Below are positions 1 through 64,000 of a stretch of 64,000 nt of DNA, one piece after another. The notes beneath the pieces are model-generated. The model worked only from the letters and a program-made list of their open reading frames with translations. It had not been told where the DNA came from and searched no databases. Both the position numbers and the translations under genes were made by a program. Source of the stretch: Gigantopelta aegis. Its lineage: Eukaryota; Mollusca; Gastropoda; Neomphalida; Peltospiridae. How positions within the stretch are numbered: the stretch's first letter is position 1; every line of letters starts with the position of its first letter. Location: the NCBI RefSeq assembly GCF_016097555.1, contig NC_054701.1:59737676-59801675 (forward strand), given 5' to 3'.

Positions 1-352
1 TCGGTGGCGTCGTGGTAGGCCATCGGTCTACAGTCTGGTAGGTACTGGGTTCGGATCCCAGTCGAAGCATGGAATTTTTAATCCAGATACTGACTCCAAA
101 CCCTGAGTGAGTGCTCCGCAAGGCTCAATGGGTAGGCGTAAACCACTTGCACGGCCATGGTTTGTGCTATCCTGCCTGTGGGAAGCGCCAATAAAAGATC
201 CCTTGCTGCTAATCGGAAGAGTAGCACATGTAGTGGCGACAGCGGGTTTCCTCTCAAAAGCTGTGTGGTCCTTAACCATATGTCTGACGTCATATAACCA
301 TAAATAAAATGTGTTGAGTGCGTCGTTAAATAAAACATTTCTTTCTTTCTAC
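1..352 (+). mobile_element. tRNA-headed SINE (type A head), nearly complete
   Basis: The head carries an A-box-like GGTGGCGTCGTGG and a B box GGTTCGGATCC (48-58). The body is shared with many other copies in the window, and the 3' tail ends in TTAAATAAAACATTTC followed by a short TTTC run. It is cut by the window edge, so the first bases and the left target-site repeat are missing. Copies at 2976, 18858, 26690 (minus), 53425 and 55367 (minus) share the head. The small ORFs in it are not genes. Confidence 0.85.
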
Positions 353-1091
353 CAAGGGCAATGTCCTTTGCTTTAAATCGCGTGGCAGTATCGTGAAACA
401 GAAAGTAGAAATGTCTACGAGTACATCGCTTGTTTTATTAACGAAAACAAAACCTGCTTTACTAAATTACGTTTTTGTTTGTGTACGCGGTTACTGTGAT
501 ATCAACATGTATATACATTATACATTATACAGTATAAACATTATATATATTGGACAACGCACCTATTATTTTTCCTGTACGTGATCAAAACGACGACAGT
601 ATAAATACATTTCGCGATCATTACGTGCATTGTACGAAATTAAACAAACAAAACCGACGAGATCTTAATAAGAAGTGAACTCCTAGCTGATTGGCTCAGT
701 GTAAAGATAACCAACCAATCGTCTTTCAATATGTAAAAAATATTCTAGGAAGTGCATTGTGAACAGAATGGAAAGATTTGTGGCGTTGTGGATTGGATTT
801 AATAAACAATTAAAATGGCGGAGTTAAAAAACAAACAACACAAGCGTGATTTGTTCAATTTAGGGGCGCGTTATTTCGCGCCCGTCAGATTGAGTTGACC
901 GGGGGGTTCACGGGCGTGATAGCGCTCGCGCCCGTCAAAAACGAAGGTCTGCCCCTTATGTCATTCACTGCCGAGTTCTTTTCAGTAATTTCTGGTAGGG
1001 GCATGTTTACATGTACATTTACATTTACTACAAATCAAGGTGGTTTGGTGGAGAAAATATATAGTTCTGTACCTCTTGTCAGAGTACTTAA
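353..1091. other. Intergenic, AT-rich, no gene recognised
   Basis: No convincing coding exon is visible. A locally GC-rich patch at about 860-960 contains repeated GCGCCCGTCA-type motifs (GGGGCGCG, CGCGCCCGTC), unlike the AT-rich surroundings. It could be a promoter-proximal patch or a repeat remnant. The TTAA at 1088-1091 is the left target site of the next element. Confidence 0.4.
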
Positions 1092-1920
1092 AGCCGCACA
1101 CCCTAGTTCCATCCAGCGAAAATAAATTATAATTTGGTTAATCTACAAACCTGTAACACACTTAGATCACGTTTTTATCAAATGGAGTGAAAAGCAGGTT
1201 TTATATCGATAAATACCATGGGAATCCCCATGTCCCAATTGCTTGAAATAATTTTGAAAGTTAGTATTCTGATGTCACCGGTAGATGTCGCTCGAAGCAC
1301 AGCAATGCCTACGTCACGACAAATTTCACAGAGTGCGCACAGACTTGAGGTGCGTTCTTTTCACCTCTCCTGGACATGTTCCAACTGTTCTGTCCTGGTT
1401 GTATCCCCTCTCCAGATATCGTAAGACTTAGCAAAATTATTGGTTTTAAGGGTTTGTAACGTTTTGTATTGAGACACTTACTTGCCTGAACTTTATTGTT
1501 ACTGAAAATGTTCACGAACTGTGAAGAAAAATCTCACATATGAAGAACAACAAATCGGATGTTGATTGCGCGAACTGTGCACGAGAAAACAAACCGAACC
1601 AAAATATTAACGGTCACGTGGTATACCAACGTCTGTGACATTGAAATGGAAATATCCCGTCTAAAAACAGATTAGACCTTGTCTGCTCAACGTTTTTTTC
1701 TCAAACATGCGTCCGTTTTTAAGAAATAAGAAAAATGCATTTTGTGGTATTACAAAAACCAGGATTACCAGGATTACCAAAAAACTTCAGGTGAATGGAA
1801 ATGTGTATTCTAATTAATAAAATGTAAGTAAAGAGCAATTTTATTTGTGAAAAAATGGGTTTAATAGCGAAAAACAACGCCGTAATGGTTAACAACTAGC
1901 CGTAACTAGGGCGTGTCCCT
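1092..1920 (+). mobile_element. Non-autonomous DNA transposon (MITE), TTAA target site, copy 1
   Basis: About 829 bp bounded by TTAA on both sides (1088-1091 and 1921-1924). The ends are imperfect inverted repeats: the left begins AAGCCGCACACCCTAGTT and the reverse complement of the right reads AAGGGACACGCCCTAGTT. A second copy in the same orientation lies at 9389-10210, similar throughout and sharing the same ends. There is no transposase. TTAA duplication is typical of piggyBac and Kolobok elements; which one applies is not decided here. Confidence 0.75.
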
Positions 1921-2164
1921 TTAATGAAGTTCTATACTGTAGATTGGTAGGCAAAGTATTTTTTTAATTTAAAGTAATTTTCACATGTCGGAAATAATTT
2001 GTTTACATTTTACTTTTTAGTTTTTTTATATATATTTTTTGTTGCAGTAAGACTAAAGAGTAAGAGTGTTCAGCATAGCAGGATTCATTCCAGACTGAGT
2101 TTAATATCCTAAAATGGTACTAGTAGTGTTTCATAAATTGTGTGTGTCTCCCCTCCCCCCCCCT

Positions 2165-2264
<100 letters not shown>

Positions 2265-2648
2265 ACACACACATACATACATGTGTATAGTCATGTCTAT
2301 GGGGGAAGTGCATCTAAAGGATCTCTTGCTTATTTCTCGGTAGGAGTAGGCTATATGGAGTGTCGGCAGCAAATTTTCCCTCTCATCTATGTCGGACACC
2401 ATATATATCCTTTGCAATCCTTGGAATTTAAACAATTTTACAAAAGGAATATTAACAAATGTTTCTATTATAGGTATATGTATATGCCACTTGACTATGA
2501 GAAAAGACAATAAAAAAGATTTTTTCAGCAATAAAACTATTGCAAATGGCCAGATTGTTATTCATAAAATTAAATCCATTTCAATTCATGTTTCTTGCAT
2601 TATTTTTAAAAAATAATTTGCACAATGCATATGAATTTGTTATTTTAG

Positions 2649-4103
2649 CTCAAAAGGGTATCTTCACAACGAGACAATTCAAAGAGGGTGATTTCCTCCT
2701 ACATTGTAATGAGAAAAGGCTAATTGTAGAGGAGGGGAGAAAACGAAGCCAAACAAAACTGAATGGGCTGAATATTTTTTATATAAAGGAGCAATCCGGA
2801 AAAGAAATCTGGTAAAGTTTTATAATTGTGTATAATAATAATATGTTAATAATTATTTTCTACTATTAAACATTTATAGGTATTCTTAAGAATAATTTCT
2901 ATTGTGGATAAATGTAAATGTTTGCTTACTTCACCTACAGTGTTGATCCATAGAGGAAGCATCTAAAACAAATGACCGGCCCCGGTGGCATCGTGGTCAT
3001 AGGCCATCGGTCTACAGGCTGGTAGATACTGGGTTCGGATCCCAGTCGAGGCATGGGATTTTTAATCCAGATACCGACTCCAAACCCTGAGTGAGTGCTC
3101 CGCAAGGCTCAATGGGTAGGTGAAAACCACTTGCACCGACCAGTGATCCATAACTGGTTCAACAAAGGCCATGGTTTGTGCTATCCTGCCTGTGGGAAGT
3201 GCAAATAAAAGATCCCTTGCTGCCTGTCGTAAAAGAGTAGCCTATGTGGCGACAGCGCGTTTCCTCTAAAAAAACAGTGTCAGAATGACCATATGTTTGA
3301 CGTCCAACAGCCGATGATAAGATAAAAAACCAATGTGTTCTAGTGGCATCGTTAAATAAAACAAACTTTACTAAAACAAATGACATTGCTGAGATGGTAA
3401 TCCTTTAGCCTGACATAAGTTACTACTATGCTTACATAATTGACTAAAAACAAATAGAATGTGATTTTTTTTCATGTTATTTTGTTCTAGGATTGTTAAT
3501 GTTATCTTTTCCACCTTTCACATAGTGAATTATTTTTACCACTTCACCTAGGCAAATTTCCTTGGGAAATGGTTCTCAGTAGTTCTTAAATCTAAAGTGC
3601 TAGAAATTCTGTTTTTGATTTCTATGTATACTTTTAAAATATATTATAATGGAACATTTTGAATAAACTCAATAACGTTTTCAGCAATATAAATGTCTAT
3701 AGATACCATATCGATTAAAACGAATTGCTAAACCGTTAAAAATCAGTGTGCTCCGACATCATATTGTGGAAAACACATGAGCCACAAGTGTAAACATAGT
3801 TTGTACTGAATGGTACGTTACCCTCATATTGCTTTTATTGCTTTGAATTACCCAGGTTTTTATCTCAAGCTTTCATTTTCATGCATATTCTATTCTTTTT
3901 TTTGTTTTAGTATTGATGCAACATTTGCAAATGGTTTATTTCGGTTGGTAAGAAACATTGCACCAAAAAAGGCCAACACAATACTCAGAACCGTTTGTGT
4001 GAAAGGACAATCCCACCTACCGGGTAGCTTTATTTGCAGCTAAAGCCTTGCATTCAGGGGAGGAGTTACTTGCTAACTTAAATACATTCCATGGAGGATG
4101 GAG
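2649..4103 (+). pseudogene. KMT5A-like SET-domain exons (two exons, frame disrupted)
   Basis: Two exons encode the core of a SET domain like that of the KMT5A (SETD8/PR-Set7) histone H4 lysine-20 methyltransferase group. Exon 2649-2811 follows a TTTTAG acceptor and encodes KGIFTTRQFKEGDF. It ends at a GT donor in phase 2. Exon 3911-4103 follows TTGTTTTAG and completes the codon to read EICIDATFANGLFRLVRN, then PKKANT, as in the SET signature. The C-terminal SET motif, read as ALFAAKALHSGEELL, lies in a different frame about 4030-4080, as if about 7 bases (near 4018-4025) had been inserted. The cofactor and substrate region is therefore broken in one frame. The catalytic-region motif expected as YDYG reads ANLN. 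The start exon was not found. The gene downstream (7894 on) is on the same strand, but its phase does not join to this exon. I infer a decayed or split family member. Confidence 0.6.
2976..3370 (+). mobile_element. tRNA-headed SINE (type A), full length with 13 bp target-site duplication
   Basis: B box GGTTCGGATCC, the body shared with other copies, and a tail ending GTTAAATAAAACAAACTTTA. Perfect 13 bp direct repeats CTAAAACAAATGA flank it at 2963-2975 and 3371-3383. It lies in the intron between the two SET exons. Confidence 0.93.
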
Positions 4104-4410
4104 GTACATGTCACTGAATAAATATTTTAGTTTTGTCCCAATTATTTATGAGTAAATGCAATACATATAGATAACAAATTTGATTGGGTACATACATGCA
4201 GGACTTATTTTTAGCAGTAATGACTTTCAGAATCTGTTCATTATCATATGGTTAGTATGTTGTAACAGACACCTGTTCTGGTAAATAATCATATTTTATT
4301 TTGTAATGATCATGGAGTAATGATGAACAAATACACTGTAGACACCATATCGATATATTTACCCAACTCTAACAAACGATGGATATATAATGAGGTGTAC
4401 AACTGGTATA

Positions 4411-4592
4411 TCAATGGCCGTGGTATGTACTATCCTGTCTGTGGTGGTGCATACAAAAGATCCATTACTACTAATGAAAAACAGTAACATGTTTCCTCTC
4501 CAAGACTCATAATCACCAAATGTTTGACATCCAATAGCCGATGATTAATAAATCAATCTGCTCTAGTGGTGTCCTTAAACAAAACAAACTAT
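4411..4592 (+). mobile_element. SINE fragment, 5'-truncated
   Basis: Matches the body and 3' domain of the window's SINEs (GGCCGTGGTATGTACTATCC, then GACATCCAATAGCCGATGAT and CTAGTGGTGTC, ending AAACAAAACAAACT). The tRNA-like head is missing. Confidence 0.8.
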
Positions 4593-4913
4593 AATAAGAT
4601 GTTGATAGACAGCCTAAAGTTATCTAAAAACGGAAAAAAAGTTTCAATTTGTTATTCCTGAATAATGTACAGGCGAAATATATTTATTGTACCAAACATT
4701 TTATTCTTAAAAAGCTTAGATGCAAAGGCAGTAGTATTTGCAGTGGGTCAGTTTACTTTGTTTATAACTGATATATATCTTGACACCGACTAGTGTGCAG
4801 TGTAAGTCAAAATGGTACAGAAAGTGTATTTATAATTATTCTTAGGGTATTCCTGACCACTGTTTAACATAATATTATAAATGGAATGGTATAGTACGTC
4901 TGTATGAATGTAT

Positions 4914-4916
<3 letters not shown>

Positions 4917-4967
<51 letters not shown>
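4917..4967. repeat. (TA)n microsatellite
   Basis: About 50 bp of TA dinucleotides immediately left of a Tc1/mariner inverted repeat. It served as the insertion site (TA target). Confidence 0.97.
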
Positions 4968-4969
<2 letters not shown>

Positions 4970-6264
4970 TCTTCAAAAAAAGAAACGCAAAAGGGTACAA
5001 ATATAACTCCGATTTTGTTTATATATATATTTGTGAATATAAGGTCATTGCACTCCCAAACACATTCAACGGTTACAGAAAAACGCAGCTACTGTAAAAT
5101 TTTCAAATCGCATTCAAACGTGCAAACCATGTCACCACTTGCATTGTCTGCACGTGCAACATAACAACAGTTAAAAGTGCAAAACTTTCCCTAGCCTCTG
5201 TATCTGGCCGACAGTATTATGCCACTCTCAGTGAACCGCAGAGAAACAATGTCATAATAAGTTTTTTCCAAAGGCCGTTGCTAAGGGCATTCCATGTGTC
5301 CCCAAACCATTCCAGACTGTGGGAAAGCAACATGATAATTTTACCACGGGTCACTTCCCCCGGGCAGGACCGCTACATATACGCCACCTTCGGAACGATT
5401 GACTACTGCCACCTCCACAGCCGCAGCAATACACGCATTTCCGACCAGACCGCACGGAACCGCCTACGTGAGGTAGGAATTCGTGCCAGACGTCCAGTTC
5501 GAGGTGTCATCTTAACACCACAACACCGTCGACTCCGACTGCAGTGGTGCCATTCATCGACAATGGCCTCAACTGCGATGGAGACAGTGTGGTTCAGTGA
5601 CAAGTCCCGATTTTGCTCCGACGTCATGATGGAAGATGTCGCGTGTATAGGCGTCGTGGTGACCGTTATGCGGCAAACTGCGTGCAGGAAGTGGACAGAT
5701 TCGGCGGGGGTAGTGTCATGGTGTGGGCAGCCATCTCACACACTGGCAGAACTGACCTGGTCCACGTCGGGCAACCTGAATGCACAGGGCTACATTGACC
5801 AGATCCTCCGCCACACATCGTTCCAGTTATGGCCAACGCCAACGCAGTGTTCCAACATGACAACGCCAGGCCTCACACAGCACGTCCTCACAACGGCTTT
5901 CCTACAGAACAACAACATTAATGTCCTTCCGTCGATATCACCGTATTTGAACCCAATAGATCTATGGGACGAGTTGGACCGACGCCTCCGACAGCGACAA
6001 CCACAGCCCCAGACCCTGCCCGAGCTGGCAGCAGCCTGCAGGCCGAGTGGGCCACCATCCCCCGGGACGTCATCCGTACTCTGGGCTTCAATGGAGGCGG
6101 TGCCAGGCAGTTGTCAACACCACGCGGAGGCCACACCCGGTATTGACTCCAGATGACACCTTGGTGGTGTGTCCTAGGACTAGAGTGAATTGTCACCATT
6201 CAATAATTAAATCAATTCAAATGTTACGACAATGTGGTTTTGCGTTTCTTCTTCTTTTGAGAGT
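4968..6264 (+). mobile_element. Tc1/mariner-type transposon with degraded transposase
   Basis: Terminal inverted repeats are visible: left ACTCTTCAAAAAAAGAAACG and right, reverse complemented, ACTCTCAAAAGAAGAAGAAA, both in TA-rich DNA. The internal region (about 5340-6150, plus strand) encodes a Tc1-like transposase: the helix-turn-helix part includes RISDQTARNRLREVGIRARR; then FGGGSVMVWAAISHTGRTDL, and a DNARPHTA / SPDLNPIEH / WDELDRRLRQRQ catalytic tail recognisable only across frames. Several frameshifts are present, so the copy is dead. Family: DDE transposase, DD34E type. Confidence 0.88.
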
Positions 6265-6272
6265 ATATATAT

Positions 6273-7734
6273 ACTGAACAGCAAAGAAAACGCGACGATT
6301 CAAATAATTACTTGTAACAAAATTAGAAAACAATTGGAAAATAGTTTTTTAAAGGTTGCATATAAATTCACTAAAGCTATAATTTTAATGTGTTTCACTA
6401 TATAATAATAAAAAAAGGTCACCATTTACACGTCCTCATCCATGTGTTACAGAAGAAATTTATTTTTTTGACCTATTGGGTATAAAAGTCAAAAACAAAC
6501 GATAGTGCAACGTGTGTTTCAGTTTAGCAGATCGACACCGAACCTTATGGTGTTTACAAGCCGGATGGACAGTCCCAAGAGAAGCGGAAGACCTAAGGTT
6601 ACATCTAATAGACAGGACATATCCGATATGCGTTGTTACAGCATATTCAATTGGTGTTTCAAAAGCTTAGATGCACACCGAAACTTATGGTGTTTACAAT
6701 GCCGGTAGGTCCCAGTGTAGCCAGAGACGTGTGACGTCACATCTTCGAGATCGCTTTTTGACAGCATCCTCGAGAGCTCAGCAGATCATTGGTACACGCA
6801 ACAGACCAATCGGCAGTGATACAGATCGTCGCCGTTTGAGACAGACAAGACTGCATGACAGATTCTAACAAGACGTCACCGACTAGCTCGGCGTAACTGG
6901 GCCCAGGCTCACTGGAATTGGAGAAGTCAACAATGGCAACATGTCATCTTTTCAAACGAAATCTGATTTTGTATCCATATGGCCGATGGTTGGATACATG
7001 TATGGAGACATAGTAGAGAACGCTTCAGAGATACATGTGTCCTTGAACGTGATCGTTGGGGAGGCGCGTCGCTGATGTTATGGGGTGCAATATGTTGGGG
7101 ACGTCGTGTTCCACCTGTAATCTTATAGAACAATGGAGTGGGGGACCGGCTGCTGGGTGGGGCATTGATGAAGTGCTCCAGCCTGTACTTTTGCCACTCA
7201 TGGCTGGCCGACGTCGGATGGTTTTGGAACAAGACAACGCCAGAGCCCACAGCGCACGTTTGACACAGGACTTCTTAGCTCGGAATAACATCATTACAAT
7301 GGACTGGCCAGCTTTAAGTCCTGACTTAAATCCTATAGAACACTTGTGGGGTGAAATTGAGCGTAGGATCTATCGACGTCACGTGCTTCCAGCCACATTA
7401 CAGGAATTGACCGATGCTGTTTTACATGCCTATAACACCATCCCTAAAGGGATCGTAAGGAATTGTTTCGATCCATGACACGACGATGTGCTGCAGTGAT
7501 TGAAAACAACGGTGCTGATACACGTTATTAACTTTGTGCTATCTTTAATTAGCGATTTCCAATTAATTATGTGCAAACTGTCGTGTTTGTGAATTAAACC
7601 AATAACTTCGTTTATTGAGCAATTCAATGTTATGTTTTGTAAAATGATAGTTGACATAATACTTATAAATTATAACCCCACAATTGCACAATTCTATTAT
7701 GATTTGGAATCTCGCGTTTCTTTTGCTGTTCAGT
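6273..7734 (+). mobile_element. Second Tc1/mariner-type transposon, different family, degraded
   Basis: Inverted repeats ACTGAACAGCAAAGAAAACG (left) and the matching TCGCGTTTCTTTTGCTGTTC (right) lie in TATATATA on both sides. The 3' half of the transposase is well kept at 7056-7478: EQDNARAHSARL, then SPDLNPIEHLWGEIERRI, the second Asp and the DxE of a DD34E catalytic triad. The N-terminal half is broken, and an internal duplication (the motif ACACCGAA..TTATGGTGTTTACAA occurs near 6535 and 6675) is present. The left end is separated from the previous element only by a short shared TATATATA tract. Confidence 0.88.
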
Positions 7735-7893
7735 ATATATATATATATATGTTTGTGTACGTGTGTATGCTAGCAATGCAAATAATGTGTCCTTGTATAG
7801 GATAGACATTAATTACTTCAATAGATATAATATAGGTTTGCTGATATTTTCCATTGTGATTTTGTATGATATTTATGCATTCTTTCATTTCAG

Positions 7894-10800
7894 ACTACTG
7901 AGATGGCTCCAACTACTTCTTCTTTAGGTATTTGTTATTTTATGTCGTTAATTGCACAATGCACTAAAGATGTTTATTTGGTATTTTGTTTTGACTGTAA
8001 ATATAATAATGAACTATAATATGTTTTTCGCCATTTAAGCTTCACATATGTTACTTTTCAGATAGTGCCTAAATATTGCCTTCATATAAAAATAAAATAG
8101 GAGTAGTCTACCAAGCTATATTTAATCTCATAGTTCCATGATAATAGTTAAGGACGTTTTGTGGGAAGGCATGGGTTCTGATAGGCCGGAATGAATGAAT
8201 CAATGAATGAATGAATGTTTAACGACACCCCAGCACGAAAAATACATCGGCTATTGGGTGTCAAACTATGGTAATGCAAATAAATAAAGTGATGATCAAC
8301 ATCAATATAAAAATTCAAGGTTTAAACAAAAACAGTGTAAAGAACTGTGCAAAAATACAAATACGAATATCACAGAATTTTACGGACACCGAATCTTACT
8401 CTAAACTTCAATTTGTGCTGTATTGGCCATTCTCAAAGAGAATGTTACACCCCTGCACCACGGTGAGGTTACAGCACGCGCAGGGGTTCTCAACGAGAAT
8501 GTTACACCCCTGCACCACGGTGAGGTTACAACACGCGCAGGGGAGGCCGGAATGAAGTCATCATTGTTGTTATATTTTATTTGCTTTTGTCAGGTCCAAC
8601 TGATCTGAAAGTTGAAGATTTTAACAAGAAATATAAGCCTATGTTTAGAACATTTAAGGAATGGCCTGGAATTGAGGTTGAAAGTTGCAATGGTACCGGT
8701 ATGTGATAAATTTTGTTTAATGTTTGAGTAAAACAAATTGATCAGACTATTAACCACTAGTTCATCTGTTAATACCTGTAAAACACTAAAAACCTGTTTG
8801 TTAAAACAACCCTGAAAGGAGCAGTCTCAAAATTCCGTAATAAATAAAATTATTAATTTTTATTTTGCATTTTAAAAATTATACTTTGAAATACAAGTCC
8901 ATTAAAATAATTTTATTTACTATTAGAAAACAAAAATTGAAAACTGTTTGCATGGTGACATTAGTTTAAATTTGAATCAGGTCTCTACATTGACGAAGGA
9001 TTGGCTAAGAACAAATTTTCTATGTGTATTATATTTTTAGCCAAGGATTTATATGGAGACCATTATATGTCAAGTTAAAGATTTTATTTTGTAGGTTACA
9101 TTAAACAGACTGAACTCAAGTCTGAAATGTCTTTCAAAATGCTAATGCATCTGTTGTGTTTATACCAATGTTTAATAACAAGTCCATGATGTAACATATG
9201 TTTTCACAAGTGCATTTTTTGTTAGTTCCTGTCGCAATTTGTTTTGTTTTGATATGTACATTATAGGCAGTTGTGTATCATTTCTTACATTTAGGTGGCA
9301 ATGCTATAAGACAGAAGAAACATAAATATTGCGAACTCTGCAGTCTGTCATTTATTGACTGGAAACAGGTATAGTTAAAACATTTTAAAAGCCGCACACC
9401 CTAGTTCCATCCAGCGAAAATAAATTATAATTTGGTTAATCTACAAACCTGTAACACACTTAGATTACGTTTTTATCAAATGGAGTGAAAAAGCAGGTTT
9501 TATATCGATAAATACCATGGGAATCCCCATGTCCCAATTGCTTGAAATAATTTTGAAAGTTAGTATTTTGATGTCACCGGTAGATGTCGCTCGAAGCACA
9601 ACAATGCCTCCGTCACGACAAATTTCACAGACTTGGGGTGCGTTTCTTTCACCTCTCCTGGACATGTTCCAACTGTTCTGTCCTGGTTGTATCCCCTCTC
9701 CAGATATTGTAAGACTTAGCAAAATTATTGGTTTTAAGGGTTTGTAACGTTTTGTATTGAGACACTTACTTGTCTGAACTTTATTGTTACTGAAAATGTT
9801 CACGAACTGTGAAGAAAAATCTCACAAATGAACAACAACAAATCAGATGTTGATTGCGCGAACCGTGCACGAGAAAACAAACCGAACCAAAATGATAACG
9901 GTCACGTGGTATACCAACGTCTGTGACATTGAAATGGAAATATCCCCTCTAAAAATAGATTAGACCTTGTCTGCTCAACGGTTTTTTCTCAAACGTGCGT
10001 CCGTTTTTAAGAAATACGAAAAATGTATTTTGTGGTATTACAAACACCAGGATTACCAGGATTACCAAAAAACACTTCAGGTGAATGGAAGTGTATATTC
10101 TAAATAATAAACGGTAAGTAAAGTGCAATTTTATTTGTGAAAAAATGGGTTTAATAGCGAAAAACAACGCCGTAATGGTTAACAACTAGCCGTAACTAGG
10201 GTGTGTCCCTTTAAGAAAGTCAAAGGATGTGAAAAGCTTTGGAACCAAAATTTTGCAGAATGCCAATCCTCTAGCAGGTGTGGGTACATTTGCATCCATG
10301 TAGTAAGCTATTCATTAAACACTGGTGAAGTAATTTAGTGATCCTTTAGTGGGGAGGTACAGTGAAGTATATTAGGTCTAAATGGTTTACCAAACATTTT
10401 ACACACTACACAGTATTCTATGTAATAACTATTGAACAGTTTCAGTTAATAAATGTAGTATACAATAAAACAATTTTGTCCTGTATTCTTGGGATTTGGT
10501 ATACTGAATGCGACTTTCAAAAATAAGCTATTCACACATTTTTTATAGATTATACACATATAGATGTACTGATTTCTGCTTCTATCATTAAAGTGTCACC
10601 CAGTTTGAAAACAAATGTGTTCAGGTACATTGATATAGAATTTTACTGAACATCTTTTAGAATGTGATAGCATACTGCAAGATGTTATTGATGTTGTTAT
10701 ACGATGTAATAAATTACTGAAGTATAGTTCTATTATATTTGCAGCATGTTGTAGGACAATGTCACCAAGATGCATACAGAGAGCATGTATCACTGTTTGG

Positions 10801-13800
10801 TGACATAGACAAAATATCAGAAAACCTCATGCAGAAAGTAAGACTTGGCTTGCTTTTATATTGTTTTATGTCTGATCAAAATATTTGAAGCATATTCATA
10901 TTTTACTTTTATTTACATCTGAATTATTGTGCTTTGTAAGCTTTAAAATGTAAAACACCAAGGCCAAAATAAACCAACCGAGTGTAAAAAACAACATGGC
11001 ATGCAGTTCCAAAAAGCATATGCATGTATTGGCTAGCATACACCTCTCCACCTATTCCAGTTCTTGGGTTTATAATGTTGGTTCATTTTATTCTTCTAAT
11101 CAATGATATGACGCTAAATTTAAAGAGACATAGAACATACTGTTCTAAACAAAACATTTGTGTGATTGGTTTGGCTGTGATTAACTGAAGCCACAACAAT
11201 GGTTATATGCATGTACTATTGATTAAACTAAAAGGATAGCAAACAACAATAGTTAGTTGGCATGCTCATTACAATTTTCTACTAAATTCAAAGTGTCTGT
11301 AAGCAAAATGTCAAGATTTGTGAGAAAAAAAATTTTTAGTTTCTGATATGATGTCCTCGATAAAGCTCTATGTCGCTAATATGCCACTTATTTGGTTTTC
11401 ACTAAATTTTAAGATCGCTAATACTTTATGATTTACAGTAGTTGTTTTAAACTAACTCAGTTCAAGATTTTAATTTTTTATCAACTGATTAAATATTAGG
11501 ATGATGACATCATGGAACTTCTTGGAGAATGTGCACAGGTGAAAACGCAGCTACATGTACAAGACATCCTAGTTGACCAATGTGTAAGAAAATTAACATT
11601 CATCTTATCATAATTGGATTATCTGTATTGGTTGTAAATTAATCCATAATATCAAAAAGGATTATGCAAAGAAAATGTTGGTATCTGTCGATATATTTAG
11701 CAATTTTCAATCATCCACGACCACTTCATTGAAACAAATATAAAAAATTAAAGGACTATTTGGGTGATTTCTAAAAAACATTACAATAAATTTAACAGGA
11801 AAATGTTCCAAAGCTTAGTAAAGGTGAGTCATTTTAATGAATAAACCTACTGTTTGACAAGCAAAGAATTTGTGTTCCTTATTTTGTATAATATGACCTA
11901 TCCAGCATCTGGTCCCAACATGAGTTAGTTAACAGACAAATAATATGTGAAATGTAGATTGGTGAATTAACAGGCCAAAATTAATACATCAGATTGTGAT
12001 CAGACTCGAGAGGAAAGTAACTCATTGACAAACATTATTTGTATGTCCTAACTACTGTGACGGTTTCATCGTTATAAAATGGTGTTACTATAGAAAGATT
12101 AAAATTTGAAATTTGTAAGTCACAAATAACCATTTTTTAAGAAGCCACAAGAGTGAAAAGTTGTAACTTCATGCAACTCCTGAATCACAGTTTGTAAAAG
12201 GGTTTATAAAAGATGGGTACATCCTGCCTACCACTGGAAACTTGTAGTAAATGTACAGATATTAAAGGTACAATATACAGAATAGTTTTAATATATAAGC
12301 ATTCAGAACAGGTCATCAGCTTTTGTTTCCTATCAATGAAATAGTTCACAATTTTCCTTCAGACTGTATCCTGACATTCAAATGTTAGACTTTTCTGTGG
12401 AGACCTGTCCCACACAAACTAAACACAGCTACCTCATGCCTCCCGAAGGCACGTTTGAATGCGAGGTTACAGCCTGAAGGAAAATAGTGTATTGTATTTC
12501 ATGGACAGGAAACAAAAGCTGATGACCTGTTCCAAATGCTTAAATATTAAAATTATTCTGCATATAGCTTTAACTATTAAGTCAGTTTTGAAACAATTCA
12601 GCAGATAAAAGTAAGGTATTGCATCAAGCATCATTTTAGTCACCAGTCACATGTGGTCAAACATATATCTCAAAGGTAGATGTCTCAAATCTCCTTGTCA
12701 ACATTTTTACTATCAAAATGACTGGATATTTGTGTACTTCTTTTTAGAACTTTTGTGTGTACCAGATATAGTTTGGTTTCGAATGATTTAGCTTATTTAA
12801 AATTGAAGGATGCCTACAAACATACATCTTGTAGTCCAAACAAACATAACATTGCTTTTAAAGCAATATAATAGACTGTCGACAGCTAACAGATGTTTTA
12901 ATAATTAAAGTTACACATAATTACATCTTCCTGCTTAGAATATCAGTGTATATATATCCAATGTGTTTCTGGTGTCCTAAGCAAGATGTATAAAAGCTTA
13001 TTAGCCTAAATCATTATAAAACCACTTCAAGTCAAGAGTGTCCCTTTAAATACAAACGAAAACCAGCGTACAGGAACTCGGTAACCCACATTTTGGTTCT
13101 AACACAAATATAAATTCTGTGATATTTGTATTTGTATTTTTGCATTCATTCAGAATATGCATACATACTTGCAAGCAATAAAATAACCATGTGCATTTCA
13201 TTTTAAATCAATCACTTTTACGACTCGCCCTCTCAGATTTAAGTTATAGTAGTTGTTCAGAAAACGTCTGAACCAGAATTTTAGACTTGTACATGCATGT
13301 ACCTCAATTAGTCTCTGAGATACAGGTTGAACTTTGACCTCGTTATAGTAATCAATGAGAACAATCTGAAACCAACATTTTAGACTATCTCAATTAATTT
13401 CCAAGATATGACATTGAATTTTGACCTCATTATCGGTACCACCCTTTTTTAAAAGGCTGTAACTGATTTACTAATTGAGGTTGAGAAAAAATTCAGATGT
13501 TTTTTTTAATTTATTGAATAGATACATAGAATTTATTATAAACTAAACTTTGAAATGTAAAACTCCATAAATGTTAGTTATAACTAGGTCAAAGATCAAC
13601 ATCCTGTATCTTCAGGGATGAAATTTGACATTGGGACGGCAGAGAGGGTGGGTGTTGTAGGGTGTTCCCCTCTTGAAGATGGTGCTGCCATCTGAAGGGA
13701 TGTTACCGCTTGAATCGTTTTCAAAGATACCTATTTTTTGGTAAAAAGAAAAACACAAAAATATGTCACCCCAGCTCTGATGTTCTGATCTTGAAGATGA

Positions 13801-15954
13801 ATTTAAATAAAAGTCTAACATTTTGGTTCAGATGTTTTCTCATCTACTACTACTACTATACATGTACCAAATTTCATTGAAATCTAATAGGGCGAGTCCT
13901 GAAAGTGATTGATCTGACATGATGATGATCCATTTAACCAGGTTTTTGCTCTCAACCTAACATTATCGATAATTTGTTTTCATGCATTTATTATTTTAAT
14001 ATGATATTCACTACGGTGCTATTTTTTTTAACGAATCCAGTGTGGTTTACCAGGTATAAATAATAGTACAAATATGTAAAGATGACAAAAATGTGGGTTA
14101 CACGGTTCTTGCACGCAGGTCTTGTTATCTTCTCCAACAACAAATACACCATTTGCATAAAGCGACAATTACATTTTAGGAATCTGAATTTGATCCAGAC
14201 TGGAACCCAGAGACCAATATGAGTAAAACATTTACGGTAAGGAATGTGTTGAAGGCTGTGTATCATTACTTTAACATAAATATCATTTCCATAAATTACA
14301 ATAAACATTTCTAGTAGTCGTGCAATAGATAATCTAAAATCCCTATCTATAGAACAACCTTCCCATTTAATTTATAATGAGAAGAGTTGTTTATACTCTT
14401 ACCAATCTCTACCTCAACCCGTATACAGATTACATCATATAACTATATAGTTTAAAAAGATAATTTGTGGTAACCACCATCACCCAATTTAGTGAATGGT
14501 GGTTTTATGCTTTTATTTATGGGTTGTGTCAAGGGGTATGAGCACAATAAACCGAACGGTGCCATGCGCATTCTTGGATATGTTTTATGGGGAGTAGATA
14601 CATGTCTGTACCAATAATTACCACTAACATTTTTTTAAACATTTATTTTATTTTATTGTTACAAAAATTGTAATTGGAGCTATCAATTGACTGAATTAAT
14701 TGCTTAAGATTACTAAACCAGTTCACCTAAAAACCAGTGAAATATTAAGCCACGATTAGCTTAAAATAACTTGAAATGTATTTCAAAATGTCTACAACCA
14801 TACAGCAGGAGCTTGGTGCCCTATCCATCATGCATCTCTTCAAGTGTTAATATACCATTACACTTAAAGAGCTTGCTATGCTCAGAACAAAGAAAACACG
14901 TGTGATTATTGCGCAAAAGAGTTAGATTTAAAGCCCCGAGTGATTTTCATTTGTCCTTACCCAGTGGAGTAGGCCACGCCCTCCCTCAATCAAACCTTTT
15001 CTTAAAAACGATAACATTTGTATAAAATCATACATAGTTTTGGTTACACCTATGATACAAGTATTGTGAACATGTTCAAGTACTGTAACAAAACAAGAAT
15101 TGATTACAATTTTCATTTTATTTCCGATAAGAAACTGGTTTAAGGAACTTCGTCCTTTTACACATTGGCGGTAGGCCTACTAAGGACGAAGTTAAAAAAT
15201 AAAGACAATGATAATAAAAAGAACTGGCTTATGGTTTATAACCTTTGTATTTATTACTTATGCCATTGAGAAAATGACCACAGCAAAAAAAAACACCAAC
15301 AAAATGCTGTGGAAAAAGTGTTGCTTTATATCTTTATACATTTTCTTTTCTTATCTTTTATCTCAGATTTCACACAAAGCCAATGCAATAGCAAAAGAAA
15401 CTGAATCAAGTGAAAACGCAACTGCACATACAATGGAAACACAAGCTGTAACAAAAAAGAAATGCATTCGTCAATCTGGCCTACATGTATACAAGAAACC
15501 AAAACGACCATGTCCACTGTGCAAAATACATGTTACACAGCTAAGACGGCATTTAATAACGAACCACAGAACTAATGCCAAAGTTAAATACATTGAAACA
15601 CTCTCAAAAAGTAATAAAGCGATAGAATATGATAAACTAAGAAAACAAGGAATTTTCATGGAAAACCAAGCTAGAATCTTGTCACAAAAAGAACTAATTC
15701 GAGAAAGGGAACACACGAAAAGAGACCTCACAATTTGTGCCTACTGCCGTGGCTTTTTCTCGACAAAGAACTTGCACAAACACGTTATAAAATGCCAACA
15801 ATCTGAAACGAACTGTTCACCTGTAACTAAACTTCCACCTTCACTTATGAAGCTAAAGACTCAATTAGTTTTAACAAACCAACCTACCAGTCAATTTGAT
15901 GAACAGATAAAATCACACATACGATCTGATGCAATTGGCAACCAATTGATATGA
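7894..15954 (+). CDS. Multi-exon zinc-finger protein (Dbf4-type plus C2H2/C2HC fingers), C terminus apparently truncated
   Basis: Model exons: 7894-7927, 8594-8698, 9295-9368, 10745-10837, 11500-11583, 14180-14236 and 15367-15954. All have AG acceptors and GT donors, and phases agree. From the first ATG (7903) they give 341 codons. Residues C56, C59, H69, H75 form C-x2-C-x9-H-x5-H (KYCELCSLSFIDWKQH), the spacing of a Dbf4-type zinc finger, which binds partner proteins in Dbf4. A helical, acidic linker follows (FDPDWNPE). The last exon has CPLCKIHVTQLRRHLITNH (C2H2) and CAYCRGFFSTKNLHKH with a following Cys. From family knowledge, proteins with this tail often also carry a SET domain and continue into a tyrosine-recombinase-like domain (Crypton-related); that is recalled, not computed. 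Here the frame stops at the junction with the duplicated Harbinger segment (about 15943), so the end looks lost. A 25 bp exon at 11799-11823 would break the phase and is left out. The true start may lie in an upstream exon; the SET exons (2649-4103) are candidates but do not join in phase. Confidence 0.6.
8196..8543 (-). mobile_element. Short retroposon with LINE-like tail and two 58 bp hairpin units
   Basis: Flanked by a perfect 13 bp direct repeat AGGCCGGAATGAA (8183-8195 and 8544-8556). In the minus orientation it begins with two copies of a ~58 bp unit containing CCCCTGC...GCAGGGG hairpin arms. It ends with a tail like the LINE 3' end (CACCCCAGCAC reverse complemented, then CATTCATT repeats). 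Other copies lie at 29818-30147 (plus, two units) and 26613-26690 (one unit). No tRNA-like boxes are evident in the head. It sits only 50 bp before the acceptor of the exon at 8594. Confidence 0.85.
9389..10210 (+). mobile_element. TTAA-flanked MITE, copy 2
   Basis: Same family, orientation and ends as 1092-1920, with only scattered substitutions and small indels. TTAA at 9385-9388 and 10211-10214. It lies in the intron after the exon ending at 9368. Open frames in it match those in copy 1 and are not genes. Confidence 0.8.
10215..10744 (+). other. Intron sequence, no feature recognised
   Basis: AT-rich, no recognised repeat, ending in a TATATTTGCAG acceptor at 10744. The interval 10838-11499 is likewise plain intron. 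Confidence 0.5.
12266..12569. mobile_element. Foldback MITE with ~100 bp inverted arms, TTAA target
   Basis: The left arm (about 12266-12363) and right arm (about 12475-12569) are reverse complements, sharing GGTCATCAGCTTTTGTTTCC on one side and GGAAACAAAAGCTGATGACC on the other. TTAA bounds both ends (12262-12265, 12570-12573). No coding capacity. Intronic. Confidence 0.85.
13063..14119. mobile_element. Foldback element, ~1.06 kb, degenerate arms
   Basis: The left end AACTCGGTAACCCACATTTT and right end AAAATGTGGGTTACACGGTT are inverted, and further pairing is seen inside (ACTCGCCCTCTCAGATT near 13223 against AATCTAATAGGGCGAGT near 13880). Repeats of the form TTTTAGACT..CTCAATTA..TTTGACCTC recur in the left half. 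No target-site repeat was found. Intronic. Confidence 0.55.
14237..15366 (+). other. Last intron, one short inverted repeat
   Basis: No coding signal. A small inverted repeat (AACTTCGTCCTT at about 15146-15157 and AAGGACGAAGTT at about 15182-15193) surrounds a 24 bp loop. The intron ends TTTTATCTCAG before the exon at 15367. Confidence 0.4.
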
Positions 15955-16287
15955 CCTTAAACGTTTACTTATGAAATATGTACTTAATACCCATATGGGT
16001 ATAAATGGTACCATATTTGCCTCTTATTCATTTGGTGGTGTATATATTACCATAGTGGTCAGTATACCCGCCGGGGTTAAGCCAGTGCTAATAAACATAC
16101 TAGTAGCTTAAAAAGTTGACTAAATCTCACATCTCGATCAAAAAGGTGCCTGTCCAGCGATTTAATGAAACGCCCCATAGCTAGCCTCCATTTAGACAAC
16201 CGAGTAATCTCGTTATGCAGATAGTTCTCTCTGTCAACATATGGACACAAGGTGTCACGGTAGTCGTTCAAGTTAAAATAAAGCTAC

Positions 16288-18099
16288 GGTCACACTGGCC
16301 TTAAGACGTCGTACGACCACCTGCGATGGATGCATTTTGGGTGATCGCAGACCATCGAGGGGTGAATCGTGCGTCATCGTACGACGTCGCGGCTAATCGT
16401 ACATTTTCACCTGGAAGTATTAATTAAAAACGTCGCATGACCTTCCCACGATGTTGTGCGATGGTCGTGCGTTCAACTTGAGATTTATTTCAAAAATTGT
16501 TATCTACCTGACCAGGGTATATATAATGGGGTCCACAGACATCACTTCAGAAGCATCGACATCTTGTGCACCATCAACATCAACCAATGTTCATCATGCC
16601 ACAGATTCCACCCGAGAGGCTACGTCGTCTGCGCCGGATGCAAGCACAGATAGAGGACTAGGTAGTGCTGGTTGCACTGGTGAAGAGCGTCATGAGATGT
16701 AAGACAAGAGACGAAGAAGAAGGCAGTACTGGATCAAGCCATGGATTCAAAGAAGAGAACTGCTTGGCACGTACGACCAATTGATGGTGGAGCTGGAGCG
16801 AGAGTCCCACGGTGACTTCAAAGGTTACCTGCGGATGGAACCCGCCATGTTCCACGAGTTGGTGGACTGGATGATCCCCAGAATCGAGAAGCAGAAGACC
16901 AACTACAGATCACCCCCGAGTCCGGGCCTCAGGCTGGCCGTGACCCTCCGATGCCTATCGCAGCCTCGTGTACTCTTTTCGTGTTCCCTATAACACGATG
17001 TCAGGGACTGTCAAGGAAGTGTGTGTGGCCCTGGTAGATGAGTATGCATCAGAGGACTTCACCACGCTATCGACCCTTGACAGGTCCAGGTCTTCTAGTA
17101 TTGCTAAAAAAATCCACTAGCCATGGGATTAGAGATTAAAATGTTTTACTAGCTATGATTAAAAATTCACTAGCCTACTTTAAATAAATACAATTAATAG
17201 TAATAATCGGATATGTCAAATAAAGAAGGAGATAGAAAAAGATTCAGTAGCCATTGGGCAAGGCAATAGAAGTCATTTACTAGCCCAACATTGAATATCA
17301 CTAACCATGGGAGTGGGGCTACCATAATCTAGAAGCCCTGAAGGTACATATATGTGACATTGAAATATAATTGTACACCGAAATTATGTGAATGTCTACG
17401 TGTTTCTATAAATGTTTAAGCACAGTGTTTAAAATATTGATACCCTTTTCTGTTTACAGTTGGCGTGAAGTAACTAAACGGTTTGGCAGCAGGTGGAATT
17501 TCCACCATGCGTGTGGAGCTATCGATGGAAAGCACATCCGAATCAAGTGCCCCGAGGACTCTGGCTCAGTCTATTACAACTATAAAGGTTTTTTCTCTAA
17601 CATCCTCCTCGCCCTGGTCGACGGCGACTACAAATTCCTTTGGCCAGATGTGGGTGCCAACGGTTCTGCCTCGGACTGTGCCGTCTTCAACCAGCGCATC
17701 CTCAAAAGATCCATAGAGAACAGGACGATTGGATTCCCCGACCCAGAACCACTCCCCCATAACGACGAGGACATGCCGTACTTTCTCGTGGGAGATGACG
17801 CCTTCCCACCCAAGATGTGGATGATGAAGCAGTTTTCTTGCCCTTCTGTTTTGGAGACATCTTTGTTGTCTATGTTTTGTAGAAACGTCTCTCTGACCCT
17901 TTCAAAAACTGTGAACTACTGAAATGTGGATGGCAAACGATGTCGTGTGACGGTCGACGACGTCGTACGACATCACGTGGGATAGTAAGACATCATAGGA
18001 CTGTCGTACGAGGTCGCACGACTATCGCAGACAATCGTAGTGAAGTCGTACGACCTCAGATCTCAGATACGTCGCAAACCCATCGTTTCCAGTGTGACC
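16288..18099 (+). mobile_element. PIF/Harbinger-type transposon, copy A, defective
   Basis: Ends are GGTCACACTGG (16288) and its inverse CCAGTGTGACC (ending 18099). Both subterminal regions are filled with palindromic TCGTACGA and ACGTCGTACGAC motifs. The transposase appears as two exons. The first, about 16527-17090, includes RRELLGTYDQLMVELERE and MFHELVDWMIPRIEKQKTNY and has breaks. The second starts after TTCTGTTTACAG (17459) and runs to about 17830, with WREVTKRFGSRWNF, then GAIDGKH, then ANGSASDCAVFNQ and VGDDAF, the three blocks holding the DDE residues of Harbinger transposases. The intron has CACTAGCC-like repeats. The catalytic exon is intact here, but exon 1 is not. Confidence 0.85.
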
Positions 18100-18670
18100 A
18101 CACAACTAACTATAAGATTGTAATATCGTAGCCGAGTCGGGGACAATCATAGATATCAAAAATTTCACCCCATCGCATGACGTCGTAGCTCTGTCTGACC
18201 AACGCTTAACTGTACTTGGAAATATTTTACACGAACTATATATGAAAACTGAGGTGGTTTGGGTTTGTTTTCATTGTAAAAGTAAAGAATAGGTAGAGAA
18301 TAGATATTAAAATGAAAAAGTTTTCAAATTAGCATATTAATCTCTAAACACGACAGTGGTTTTCGTGTTGTAACACTGCACGAGAAATAATCTTTTGAGA
18401 TTTGCTCCTGGATTGTATAACATTTATCGTGGAAAGCTACAACAATGCATCACATGCACAACTCGCTACTTAAATGTGTGGTAACTTGTAATGACTTATA
18501 TAATATTTCTTCAGTGAATGCCAGCATGACCCTAGAATAATTTTTAATTTTAAAATTAAACAAACAAAAATGAAAAAACAGGGCTATGTGGTGTTTAAAA
18601 AGACAATCGCGTACAAGATGGAGCTGGTATTTACTCGACATCAGGTGAATCTCACCCCAGCTAGCATGAC

Positions 18671-18838
18671 CAGAGGCGGATCTAAGGGTGGGGGCCTAAA
18701 TTTTGCGACAGTTATAATTTTATTATATATTAATTTTCATTCCTCCCCTCCAAAGTTCCCATGGCATTCCGCTTCATGTCATTGGGGCCCCACCCCTAAA
18801 TGGATTTTCTGAATCCTCCACAGATGACGGTGGCGGAG
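18671..18838 (+). mobile_element. Short MITE-like repeat (GGCGGATCT...CCGCC family)
   Basis: Begins AGAGGCGGATCTAAGGG, then TTTTGCGACAGTTATAATTT, and ends with AAATGGATTTTCTGAATCC. Related copies at 31293 (truncated), 31932-32098, 55903-56090 and 63423-63590. The best ends give GGCGGATCTAG and its inverse CTAGATCCGCC. About 165 bp, non-coding. Confidence 0.7.
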
Positions 18839-18857
18839 CCCGGTGACTCCATCAGCT

Positions 18858-19240
18858 GACCGTCCTCGGTGGCGTCGTGGCAGGCCATCGGTCTACAGGC
18901 TGGTAGGTACTGGGTTCGGATCCCAGTCGAGGCATGGGATTTTTAATTCAGATACCGACTCCAAACCCTGAGTGAGTGCTCCGCAAGGCTCAATGGGTAG
19001 GTGTAAACCACTTGCACCGACCAGTGATCCATAACTGGTTCAACAAAGGCCATGGTTTGTGCTATCCTGCCTGTGGGAAGCGCAAATAAAAGATCCCTTG
19101 CTGCCTGTCGTAAAAGAGTATGTGGCGACAGCGGGTTTCCTCTCCAAATCTGTGTGGTCCTTAACCATATGTCTGACGCCACATAACCGTAAATAAAATG
19201 TGTTGAGTGCGTCGTTAAATAAAACATTTCTTTCTTTCCA
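18858..19240 (+). mobile_element. tRNA-headed SINE (type A), inserted after the segmental duplication
   Basis: Full-length copy with a TTAAATAAAACATTTCTTTC tail. The flanking direct repeat TCCATCAGCT is seen at 18848-18857 and 19238-19246. The duplicate at 63608-63617 has a single CTCCATCAGCTAGACTG and no SINE, which is the empty site. Confidence 0.93.
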
Positions 19241-19325
19241 TCAGCTAGACTGTTGTACTACTTAGACCGCGTCTATGTTCTTCTCTTGGGTGAGGGGCGG
19301 GGCGTTGCTCAGTGGTAAATGGGGT

Positions 19326-19645
19326 TTTTTTGTGGGGGTTTTAACGACGCACTCAGCAGATTGTATTTACGGTTATATGGCGTCAGACATATGGATAAGG
19401 ACCACACAGATATAGAGATAGGACACCCGCTGTCGCCACTTCATGGGCTACTCTTTTCGATTAGCAGCATGGGATCTTTTATATGCACCATCCCGCAGAC
19501 AGAGTAGAACATACCACGACCTTTGATATACCAGTCGTGGTCCACTGGCTGGAACGAGAAATAGCCCAGTGGGCTCACCAACGGGGATCGATCCCAGACC
19601 GACCGCGCATCGAGCGAGCACTTTACCATTTGGGCTACGTACCGT
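19326..19645 (-). mobile_element. tRNA-headed SINE (type B head), minus strand
   Basis: Read on the minus strand, the head has GTAGCCCAAATGGTAAAG (A-box-like) and GGGATCGATCCC (B-box region), then the body with GGTATGTTCTACTCTGTCTG. The 3' end ATTTACGG... lies at the left with TTAACGACGCACTCAGCA. Copy B of this SINE is at 63696-63979. Confidence 0.85.
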
Positions 19646-19649
19646 CCTG

Positions 19650-22345
19650 AAATGCAAATTAAAAAAATAATAATAATAATAAAAAAAAAAAAAATTCTAC
19701 TACTACTACTACGTATAGCTGCTTCTGTATGATTCTGTAATTCTACAACCTGGTCGGTATTCTGCTAGTGTAGAGGGTTATACACTCGGAAACCTTTTCA
19801 CATGACAAAGTGTAAACAAATTACTGTTTCGAGTTATTCAATAAACCAAGTTTTGAATATACCATAAAATGTACGAGAACTAGATGTATTGAATATTATT
19901 TTCTTGTTACTCCTCATACCAGATGATATATCTTCTGTTACTCAAAATAATATAGTAGTCACAACAAGTTAAGGCCCACATGGACACTTCGTCTGAGACG
20001 GGTTAACCCATTCGCTGTGCCAGTTGTATGAAAACGCTCTCGCAGTATTAGATGGTGGAATGACTCACTTGCAGGCATCTCGCTACTTGTCTCATGAATA
20101 TACATATACTTAAGCAAATGTGCAGGGTATGTTTCACGAGTTAGTGATATCGTATTTTATTTTCCATCTTTTTACAGGTATAGCTATCCAGGAGCATCCC
20201 AATCATTGGCGTATAGGAAGCGGGGTGGGAGTGGGGGAAGCAGCGATGGGTTTTATGTATTTATACATATATTTATGTCCCCCCCCCCCCCCCCCTTCCC
20301 CCACAACATACACACACACACACTTTTTGGCACCTTCCTATGCCCGTGCCAATGTGCCAAATGCACTAGGCATCCAAAACTTGTCTTATGATTACTGGTT
20401 GCGTCGGCCATTTTGATTTTCAGTTTCTGCACCTATTAATAAAATCATGCATTATTTTGACCAAAATGTTAAATTAACGACTTATTACAAATTCGACGAG
20501 CTCAAAATAATCAATAAGAACTTATGCATTATTATCTTTTTAAACTTAGTTTCGCTGTCCTCAATTTTATGGATAATTACTTATTAATAAAACGGGAAAG
20601 TTCTACTCTAGTTCATTAAAATAAACCTCGGCCACTGAGATTTATTTTAACTAACTACTTCTGCTAGACTAGTTTTTCAATTTGTGATAAAAAGTAATAC
20701 CTCTCGCTTACACAGCAAAATTACGACAAAAAAAATCGGTCGATAATCCAAAATATGACCTCAGGGATGGGTCAGACAGGTATTAGGGATAGGTCAGGGA
20801 TGGTCAACCTTAAGTATCGTTGGAACTTCATCCCATCAAATTGTAACTCCTTCACCAGATTATGGTATGCTCCTTGTTGAATCCGGTTCCTGATTATGAC
20901 ATGTTATGTCGGTGTTTTCTTTTGCCATTATTACGCTTTTTTTTTAATTGCGTTAATGGGATCTAAGCTTTACTCTACATTGAAGTAATTGCGTTGTTTT
21001 ATTGTTAACAGAGATATAATTTATAGATAACCCAACCAACAAATAGTATTATGTGCAGAAACTGTAGTAATAATTTATTGCATTAATTATATATATTATT
21101 AATACCCGCGAATACGATTGTAACTGTCGAAAACTATAGTCCGTCCTATCATTCTATAAAAAAAAAAAATTTTTTTTGGTTTGTAAATAATTTCAGTTTG
21201 GTATGACGTAAGAAGAAAATTAAAAGTGTTTTTGGAAATAAAAAGAAAGTATTTTGGGGTGCAATTTACAAATTAATCGGCTATAGACAACGTCATAATA
21301 CAGAACAACGTATCTAATGACATCATAATATTTTCTGTTATGTCTTGTTAAGGGCTTGGCTAAAAATCAGGTAATTTATCAGATCTGCATACGCAAATGA
21401 CGGATAGAACTGGGGGTTCTGAAGCCATTTTCCACCAGCGATTTTGTACAGAATTCTGCTTCCCAATATATCCAGTTTTTTCCATATCTGCTCTTTGTCG
21501 TCTTATCCAGTGTATCAAAATAATCCTGCATGTTATCAAAATAATGCATTGTCTACTAACGGTAATTTTTTTTTGTTTTTTTGTTTAAAGGAGTAAGTTA
21601 TAAATCTAACTGGGAAGCTCGTATTTGTATACAGCAATGAAACGCTATGGTCTCACTACACAGATCACTTCCGGGTGAGAGTTGATTGATCACGGTCCAC
21701 TATAGTTCCTAATTGTGGCACATGTTATGGTTCACATATTCACTTCTAGGAAATGGTGAAGAATTAAAACAATATGTATGTTTAATGGTAAGCCTTCTGG
21801 CTGTATTTTGCCCATGTTATTTTGTAATATTGTGCATCGACCTTTTGCGACATGGGTGTATAGTGCAAGTGACAGCCGGAGTGAATCGGTTTATGAACCA
21901 CCTGTTCGGACCGGTACTACAACCAGATGCGGTCATATAGCAAAAAACAGAGACGGAAATGTTCACAATTTTGGAATGAATATAAATGCTTATATAATGT
22001 ATGTTCGCAATGGTGTATGTTGTTAGTGCCAACGAGAACCCGTTCTATGGGCAATCTTCGCTTGAAGTTGGGCAGTTTAACATGGGTTTCAATGGCAGAT
22101 GACATCTGTGTAGTGAGACCTATTGTTTAATGACGTTTTATCATATAACGTTTTAATGATCTTTATTGTCTAATGACGTCATAATGATCTTTTCTGTTAT
22201 GTCTCTTTCATTCCAGTATAAAATTAACTCATTTACGCAGACAAAGGATTACCCGTAAATTGTTTTATTATTTTGGGGTCAAAGTTAACTAAGCACTGTT
22301 ATACATTAGCTGGGTTAAGGTATGCAGTTCTAAGATCAGAATAAT
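19650..22345. other. Long non-coding stretch with simple repeats
   Basis: No gene recognised. It holds A- and C-runs (about 19678, 20279-20295), a poly-C-centred repeat at about 20203-20350 (TTGGCGTATAGG...CACTTTTTGGCACCTTCC, related to 27712-27835), GGGATGGGTCAG and AGGGATAGGTCAGGGATGG repeats near 20764, and a motif AATGACRTCATAATRWTYTT at 21315 and 22175. A short frame at 21778-22026 is unrecognised. Confidence 0.45.
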
Positions 22346-22348
22346 AAT

Positions 22349-22469
22349 AAAAAAGTTTGTTTTATTTAACGACGCCACTAGAGCACATTGATTTTTTTGA
22401 TTTTTTTTTTATCTTATCGGCTATTGGACGTCAAACATATGGTCATTCTGACACTGGGTTTTTTAGAGG
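22349..22469 (-). mobile_element. SINE 3' fragment (minus)
   Basis: AAGTTTGTTTTATTTAACGA followed by CGCCACTAGAGCACATTGAT and GGCTATTGGACGTCAAACAT, the inverted 3' domain of the type A SINEs. It abuts the LINE tail at 22471. Confidence 0.85.
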
Positions 22470-22660
22470 AATGAATGAATGAATGTTTAACGACACCCCA
22501 GCACAAAAATACATCGGCTATTGGGTGTCACAAATGGTAAGTATATGGAAATATCATTTATATATATTCATGTAAAACCACAGTGTAAGGAGCTGTGGGG
22601 GAAAAGTATAATATAATACATAAAATCAAGGTAAGTATATTAAGTCAAATAATACAGTTC
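22470..22660 (-). mobile_element. LINE 3' end fragment (minus)
   Basis: AATGAATGAATGAATGTTTA ACGACACCCCAGCAC and the adjoining 3' UTR are inverted relative to the LINE at 22661-23934. It is a short insertion meeting that LINE head to head. Confidence 0.8.
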
Positions 22661-23934
22661 GCCATTTATCTGTCAATGACACTGATGTTACGTCTCATCG
22701 TGCATTGCCAATGCATTGGCAGACAGTTTCTCTCATAACTCTTCTTCTTCTTTCAGTACAGATGCTTTTTGCATTAGGCAGTTTTTATCAGTTTCCAACA
22801 TTGATTTAACAGACATTTTGGAAATGCCTACATTATTTATTTTGCCACCTTGGTGTATCAAACCACAAAAAATTGTATTCGATTTTGTGCATCTAAAAAA
22901 AGATCGCACAGATGCAGTCATTTATAAACAACATTTCATGGAAATCCAAGAGAGGTACTGTGATTACATTCCTGTTTACACAGACGGATCACGGGATGGT
23001 AATTCTGTGGCTTGTGCTACAGTTTTTCCCATCAGACGCAATAATTTCCATGAGATTGCCCGATTCAGCATCAATCTTTACTGCTGAAATTTGGGCAATC
23101 ATTAAAGCCCTGGAACAGATTAAGGATTCATGTGCATCCAAATATATTATTTTTACAGACTCACTTTCGTGTCTCCAAGCTCTACAGTACATGAAATTGG
23201 AGCACCCCTTAGTTGAAATGGTGATACGAAAGAGTGTCTTTTTATCAATTGCCAATAAAGATGTTATATTTTGTTGGGTACCCAGCCATGTCGGCATTAG
23301 GGGTAACGAAAAGGCAGATGTTGCTGCCAAGTCTGCTTTGAACTTTCCCCGTGTCCGTGTTGGTGTCCCCTACAGTGATTTTAAATTTCATATAAAGCAA
23401 TATATCTTTTCGACTTGGCAAGACGATTGGGACGGTGCGGTTGCGAACAAGCTTCATTCTATCAAAGCAGTACTGGGAGAGTGGCAGTCATCCTACAGGC
23501 GATGCAGGAAGGATGAAGTAGTCTTGTGCCGTGCCCGCATCGGCCATACATATTTCACGCATTCATTTATTTTAAAGAAGGACCCTCCCCCTCTGTGTGA
23601 ACATTGTCAGTGTACACTGACTGTGCGTCACATTTTGGTGGAGTGTGATCATCTCAAGCCGACGAGAAATGATATATTTGGCAACAGAAATGTTTTGGAA
23701 TCTTTTAAATTCCACCCAGAATTAATTGTGAAGTTTTTAAAACACTTTGACTTCTATACAAAGTTTTAAAATGTACTTACCTTGATTTTATGTATTGTAT
23801 TATACTTTTTTCCCCACAGCTCCTAACACTGGTTTTACATGAATATATATAAATAATATTTCCATTTGTGACACCCAATAGCCGATATGTATTTTTGTGC
23901 TGGGGTGTCGTTAAACAAACATTCATTCATTCAT
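22661..23934 (+). mobile_element. LINE fragment: RNase H domain, C-terminal Zn motif and complete 3' tail
   Basis: The reading frame runs through a linker, then an RNase H-like domain with VYTDGSRDG (first Asp), then after a frame change IFTAEIWAIIKALEQI (Glu), IFTDSLSCLQAL (Asp) and VPSHVGIRGNEKADVAAK (His/Asp). It is followed by the CEHCQCTLTVRHILVECDH zinc-knuckle-like motif (CCHC) typical of Jockey/I-type LINEs, and a stop at 23767. The 3' UTR ends GTGCTGGGGTGTCGTTAAAC plus CATT repeats. At least one frameshift lies near 23040. Confidence 0.88.
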
Positions 23935-24483
23935 TCTTTTACATCTGTAAGAAATAAAGCTGAAAAGCAACCTATTAACTTTTCATCTGAAAATGTTGAA
24001 GTATACAACAGGCACTTCTCTTTGGAGGAGTTGCAGGACGCTCTACGAAGGCCCATGATACTTCAGTAGGACCAGATGAAATACATTATCAACTCTTAAA
24101 ACACTTACCTGAATCATCCTTAATGGTTCTATTAAATATCTTAAACAAAATCTGGATTTCTGGTGACTTTCCTTCTGACTGGAGAAAAGCCATTCCTATT
24201 CCTAAGCCTGGTAAGGATCCAACAAATCCTACCAGTTATCGCCCTATTGCTTTGACAAGTTGCATTTGTAAAACCATGGAAAGAATGATCAACTGTAGAC
24301 TTGTCTGGTATCTTGAGTCCCACAAATTGCTTACTAACATGCAATGTGGGTTCAGGACTATACGTAGAACGGTTGATCATCTTGTTAGATTTGAAACGTT
24401 TTGTAGCGATGCTTTTATCCATAACCAGCATTTGGTATTGGTCCTTTTTGACCGAGAAAGCTTTTGATACCACGTGGAAGTAA
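23935..24483 (+). mobile_element. LINE reverse-transcriptase fragment
   Basis: Plus-strand frames read SLEELQDALRR, then SDWRKAIPIPKPGKDPTNP and SYRPIALTSCICKTMERMI, the fingers region of a non-LTR reverse transcriptase, ending near VLVLFD...KAFDTTWK (motif A region). It follows the previous LINE tail directly and is joined at 24483 to a LINE 5' half in the opposite orientation. Confidence 0.85.
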
Positions 24484-26612
24484 AAGATCCACTTGCAGAA
24501 TGAAAATATGTACGACTTTTATCATTAAATAAAAGTAAGTCGTTTTTGAGAACTAAGTCTTCCAATTGTTTACCTCTAATATTGATACCCTCGCATCCCC
24601 ACCAAGTGTGGTGACCATTAAAATCTCCCATAATAATAAAGGGAGTAGGGAGCTGATCACGAAGACCTTGAAGATCCCTAGGATTAAAATTAAAATGATT
24701 ACGAGGTGGCAAGTAAACTGAGCACAGAGTAAGTTTTATGAGCCGTGACTTTGACAGCGACAGCTTGTAAATTGGTATTTAATGTTACTGAAATCTGAGG
24801 AATGTTTTCATCAACAAGAATGGAAACATCCCCAGATGCCCTATTTTCAGTTTCTTGAAACTTATGATAGAGGTTAAATCCTCTCATGGTAATATGATCA
24901 GTGTCCTTCAAGAAAGTTTCTTGAAGACACACTGAAATAGGATTATGTTTTTTAATTAAAACACTTAATTCATCAAAATTGGGCCCAAGCCCACGGCAGT
25001 TCGACTGAATTAGTCATTAGGGGGAAGTACAGGAGTTACCTTTGGCTTATGAGATCTCTGTGGGTGTGGACGGTCATCTGGCACTATATCCATTTGATCA
25101 TCCACATCAGCCAAAGCTTCAAATGGATTGTTACTTTTTTTCTGCTTTCTTCAGTCGTCCTGAAGAAGAATCCTTATGCTGCATTTTGGTGTCTTTTCTT
25201 GACGGAGGCTTACTGGGACCTGGCTCCCCAGGCGATGAGCCTCTTGATGGATTCCTAGAATCCAAACACACTTGAGTAGATGTTGAAACTTGTTTATGAA
25301 CAGTCTGTTTTTTGACATCTTTTGGATGAGAAATCTTCTTAAATGTATCCTCACTGTTGGGCCAAGTTAAATCAGTTTGAGTAGCTATACTCGTTGTAGA
25401 AACCTTGAGAGCCGTGGCATATGATTTACCTAATACCACACTTTCCACTTTGGGCACTCTCGCGAGTACGCAGTGTTTCCCTTTACAATTGGTACATATC
25501 ATATCATTCTGACATGTCTTGCTGTCATGGTCAAACTGACCACAACGAGCACATGTCAATCTGTTGCGACATGTATTCTGTCCATATCCAAACTTTTGAC
25601 ATTTGAAACACCGTAAAGGGTTGGGGATGTAACGTACAACTGGTATATACAGGTAACCTGCTTTAACTGAAGTTGGAAGTGTAGGCACATTGAATGACAG
25701 AATCAAGGTGTTTGTCGGCACAAGTTCGTTGTTCCGACGAACCTTAATCCGCTTGTGAAGAGAGATTTTCGCAAATCTCATCCTCACTAACTCTTTCCAA
25801 ATCCCGAGATCGAACTACTCCTTTAGATGAATTTAGATGAATTTAGAGTGAGGGACTCACAATGATAGAAATGTTGCATATCATTTTAGATTTAAGAAGA
25901 TTTCTGGAACGACTCTCTGTTGAACATTCAACCAACAATGAGCCATTCCTCAATTTCTTGACAGTTTTGGGCTCTCCAGCCAAGCCTTCGAGCCCTTTCT
26001 GAATCGCAAAGGGCGACAGTTTTTTCAAGGCCCCTTCATCGGAAGACCCGATGACGAGAAACCTTGGCCAGGTTTTCATAGAAATCACATTCAAAGACTT
26101 AGATTCCTCATCAGATGATGAAGAATCTGAAACTTCGGTGTGGACCCTTTTCAAGGTCCCATCAAAAGATTGAGGTTGGTTTATATCCATATTAGAAATC
26201 AAATAGTTCATCAACCATGCCCCCACCCACCACGGAATCCAACAAGGGGACATGATGCTGCGGATAACCAGCAGGCACTCATGCCTGGGATACATGGTTG
26301 ATATACTCAGGGAAGAAAAAATTAATCACCCGATTGACCTTAGCACTCGCACTAAGAGCAACAAATACAAAAGGTAATTAAAACAATGTTTGTTCTTGGC
26401 TATATAAACAAAACAAAGGTTGTTTGCTCTAGAGCTTGGCATGACCAGCCGATTAATCAGGGCGGGCCTCCCTGACCATCCGTCTGGCTGAACTCCAGGC
26501 CAAAGTGGTGTGTTGCCAGAAAAAATATCCGCAGATATGTCCCCAACTTAACCACCGGGATCCCAGCATTACGGGATGCACCTCACGACCAACAAGGTGC
26601 CCCAAAAGGGGA
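24484..26612 (-). mobile_element. LINE 5' half: ORF1 and endonuclease, minus strand
   Basis: Read right to left. The 5' UTR runs from about 26612. ORF1 at about 26220-25131 has WPRFLVIGSSDEGALKKLS, AIQKGLEGLAGEPK and KKLRNGSLLVE, then three zinc knuckles (CFKCQKFGYGQNTC, CARCGQFDHDSKTC, CTNCKGKHC) and a basic tail. An APE-type endonuclease follows at about 24990-24500: VCLQETFLKD, then FIIMGDFNGHHTWWG. ORF1 is split by frame changes. Its RT partner (23935-24483) is present but inverted with respect to it. Confidence 0.85.
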
Positions 26613-26690
26613 GTTGTGCTGTATTGGCCATTCTCAAAGAGAATGTTACACCCCTGCACCACGGCGAGGTTACAGCACGCGCAGGGGTTT
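26613..26690 (-). mobile_element. Retroposon fragment, one 58 bp hairpin unit
   Basis: GTGCTGTATTGGCCATTCTC and CACCCCTGCACCACGG up to CAGGGG, as in the elements at 8196 and 29818, but with a single unit. It joins a SINE directly at 26690. Confidence 0.75.
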
Positions 26691-26972
26691 TTTTTAGAGG
26701 AAACCCGCTGTCACCACATAGGCTACTATTTTACGACAGGCAGGATAGCACAAACCATGGCCTTTGTTGAACCAGTTATGGATCACTGATCGGTGCAGGG
26801 TTATGGATCACTGATCGGTGCAAATGGGTTACACCTACCCATTGAGCCTTGCAGAGCACTCACTCAGGGTTTGGAGTCGGTATCTGGATTAAAAATCCCA
26901 TGCCTCGACTGGGATCCGAACCCAGTACCTACCAGCCTGTAGACCGATGGCCTAACCACGACGCCTCCGAGA
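26691..26972 (-). mobile_element. tRNA-headed SINE (type A), minus strand, 3' truncated, internal duplication
   Basis: Head at the right: GGATCCGAACCCAGTACCTA is the inverted B box region. The segment GTTATGGATCACTGATCGGT occurs twice in tandem (about 26775 and 26800). The tail region is missing. Confidence 0.88.
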
Positions 26973-27077
26973 ATAATAAATGAGGCATATCCTCGAGTAA
27001 CCGTGAACCGGTCTATCAACGGGAAATTATTTTTTTGCGCACTCTCATTGTAATGGACGATCGATTTGATGAAACAG

Positions 27078-27150
27078 TTAAAGTTTGTTTTGTTTAACGA
27101 CACCACTAGAGCACATTGATTTATTAATCATTGGCTATTGGATGTCAAAT
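27078..27150 (-). mobile_element. SINE 3' fragment (minus)
   Basis: AAAGTTTGTTTTGTTTAACG, then CACCACTAGAGCACATTGAT and TGGCTATTGGATGTCAAA. Only the 3' domain is present. Confidence 0.8.
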
Positions 27151-27997
27151 TGAAGAAACAATGTTTTATCTTGTTCTTCTTCAGCGTTCGATTGGCTGTG
27201 TTATATCCTTTGTCCCGTGAGAGTAGCAAAATCTTGTTCAATTTATTATCAAAATCAACAAACAAATGTTAATATCCATGCCAGTTTCTGTTGTGAAGAG
27301 ATTAAATGCATGTCGTAGTCTAATGCTGACATTCTTCAGATACTTCTGTAAACCGGATATTTGTTACTTACCATTATTCAAGTCCGTATAACTTTAAAAT
27401 TGCAGAACACATTACGCATAATAACGCATTTCTTTCATTAAAAATGTAAATTGTGACAGAAGGCCTACAGCGAATTGCTACACCGGTTATTTCTACACTT
27501 TCGAATGTTTAAATGTATTACTCACAATTAACTGTTATTAGTCCGAATCGGACGTAGCAAATCATCGTGTGTCGGTCTGCCTTAAACTAATTGCTTTATT
27601 ATCAGTTATAACTTTAAGTTATATGTTAAAACAATTTTATTACCATAGTTTAATCGTGGTGTCAAGATATGTTGCAATATTATAGCTACGACAGCACCAA
27701 TACCCGTCACTGGCGTAAGAAGTGTGGGGTGGGGGACAAGGGGGTATGTGCCCCCACACTTTTCAGATATTTTGCTTCATAATAGTGCAAAAGTGCCCCC
27801 CCCCCCCCCACTTTTTGGCACCTTCCCACGCCACTGACCCTTATACTATCAGGCCCGTAGGAACGGGGGGGGGCTCTTCCTTTTTTTAAACATATTAATG
27901 TTTGCAATTGTACACAAAATCTGATATAGAGTTTGTACCCAATCCGTTAGTGCCCCCACCACCACTCCAAAGTCCAAAGCCAGTATGCCGTTCATGA
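27151..27997. other. Non-coding stretch with a C-run-centred repeat
   Basis: No gene seen. 27712-27835 (TGGCGTAAGAAGTGT...CCACGCCACTG) has inverted ends TGGCGT/ACGCCA around poly-G and poly-C runs and is related to 20203-20350. A G-run near 27865 adds low complexity. Confidence 0.45.
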
Positions 27998-28295
27998 GCT
28001 AGACAGACATTTGATCAGACTGCTATGATCATTTTAGTTCGCCAATAACAACTATTTCACATATTAACCAATAATACACACACTACCCGACACTAACCTC
28101 TTTCAATAATGTTCCGGTTCGGTTAAATACGTAGTTGCTGGCGGGTTTCTTCCTGTAGTGTGTGTATTTGTGATTAATATGTCAAATATCTGTTATCAGC
28201 GAAATTGATCAATGTAATGGTATTTAGAAACATGGTGTTATTGTTGTATCAGAGCGGGAATCTTTCATAACCGTCCAAATGTCCGTCTAGCTCTC
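27998..28295. mobile_element. Foldback MITE (~300 bp)
   Basis: The left arm has GAGCTAGACAGACATTTG and CACATATTAACCAATAATAC; the right arm is the inverse, with AATATGTCAAATAT and CAAATGTCCGTCTAGCTC. A half copy lies at about 37805-38050 (AGAGCTAGACGGACATTTGG, then ATATTAATCACTAATACACA). Confidence 0.7.
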
Positions 28296-28364
28296 GAACG
28301 GCAGACTGGTTGGACTCGATCGTACGTTTGTGGATACTAAATACATTATACCTTTCGCAATAGA

Positions 28365-29085
28365 ATGAATGAATGAATGTTTAACGGCACCCCAGCACAA
28401 ATCGGCTATTGGGTGTCACAAATGGTAAGTATATAAACATATTATTTATATATATTTATGTAAAACCAGTGTAAGGAGCTGTGGGGATAAGTATAATACA
28501 ATACATAAAATCGAGGTAAGTAAACCGTAAAACTGTGTATAGAAGTCAAAATGTTTCAAAAACGTTACAATTAATTTTGGATGGAATTTAAAGGATTCCA
28601 AAACATTTCTGTTGCCAAATATATCATTTCTCGTCGGCTTGACATGATCACACTCCACCAAAATGTGGCGCACAATCAGCGTACACTGACAATGTTCACA
28701 CTCATGGGCGTACATAGGATTTTGAAAAGGGGGGGTTCCAATACATAGGATTTTGAAAAGGGGGGTTCCAAAATAGATTGCAGAGATATTGGGCATATAT
28801 TTCTAGGTTGAGTAAATATAATGTCAGATATATTAAATTATTTAAAAAAAAGCGATTTCAGGTAGGGTTCGGTCGAACCCCGCCCCCCATGACACTGAGG
28901 AGGAGGATCCTTCTTTAAAATAAATGAATGTGTCAAATATGTATGGCCGATGTGGGCACGGCATAATACTACTTCATCCTTCCTGCACCGCCTGTAAGAT
29001 GACTGCCACTGTCCCAGGACAGAATGAAACTTGTTCGCAACCGCACCGTCCCAATCATCTTGCCATAGTGCCAGACGAAATTTAT
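28365..29085 (-). mobile_element. LINE 3' fragment (minus) interrupted by ~190 bp
   Basis: Minus-strand frames read CEHCQCTLIVRHILVECDH, NDIFGNRNVLESFKFHP, and upstream the region equivalent to the DWDGAVANKLHS segment of 23450. The part from about 28706 to 28890 (GGGCGTACATAGGATTTTGA, repeated) is foreign and splits the LINE. Confidence 0.8.
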
Positions 29086-29170
29086 GATACTCGTTTAGGA
29101 ATTATTTTATACCTTCGTTCTCATTCGAGGAATAAAATAATTCCAAAACGAGTTTCATAAATACCGTATA
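29086..29170. repeat. Short inverted repeat
   Basis: TATGATACTCGTTTAGGAAT and its near inverse ATTCCAAAACGAGTTTCATA lie about 20 bp apart, giving a strong hairpin with AATTATTTTAT/ATAAAATAATT in the stem. It sits at the 5' border of the LINE fragment. Confidence 0.6.
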
Positions 29171-29579
29171 GCACTCCCGCTCATGCAATAATATATATAT
29201 ATAAACTTTTGCATGTGCCATGTGTGGTTTTTGTCACAAATGTCCAGATTATTTATTAAATGTTGTCAAACGTAGCTTAATATGGAAGGGTGGAGGTGTA
29301 TCTAACTAAGACTAACTACATGTATTTTCTGTTTATAGGTATGCGAGGCTAGCCTTTAATATATGTTTTTTTGTAACCACCTCCACGGTTTCAACATGCG
29401 GTCATTTTCTGGAAAACAGAACCAGATGGAACTTAGCGGGGTACCGGAATCAAGAGTTATCGCCCACAATAACGTTCGTCGAGATCAAGTGTGTTGTCCG
29501 ATATCTTACCAGTGGATAATGCCGCAGTCTCCGCAGTACAAGAAGACCCAGGTCCGCTCTGTTACACTGCAACGTGTTA

Positions 29580-31572
29580 AGTTGTCCAATCGTGTTAGGA
29601 AACTATGAAAATGTTGCCAGTATACCACAACATGTGTTTGTTGTACGTTATTGGTTTTTAATTTATTCAATCGTTTTAGGTGACTATGAACATGTTGCTA
29701 GTATACCACAACATGTTTTGTTATTTTTCTACATTGTTTTTTTGTTGTTTTTAATTTGTCCAATCGTATCAGGTAATTATAAAAAATGTTTGCCAGAATA
29801 CCACGTGTTTGTTGTTTTAGCCCCTGCGTGTGCTGTAACCTCACCGTGGTGCAGGGGTGTAACATTCTCTTTGAGAACCCCTGCGCGTGCTGTAACCTCA
29901 CCGTGGTGCAGGGGTGTAACATTCTCTTTGAGAATGGCCAATACAGCACAAAATTTAAGTTTTGAGTAAAATCCAGTATCCGTAAAATTCTGTTATATTT
30001 GTGTTTTTGCACAGTTCTTTACACTTTTTGTTTAAGTCTTAAATTTTTATATTGATGTTGATCATCACTTTATTTCTTTGCATTACCATAGTTTGACACC
30101 CAATAGCCGATGTATTTTTCGTGCTGGGGTGTCGTTAAACATTCATTCATTGTTGTTTTAGTCTACAAACGTGTTACGTAATTATGAACATGTTGCCAGT
30201 ATACCACAACATGTGTTTGCTTTTTTCTGCATTGGGTTTTGTTTGTTTTTTCTGTTTTTTTAATTTGTAATTTGGAGAATATTGCCAGTATATCACATGT
30301 ATTTTTTGTACTACATTGTTTCTTTGATTTGGAGAATCGTGTATGGTAATTATGAACATGGTGTCAGTATACCACATCTGTTGTACGTTGTTGGTTTTTA
30401 ATTTGTTCAATCGTGTTAGGTGACTATGAACATGTTGCTAGTATACCACAACGTGTTGTTATTTTTCTACATTGTTTCAATTTGTCCAATCGTATCAGGT
30501 AATTATAAAAAATAATTGCCAGAATATCACATGTATTTTTTTTAGTCTACTACATTGTTGGTTTTTAATGTCTACAAACGTGATAGGTAATTATGAACAT
30601 GTTGCCAGTATACCACAACATGTGTTTGCTTTGGGGGTTTTTTAATTTGGAGGATCGTGTCAGGTAATCATGAAAATGTTGCCAGTATATCACATGTATT
30701 TTTTGTACTACATTGTTTCTTTGATTTGGAGAATCGCGTATGGTAATTATGAACAAGTTGCTAGTATACCACAACGTGTTATTTTTCTACATTGTTTTTT
30801 TTAATTTGTTCAATCGTATCAGGCAATTCTAAAAAGTTGCCAGAATATCACATGTATTTGTTGTTTTAGTCTACATTGTTGGTTTTTAATGTCTACAAAC
30901 GTGTTAGGTAATTATGAACATGTTGCCAGTATACCACATGTGTCTTATACATTGGGTTTTGTTTTTGTTTTTTAATTTGTAATTTGGAGAATCGTCTCAG
31001 GTAATTATGAAAATATTGCCAGTATATCGCATGTATTTTTTGTACTACATTGTTTCTTTGACTTGGAGAATCGTGTATGGTAATTATGAACATGTTGTCA
31101 GTATACCACAACATTTGTTGTATGTTGTTGCTTTTTAATGTCTTCAATCGTGTCGAGTAATTATGAACAGTATACCATAACACTGTGTGTGTTGTTTTTC
31201 TAAATTTTTTGTTGGGGTTTATTTCTTCAATCGTGTGACGTATATGATGTGAAATCTGCATAGGCGTGTCTGGAGAACCTTAAAGCAGAGATATAGAGGC
31301 GGATCTAGGGTCTCCCCTCCCCTCCCCCTTAATTTTGCGACAGTTATAATTTTATTATATTTTTTTTTTTTTAAATTCACAACATGTGTTGTTATTTTTC
31401 TACATTGGTTTTTTTTTTTTTTTTTTTTTTAATTTGTCCAATCGTATCAGGCAATTATAAAATAATAATTGCCAGAATATCACATGTATTTGTTGTTTTA
31501 GTCTACATTTTTTTTTTTTTTATGAACATGTTGCCAGTATACCACAACATGTGTTTGCTGTTTTATACATTG

Positions 31573-31603
<31 letters not shown>

Positions 31604-31870
31604 GTAATTTGGAGAATCGTATCAGGTAATTATGAAAATGTTGCCAGTATATCACATGTACTTTTTGTACTACATTGTTTCTTTGATTTGGAGAATCATG
31701 TATGGTAATTATGAACATGTCAGTATACCACAACATTTGTTGTATGTTGTTGTTTTTTAATTTCTTCAATCGTGTCAAGTAATTATGAACAGTATACCAT
31801 AACACTGTGTTTGTTGTTTTTCTACATTTTTTGTTGGGGTTTATTTCTTCATTCGTGTCACGTATATGAT
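29580..31870. repeat. Degenerate tandem array, ~75-95 bp unit, about twenty units
   Basis: The unit is recognised by AACATGTTGCCAGTATACCA, CAACATGTGTTTGTTGT and TTTTTAATTTGTCCAATCGT followed by ATCAGGTAATTATGA. Units recur near 29610, 29690, 30190, 30290, 30360, 30430, 30600, 30680, 30760, 30920, 31010, 31090, 31525, 31640 and 31710. T-runs vary in length. A retroposon (29818-30147) and MITE pieces interrupt it, and about 600 bp (30950-31345 against 31555-31990) is itself duplicated. Confidence 0.85.
29818..30147 (+). mobile_element. Short retroposon, two 58 bp hairpin units, in the tandem array
   Basis: Flanked by direct repeats TGTTGTTTTAG. It begins CCCCTGCGTGTGCTGTAACC, repeats the unit, passes through GAATGGCCAATACAGCAC, and ends with CACCCAATAGCCGATG and a CATTCATT tail. 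Same family as 8196-8543. Confidence 0.88.
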
Positions 31871-31931
31871 GTGAAATCTGATCCTGAATCAAAATCTGCG
31901 TAGGCGTGTCTGGAGAACCTTAAAGCAGACA

Positions 31932-32098
31932 TACAGAGGCGGATCTAGGGTCTCCCCTTCCCTTAATTTTGCGACAGTTATAATTTTATTATATATTTAA
32001 AAAAAAAAAAAAATTACGATCCCCATCCAAACCTCCCCCAAAGTTCTCTTGGCGTTTCGCCTCCCCTCTCCCAAATGGATTTTCTAGATCCGCCACCG
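31932..32098 (+). mobile_element. GGCGGATC-type MITE with inverted ends
   Basis: Begins GAGGCGGATCTAGGGTCTCC and ends TTTTCTAGATCCGCCACC, so the ends pair. A truncated sister with the same left flank lies at 31293-31370. Confidence 0.8.
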
Positions 32099-32159
32099 AG
32101 ATATATAATAATAATAACCATATGAAGTTCTTCAACAACATGATGCGGGATTGAATTAT

Positions 32160-32539
32160 AGGAACATTCCTGAGTTTGCTGCAATTTTTAAGATGTTATC
32201 GACTAACCGAGACTTTTTAACGATTGTAATTACATATCAAATGTATGTTTCTGCATACAATATTAGTGGCTGTATAATTATTACACGTGTTTCTGACCGT
32301 TCTAATATTTGTACTAGGTTAAATTTCATGTTATTTCCTAAAAACTATTTTTTCGTACGTACTAAATGATTTGAAGAAAAAAATCCAGTTTGGGCTTGTA
32401 ACAAATATTGAGATGACCAGAAACACATTGAATATACAGACACTGATATTCTAAACAAGAAAATATATTTAAAATATATTTAATATATAAGTGTAATCGT
32501 AGAAATATCTTACAATGCAGCAAACTCAGGAATGTCCCT
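32160..32539. mobile_element. TTAA-type MITE, family 2, copy 1
   Basis: Left end GGAACATTCCTGAGTTTGCT; right end AGCAAACTCAGGAATGTCCC followed by TTTAA. The second copy lies at 40566-40921. About 380 bp, non-coding; a short frame inside is not a gene. Confidence 0.85.
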
Positions 32540-32544
32540 TTAAC

Positions 32545-32720
32545 GAATGAATGAATGCTTAACGACACCCCAGCACAAAAATACACAAGTATATGGAAAT
32601 ATTATTTATACAATTATGTAAAACCAGTGTAATGAGGTGTGTGGGGGGGGGGGGGGGGGGGGGGGGGGGAAGAAGAGAGATAATACTAATACATATATCA
32701 AGCTAAATTACATTTTAAAA
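32545..32720 (-). mobile_element. LINE 3' end fragment with a poly-G run
   Basis: AATGAATGAATGCTTAACGA and CACCCCAGCACAAAAATACA mark the inverted LINE tail. A run of about 27 G follows at 32642-32669. Confidence 0.75.
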
Positions 32721-32965
32721 TTTTGTACAGAATTCAAATGATTCGGGTGAATTGTGGAGTATGCCGGAAACTAATTTCAAAATGAAATTTTATATACACT
32801 TCGTTTCAAGACGAAAAAAACCCGTCATGGTATAGCCATAAAATCTGTTTATACTAGTATACAATCCAGAGTTTATCATTTATAGATGAAATGTCACCTG
32901 GAGATGGGAGTCCACCCAATGCTGTTTGATCAGTAGAGCTAATTTTAATCAGATTGAGTAAGTGC
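32720..32965. mobile_element. Fragment of the long-TIR (MULE-like) MITE family
   Basis: Shares GAATTGTGGAGTATGCCGGA, GTATACAATCCAGAGTTTAT and GAGCTAATTTTAATCAGATT with the copies at 46117, 35241 and 61670. It is a rearranged remnant. Confidence 0.6.
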
Positions 32966-33028
32966 ATGTACACTGACAAGGAGGGTCCTTTAAAACAAAT
33001 GAATGCGTCAAATGCGTATGGCCGATGC

Positions 33029-33838
33029 ATGAATGAATGAATGAATGAATATTTCTTTAACGACACCCCAGCACAAAAATACATGTCGGCTACTGGGTGT
33101 CACAAATGGTAAGTATATGAACGTATTATTTATATATAGTTATGTAAAACCACAGTGTAAGGAGCTGTGGCGGGAAAGTATAATACAATATATAAAATCG
33201 AGTTAAGTATATCTTAAAAACTTTACAATTAATATTGGATGGAATTTAAACGATTCCAAAACATTTCTGTTGCCAAATATATCATTTCTCGTCGGCTTGA
33301 GATGATCACACTCCATCACAATGTGCCGCACAGTCAGTGTTCACAATGAGGAGGGTCCTTTAAAATAAATAATGCGTCAAATATGTATGGCCGATACGGG
33401 CACGGCATAACACTACTTCATCGGTCCTGTACCGCCTGAAGGATGACTGCCACTGTCCCAGGACTGCCTTGACAGAATGAAGCTTATTCGCAACCGCACC
33501 GTCCCAATCATCTTGTCAAGTCGAAAAGATATATTGGTTAATATGAAATTTAAAATCACTGTAGGGAACACCAACATGGACACGGGGCAAGTTCAAAGCA
33601 GACTTGGCAGCAACATCTGCCTTTTCGTTACCCCTAATCCCAACAAAATATAACATCCTGATTGGCAATTCATAAAAAGACACTTTCGTATCACCATCCC
33701 AATTAAGGGATGCTCCTATTTCATGTACTGTAGAGCTTGGAGACACGAAAGTGAGTGTAAAAATAATATACTTGGATGCACATGAATCCTTAATCTGTTC
33801 CAGGGCTTTAATGATTGCCCAGGTTTCAGCAGTAAAGA
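33029..33838 (-). mobile_element. LINE 3' fragment (minus): RNase H end and tail
   Basis: Tail at the left (ATGAATGAATGAATGAAT, ACGACACCCCAGCAC). Minus frames read GIRGNEKADVAAKSALNLPR and VHVGVPYSDFKFHINQYIFS, matching 23300-23420. Ends near 33838 at the segment equivalent to ITIFTAET. Confidence 0.85.
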
Positions 33839-35240
33839 TTGTAATCTCGATTGAGATTCAAAACTTCTACTGTCGTCGTTTGAATCTCGACGGCGAGTAA
33901 ATAAATCAGCACTGGAACTTTTACAGGACGGATTCTGACACTAATATCGAACGTTCGTAAAAATCCAAACACCTGGGCCCATATTTTCGAAACCATCTTA
34001 GCCACGATATGTCGTAAATCTGTCGTAAGTGACTGCGGCAAATGTCGTAGCGTATTTTCGAAATTGTCGTAACTCAGATATATCGTAAATACATCGTAGA
34101 TCCTACGACAAGTTCCTACCTGTCGTAGACTAGAACCAACATGGCGCCTTACTTCTTATTTCATGATAATGACGAAGATACGCCAGTTGTGTAAACTCGA
34201 AGTATTTTGCCGTCAAAACTTTAAAACAGTTTATTGCAACCGTGACCTTTGATTGTTAAGCTGCCTATTTCAGAAAATGTACCAATCGATATAATGGGGC
34301 CTGGTCGGGGTTGTTGAAGAAGGCACAGGCGTGAAATGTGATATACACCTAAATAATGTATCGGAAAGCCCAATAAAAGAAATATTACTGAAGTTAACCC
34401 AATTGACAATTTTTCACTATTTACAGCAATAAAAAAAAAATAGACATGAAACTTTTCCAAAATTAATATTTGAAATGTCTTAGTGGTACATAAAAAAATG
34501 TAAAGATTAAAAAAAAATATTTCAATAAAATATTATTTTATTAAATAACATTTATACTGCATTATTAAGATTGTAAAATATGTTGTGTGGATGTATGAGG
34601 GGGTGGGTGGGTGTATGTAAAAACGTTATGTAGCGTTACATGGGAAAATTGAACAAAATTATGTAATGCACTTTTTTATTACTAAAATATTTTGTTTGTT
34701 TTTGAATGTGGGGTGGGTTTTTTTTTTTTTACACCTTCTCATAAACACTGTCACGGCAACAGTTTATAACGTAGGTAGTTACAGCTATAGTTCTTCTCAC
34801 AGGGAACGCCTTTTTCATACTATGAAATTTACTATATTTTTTTTTCTTCTAAGCGATTGTTTTCTAAACTGCACACAGAATAGTAAAAAAAGAATTTATT
34901 TCCGAAACACTTTTACCTTTCTTAAATAAAACCAAAACTGAAATTATTTACAAAAAAACATTTTTGTAGGAGGATGCGACAAAGTATATCGTCTCGGTAT
35001 GTATTATGACGCGGTATGTATTTTGACGCGCTATCTTTAAATAGCAATTGTGCATCATCAAAGAAAAGCTATGACGTCAAATGCAGAAAAAAAATTTGAC
35101 GGAAGTTTTTGGGGTTTTTTTTTATAAGAATAATGCAATGTATCAATTTGCCAGTTTGCGGTAAGTATAAACAATTAAAAATGCCATGTAATTAAAAGTA
35201 GTATTTTCCGTAAGGCACTTTTTTAACATACGTCAATATA

Positions 35241-35828
35241 CAATCTAATTAAAATTAGCTCCACTATTACATGTGGATCTAAAGACAGCCAGTTGGAGCT
35301 CATGTCCACCAATCAAAACCTTACTTGCAGAATCCTGCCAGTGATTTAAAACTAACAAAACTGCGTAGTCCCCAATGTCCAGGTAACATTTCGTCTGTAA
35401 ATAATAATTTAAATATTGACCAATCACACTTCGCCTTTTATAACGTTATTTGGGAGCATACAAAAATATCGGGCGAGTCTATTTTAGTGGCCGCAGTACA
35501 GCGAACCATATCAATACGTACGGGGTGGGTTATCAGTCTTCAATTTTACATTAAAAATTATTTATTTATTTATAAAATTAAAAAAAAACCTAAATCAGTC
35601 TTCAGTTTTACATTACAAATTATTTATTTTATAAAATAAAACATGTTTTAAGGCATTCGTAATTCACACGAAACATGTCGTATACCCTCAGGATAATTCG
35701 GAATGTTTTCAAATTATTTTTAAATCACTGGCAGGATTCTGCAAGTAAGGTTTTTATTGGTGGACATGAGCTCCAACTGGCTGTCTTTAGATCCACATGT
35801 AATAGTGGAGCTAATTTTAATTAGATTG
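35241..35828. mobile_element. Long-TIR MITE (Mutator-like by target-site size), copy 1
   Basis: The ends are long inverted repeats starting CAATCTAATTAAAATTAGCT. A 9 bp direct repeat GTCAATATA flanks it at 35232-35240 and 35829-35837. Second copy 61670-62252; partial copies 46117-46527 and 32720-32965. A 9-10 bp target-site duplication fits Mutator-like elements. Confidence 0.88.
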
Positions 35829-36524
35829 GTCAATATATTTTTATGGACGTCCGAATGAGTCCCCAGTCCTTATTATATATGCACTGCATACGATTATATT
35901 GGGTCAAGATTAAACGACGTTCAAGTGCATATTACGTTTTAAAATAATTATTTCACATGAAATGTAAAGTAGACACTGTTTTGAATAATACTAATAATAA
36001 ACAAACAAAAAAGTATCGAATGGCTGTCAAATTTACTTCCACACAATCAATGTACAAATAGTGACTGTTTGCACTGGGTTATATGGTTTACATGTGACAA
36101 TCTGGTTAAAATGTATTTTAATTGTGTTATTTTTTACGTGTATTATTAATATGGAATTTATGGACCACCACACATCGTTTCCAGTTGTTTGGAGTTGTTT
36201 TTCTTGAATACTGGTCATTCACAAGTTATCTGGATGTTCCGCGTCAAAATACATACCGCATAAAAAAGGTAGAATATTACAGTATGCACATGTAAGCAAA
36301 AACTAAAATTAAAAATCTCACTATATATTGAATTTAATGTTTATATTTCAATGATATATATACATTAGGTTATGTCTCTGTAAATAATAATAAGAAAAAC
36401 ATCGTTATTTTTACACTACGGGAGATCGTTGCTTATCTGCGTCAAAACCCATACCGCGAGGATATATATAGATGTAAATACACAATGATGATTATAAATC
36501 GAGTTGAAATGCATGTATATCTGC

Positions 36525-36601
36525 GCCATTGGCGTAGCCAGGATTTTATATCCCCCCCCCCCACCCCCCCCAATATAAAATCCTAGCTACGCCAATGGCG
36601 C
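36525..36601. repeat. Foldback with poly-C loop
   Basis: GCGCCATTGGCGTAGCCAGG and its inverse CCTAGCTACGCCAATGGCGC surround TTTTATAT, a C-run and ATATAAAA. Part of a dispersed TGGCGTA repeat class also seen at 20203, 27712 and 28706. Confidence 0.8.
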
Positions 36602-37028
36602 AGATTATGCACGTCTTGTATATGCAGGTAAACCATATTGGGGAGGTGACAAATCCACACTATGTATGTATGTATGATTTTATAAAATTTAATAGTTTAA
36701 AAAGGTTTGATTGGGGTGGCATGACCCCGTGCCCCCCCCCCCCCCCCCCCCCACACACACACCACTGATCAGCGCTTTCCCAAATCACAAAACAAACCAA
36801 ATCACATAAAATCAGTTTATTCCTAAGTACATAAACAACACCTTAAATCATATTACACCCATAGCACGTCTTGTTTGGAAATGGGGGAGATCTCCAAACT
36901 TTAAATAATTTTTAAAAATTGCGGGGTGTATGGTTTAGCGTTATGGAGGGTATCTAATTTTGACAAATATTTGAACGGCCCATTTTCGTTCTTGGACTTG
37001 CGATTTTTTGTTATTAAAGTATAAAATT

Positions 37029-37283
37029 AAAGTTTGTTTTGTTTAATGACACCACTAGAGCACATTGATTTATTAATCATCAACTATTGGATGTCAAACA
37101 TTTGGTAATTTTGACATATAGTCTTAATGAGAAAACTAATTTTTTCCATTAGTAGCAGGGGATATTTTATATGCACCACCCATAGACAGGATAACGCATA
37201 CCACGACCAGTCGTGGTGCACTGGCTGGGACGAGAAATAGCCCAATGGACCCACCGACGGGGATCGATCCCAGGCCGACCACT
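37029..37283 (-). mobile_element. tRNA-headed SINE (type B), minus strand
   Basis: 3' domain at the left (AAAGTTTGTTTTGTTTAATG); head at the right (GGGGATCGATCCCAGGCCGA). Body GCATACCACGACCAGTCGTG. Nested in the 3.8 kb element. Confidence 0.85.
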
Positions 37284-38315
37284 GGTCTAAAATATTCAGG
37301 ATCAAATAATTTTAAAAACTGATTTATGTGTATATATAGTACTTTGTATTCTAGAACTAATGTAGCCTAATCATTGTTAACCAGCCAAAAAGAAGAGAAA
37401 ATGTTTTTTAGACTTCTTCCCTACATCCGATATTAAAATTTCCACTTCAGTGGAACATTAGTTTCCCTTACGGGGCCTCTTTGTCGGTGGTTCGGACACT
37501 TGCATAGTATCCATTTTGGGAAGTCGGCTGTACCGAGATGACGTTTAGAGGGAATTTCATTGATGACGTCACCGAGAAATACCCCATCTTTTCTATCTCC
37601 ACTTAATGAGAGTTCCCATTTTTGTTTACGATAAATATCGTAAAACATTGAGTGACTCACTAAGAGAACTTTACGAAACCTTCGAAAATCTGTCGTATCT
37701 TAAATCTACGACATTCGTATTTTGCTCGTAAGTAGCTACGATATGTCGTAGCTAAGATGGCTTCGAAAATACGGGCCCTGTTGTTGGCAAATATATGTTC
37801 CTCCAACATGATCGTAGAGAGCTAGACGGACATTTGGAGATAAATACGCTCATTACAGTCGGACCAAGCTATGTATTTTTTTGGCAATTCCCGACAACCA
37901 AAAAGTTGGCAAAGATTTCCGCTCTAATACCACAACAATCATGTTTGACGTCAAATACCTTTACATCGATCATTTTCGAGTTAACTGATTTTAAAAAATC
38001 CACATATTAATCACTAATACACATACTACAGAAAGAAATCCGACATCACCCACATTCAGCTACGCTTCGTGACACTCCGTTGCAAGAATTATAAAGCTCG
38101 GTGATCTATTTCGTCACGTGATCGCCCACTGGGCGATTCCGCCTTGTGCAACAGTTACAGGGGCTGCAACAGTTACAGGGGTCGTCTCATACCAAGCGAC
38201 GTTACAACATGGAAGAGTTGGCTAATGCTTTCCTCTCCAACACAGTGATAAAATTACCAAATATTTGACATCCAATAGCCGATGATTAATGAATCAATGT
38301 GCTGTAGTGGTGTCG

Positions 38316-38620
38316 TATGGCCGATGCGGGCACGGCACAAAATTACTTCATCCTTCCTGCACCGCGTGTACGATGACTGCCATTGTCCCAGGACTGGCTG
38401 CACAGAATGAAGCTTGTTCGCAACAGAACCGTCCCAATCATATTGGCAAGTCGAAAAGATATAGGCCTATTGGTTCATATATTTAAACTCACCGTAGGGG
38501 ACACCAACACAGACATGGGGCAAATTCAAAGCTGACTTGGCTGCAAAATCTGTCTTTTCGTTGTCTTTAATGCAAACAAAATATAACATCTTTATTGGAG
38601 TTAAAATGAAAGGGTGCCAA
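38316..38620 (-). mobile_element. LINE fragment (minus), RNase H end
   Basis: The minus frame reads DNEKTDFAAKSALNLPHVCV and GVPYGEFK, a diverged copy of the RNase H end seen at 23300-23400. Preceded by a SINE 3' scrap (about 38258-38312, TTTGACATCCAATAGCCGAT). Confidence 0.75.
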
Positions 38621-38804
38621 ATACAAAATAAGTTGGAAAATAGGGAAGAAGTCCAACACATTCAAGGCATCGCACATGTGTTTGAAAGAGAAGCGTATGT
38701 CTTTCTATTTACGTATATAGGCCTATATATCAGCCACCTGTCCACAACGGCCATTTTTCCTAGGTGCCCTGAGTGACCAATATATTCAGGTTCGAGTGTG
38801 TGTG

Positions 38805-38838
<34 letters not shown>

Positions 38839-38841
38839 GGG

Positions 38842-38959
38842 AATAACTGGTTACTGTCTTAAGATATCGGCTTTATCCTGCGAAGGTTAGAATGGCGAGG
38901 CATTCACCATTCGTCCTGAGCAGGATAAAGCCGATATCTTAAGACAGTAACCAGTTATT
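38842..38959. repeat. Perfect 40 bp inverted repeat with 38 bp loop
   Basis: Arms 38842-38881 and 38920-38959 are exact reverse complements, starting AATAACTGGTTACTGTCTTA. The arm ends in TTTATCCTGC, and TTTTATCCTGC appears once more just right of the second arm (38963). A TA microsatellite (about 38812-38835) lies to the left, and the Penelope-type tail to the right. Confidence 0.95.
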
Positions 38960-39339
38960 TCTTTTATCCTGCAATCCTACAGGGATATTCGGAAAATCGT
39001 TATTTATTCCAGCTTTGTGTACGCAAATCGAGTATTGGCAACCTAGCAAGGCTTTTGCCGTATGACGTCATGTAAGATACATGACGTCATTATTTGTAAG
39101 ACACTAGCTACATTCTGTCACATTAAAAAAGCGTTTCTAAATTCTAATTCATAAATACATATACAAGTTTTGTATTGTTATCGCAAAACTAAAAGTTATT
39201 TGTATTTACTGTACTTCAACGAATGATTTAAAGAATATGTTTATTGAAAATCTACTCTGAAATACTCGAGTGGAGTCCGGCTTATGTCACGTGACCTATA
39301 TTTTTGGTATACAGTGATTGCTGGATAAATATATATACC

Positions 39340-39399
39340 GTTACATCTTTTGTTACAACTTAAAGTTTCACGCTATGAGCGATCATCAGGTAACGTAAC
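39340..39399 (-). ncRNA. Hammerhead ribozyme, type I, minimal stem III
   Basis: On the minus strand: GUUACGUUAC (39399-39390), CUGAUGA (39389-39383), stem II CGC/GCG around UCAUA (39381-39371), GAAAC (39369-39365), loop UUUAA, GUU (39359-39357), then GUAAC (39356-39352). Stem I pairs GUUAC with GUAAC, and a second GUUAC/GUAAC pair (39344-39340) extends it across a 7 nt bulge. Predicted cleavage follows the U at 39357. All core residues are present; the base pair next to the core in stem II is a U-U mismatch. Hammerheads with very short stem III are known from Penelope-like elements, matching the GIY-YIG fragment just upstream. Confidence 0.85.
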
Positions 39400-39872
39400 T
39401 GTCCTGTTATTACGTCATGAAGCAGTGACGTCACAACAGGCTATTCCTTTTCGGCTTAGCTTTGGTGGCTGTGTTAATCCATGTGGGTGGGTGTCAGCAT
39501 TTGGATACAAGTTCATTTCTCTTGTTTAGCTACTTGGTCCCTATAACTTCCAGTTTTTCCTCAAGGCATAGATTGCACTGCCCCGTGCTTCTCTTTAAGT
39601 TGTTTACTTTCCTTATTACGTGCCACGTTATTGTGTACTCGGCGTTTTTTCTTTTTAGTTCCCAAATGTATTTCGACAGCTCTGTTTCCTTTTCGTATTT
39701 GCTGTGCATGAAGGACTTCTTGTGGTTGGCATACCTTTCTTTGAAGGATCCTCCTGTGAGACCTATGTATGTCTTGCTTGATGTGTTAGTGGTATGTACT
39801 GCAGCTTCATATATAACTGATTTAGTGAGGCAGTTTCCCTCAAGTGGGCAATCGTCCTTATTTCTGCAGTTG
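39400..39872 (-). mobile_element. Penelope-like element 3' part: GIY-YIG endonuclease, degraded
   Basis: Minus-strand frame (about 39860-39470) reads CPLEGNCLTKSVIYEAAV, KTYIGLTGGSFKERYANHKK and YIWELKRKNAEYTITW, then CNLCLEEK. This is the zinc-linker plus GIY-YIG nuclease at the C terminus of Penelope-like reverse transcriptases. The nuclease nicks DNA for target-primed insertion. The reverse-transcriptase part is absent: the element is 5'-truncated at about 39872 next to TTAGGG repeats. The hammerhead lies about 70 bp downstream, in the expected 3' region. The copy is broken. Confidence 0.85.
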
Positions 39873-39890
39873 GGTTAGGGTTAGGGTTAG
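39872..39890 (+). repeat. Short interstitial TTAGGG tract
   Basis: GGGTTAGGGTTAGGGTTAG, about three telomeric units, lies exactly at the 5' truncation point of the Penelope-like element. Confidence 0.9.
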
Positions 39891-40012
39891 AACAAAAGTG
39901 AAAATATGATGGATGCAAATATTTTGAGTCCGCATCCAAATACACCTCCAAAAGTGTTTTTGTTTTCAGAATGTCATCACAAGTACTGTTGACAGTAAAA
40001 CTATAAAACATA

Positions 40013-43000
40013 TCAGAGTGTTAATTTATCCTTTAACCACTTGACACCATTGAGTAGTCCCTTGTTAACAACAACACTGGAATCTTTACCTGTTAATAAA
40101 AGAAAATACAGTTGAATGTTAGGCGGTCTGATTAAAGTCTGGTATCGCTTCCACGTCCGATTTAGTCACTGTTAATTTATCTGGCACAAGCCAGTGTTAT
40201 TTCGTGCCCTCCCCGTTTTACGACAAGATCTTAGCGCTAAGATCACCTTGATAAAATTTTTTTTTTTGAAAAAGACGGTTAAATTGATGTTTTAACAATT
40301 ATGTTGGTATCTAACTGCCACTCTCGTGGTATTCTCTATTTAGACACCGCAATAATCGGAGCTGCGATATTTCCCTGATACGGAGGTCTGTTATCTGCAG
40401 TCGCGTACCGCCTTTCCGAATACGTCGTGTTTAGTGTTTTGACAGGTCGATTGAAAGGTCATCAGGACACACGGCAGCCTTGATTTTAGTTAAAGCTACT
40501 GATGAACACCTATGGTAAAGTCGAAGTGATCAGTAAGATCGTATTTCATTTACTAGTAATATTAAAGGGACATTCTTGAGTTTGGTGCAATTTTAAAATG
40601 TTACTGACCAAGAAAGACTTTTTAACGATTGTAATTACATATCAAATATATTTTTCTGCATAAAATATTACTGGCTGTATATTAAACGCGTTTCTCATCG
40701 TTCTGATATTTGTAGTAGGTTAACTTTCATTTATTTCCTAATTTTTTTTGTTTTACAAAATCCAGTTTGGGCTTCTTACAAATATTAATACCACCAGAAA
40801 CACATTGATTATACACACTGATATTCTAAATAAGAAAATATATTTAATATGTAAGTTTAATCGTAGAAATATTTTATTAGTTGGAAACATCTTATAATAC
40901 AGCAAACTCAGGAATGTCCCTCTAATAGTTTCTTATACACCCACATAGGAGGGCAAACGTTGTAGATCATTTTGGTCTCCAACATACTTGGAAATTACAT
41001 TTCAGACATACCTGGTTGCTCTACGGTGATCACCCGGTCGCCACAGCCAGGCCATCCAATAAAATAAGAACGGCCGAAATTGATGACTCTGTGACGTATA
41101 AGTTTTATCTGATACTGATTGCTTTATGATGCAACCTAATGGAAATATTTTTCCGGAATTTTCTGATATTTTCATAGTATGTGTGCAAACGATCTTTTCA
41201 TTTAAAGTGCGCAAAAACGTCATTTTCATAAAAGTAATTTTAAACAGTGAAAAATGTCATGTTTGACATATTTGCAAAATGACGACACAAATGAGTATAT
41301 CATTATTTATAAGTGAATTGGAAAACTTCCTCATAAAAAGACACACACACCAAAAAATCATCAACAAGTTCATAGAAAAAAACCCCATACACTTTATTAG
41401 CAAAAATTCCGGATATTTGATAGGAATTCTGGAATTCCGAGTATGTGATGAAAATTCCGGAAAGCTGGTCGGCCTGATGATGCATAAGTTAAACTGCACG
41501 CATGTTTGCCGTAATAGTCCAGGAACATTAGGGTTTAATCCGGAAATAAATAGTACATAGCTGATTTCCGGGTTAAACACTAATTTTGACCTAATGTTCC
41601 TGGACTATAAATAACTTTTAGTTGAAAAAGATGTTTAAATTTATTTGAAACCTGGTTTTTTTTTTCTTCAGGATATGTATATAAGAAATAGAATACTACA
41701 CCACAGCATAATGCAAATCCCCAATCGAACACTGTATTGGGTGTACACTACCAAATCAAATCCCATAGACGACAATAGTAACATGTGGCTAAAACTCCCA
41801 CCTGCAGGCTATCAATCGACATAAATGCCACGGATATAAATACTACCACCCCTCACCCTTAAAGTGAATCAGAAAAAAATGGGGGTCAAGCTGCTCATTT
41901 CTGAGATAATGGGTAGTGTCTATGACTACCCTAGGTCCGCACAAAATTCGAGTACTTTTTTTTTCTACAGGTACCTCATACATGTTTCAAGCACAAGGCA
42001 CAGTGGTACTAGATGAAATAAAATTTCAGTAATAGATAATTAACGATATAAGTTACATAATAATTATATGATCATGCGCTAGTTTCGCTTTTTAAACTGG
42101 CCGTTTGTCCGTCACAACACTGCACGTGTCAACCGATTTTTAAATGCAATACAATGGCATGATTTGGCATCCCATGTTCAGCGCTGGAATTAAGATGCAT
42201 AATGCTATTTTAATGCTATTTTACTTTATTCCTTAATCTCATCATCATCTGGTTTAAGTGTCGGGTACTCTGGTCCGGGTCGAGTTAGTCCAATATTTTG
42301 GACTCGTGGAGGCCCTACCCACTACCTACAAAATAGCAATAATTTTTATTTCAATGAATTAAAAACATTTAAGCGGAACCTGTGGTGATTTTCAGAGCAG
42401 ACCTACGGTATCTTGCAAACTGACTTACCATCTGTGGTTGTTTGTTGACTCTGGGATAAAGAATGGAAGATTCTATGTTCTTCGATCTCATCCTCACTCT
42501 GAAAAGGACAAAATTGTAGTTAGGGGGCTAATAGAGCCACGGCCCCCTCCCTTCTGATGTATCATGTTTCAGAATTCATATGCGATCATCTACGATTTAA
42601 AAACCTACCAGTCATAGGCGTACGGGCTCCCATTTTTGTAGGGGAGTGGGGGCGGGGCAGGCCGATTTTTGCCGGAATTCAACGAAAATTCTCGAATCTG
42701 TATAACAACATTTATTTGTATTAGTAATACCGCTAAACTGCTAAATAAGGTTGTGAACGAATCGCTACACATTTTTATATGAATTACAACCAATATTGTG
42801 GGTAAACTGATGGAAATATATGATGAAAATGGTTCAGAAGAGCTAATTTTGCCATTTGCTCATTTTTATGATATTGTTTTTACGGTTGCTGCCCCCCCCC
42901 ATACGCTTATTCTACCAGTGACAAGCTGTTCTAGCTGGACTCTCTATAAGTAGGCTACAGGCTTTTCTGTATAAACATTAAAACACAGAGAAACTGAAGT

Positions 43001-46000
43001 ATTAGTACTGTTGTAACCTGCAAGTTAAAGTGATTGTGGTGACATCTGGATTAAACGGTTAAGCTGTATTTATAAACTTACTTCTTATTGTTTTTATTTT
43101 TCCGATAAATTTTAGTGAACCATCTGGATGTTACGTCGCTTAGAAACTATTTTGAAAACTAATAGAAATTGATAGCTTTATGACATATAAGTTAACCCGA
43201 AACTGACCGCTCTGTGATGCATAAGCGGACTTTCGTACACACCTGTAACCGGACGCGTAAGTCAGCTACAAGTGCAACGGCTGTAAATAACTTTTAGTCG
43301 AAAAAGATGTTAAAATTTGCTTAAAACCTGCTTGTTAGGTACATTTTAAAACAACTCGTTGTGAGATAAATGGTATCTAACGGCCACTCATGTATTATTC
43401 TCTATATACCAGCATAACAAATAAATGAAGGTCTTGTATAATTATCATTTTAAACATCATACCCAAAGAGACATCGAGTGCGTGTGTGTGTAGGCTTATG
43501 CTAAAGTTAAAGTTTGTTTTTGGTTAATGACACCACTAGAGCACACTGATTAAAACTACATTCGCTGGAATATTTTTATTATTTAAGCATATAGAACAGA
43601 AAATCCAATTACGTTTGGTGCATATATGACGCCGCACTCCGCATTGGTTTCACTACGCTGGCTTATCCAGGTCAAAAACAAAGCCATGATTTTGAAAGTG
43701 GAACACTTTTGACAGGCTCGTACCGATCTCGGTTTTCATTGGCTTATCACAAGTATAGATTTCTCCAACAAGAGATCACGTGAGATTTCGCAATTTTTGA
43801 TCAAATTTATCTGTTTTGATTGAGGGGTCGTCTCATATCTCCAAAACATATTTATATCCATAAAGGTATGGTACAACGCCTTTCCAGGGGTCGGTGAGTG
43901 GGGGTTTCGCCTTGAAATTTTGACAGTGGCCAGCTGTTGGCATACGCGTTACATGTAAGGGGGTGTTACTAATTACGTAACGCTCTAGGGGTAGAGGAAG
44001 AGGGTACTGTGTTCGATTTACGTAACATTTTTCAAGACTATGTTATTTTTATTCATTACTTAGACCTAAAAAGGTGTTTTTTGGAAATGCGCGGTCAGTC
44101 TAGGATCGATCCCCATTGGCGGGTATACAAAAAGACCATGGTATGTGATATTCTGTCTGTGGGATGGTACATATAAACAATCCCTTGCTAAAAAAATAAG
44201 ATGTAGTGGGTTTCCAAGGCGCATGTGCAGGGATTTCAGCGGGGTTGGGGTTATAGACTGTGTTAAGCGAAGTTTATATGGGGCCATGCTCCCCCGAAAA
44301 ATACATTTCAAATTTGTTTAAGCTTGGGCAAGTAAGGGTTTCGACCCCTCCCCTTGCACCCGATTCCTTTCTAAGATTACATGTCAAAATTACCAAATGT
44401 TAGACATCCAACAGCAGATGGAAGGAAGGATAGGATATGTTTTATTTAACGACGCACTCAACACATTTTATTTACGGTTGTATGGGGTCAGATGATTATT
44501 AAATCAATATGCTTTATCTTTGATGTTCTTAAACACCCCCACCCCCCACCCGAACTTTACCCTTTCCAAAAGAAATAATATGTATTTGAATTTGTCGATT
44601 TTAACACGTAAAATTAAGAAGTGAAAACGTTCATTGTCTACTTTAGTATATTTTATTTTAAAAATATATACATGATTAATGTGTTAGTAGAACTTTCAAA
44701 GTTAAGTTCTACTAACACTTTATAAAATATCAATTCCGAAATAGGAAGGTACGACTGTCGATAATACGTTGTCAAGATCAAACCGGTTTTAACTACAGCG
44801 CAAGATTTCTCTTTTAATTTTTTGAGACGAACCCTACAATTTGAAATCGGCAAACGCACGTGTTAACTGAAACTGACAACAGGCTGTCGTTTGTGCTTTG
44901 CCGAGCTATGGCGGCACAGGCGACGAATCAAGCGTATATGTTTGACGATATCCGTTCATAGCGAACACACACGACTTTTTTAAAAGTGCATTTGAGCTTG
45001 TATTTCACATTTGTACATGATGTTATAATATGGTAACCAGATAATGTAACTTTAAATAATCATTGGTAATTTACACTTTCTCACTTTCCCATACACAGAA
45101 CAGCACATACCGCGGCCTTTGATATACCAGTTGTGGGACACTGAAAAAAAGCTCAATCAGGGCATGGGTCCACCTCTGGGAAGTGCTCTACCGTGGGGAC
45201 ATGTGTGTGCTTACGTGCCTGCATAATTGTAAATCTAAAGACATATACCTCTGAAGAAGGTTCTCGATTTCCACTGGAATGTCCTTGACTGTTCTCACGA
45301 TTTGTTGAAGAGCGATCTGTGTCTGGATTAGAAAACTTTGACTTCTGGACCCACACTCGTACCCACGGGTCTTCTGCTTTATTCCTGTAAAACAAAGGGG
45401 GTTCTAGACTCAGCTGTCGGCTTAAAGCCCAGACGTTCTGCAGCTGTTCCTGTTCCTCTTGTGTTTTGGGACAGTGACACTCTAGTCTGTTGGTCCTGGA
45501 GAAAAACTGATGCAGCAAGGAGTAGATTCTCGTGTTGGTCAGCATGACGGCTTTGAAAAACGTGTCTCTGACATGCTCACCACCTGGTTCGTAGTTCACA
45601 ACTTGCAGCAACTGGGCCCACCTGACGCCCAATGGTATCGTCTTCGTCGTAAGCTCTCGGAACACTTCGGGCGTGATCGTGCCATATCTAAACATATAAT
45701 CCGTAATTGTGCGAATATCTACTTCCGACTGCAATATACACACGGAACATGTTTGGATTCTGATAAAAGGTGCCTTTGCAGTTGATCTAATGCTGTCAAA
45801 GTGTTCGGCTAGAAAATCGTACGACTCCCGTAATGTGTCCAGAAAATGTTCGAAATGTTCTGGTGATTTTTTGCACAGACAGCACACAAGTTGTCTGACC
45901 CTGTCACTTCTGCGTTTTTCTCCTTTAATAGATTCTACATCGCTGACTGAAAGGACACGTTTGCTGATGAGCTGGCTTTCTATGTCCTTTGGCTCTAAGT

Positions 46001-47842
46001 TATCAATTAACGAACTGAAGCCTTGTCGCAGCGTGGAAATATGGTCTGAAGTAAATAACAACAATCAATCTGATTAAAATTATCTCTTCTGGGTTTGCCC
46101 TAGTAGATCTAACAGCATTGCAATTCAAATATCGACCAATTACACTTCGCCGTTTATAGCGTTATTCGGGAGCATACAAATTCTAAAAATCTCGGGCGAG
46201 ACTACTAGTATTTATGTAATAGGCGAACTTGTTGGTCTATGTGCAGTAATAAACTCTGGATTGTATACTATTATAAACAGCTTTTATGGCTACACCATCA
46301 TTTTATATAAAAAAATTTATATTGAAATTAGTTTCCGGCATACTTCGTAATTCACCCGAATCATTTCGTATACCCTCGGCATAATCCCGAATGTTTTCAA
46401 ATCACTGGCATGATTTTGCAAGTAAGGTTTTGATTGGTCGAATGAAAGGTCAACTGGACATGAGCTCCAACGGGCTGCTGTTAGATCCACATGTAATAGT
46501 GAAGCTAATTTTAATTAGATTGAACAACAATATGAGTCCAATTGCAATAACGATAACAACAACAACAAAAAAAAAAATAGGACCGGTCTCAATGGTGCAG
46601 TGGTTCATGGGTATTGGGTTCGCACCTAGAGCGAGTTTTTACAGATCTGTGGAAAGCTAGATGTAAAGCCATTACACCAACTTGTGTCTTACTAACAAGT
46701 AACCCGTAACCTACTGTCCTGGACAGACACCTCAAATAGCTGACGATGTGCCCACGACAGCGTGCTTGAATCTTAACTGAATGTAAGCACGAAAGTAACT
46801 TGAAATGAACAAAAAATATGTCAAGAAAATTCAAAAGCTATATTTTTATTATGTCTTCGTGGAGGGACTCAGGGAAGGGCGGGAGATAGATTGAGAACAA
46901 CTGGATGAGGGATGGAGATGGACAACTAGCTGAAACAAAGAAAGAGAAATAGTTGGAGCAAAAGTTAAACACATTGATTAATTAATCATCGGCTACTGGA
47001 TGTCAAACATTTGATAATTCTGACACGTATTACTCACTGCATTTTTTTCATTAGCAATAAAGGATCTTTTATATGCACTTTCCCACAGACCAGAAAGTAC
47101 ACACCACATCCTGTGATCAATTGTGGTGCACTGGTTGTAACGAGACAAAAAAAACCAAGCAGCTGAATAGATCCACCGAGGGGGTTTGATCCCCCGATGC
47201 AAGCACCTCCGGCGAGCACTCGACCGACTAAGCTAAATCCCGCGCCCTGTTTGGAACAGTGATGGTATGTGTGTATGAGAGAGAGAGCGCAACAGAGGTA
47301 GGCAGATAGGGATATATAAACAGAGAAGATGAGATGGAAATTGAGACAGCATTAGATCGGGAGTGAGCGAGTGACAGAAAGACAGACATACAGACAGACA
47401 GAGATCTGTGAACTACTTCAACTGAATGAATTGTATTACCTTTTTCTGGTTGTAACGGCTGATCCAATACCTCAGTAAACCTCAGTTTTGATTTACTGAT
47501 GGCGACGCCAGTCCTATACACGCCATCATGGGTGATTTTTAGATACTGGTGCATCTCTTTGACTTTAACTTCAGTCCCATGAAGACGAGAATCTACCTTC
47601 TCTAATTTGTCTAATAAGAGAAGTAGTAAGTCGTGGTCAGATACACTGTTTCCTAAGTCGTTTCCCTTCAGACGCATTTCCTCATTTGACGTAATCGTGT
47701 CATTATTTGCAGCTCTGGGTCCACCAGTGTCCTCAGATAATTGGGCGTAAGCAGCATCGCCATCCTTCACTGCACTATCTGATATTTGGGCACTAACAAG
47801 TTCGCCAGACTCCTGGTCATTCGGGTCTACTGCTGTTTCCAT
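40013..47842 (-). CDS. CARD-containing death-fold adaptor protein, four exons, 448 aa
   Basis: Exons on the minus strand: 47842-47440, 46045-45249, 42498-42429 and 40089-40013. They have correct AG/GT borders, phases 1, 0 and 1 match at each join, and the total is 1347 nt, divisible by three and ending in TGA. Residues 1-65 are acidic and low in structure; 68-100 (DLLLLLLDKLEKVDSRLH) look like a short coiled coil. Residues 135-220 form a CARD: LRQGFSSLIDNLEPKDI, LISKRVLSVSDVESIKGEKR, RVRQLVCCLCKKSPEHFEHF, LDTLRESYDFLAEHF. Residues about 230-315 (VDIRTITDYMFRYGTITPEV, FRELTTKTIPLGVRWAQLL) look like a second, diverged death-fold, possibly another CARD. The C terminus (SEDEIEEHRIF..., ending VKWLKDKLTL) is short and unrecognised. 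CARDs bind each other in apoptosis and innate immune signalling, so an adaptor or regulator role is inferred. No enzyme domain is seen. Introns are packed with transposons. A 5' untranslated exon could start upstream, since TTAACAG precedes the ATG by about 25 bp. Confidence 0.85.
40566..40921. mobile_element. TTAA-type MITE, family 2, copy 2
   Basis: Left end after TTAA (40562-40565): AGGGACATTCTTGAGTTTGG; right end AGCAAACTCAGGAATGTCCC. Interior matches 32160-32539, for example TTTTTAACGATTGTAATTAC. It lies in the last intron of the CARD gene. Confidence 0.85.
41512..41610. repeat. Hairpin-forming inverted repeat in CARD intron 3
   Basis: TAGTCCAGGAACATTAGGG and its inverse CCTAATGTTCCTGGACTA, with inner arms TTAATCCGGAAAT and ATTTCCGGGTTAA. 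Nearby copies of related sequence at 41607 and 43283 share AAATAACTTTTAGT.GAAAAA. Confidence 0.8.
42615..42915. repeat. GGCGTACGGG-type repeat with inverted ends
   Basis: TAGGCGTACGGGCTCCCATT at the left and CCCCCCATACGCTTATTC at the right give short inverted ends TAGGCGTA / TACGCTTA around about 280 bp. In CARD intron 2, non-coding. Confidence 0.4.
43505..43555 (-). mobile_element. SINE 3' scrap (minus)
   Basis: AAAGTTTGTTTTTGGTTAAT then GACACCACTAGAGCACACTG; only the tail domain survives. Confidence 0.7.
44079..44540 (+). mobile_element. SINE (type B) with two nested interruptions
   Basis: The head AGGATCGATCCCCATTGG and body run to about 44218. They are interrupted by about 155 bp of foreign sequence (GCGCATGTGCAGGGATTTCA onward), resume at about 44375 (ACCAAATGTTAGACATCCAA), and are interrupted again at about 44424-44487 by an inverted SINE 3' piece (GTTTTATTTAACGACGCACT). 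The last part, ATTATTAAATCAATATGC, then closes the tail. Confidence 0.65.
45087..45190 (-). mobile_element. Degenerate SINE fragment (minus) next to the CARD exon
   Basis: CACATACCGCGGCCTTTGAT, ATACCAGTTGTGGGACACTG and the following head-like part resemble the type B SINEs. It supplies the read-through end of the long frame to 45153, which is why the exon is ended at the donor 45249 instead. Confidence 0.6.
46117..46527. mobile_element. Partial long-TIR MITE in CARD intron 1
   Basis: TTCAAATATCGACCAATTAC, GTTATTCGGGAGCATACAAA, then GACATGAGCTCCAACGGGCT and GAGCTAATTTTAATTAGATT-like right end (reads GAAGCTAATTTTAATTAGAT). The left arm is missing. Confidence 0.75.
46968..47248 (-). mobile_element. 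SINE (type B-like), minus strand, in CARD intron 1
   Basis: 3' domain at the left (ATCATCGGCTACTGGATGTC); body GGATCTTTTATATGCACTTT; head at the right with GGGTTTGATCCCCCGATG and GGCGAGCACTCGACCG. It ends just before the GAGAGA-rich tract at 47277. Confidence 0.8.
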
Positions 47843-47848
47843 TGTGAA

Positions 47849-48711
47849 ATGGATGGTGATTTGTGTCTGTTAATAGGTAGAGTATAATCAGATCATATTC
47901 TTTGACTAACAAGAACAGGTTGGGTTTTTTGTAAATGGACTTTTAATACTCTAATTTTGTTTACATTTAATCCCTTACGCAAATGTCATAGAGCTTAAAT
48001 ACAATGTCTTCAGTTAATTATGGTAACATTTAATGACTTTGTTGTGAAAGGAATATTATACAACTGATACTGATATAATTTAATTATTATACATGTAGTT
48101 GAGGTACCATAGAATCTACCCTATCAAATACCTGTTTCAAGCACAATCACCACCCTGACCTCAATCAAGGATGGATTTCTAATATACATGTATTGCCAGA
48201 AAGTCTTCATGACAAATGGGATTTTCAAAATCTCTAAAGATTTAAAATGATTCTATGCAGCAATATTTGTCTCAAGTCCTAACCACCACCCTTATAAAAA
48301 TCTGGATATTTAATATATTGCCAGAAAGTGTTTTGGATAAATGAGATTACAAAAATATTTGAAATCATTCTGTCCCATTACAGATCCAATTCACCAGTTC
48401 ACCACATTGCAAAATAATCGATTTTTAAACATTATTATAACTTCTATACATAATGTTTGCGATTGTAATTATAATGAATTATTTGAATGGATCGTTCAAT
48501 GAAATTAATTATTTCATACTACTTCCTTTTTCTAATTCAACAATGGCTAAGAAAGGTGTGTGTCTGTGTGTGCGTGTGTGTATTTCATTCTTCTCTACAC
48601 TGTAAGCCTACAGTTTATGAGAATAAAGGTCATTGTCATTGTCTTTATGATAGTCTCGAAGAATTACCACTTGGGTGTGCAAAATTTGACACAGTTATCT
48701 ATGGATTCTGA
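47849..48711. other. Region upstream of the CARD gene, no gene seen
   Basis: AT-rich. It contains diverged pieces related to the ~330 bp repeat further right (AGGTACCATAGAATCTACCC near 48103, and TATTGCCAGAAAGT twice, near 48190 and 48310) and a short GT run near 48560. No clear TATA or initiator was singled out for the CARD gene. Confidence 0.4.
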
Positions 48712-48888
48712 CACTGTTGGAGGTTCACATTGATAATCCACTGGGTGCCATCCTTGAGAAATTTGAAAAATCCAAGATGGTGGCCAAATCAGAGAACAAA
48801 GGACAACAATTTTTATTTCTACCCAATGGTTTTAGGAGCCAGGAAAGACACTGGTGCCATCATAATTGGTACCATCATAATTCAGGAG

Positions 48889-49118
48889 GGTGGGTAATGC
48901 GTTCACTAGATGCACGGTCGGTCTATGATCGATCCCCGTCGGTGGACCCATTGGGCTATTTCTCGTTCCAGCCAATGCTCCACAACTGGTGTAACAAAGG
49001 CTGTGGTATGTACTATCCTGTCTGTGGGATGGTGAACATAAAAGACAGCAGGTTTCTTCTCTCAGTATCTGTGTGGTCCTTAAGCATGTCTTACGCCATA
49101 TAACCGTAAATAAAATAC
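48889..49118 (+). mobile_element. SINE (type B), plus strand
   Basis: Head ATGATCGATCCCCGTCGGTG; body GGTATGTACTATCCTGTCTG; tail ACGCCATATAACCGTAAATA. The part before the tail is shortened. Confidence 0.85.
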
Positions 49119-49707
49119 AAGATGGTTGCCAATATGGTGGTTCAAATGGAGAAAATTGCATATTGTTTGAAACAGAAAGGTAATTCTTGCATTTAACCCA
49201 TGGTTTTAGGGATCAATGAACGTAGTTCAGTTCTTCTATACCTGTTAATTTTAATTTATTCAAGATGGCCACCAATATAAGTAATGAACTGAGGAAGATG
49301 GAACTGTTAAAAGTAACAGTCACTCAAAAGACTTGTTGGTTTAAATACAATGACCTACATGTAACTATGAAACACTATATTAAAGTGACCCTTTATTAGA
49401 TTTTTTTTTCTCCTGAGTACTGTGTGTGTTGTTTAGTGAGTATGATAGAGTTTCGCCAGTTTGCAATGGAATTCAGTTTTAGCTGGTCTATTTCTTTTCT
49501 TTTTTTTACAATAATGGTATTTAACACTGGGAATAAAAAGCAAGTACTAGGCCACCTAAAATAATATTACATTGCAAATTAACAAAATTACATCATGCAT
49601 ACTACATCACGCACAACACTACCAAAGATCTTACATTCTATTGGCCAAGAAAAGGTCACTGTAAAATAATGTTACAATGCCTTTTACATCTGTCAATACA
49701 TTCAACT

Positions 49708-49937
49708 GATTGGGTTCTTTCTCGTTTCAACCATTGCACCACAACTGGTCAAAGTCCATGGTATGTGCTTTCCTGTCTGTGGGAAAGTGCATATAAAATA
49801 TCCCTTGCTGCATTAAGAAAAATGTAGCAGGTTTCCTTTGATGACTATACGAGTCAGAATTACCAAATGTTTGACATCCAGTAGCCTATGATTAATTAAT
49901 CAATGTGCTCTAGTGGTGTCGTTAAACAAAACAAACT
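49708..49937 (+). mobile_element. SINE, 5'-truncated, plus strand
   Basis: TTTCTCGTTTCAACCATTGC, GGTATGTGCTTTCCTGTCTG, then GACATCCAGTAGCCTATGAT, and the tail CTAGTGGTGTCGTTAAACAA. Confidence 0.8.
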
Positions 49938-51014
49938 TCTTGTTTACATATGTCAAATTATTTTATTATTATTAATTGATTATATTAAACCCACAAGTTT
50001 TTTTTAATGACTGTGTTAATCATTTTACAAATATACAGTGGCACTTTATTTTTATCCTTAGGTACATTACCTGTATTGGTTGGCATTTTGAATTAATTAA
50101 AATTAACTTGTATAGAAGAACTGAACTACTTTCATCATATTCCATGACCCCTAAAACCATGGGTTAGATGCAAGAATTACATTTTACTTTTTTAGTACTG
50201 AATAATACGGAAGTTATTGTCATTTTCTCAATTTGGACCACCATATTACATGGCCCATTTACTTAAATCTGAATTTTGATAGCACCAGTGCCCTCCTTGG
50301 CTCCTAAAACCATTGGGTAAATGCAATAATTGTTGTTTATCTGTCAATTTATGAGCAAGCTATAGCCATTTCCCTGATTTGGCCACCATTTTGTCCACCA
50401 TCTTGGATTTTTCTTCAAGGGTGCCCGGGTGGCACCTGGTAGATTATTGATTTGCACCAAGCTGTGCACATTTTGAACCCAAACTGGCATTTGGCTATTC
50501 ACATATATATATTTTTTTAATTATAATAATAATAAAAAAATTTAAAAAAAATTCTTATATGGAAATCTGCCCTGATCATTTAGATAATGAATTAATCAAT
50601 CATATATTTATTTAGTTGTTAGTGTCTATATAAGAAGGTGTTTACTTAGCTGAAATATATATCAGCTAACAAATAAGTAAATTAATATACCATATTTTGG
50701 GAAAAGTACCCTCGGTGGATGATCTTGTACCCCCAGTAGTTAGGTACTATAAAATCCACCCTATTGAACTCTTAAGTGTCTCATTTTCCTAGAACTATCC
50801 CTAGCACTGATAGTAAACATACAGTAAAGTTATTCACATATATATTTTTTAAAAATTAAATAAAAATAAAAAATGACAATAGTAATTTTTTATAATTCTG
50901 AAATCTACCTATATCATTTGGATATTGGATTAATCCACCATATACATATTTAATTATTAGTGTCTACATAAGAAGGTGTTTACTTAGATAAAATATATAA
51001 TAGCTAACAAAGAA

Positions 51015-51250
51015 AGGAAATGTTTTATTTAACGATGCACTCAACACATTTTATTTATGGTAATATGGCATCAGACATATGGTTAAGGACCACACAGATA
51101 TATAGAGAGATGAAACCTGCTGTCACCACTTCGTGGGCTACTCTTTTCGATTAGCAGCAAGGGATCTTTTATATGCACCATCCCACAGATGGTGGTACAT
51201 ACCACGGCCTTTGATATGCCAGTCGTGGTGCACTGGCTGGAACAAGAAAT
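51015..51250 (-). mobile_element. SINE (type B), minus strand, head missing
   Basis: GAAATGTTTTATTTAACGAT at the 3' end, GGTTAAGGACCACACAGATA, TTTTATATGCACCATCCCAC; stops at GGCTGGAACAAGAAAT before the tRNA head. Confidence 0.85.
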
Positions 51251-52116
51251 CAATAGCTAACAAATACATAAATTAATTTACCATATTAAGGAAAAAGTAC
51301 CCTCGGTGGATGATAATGTACCCTCGCTAGTTAGGTACTATAAAATCCACCCTATTAAAATCTCAAGTGTCTCAATTTCATAGAACTATCCCTAGCACTG
51401 ATAGTGTACATACAGTAAGGTTATTCACATATATTTAAAAAAAATTAAAAAAATTATAATAATAAAAATTTCTTATAATTTAGAAATCTACCCTGATCAT
51501 TTAGATAATGGATTAATCAATCATATATTTATTTAGTTGTTAGTGTTTATATAAGAAGGTGTTTACTTAGCTGAAATATATATTGGCTAAAAAATAAGTA
51601 AATTAATATACCATATTTTGGGAAAAGTACCTTCGGTAGATGATCTTGTACCCTCAGTAGTTTGGTACCATAAAATCCACCCTATTGAAATCTTAAGTGT
51701 CTCGTTTTCCTAGAACTATCCCTAGTACTGATAGTAAACATAAAGTACGGTTATTCACAAATATTAAAAAATAATAATAATAAAAATAGAAGAAAATAAT
51801 AATTGCTTATAATTTAAAAATCTACCCTTATTAGTTAGATAATGGATATACATATTTAATTATTAGTGTCTACATAAGGTGTTTACTTAGCTGAAATATA
51901 CAATAGCTAACAAATACATAAATTAATATACTATATTAAGGAAAATGTACCCTCAGTGGATGATCTTGTACTGTCGGTGGTTACGGTACTCTAAAATCCA
52001 GCCTATTAAATTCTTAAGTGTCTCATTTTCCTACAACTATTCCTAGCATGGATAGGAAACATACAGTAAGGTTATTCACATACCTGGTATATTTTTACAA
52101 AAATAAAGGAAGGAAG

Positions 52117-52428
52117 GAAATGTTTTATTTAACGATGCACTCAACACATTTTTATTTCTGGCTATATGACGTCTGACATATGGTTAAGGACCACACAGAT
52201 ATAGAGAAAGGAAACCCTATGGGCTACTCTTTTCAATTAGCAGCAAGGGATCTTTTATATGCACCATCCCACAGACAGGATAGTACATACCACGGCCTTT
52301 GTTACACCAGTTGCGGAGCACTGGCTGGAACGAGAAATAGCCCAATGGGTCCACTGACGAGGATTGATCCCAGGCCAACCTCACATCAAGCGAATGCTTA
52401 GTCCACTGGACTATGTCCCACCCCACTT
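52117..52428 (-). mobile_element. SINE (type B), minus strand, nearly full length
   Basis: 3' end GAAATGTTTTATTTAACGAT, body and head with GGATTGATCCCAGGCCAACC and ACTATGTCCCACCCCA at the right. In the fifth 330 bp unit. Confidence 0.87.
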
Positions 52429-52809
52429 TTACAAAAATAGAAAATAAAAATTACAAATAAAAAATAACAAATTGTAAATATACCCTGATCATTTACATAA
52501 TGGATTAATCCATCATATTCATATTTAATTTTCAGTGTCTGCATAAGAAGGCATTTATTTAGCTCAAATTAACATTGCATATAAAATGGAAAATCCACTC
52601 TGATAAAATTGAAATCTGAAGTTTATAATTTTTGCCAGAACTACCCCCAGCATATATAGTACATGTGCAGCTTTGGTGCAATCTAAAGCCCTGACATTAA
52701 TCAAATATCATGTACCACATTACTTGGTCATTTAACCCCATTCCCATACCTTACCTGTAGGTAGTAGATAATAATTTAACCCACGATTATATTATTAATT
52801 TTTACATAT

Positions 52810-52859
<50 letters not shown>

Positions 52860-52860
<1 letters not shown>

Positions 52861-54879
52861 TACTCAAAAGAATTTAAGGGTCAGACGATATTTTCGACAT
52901 TATTTTCTGAATGTCAATTATATTAGCTAGACCATAATGTCACGCATGGTATTGTTCCATTTTGACGAAAGTGGGTCTAAGCAACCCAGAAATGAATTAA
53001 AATCCACTGTCATTGACACTGTCGACTAGTTCTAATGGCGAAAACATGCTTACATTTGCACGTAAATTAGGGCGAAAGCGAAAGGTCTGCTAAGTGCCCA
53101 TAACTCGCTTTTTCACAAAGCGCTTCATTTGCACGCTTTGCACGTGTATTCCATGTTCCCAATGCTGAATTTCTGTATTATTGGAGCTTGCGTTCGTGTA
53201 CGGTGCACACTCCAAATTCGACAATGGTACGACTTCAACTGACTATCGAAGATCGAGGAAGGGCTATTGCTTGGCTTCAGGATGGCAATACGCAAAGAAA
53301 TGTTGCTCTGAGACTTGGTGTCAGTCAGAGTGTCGTTGGCCGACTGTGGCAACGGTACCAAGCAACGAATTCTGTTCGAAATCGTCCACGTTCGGGAAGA
53401 CCCCTAAGCACTACAAATAGAGAGAGAGACCGGCCTCGGTGGCGTCGTGGCAGGCCATCGGTCTACAGGCTGGTAGGTACTGGGTTCGGATCCCAGTCGT
53501 GGCATGGGATTTTTAATCCAGATACCGACTCCAAACCCTGAGTGAGTGCTCCGCAAGGCTCAATGGGTAGGTGTAAACCACTTGCACCGACCAGTGATCC
53601 ATAACTGGTTCAACAAAGGCCATGGTTTGTGCTATCCTGCCTGTGGGAAGCGCAAATAAAAGATCCCTTGCTGCCTGTCGTAAAGAAGAGTAGCCTATGT
53701 GGCGACAGCGGGTTTCCTCTAAAAACAGTGTCAGAATGACCATATGTTTGACGTCCAATAGCCGATGATAAGATTAAAAATCAATGTGCTCTAGTGGCGT
53801 CGTTAAATAAAACAAACTTTACTTTACTTTTTACAAATAGAGAGGACCGCTACATCACCAATATGGCTCTACGTCAACGCACAACCACTGCACGCCGATT
53901 ACGTGACAATCTGCGGACTGCGACTGGAACTCGAGTGTCTGATCAAACCATACGCAATTGTCTGAGAGCCAGTAATCTACGCTGCCGTCGCCAGGCTGTT
54001 CGACCACCACTCCTACCACGTCACAGAACGGCCAGACGTCACTGGTGCACACTTCATCTGCGGTGGCAACGTGTTCAGTGGGGTCGAGTGATGTTCACTG
54101 ATGAGTCCAGGTTTTGTCTCCAATTCAACGACGGTCGGGTTCGTGTCTACAGACGTCCTGGGGAGCGCTTCGCTGACGTTAACGTTAGACAACGTCACCG
54201 GTTCGGTGGTGGCAGCGTCATGGTGTGGGGCGGCATCTCTATCCACCACAGGACCCCCCTCTATGTGGTGGATGGCAATCTGAATGGAATCCGCTATCTG
54301 AATGAGATTATCCGGCCGTTGGTTCTCCCAGGCCTTCAGCAGATTGGCGGCGGGGCAGTTCTGCAGGATGACAATGCCAGACCCCACCGCGCCAGGGTGG
54401 TAACGGACTTTCTCAGACAACAAGGTATCGCCAGGATGGATTGGCCAGCATATTCGCCTGACTTGGCCCCAATAGAGCACGCCTGGGACGAATTAGGCAG
54501 GAGAGTTCGGGATAACCATGCCCCTCCGGCCAACCTTCATGATCTGGGTCAACTTCTTATGGCAGAGTGACAGGCCATTCCCCAAGAGTTCTTCAGACGT
54601 CTGATCAACAGCATGAGGCAACGATGTGTCGAGTGTATTCGCGCCAGGGGTGGATTCACACACTATTAAACGAATGTTCTAATGTGTAAAATCCATGTTT
54701 GACAACCTTCAACTTTGACAGCATGTCATGTGACTTTCTTGTATACAGTGACGTTTATTTGTGGTTTTTTGTAAATATGGAACAATAAATAAAACATTTG
54801 GTGTAGTTTACATCATCAATCTAATACACTCTGAAACTTATTTGGTTATAAATTTTGACCCTTAAATTCTTTTGAGTAG
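52860..54879 (+). mobile_element. Tc1-like transposon, nearly intact, with a SINE in its transposase
   Basis: TIRs CTACTCAAAAGAATTTAAGG (left) and the exact inverse CCTTAAATTCTTTTGAGTAG (right), inserted in a TA microsatellite. Transposase on plus: from about 53223 (MVRLQLTIEDRGRAIAWLQD, then RNVALRLGVSQSVVGRL helix-turn-helix, GRPLSTTNRE) it is split by a SINE at 53425-53831 and resumes RYITNMALRQRTTTARRL, RVSDQTIRNCLR, FTDESRF, FGGGSVMVWGGIS, LQDDNARPHRAR, YSPDLAPIEHAWDELGRRV. The D, D and E of a DD34E triad are present. One in-frame TGA (54568) falls near the C terminus, where TGG would be expected. A young but dead copy. Confidence 0.92.
53425..53831 (+). mobile_element. tRNA-headed SINE (type A) inserted in the Tc1-like transposase
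   Basis: Full length, with direct repeats TACAAATAGAGAG at 53412-53424 and 53832-53844. The tail ends GTTAAATAAAACAAACTTTA plus CTTTACTTTTT. Removing it in thought gives an uninterrupted TTNREDRY reading in the host element. Confidence 0.93.
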
Positions 54880-55366
54880 TATATATATATTCATGTTTAC
54901 ATATCTGATACAAGCGTTAAAAAAAAAACCTATGCGATATATTATATTATTCACGTATTATTAATATTGTGTCACGTTTACAAACGATTAACTATGCAGC
55001 GTTGTTTGTAGTCCGATACATCTGTCATAAACTCAGTTGCTGAGTAGACGGCAGGTGTATCGGACTACGTAGGTAGTCAAAACATCGGAAGTACAGATCA
55101 GAAGAAAAACAAAAAAACACTGAAAAACGCTCAGTTATAAAACTGATTTGTATTACTTAATATTTTATTAAATGCTCGTTACAATAACACAGATCTATAT
55201 TCGGCATAATTTACTAGGGAATTAGGCCTACTCGTTCATATTTATGTTTATTTCCCTGGGAATACATATCAGACTCGTTTGTGACATGGGGCGTGGCTTA
55301 TGAAAAAGGGCGTAGCTTAAAATCGCATTTCGCGAGATGTTACGATTAAGTATTTCCGTAACTGGT
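54880..55366. other. Non-coding, one hairpin
   Basis: A hairpin at about 55008-55066 pairs TAGTCCGATACATCTG with CAGGTGTATCGGACTA. Nothing else recognised. Confidence 0.5.
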
Positions 55367-55765
55367 CGGTTTTTTATTTTATTTAACGACGCCACTAGAG
55401 CACATTGATTTTTTATCTTATCACCGGCTATTGGACGTCAAACATATGGTCATTCTAACACTGTTTTTGTTTTAGAGGAAACCCGCTGTCGCCACATAGG
55501 CTCCTCTTTTATGACAGGCAGCAAGGGATCGTTTATTTGCGCTTCCCTCAGGCAGGATAGCACAAACCATGGCCTTTGTTGAACCAGTTATGGATCACTG
55601 GTCGGTGCAAGTCGTTTACATCTACCCATTGAGCCTTGCGGAGCACTCACTCAGTATTTGGAGTCGGTATCTGGATTAAAAATCCCATGCCTTGACTGGG
55701 ATCCGAACCCAGTACCTACCAGCCTGTACACCGATGGCCTAACCACGACGCCACCGATGCCGTTT
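55367..55765 (-). mobile_element. tRNA-headed SINE (type A), minus strand, full length
   Basis: 3' tail at the left (TTTTATTTAACGACGCCACT), body, and head at the right (GGGATCCGAACCCAGTACCT, then GATGGCCTAACCACGACG). Confidence 0.92.
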
Positions 55766-55902
55766 TATAATAAAGAATGTTAGTTAACCGATCACATACA
55801 AACTGGGATCACGCGGTCATCCCTTAACGTACATGAGGTTGTGGGAGAAACCTGGCATTGACATGTATGTATAGATGTATGGATATCTATATACTGTATG
55901 CA

Positions 55903-56090
55903 GTGGCGGATCCAGAAAATCCATTTAGGGGGGCCCAATGACATGAGGCGAAATGCTAAGGGAACTCTGGAGGGCGATTGTAAAAAAACTAAAATTAATA
56001 CATAATAAAATATACAAATGTCGCAAATTTAGGGGGTACTGGACCTTAAACCAAACCACCCCCCCCCCCCCCCCCTAGATCCGCCTTTGG
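55903..56090. mobile_element. GGCGGATC-type MITE
   Basis: GTGGCGGATCCAGAAAATCC at the left and CCTAGATCCGCCTTTGG at the right pair. Reverse of 31932-32098, with CGAAATGCTAAGGGAACTCT and a C-run near the right. Confidence 0.8.
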
Positions 56091-57075
56091 TATGTATATC
56101 GGGTTTCACCAGTTACTAGTAGTACATAAAAACAATGTATATATTAACGTACGGGAAAAGGGAATAAAAATGATTTTTGGCCTTACAAATTCTTTCATGC
56201 CAATGCTGGGACTCGAACCTATGTATGTGTGTATGTATGTGTGTGTGTGTTTGCGCGTGTTTACGTGCGTGTGTGTGTGGAGGGTGGGGTGGGCTTAAAT
56301 TTAAGAAATATACTAGATACTTCAGCTTTAAATATTCAAAACACTAACCGAGACCGCAGCTTGAACACCTAAGATGTTTTCCTTCTTCCTGGTATAATAG
56401 GTAGGACGTTTTGTCTTGGGACGTCTTGTGAGTTATATAACACATGAAATACCTTTGGTAGCTTAAATCCTCTGCAGGTTATACATATTACGATACTTTT
56501 ATGGTAAGAACATTTTAAAATATTGTCAAAACTTATTATTTTACTGGATAGTAGTAAATTACTATATCATGTGACTCCATATAACGGGATCGATGGGTAA
56601 TTTTGTTGCTGTCACATGATTTCTATTTATGTACCGACATGTACGAAATACTTGAAACTTGAAACTTGATTACGGTACACTCAGGCCGTACAGTGGGTAT
56701 TTACACTGACAAGATGACGACAGAAGTAAAATAGCGGTATACACAATAAATAAATGAGGAAGTAATTCAGTACACGGAAGGCGAAGCGTGTGTATCATAC
56801 AGTATGTGTGCATGTTTGCGTAATTTAATGGAATCCATGAATTAATACATTTATTCACAAATGTTATTTTATTTAAGGTTTTAAATAGTATTAGTATTTA
56901 GAAGGGATGCAACTTGTTCTTTTATTAGACTACTTTAGTCCGTTCCGTAGGGAACGCTTTTTTTCATACTATGGAATTACTACAAGTTATTTATTTTTGA
57001 GCTGATTGATTTGTAAATTTTTGTTTTGTTATTCTTTTGGTTTTTTCAAAACACTTACTCTGCCGCAATACTCTG
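56091..57075. other. Non-coding stretch
   Basis: A GT-rich simple repeat lies at about 56222-56278, and a piece near 56942-56975 (AGGGAACGCTTTTTTTCATA) matches 34800-34835. No gene recognised. Confidence 0.4.
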
Positions 57076-57077
57076 CC

Positions 57078-57396
57078 TTCCACCGAGTATTCGCTCGATG
57101 CGCAGTCGGTGTGGGATCGATCCCCGTCGATGGGCCTATTGGGCTATTTCTCGTTCCAGCCAGTGCACCACGACTGGTATATCAAAGGCCGTGGTATGTA
57201 TTACCCTGTCTGTGGGATGGTGCATATAAAAGATGCCTTGCTGCTAATCGGAAAGAGTAACCCATGAAGTGGCGACAGCGGGTTTTCTCTCTCAATAGCT
57301 ACAGGTGTGGTCCTTAACCATATGCCTGACGCTATATAACCGTAAATACAATATGTTGAGTGCGTCGTTAAATAAAACATGTCTTTCTTTTTTTCC
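57078..57396 (+). mobile_element. tRNA-headed SINE (type B), plus strand
   Basis: Head GGGATCGATCCCCGTCGATG, body GGTATGTATTACCCTGTCTG, tail GTGCGTCGTTAAATAAAACA plus a T/C run. Confidence 0.9.
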
Positions 57397-57521
57397 TCCG
57401 AGTATGCAATGATTCCCACAGTAATACAACACATTAGTTATTAATTCATTCACTGCAGGGAGAAACCCGACAGCACCCCCTTTAACAATGTTTCTGATCA
57501 GTACAGAGACTACATGGTTAA

Positions 57522-59672
57522 TGGAGTACTATTGCTCTTCTACTTGGACGGTATCTATTGCTCTTCTACTTGGACGGTATCTATTGCTCTTCTACTTGGA
57601 CGGTATCTATTGCTCTTCTACTTGGACGGTATCTATTGCTCTTCTACTTGGACGGTATCTATTGCTCTTCTACTTGGACGGTATCTATTGCTCTTCTACT
57701 TGGACGGTATCTATTGCTCTTCTACTTGGATGGTATCTATTTCTCTTCTACTTGGATGGTATCTATTTCTCTTCTACTTGGATGGTATCCATTGCTCTTC
57801 TGCTTGGATGGTATCTATTTTTCTCTACTTGGATGGTATCTATTGCTCTACTACGTGAATGGTATCTATTGCTCTTCTACTTGGATGGTATCTATTTCTC
57901 TTCTACTTGGATGGTATCTATTGCTCTTCTACTTGGATGGTATCTATTTCTCTTCTACTTGGATGGTATCCATTGCTCTTCTGCTTGGATGGTATCTATT
58001 TTTCTCTACTTGGATGGTATCTATTGCTCTTCTACTTGGATGGTATCTGTTGCTCTTCTACTTGGATGGTATCTGTTTATCTTCTACTTGGATGGTATCT
58101 ATTTATCTTCTACTTGGATGGTATCTATTGTTCTTCTACTTGAATGGTATTTGCTGCTCTTCTACTTGGATGGTATGTATTGCTCTTCTACTTGGATGGT
58201 ATCTATTGTTCTTCTACTTGGATGGTATCTGTTTCTCTTCTACTTGTATGGTATCTATTGCTCTTCTACTTGGATGGTATCTATTGCTCTTCTACTTGGA
58301 CGGTATCTATTGCTCTTCTACTTGGACGGTATCTATTGCTCTTCTACTTGGATGGTATTTGTTGCTCTTCTACTTGGACGGTATCTATTGCTCTTCTACT
58401 TGGATGGTATCTACTGCTCTTCTGCTTGGATTTTATCTATTGCTCTTCTACTTGGATTTTACCTATTGCTATTCTACTTGTATGGTACCTACTGCTCTTC
58501 TACTTTTATGGTATCTATTGCTCTTCTACTTGGATGGTATCTATTGCTCTTCTACTTGGATGGTATCTATTTTTCTCTACTTGAACGGTATCTATTGCTC
58601 TTCTACTTGAACGGTATCTATTGCTCTTCTACTTGGACGGTATCTATTGCTCTTTTACTTGGACGGTATCTATTGCTCTTCTACTTGGATGGTATCTATT
58701 TTTCTCTACTTGGACGGTATCTATTGCTCTTCTACTTGGACGGTATCTATTGCTCTTCTACTTGGACGGTATCTATTGCTCTTCTACTTGGACGGTATCT
58801 ATTGCTCTTCTACTTGGACGGTATCTATTGCTCTTCTACTTGGACGGTATCTATTGCTCTTCTACTTGGACGGTATCTATTGCTCTTCTACTTGGACGGT
58901 ATCTATTGCTCTTCTACTTGGATGGTATCTATTGCTCTTTTACTTGAACGGTATCTATTGCTCTTCTACTTGGACGGTATCTATTGCTCTACTACTTGAA
59001 TGGTATCTATTGCTCTTCTACTTGGATGGTATCTATTGCTCTTTTACTTGAACGGTATCTATTGCTCTTCTACTTGGACGGTATCTATTGCTCTTCTACT
59101 TGGATGGTATCTATTGCTCTTTTACTTGAACGGTATCTATTGCTCTTCTACTTGGACGGTATCTATTGCTCTTCTACTTGGATGGTATCTATTGCTCTTC
59201 TACTTGGATGGTATCTATTGCTCTTTTACTTGAATGGTATCTATTGCTCTTCTACTTGGACGGTATCTATTGCTCTTTTACTTGAACGGTATCTATTGCT
59301 CTTCTACTTGGACGGTATCTACTGCTCTACTACTTGGACAGTATCTATTGCTCTTCTACTTGGATGGTATCTATTGCTCTTCTACTTGGATGGTATCTAT
59401 TGCTCTTTTACTTGAACGGTATCTATTGCTCTTTTACTTGGACGGTATCTATTGCTCTTCTACTTGGATGGTATCTATTGCTCTTTTACTTGAATGGTAT
59501 CTATTGCTCTTCTACTTGGACGGTATCTACTGCTCTACTACTTGGACGGTATCTACTGCTCTACTACTTGGACAGTATCTATTGCTCTTCTACTTGGATG
59601 GTATCTATTGTTCTTCTACTTGGATTTTACCTATTGCTATTCTACTTGTATGGTACCTATTGCTCTTCTGCT
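57522..59672. repeat. 26 bp minisatellite, about 80 units
   Basis: Unit TATCTATTGCTCTTCTACTT plus GGACGG, with variants GGATGG, GAACGG, GAATGG, a TTTCT variant and shorter TTTTTCTCT units. 26 is not a multiple of three and the unit has no stop in any plus frame, so all three frames stay open for long stretches; the longest is 503 codons (57488-58999), reading YLLLFYLDG, IYCSSTWT and SIALLLGR in turn. Variant blocks cluster: GACGG first, GATGG in the middle, mixed with GAACGG at the end, which points to local amplification. No evidence it is translated. Confidence 0.97.
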
Positions 59673-59870
59673 GTTTTGTACCCAGCAATGACATCTCTAA
59701 CAGTTTTACAGACAGCCTGACCACTTGGGAAATTTGACCATTCATTGGGACATTGTTGCACAGAAAGCTTCACACAGGCACAGGCTGTGGACTTGTCTAT
59801 TCCAAACAAGTTACCCATGGTGCTCTATTCTATTGTTGTAGCTAACAAATAAGACAGCCACTGCAACTCA
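59660..59870 (-). mobile_element. Harbinger (HARBI1-like) transposase fragment
   Basis: The minus frame reads ATTIE, a stop, then STMGNLFGIDKSTACACV and KLSVQQCPNEWSNFPSGQ, the N-terminal helix-turn-helix region of PIF/Harbinger transposases. The rest is absent: on the C-terminal side the frame runs directly into the 26 bp minisatellite. A different family from the copies at 16288 and 60445. Confidence 0.65.
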
Positions 59871-60444
59871 ATATTCTGTAGGTGCCTCTCACAACAGACG
59901 GATTCTGTTGATGAGACTGTAATCACTGACAACTTGTAGCAAACACAGATTTCGTCAGCCTAAAGTCAAATGTGTTTAGCGCAATATCTTCCCAACAAAC
60001 TTTCGTCCATAGTCTTCGTTCACGTAGGAAACAGGATCGTGTGACTAATGTTAGAACATGTATGAATTCTTGCATTACGTCTGTACTGGTTAATTTTCAG
60101 CACCCAATTGATATGATTTTATACGTTTACTTATGAAATATGTACTTAATACCCATATGGGTATAAATGGTACAATATTTGCCTCTTATTCATTTGGTGG
60201 TGTATATATTACCATAGTGGTCAGCATACCCACCGGGGTTAAGCGAGTGCTTATAAACATAGCTTAAAAAGTTTACTAAATCTCACATATCGATCAAAAA
60301 TGTGTCTGTCCAGCGATTTAATGAAACGCCCCATAGCTAGCCTCCATTTAGACAACCGAGTAATCTCGTTATGCAAATAGTTCTCTCTGTCAACATATGG
60401 ACACAAAGTGTCAAGTAAGTCGTTCAATGTTAAAATAAAGCTAC

Positions 60445-62868
60445 GGTCACACCGGCCTTAATACGTCGTATGACCAACTACGATGGGTGAATTTCGGGTG
60501 ATCGCGGACCATCGAGGGGTGAATAGTGCGTAATCGTGCGACGTTGCACGTCGAAGCCATTGGGGGTCCTCGCACGACGTCTTGGCGGTTTTTGGCTGCG
60601 ATTCCCGGGATTGTAGGGTATCGTACGACGTCGTACGACGTCGTGCGACGTCGCGACTAATCGTACGACATTTTCACATGTTCTCACCTGGAAGTATTAA
60701 TTAAAGACGTCGCATGACCTTCCCACGATGTTGTGCGATGGTCGTGTGATGCTCGAGCGTTCAACTTGAGATTTATTTCAGAAATTGTTATCTACCTGAC
60801 CAGGGTATATATATACTGGGGTCCACAGACATCACTTCAGAAGCATCGACATCTTGTGCACCATTAACATCAACCAAAGTTCATCATGCCACAGATTCCA
60901 CCCGAGAGGATGCGCCGGATGCAAACACAGACAGAGGACCAGGTAGCGCTGGTTGCACTGGTGAGGAGGCGTCATGAGATCAAAGAGAGGAGACGAAGGG
61001 GAAGGCAGTACTGGATCAAGCCATGGATCCAAAGAAGAGAACTGCTTGGCACGTACGACCAGTTGATGGTGGAGCTGGAGCGAGAGTCCCACGGTGACTT
61101 CAAGGGTTACCTGCGGATGGATCTCGCCATGTTCCACGAGTTGGTGGACTGGATGACCCCCAGAATCGAAAAGTAGAAGACCAACTACAGATCATCCCTT
61201 AGCCCGGGCCTCAGGCTGACCGTGACCTTCCGCTAATTGGCCACCGGCGATGCCTATTGCAGCCTCATGTACTCTTTTTGTGTCCCCTATAACACGGTGT
61301 CAAGGATTGTGAAGGAAGTGTGCGCGGCCCTGGTAGATGAGTACGCACCAGAGGTCTTCACCACACCACAAGCCCTGACAGGTACAGAGGCTTCTAGAAT
61401 TGCTCCAAAAAAAATCCACTAGCAATGGGATCGGTGATTTAAAACTTTTACTAGCCATGATTAAAAATTCACTAGCCCTACTTTAAATAAATACAATTAA
61501 TAGTAATAATCGGATATGTCACCTAAAGGAGACAGAAAAAATTCAGTAGGCAAGGCAATAGAAGTTATTTACTAGCCCAACATTGAATATCACTAGCCAT
61601 GGAAGTGGGGCTACCATAATCTAGAAGCCTTGCAGATGCATACATATATGGCATATTGAAATATAATAGCAATCTAATTAAAATTAGCTCCACTATTACA
61701 TGTGGATCTAAAGACAGCCAGTTGGAGCTCATGTCCACCTTACTTGCAGAATCCTGCCAGTGATTTAAAAATAATTTGAAAACATTCCGAATTATCCTGA
61801 GGGTATACGACATGTTTCGTGTGAATTACGAATGCCTTAAAACAAGTTTTATTTTATAAAATAAATAATTTGTAATGTAAAACTGAAGACTGATTTAAAA
61901 AAAAAAAAAAATTATAAATAAATAAATAATTTTAATGTAAAATTGAAGACTGATAACCCACCCCGTACGTATTGGTATGGTTCGCTGTACTGCGGCCACT
62001 AAAATAGATTCGCCCGATATGTTTAGAATTTGTATGCACCCAAATAACGTTATAAAAGGCGAAGTGTGATTGGTCAATATTTAAATTATTATTTACAGAC
62101 GAAATGTTACCTGGACATTGGGGACTACGCAGTGTTGTTAGTTTTAAATCACTGGCAGGATTCTGCAAGTAAGGTTTTGATTGGTGGACATGAGCTCCAA
62201 CTGGCTGTCTTTAGATCCACATGTAATAGTGGAGCTAATTTTAATTAGATTGAATATAATAGTACACCGAAATTATGTGAATGTATGTGTTTCTATAAAT
62301 GTTTAAGCACAGTGTTTGAAATGTTGATACCCTTTTCTGTTTACAGTTGGCGTGAAGTGGCTAAACGGTTTGGTAGCAGGTGGAATTTCTATTTTGTCTA
62401 TCAATCTCCTCGCCCTGGTCGACGGCGACTACAAATTCCTTTGGCCAGATGCGGGTGCCAACGGTTCTGCCTCGGACTGTACCATCTTCAACCAGTGCAT
62501 CCTCAAAAGATCCATAGACAACAGGACGATTGGATTCCCCGACCCAGAACCACTCCCCCATGACGACGAGGGCATGCCATACTTTCTCGTGGGGGGATGA
62601 CGCCTTCCCACTCAAGACGTGGATGACGAAGCGGTCTTCTTGCCCCTGCCCTTTCCCTTCTGTTTTGGAGGCATCTTTGCTGTCTTTGCTTTGTAGAAAC
62701 TTCTCTCTGACCTTTTCAAAAACTGTGAACTACTGAAATGGTCGCACGACTTTAATCGTGTTCCTACGATGATGTCAGCTTCTCGGCAGACAATCGTAGT
62801 CGTACGATGTCGTATGATTTCCCTACGATTGTCTCAAATGCGTCGCAAACCCATCGTTTCCAGTGACC
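60445..62868 (+). mobile_element. PIF/Harbinger-type transposon, copy B, defective
   Basis: Ends GGTCACACCGG and CCAGTGACC (copy A has CCAGTGTGACC). The first transposase exon starts at ATG 60886 (MPQIPPERMRRMQ) and is better kept than in copy A through LRMDLAMFHELVDWM, then a stop at about 61174. A further block YNTVSRIVKEVCAALVDEY lies at 61290-61350. The second exon after TTCTGTTTACAG (62346) has lost about 110 bp including the GAIDGKH block, but keeps ANGSASDC and IGFPDPEPLP. The subterminal TCGTACGACGTCGTACGACG arrays near 60620 are clearest here. Confidence 0.85.
61670..62252. mobile_element. Long-TIR MITE (Mutator-like), copy 2, with empty site known
   Basis: 583 bp with long inverted arms starting CAATCTAATTAAAATTAGCT. 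Flanked by the 10 bp direct repeat AATATAATAG (61660-61669, 62253-62262). The duplicate has a single AATATAATTG at about 17361-17370 and no element. It lies in the intron of the Harbinger transposase. Confidence 0.93.
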
Positions 62869-63422
62869 ACACAACTAAGATTGTAATATCGTAGCCGAGT
62901 CGGGGACAATGATAGATATCTAGAATCTCACCCCATCGCACGACGTTGTAGCTTTGTCTGACCAACGCTTAACTGTACTTCGAAGTTCGACACGAACAAT
63001 ATATAAAAATTGAGGTGATTTGGGTTTGTTTTCGTTATAAAAGTAAATAATAGGTAGAGAATAAATATCAAAGTTAAAACGTTTTTAAATTAGCATCTTA
63101 ATCTCTGAACACGACAATGGTTTTCGTGTTGTAACACTGTACGAGAAATACTCTTTTGAGGTTTGTTCCTGGATTGCATAACATTTACGTGGAAAGCTAC
63201 AACATTACATCACATGCACAACTCGCTACTTAAATGTGTGGCAACTTGTAATGACTTGTATAATATTTCTTCAGTGAATGCCAGCATGACCCTAGAATAA
63301 TTAAACACAAAATGAAAAACAGGGCTTTGTGGTGTGCGGTTTTTAAAAGACAATCGTGTACAAGATGGAGCTGGTATTTACTCGACATCAGGTGAATCTC
63401 ACCCCAGCTAGCATGACCTGAG

Positions 63423-63590
63423 ACGGATCTAAGGGGGGGCGGGGCTAAATTTTGCGACAGTTATAATTTTATTATATATTAATTTTCATTCCTCCCCTCC
63501 AAACCTCCCCCAAAGTTCCCTTGGCATTCCGCCTCATGTCATTAGGGCCCCACCCCTAAATGGATTTTCTAGATCCTCCACTGATGACGG
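63423..63590 (+). mobile_element. GGCGGATC-type MITE (copy B of 18671)
   Basis: GACGGATCTAAGGGGGGGCG to ATGGATTTTCTAGATCCTCC; contains CCTCCCCCAAAGTTCCC, absent in copy A. Confidence 0.75.
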
Positions 63591-63695
63591 TGGCGGAGCC
63601 CGGTGACTCCATCAGCTAGACTGTTGTACTACTTAGACCGCGTCTGTGTCCTTCTCTTGGGTGAGGGGCGGGACGTTGCTCAGTGGTAAATGGTT

Positions 63696-63979
63696 TTTTT
63701 TGTGGGGGTTTTAACGACGCACTCAGCACATTGTATTTACGGTTATATGGCGTCAGACATATGGTTAAGTATCAAACAGATATTGAGAGAGGAAACCCGC
63801 TGTCGCCACTTCATGGGCTACTCTTTTCGATTAGCAGCATGGGATCTTTTATATGCACCATCCCGCAGACAGAGTAGAACATAACACGACCTTTGACATA
63901 CCAGTCGTGGTGCATTGGCTGAACGAGAGATAGCCCAATGGGCCCACCGACGGGGATCGATCCCAGACCGACACTTATG
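63696..63979 (-). mobile_element. tRNA-headed SINE (type B), minus strand, cut at the duplication edge
   Basis: Same insertion as 19326-19645 by duplication; TTTTAACGACGCACTCAGCA at the left. Stops at the GATCGATCCCAGACCGAC region, before the A-box part; sequence from 63980 to the end is unrelated to copy A. Confidence 0.85.
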
Positions 63980-64000
63980 TGTTATGTTGCTCCATTTCCA

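Follow-up and report, generated by a model that had tools for sequence, protein, structure and literature searches.

Penelope-like elements (PLEs) reportedly carry minimal type I hammerhead ribozymes, a subject on which Cervera and De la Pena are said to have published in 2014. Minimal PLE hammerheads of type I are described in the relevant sections of PMC6155905, and Cervera and De la Pena (2014) is cited in PMC11167929. According to PMC7229834, the animal hammerheads of classical type I reside for the most part in retrozymes. The RNAs of these retrozymes measure about 170–400 nt. The locus described here, located in a window of 64,000 nucleotides (the whole stretch of DNA that we have analyzed), holds a ribozyme of an already known kind, placed where such ribozymes are known to lie, within an element copy that is probably dead; it adds members and does not make a new class. 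It resembles the known minimal PLE hammerheads in its pseudo-LTR position, its very short stem III and the attached reverse transcriptase-endonuclease (RT-EN) ORF. However, the family to which it belongs (family A; the letters A–E are labels coined in this analysis) has a U-U at 10.1/11.1 instead of a pair, and the window copy is 5′-truncated, with a loss of 2 nt in stem I. As far as the Anolis PLE PAc is presented in the sections of PMC11167929 used here, it is similar in having a pLTR-ORF-pLTR organization (pLTR, pseudo-LTR), a hammerhead in the pLTR and A + T-rich insertion sites, whereas its cut site lies 26 bp inside the ORF and here the similarity to RT begins some 170–200 nt past the hammerhead (loci L100 and L142). 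The locus is of interest chiefly because it led to a comparison of families and to the recognition of two classes of insertion ends.

Structure of the hammerhead

Read on the minus strand from 39399 to 39340, the RNA has the form of a minimal type I hammerhead of the PLE type (39340..39399), recognized by its sequence, by a covariance model and by a descriptor. The 5′ strand of stem I (39390..39399), with covariation between families, is a repeated GUUAC, the outer half at 39399–39395 and the inner one at 39394–39390. The core CUGAUGA (C3–A9, 39383..39389) comes next and is identical in 45/45 aligned copies, an invariance to be read in the light of these copies having been chosen by similarity. 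It is followed by stem-loop II, U-CGC-UCAUA-GCG-U (39370..39382), where the strands CGC (39381–39379) and GCG (39373–39371) pair and U39382 stands opposite U39370, so that the stem begins with a U-U mismatch (10.1/11.1), which takes the place of the standard pair in all 45 copies. The core GAA (G12–A14, 39367..39369) is conserved as G12 in 43/45, A13 in 45/45 and A14 in 44/45 copies. Stem-loop III, ACUUUAAGU (39358..39366), consists of AC, UUUAA and GU, i.e., 2–3 bp (AC/GU), and is quasi-palindromic, with 8/9 positions paired in a self-dimer. The U at 39357 is H17, with the predicted cut 3′ of this base. Hammerheads require a residue other than G at this position, and among the 45 copies it is U in 31, A in 14 and G in none. 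The 3′ strand of stem I (39340..39356) is formed by the inner GUAAC (39356–39352), a 7-nt bulge, AAAAGAU, and the outer GUAAC (39344–39340). Both the window sequence and the aligned copies thus contain the CUGANGA and GAA cores, A15.1-U16.1 and H17 of a type I hammerhead. The residue counts come from a gap-free comparison of 45 of 51 alignment rows, six rows with <50 aligned bases having been dropped; the MAFFT alignments A2, A3 and A5, with some rows out of place, did not enter the counts, nor did A1.

The preliminary description of this DNA had already read the core residues in order on the minus strand, the GUUAC/GUAAC pairs of stem I, the CGC/GCG stem II, a very short stem III and a cut after the U at 39357. 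All of these are present at the bases given there, although the U-U mismatch and the bulge went unmentioned.

The PLE fragment and its endonuclease

On the 5′ side of the hammerhead, and in the same orientation, lies a PLE endonuclease. This is a GIY-YIG-type remnant (39533..39871, minus strand) recognized by homology, with a Cys-rich motif at its start and 113 codons before a stop, and its frame is interrupted by stops. The whole PLE fragment (39325..39872, minus strand) includes the end of the endonuclease, the 3′ UTR, the hammerhead and a GGTATATATATTTAT end, as delimited by homology to L114, L105 and L092; nucleotide homology to these and other fuller copies indicates that it is 5′-truncated at 39872. 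The endonuclease is 53% identical to that of L053, a contig from outside the host described below, and of five aligned endonucleases a single one, other than that of the window, matched the Pfam GIY-YIG family (E 0.0042). Pfam searches with the window endonuclease, the L053 frames and the family B ORF retrieved neither RT nor GIY-YIG, and a PDB sequence search with the latter gave no match at E up to 0.01; an alignment-free structure prediction of the endonuclease (mean pLDDT 50.5) was set aside. The assignment of the window endonuclease to PLEs and the GIY-YIG type holds by homology, and the hammerhead adjoins the GIY-YIG EN/RT ORF of a PLE. The nuclease just 5′ of the ribozyme and the known Penelope layout, both proposed in the preliminary description, are in this way borne out, the latter also by the same-strand endonuclease found upstream in 17/37 loci of the host and by the similar arrangement of families B–E. 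We consider it very probable that the locus is a 548-bp, 5′-truncated and degenerate copy of a family A PLE that carries the pseudo-LTR hammerhead of its family, located after EN and, in a fuller relative, also before RT. Judged by its sequence, the motif is a genuine hammerhead of type I, and it belongs to the 3′ region of a PLE.

Outside the host, a protein search for PLE endonucleases in viral contigs gave nothing that could be confirmed, and a DNA pattern of the endonuclease matched two loci in these contigs that were not PLE-like. The same pattern matched three loci in genome contigs, of which one, L053 (JAAEPJ010000379.1), is a PLE. Titled as a bacterial MAG, this contig contains two head-to-head PLE copies with RT-like and endonuclease frames, probably as eukaryotic contamination. 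Its RT-like stretch is recognized by a motif, and its PLE assignment is based on the endonuclease homology and on motifs known from the literature. The 5′ part of a hammerhead, CUGACGAGUGCGUAAGCACGAAAC, is found 124 nt past the endonuclease stop codon and reaches the contig end; the ribozyme runs off there, and stems I and III lie beyond reach.

The PLE in the window breaks off on its 5′ side precisely where a run of TTAGGGTTAGGGTTAG (39873–39903) is found. The sibling locus L097 (2043–2349), about 45 kb away in a duplication 90.6–92.7% identical to the window region, has about 307 nt at that break and no TTAGGGTTAGGGTTAG-type run in the stretch read. The appearance is that of a deletion repaired with telomeric repeats, a type of event described for mammals in PMC2246262.

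Relatives and PLE families in the host genome

A search of the host genome (1.149 Gb, 5216 contigs) with the 60-mer gave at least 45 scored matches, including the window site, a number that is a lower bound as 40 of the 114 candidates were scored. We fetched 37 stretches to cover the other matches, and by tblastn (E up to 1e-3) 17 of them had a PLE endonuclease 5′ of the hammerhead and in the same orientation. The hammerhead was accompanied by both RT-like sequence and EN in L092, L105, L114 and L115 (weak RT match in the last), while in L100 a hammerhead is located upstream of RT-like sequence. L170, a longer stretch over the L100 place, has RT and EN parts 89–95% identical to L105 (in L100, about 81% over a shorter piece), and its RT + EN are flanked by two minus-strand family A hammerheads, one at 2298 and the other at 293, about 2 kb apart. 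Hammerheads on both sides, in the manner of pseudo-LTRs, are thus found in the family (L170, and B and C in tandem) and not in the truncated window copy. Four loci (L085, L086, L090 and L118) contain paired family A hammerheads, which lie head to head on opposite strands with 9 to 86 nt between them, one of the L118 pair being partial; no EN or RT match was found in the 3.1–3.3 kb fetched around them.

With the window endonuclease as query, 150 matches were scored among 891 candidates, and they fell into groups near 90, 60, and 47% identity. In 20 further endonuclease loci the hammerhead was found by pattern in 12 and by the covariance model described below in five more (L148, L158–L161); neither retrieved one in L149, L150 or L157, of which L149 and L157 diverge beyond the endonuclease and L150 is devoid of the hammerhead core. 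In this way a single genome was seen to contain at least five families of PLEs that share the hammerhead core and differ in a covarying stem I, with the U-U in three of the five. Stem I is GUUAC/GUAAC in family A (the window), ACUCAU/AUGAGU in B (L142), UCUACAU/AUGUAGA in C (L143), GCUAU/AUAGC in D (L146) and GCUGU/ACAGC in E (L154), while positions 10.1-11.1 are U-U in A, D and E, A-U in B and G-C in C, which also has a longer stem II. The hammerhead of families B–E is at the same place as in A, and stem III pairs as a self-dimer at 8/9 positions in A, B, D and E and at 8/10 in C. Families B and C form tandem arrays of about 2.39–2.40 kb. We read family C as a recent expansion, given that its EN (L143 and others) is 100% identical to the query at 44 of 150 scored places and given its tandem arrays of about 2.4 kb. 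In family A, L096 has two hammerheads 2.1 kb apart with like flanks, and these flanks suggest a larger duplication and not a family A tandem array.

Covariance model and covariation

The covariance-model check proposed in the preliminary description gave opposite answers with curated and with purpose-built models. The Rfam hammerheads gave no match (E up to 1 across the window, E up to 10 across 351 local bases). This miss says little, since the same library at gathering was also silent on 15 viral contigs selected by a hammerhead pattern (8 U-U and 7 G-C; three of the U-U controls, L044, L045 and L049, have weak stems). The viral locus L031 gave no hammerhead at gathering, and the top Rfam hammerhead score of L040 was 15.2, compared to a threshold of 48.5. 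A plain reading of raw sequence can find a hammerhead that is missed by the Rfam library. On the other hand, a model built from families B, D and E only (six sequences, family A excluded) ranked the window site first, at 39351–39395, with 33.7 bits and an E-value of 5e-7 (these E-values are rough), the runner-up scoring 15.3 bits. Applied to 22 further loci, this model recovered the supplied family A sites (24.8–40.2 bits) and gave 19.9 bits to L031 and weak scores of 16.4 and 13.5 to L053 and L040; at E up to 1 it missed family C (L143, L144, L151 and L152) and the viral L058 and L064. It also found both hammerheads of L170 (39.0 and 26.4 bits).

Covariation was measured over nine sequences, six from A and one each from B, D and E; family C was omitted because its longer stem II misaligned. 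In this alignment 99.0% of the cells were paired and 6/11 pairs had changed on both sides: double changes between families were found in 5/5 pairs of stem I and 1/3 of stem II, while the 3/3 pairs of stem III were invariant and thus uninformative. None of 500 shuffles attained the observed covariation score, and sliding the partner by 1–3 columns lowered the pairing to 21–49%. The number of further pair types, a second measure, was not unusual (204/500 shuffles). Three helices open at stem I are obtained with support from covariation, stem III being invariant.

The U-U mismatch and viral hammerheads

The U-U at the base of stem II might be taken as a sign of decay, a reading that we rejected as it is found in 45/45 copies, in families D and E, in 21/43 viral matches and in print. 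The window shares this mismatch with the hammerheads of Perreault (2011; PMC3088659), where U10.1-U11.1 is presented, in the portion concerned with it, as natural, tolerated and more active than other mispairs. Since it is reported there as a natural variant, we have not treated the standard 10.1-11.1 pair as defining, and since it is published already the mismatch is not new.

A search of IMG/VR with the pattern CTGATGA-N-CGC...GCG-N-GAAAC gave 43 matches at 42 loci, with U-U in 21, G-C in 10 and other combinations in 12. The distinct sequences that passed a loose test of the two other stems were 15 U-U, 8 G-C, 2 A-U and 1 A-A, although several of these look weak (L061, L071, L044, L045, L049, and L056 with L076). 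The U-U hammerheads of IMG/VR differ from that of the window in being located on viral contigs and, for most of the stem-supported ones, in having a much longer stem III. Nine of them (L031, L032, L034, L036, L038, L039, L043, L047 and L048) are type III hammerheads with U-U that lie, by eye, shortly before a likely start codon. Another viral-contig pattern, CTGATGA...GAAACTTTAAGT, matched 29 loci that were judged by eye, without a stem test, to be chance matches.

Condition of the window copy and alternative explanations

In most family A relatives the 5′ strand of stem I is GUUACAC-GUUAC and the 3′ strand GUAAC-AAAAG-GUGUAAC, and the window differs by a loss of 2 nt and one substitution. The alternative register offered by the duplicated GUUAC is, given these relatives, a product of decay specific to this copy. 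It had been pointed out in the preliminary description as possibly relevant to folding, and it does matter for the predicted fold: the minimum of the window copy is the shifted register, at −8.1 kcal/mol, whereas the hammerhead has −4.1, or −4.8 when stem III is left out, energies that concern secondary structure and ignore tertiary contacts. The inner half of stem I has a probability of about 0.02 in the window compared to 0.44–0.45 in L092, where the outer half reaches 0.85–0.89, and the minimum of L092 is also a non-hammerhead fold (−10.4, vs. −8.1 for the hammerhead with stem III and −9.7 without). Since stem II starts from a U-U and stem I lacks 2 nt, with the misregister as predicted minimum, "well-formed" was too strong a term. 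We infer that as an element the window copy is dead, and that it makes a poor ribozyme, because it stands alone without reverse transcriptase, its endonuclease contains stops and the two lost bases of stem I favor the misregister.

Could A + T-rich DNA have matched the hammerhead consensus here by chance? Rfam is silent on the window and the folding energy of the monomer equals that of shuffled sequences (z 0.00). Random matches do occur: the descriptor (core, stem II of ≥3 bp, stem III of ≥2 bp with A15.1-U16.1, stem I of ≥4 bp), which in the 64-kb window retrieved the 39340–39399 site as its single match, was matched 60 times in 3632 dinucleotide-preserving shuffles. This amounts to 0.017 matches per shuffled window, and three matches in all the shuffles were equal or stronger in all three stems. 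Five PLE families, moreover, have the motif in the same position, and the covariation of the stems and the match by a model derived from other families already refute a chance origin, the probability of which we put at practically nil.

The hammerhead might also belong to a metazoan retrozyme, i.e., a small non-autonomous repeat with a type I hammerhead, instead of to a PLE. Retrozymes are where most classical animal type I hammerheads are found (PMC7229834, in the part cited above), 20 of the 37 fetched loci have no same-strand endonuclease upstream and some have the close head-to-head pairs. Nevertheless, the window copy is directly 3′ of an endonuclease, EN is joined to the hammerhead in the other 17 loci, and where short hammerhead repeats devoid of an ORF would mark a retrozyme, positions 37500–41500 contain no such array, all of which makes this origin highly improbable. 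A third explanation is that the window hammerhead has been kept for a host function such as the processing of a host transcript, as its core is intact in spite of the stops in the endonuclease. However, CUGAUGA is common to all the aligned copies, so that common origin suffices for the intact core; stem I is damaged, and no host gene containing the motif appears in the ORF lists. We regard a host function as exceedingly improbable, and we retain the reading as a degenerate family A PLE copy with its pseudo-LTR hammerhead.

Insertion ends and a possible mechanism

An intact family A RNA would self-cleave after U17 or A17, probably best as a dimer; this form is favored because stem III has just 2–3 bp but is quasi-palindromic, and because one hammerhead per pseudo-LTR gives two per transcript. 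The quasi-palindromic stem III of families A–E would suit a dimeric form as in newts and axolotl, where such a form is described in the sections on these animals of PMC6155905 and PMC7229834. Transcripts from pairs of pseudo-LTRs or from tandem PLE copies would hold several hammerheads and would be cut down to unit length by cleavage after position 17. For one PLE studied in PMC11167929, the relevant section reports that the hammerhead did not cleave unless protein was added and that ribozyme mutants had no effect on in vitro insertion.

The family A hammerhead is located directly 5′ of a UAUAUAU stretch where many insertions end. Among the 45 aligned copies, 16 pass from GGTATATAT straight into (AT)n, 17 have a tail of about 80 nt (some of them are not ends, as L100 continues into RT) and 12 show neither. 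Both classes are seen in L170, where the hammerhead before RT leads into the tail and the one after EN into (AT)n. A speculative mechanism, which we consider unlikely, is that cut (AT)n target DNA anneals to the RNA immediately downstream of the ribozyme and primes reverse transcription there, with the folding or cleavage of the hammerhead picking between the two starts.

Two other repeats were observed in the window. Positions 38842–38959 form an inverted repeat able to fold as a hairpin, with 45-nt arms 96% complementary and 28 nt between them, and 57425–59740 is a long array in which self-matches step by about 26 nt and open frames are found in several phases.
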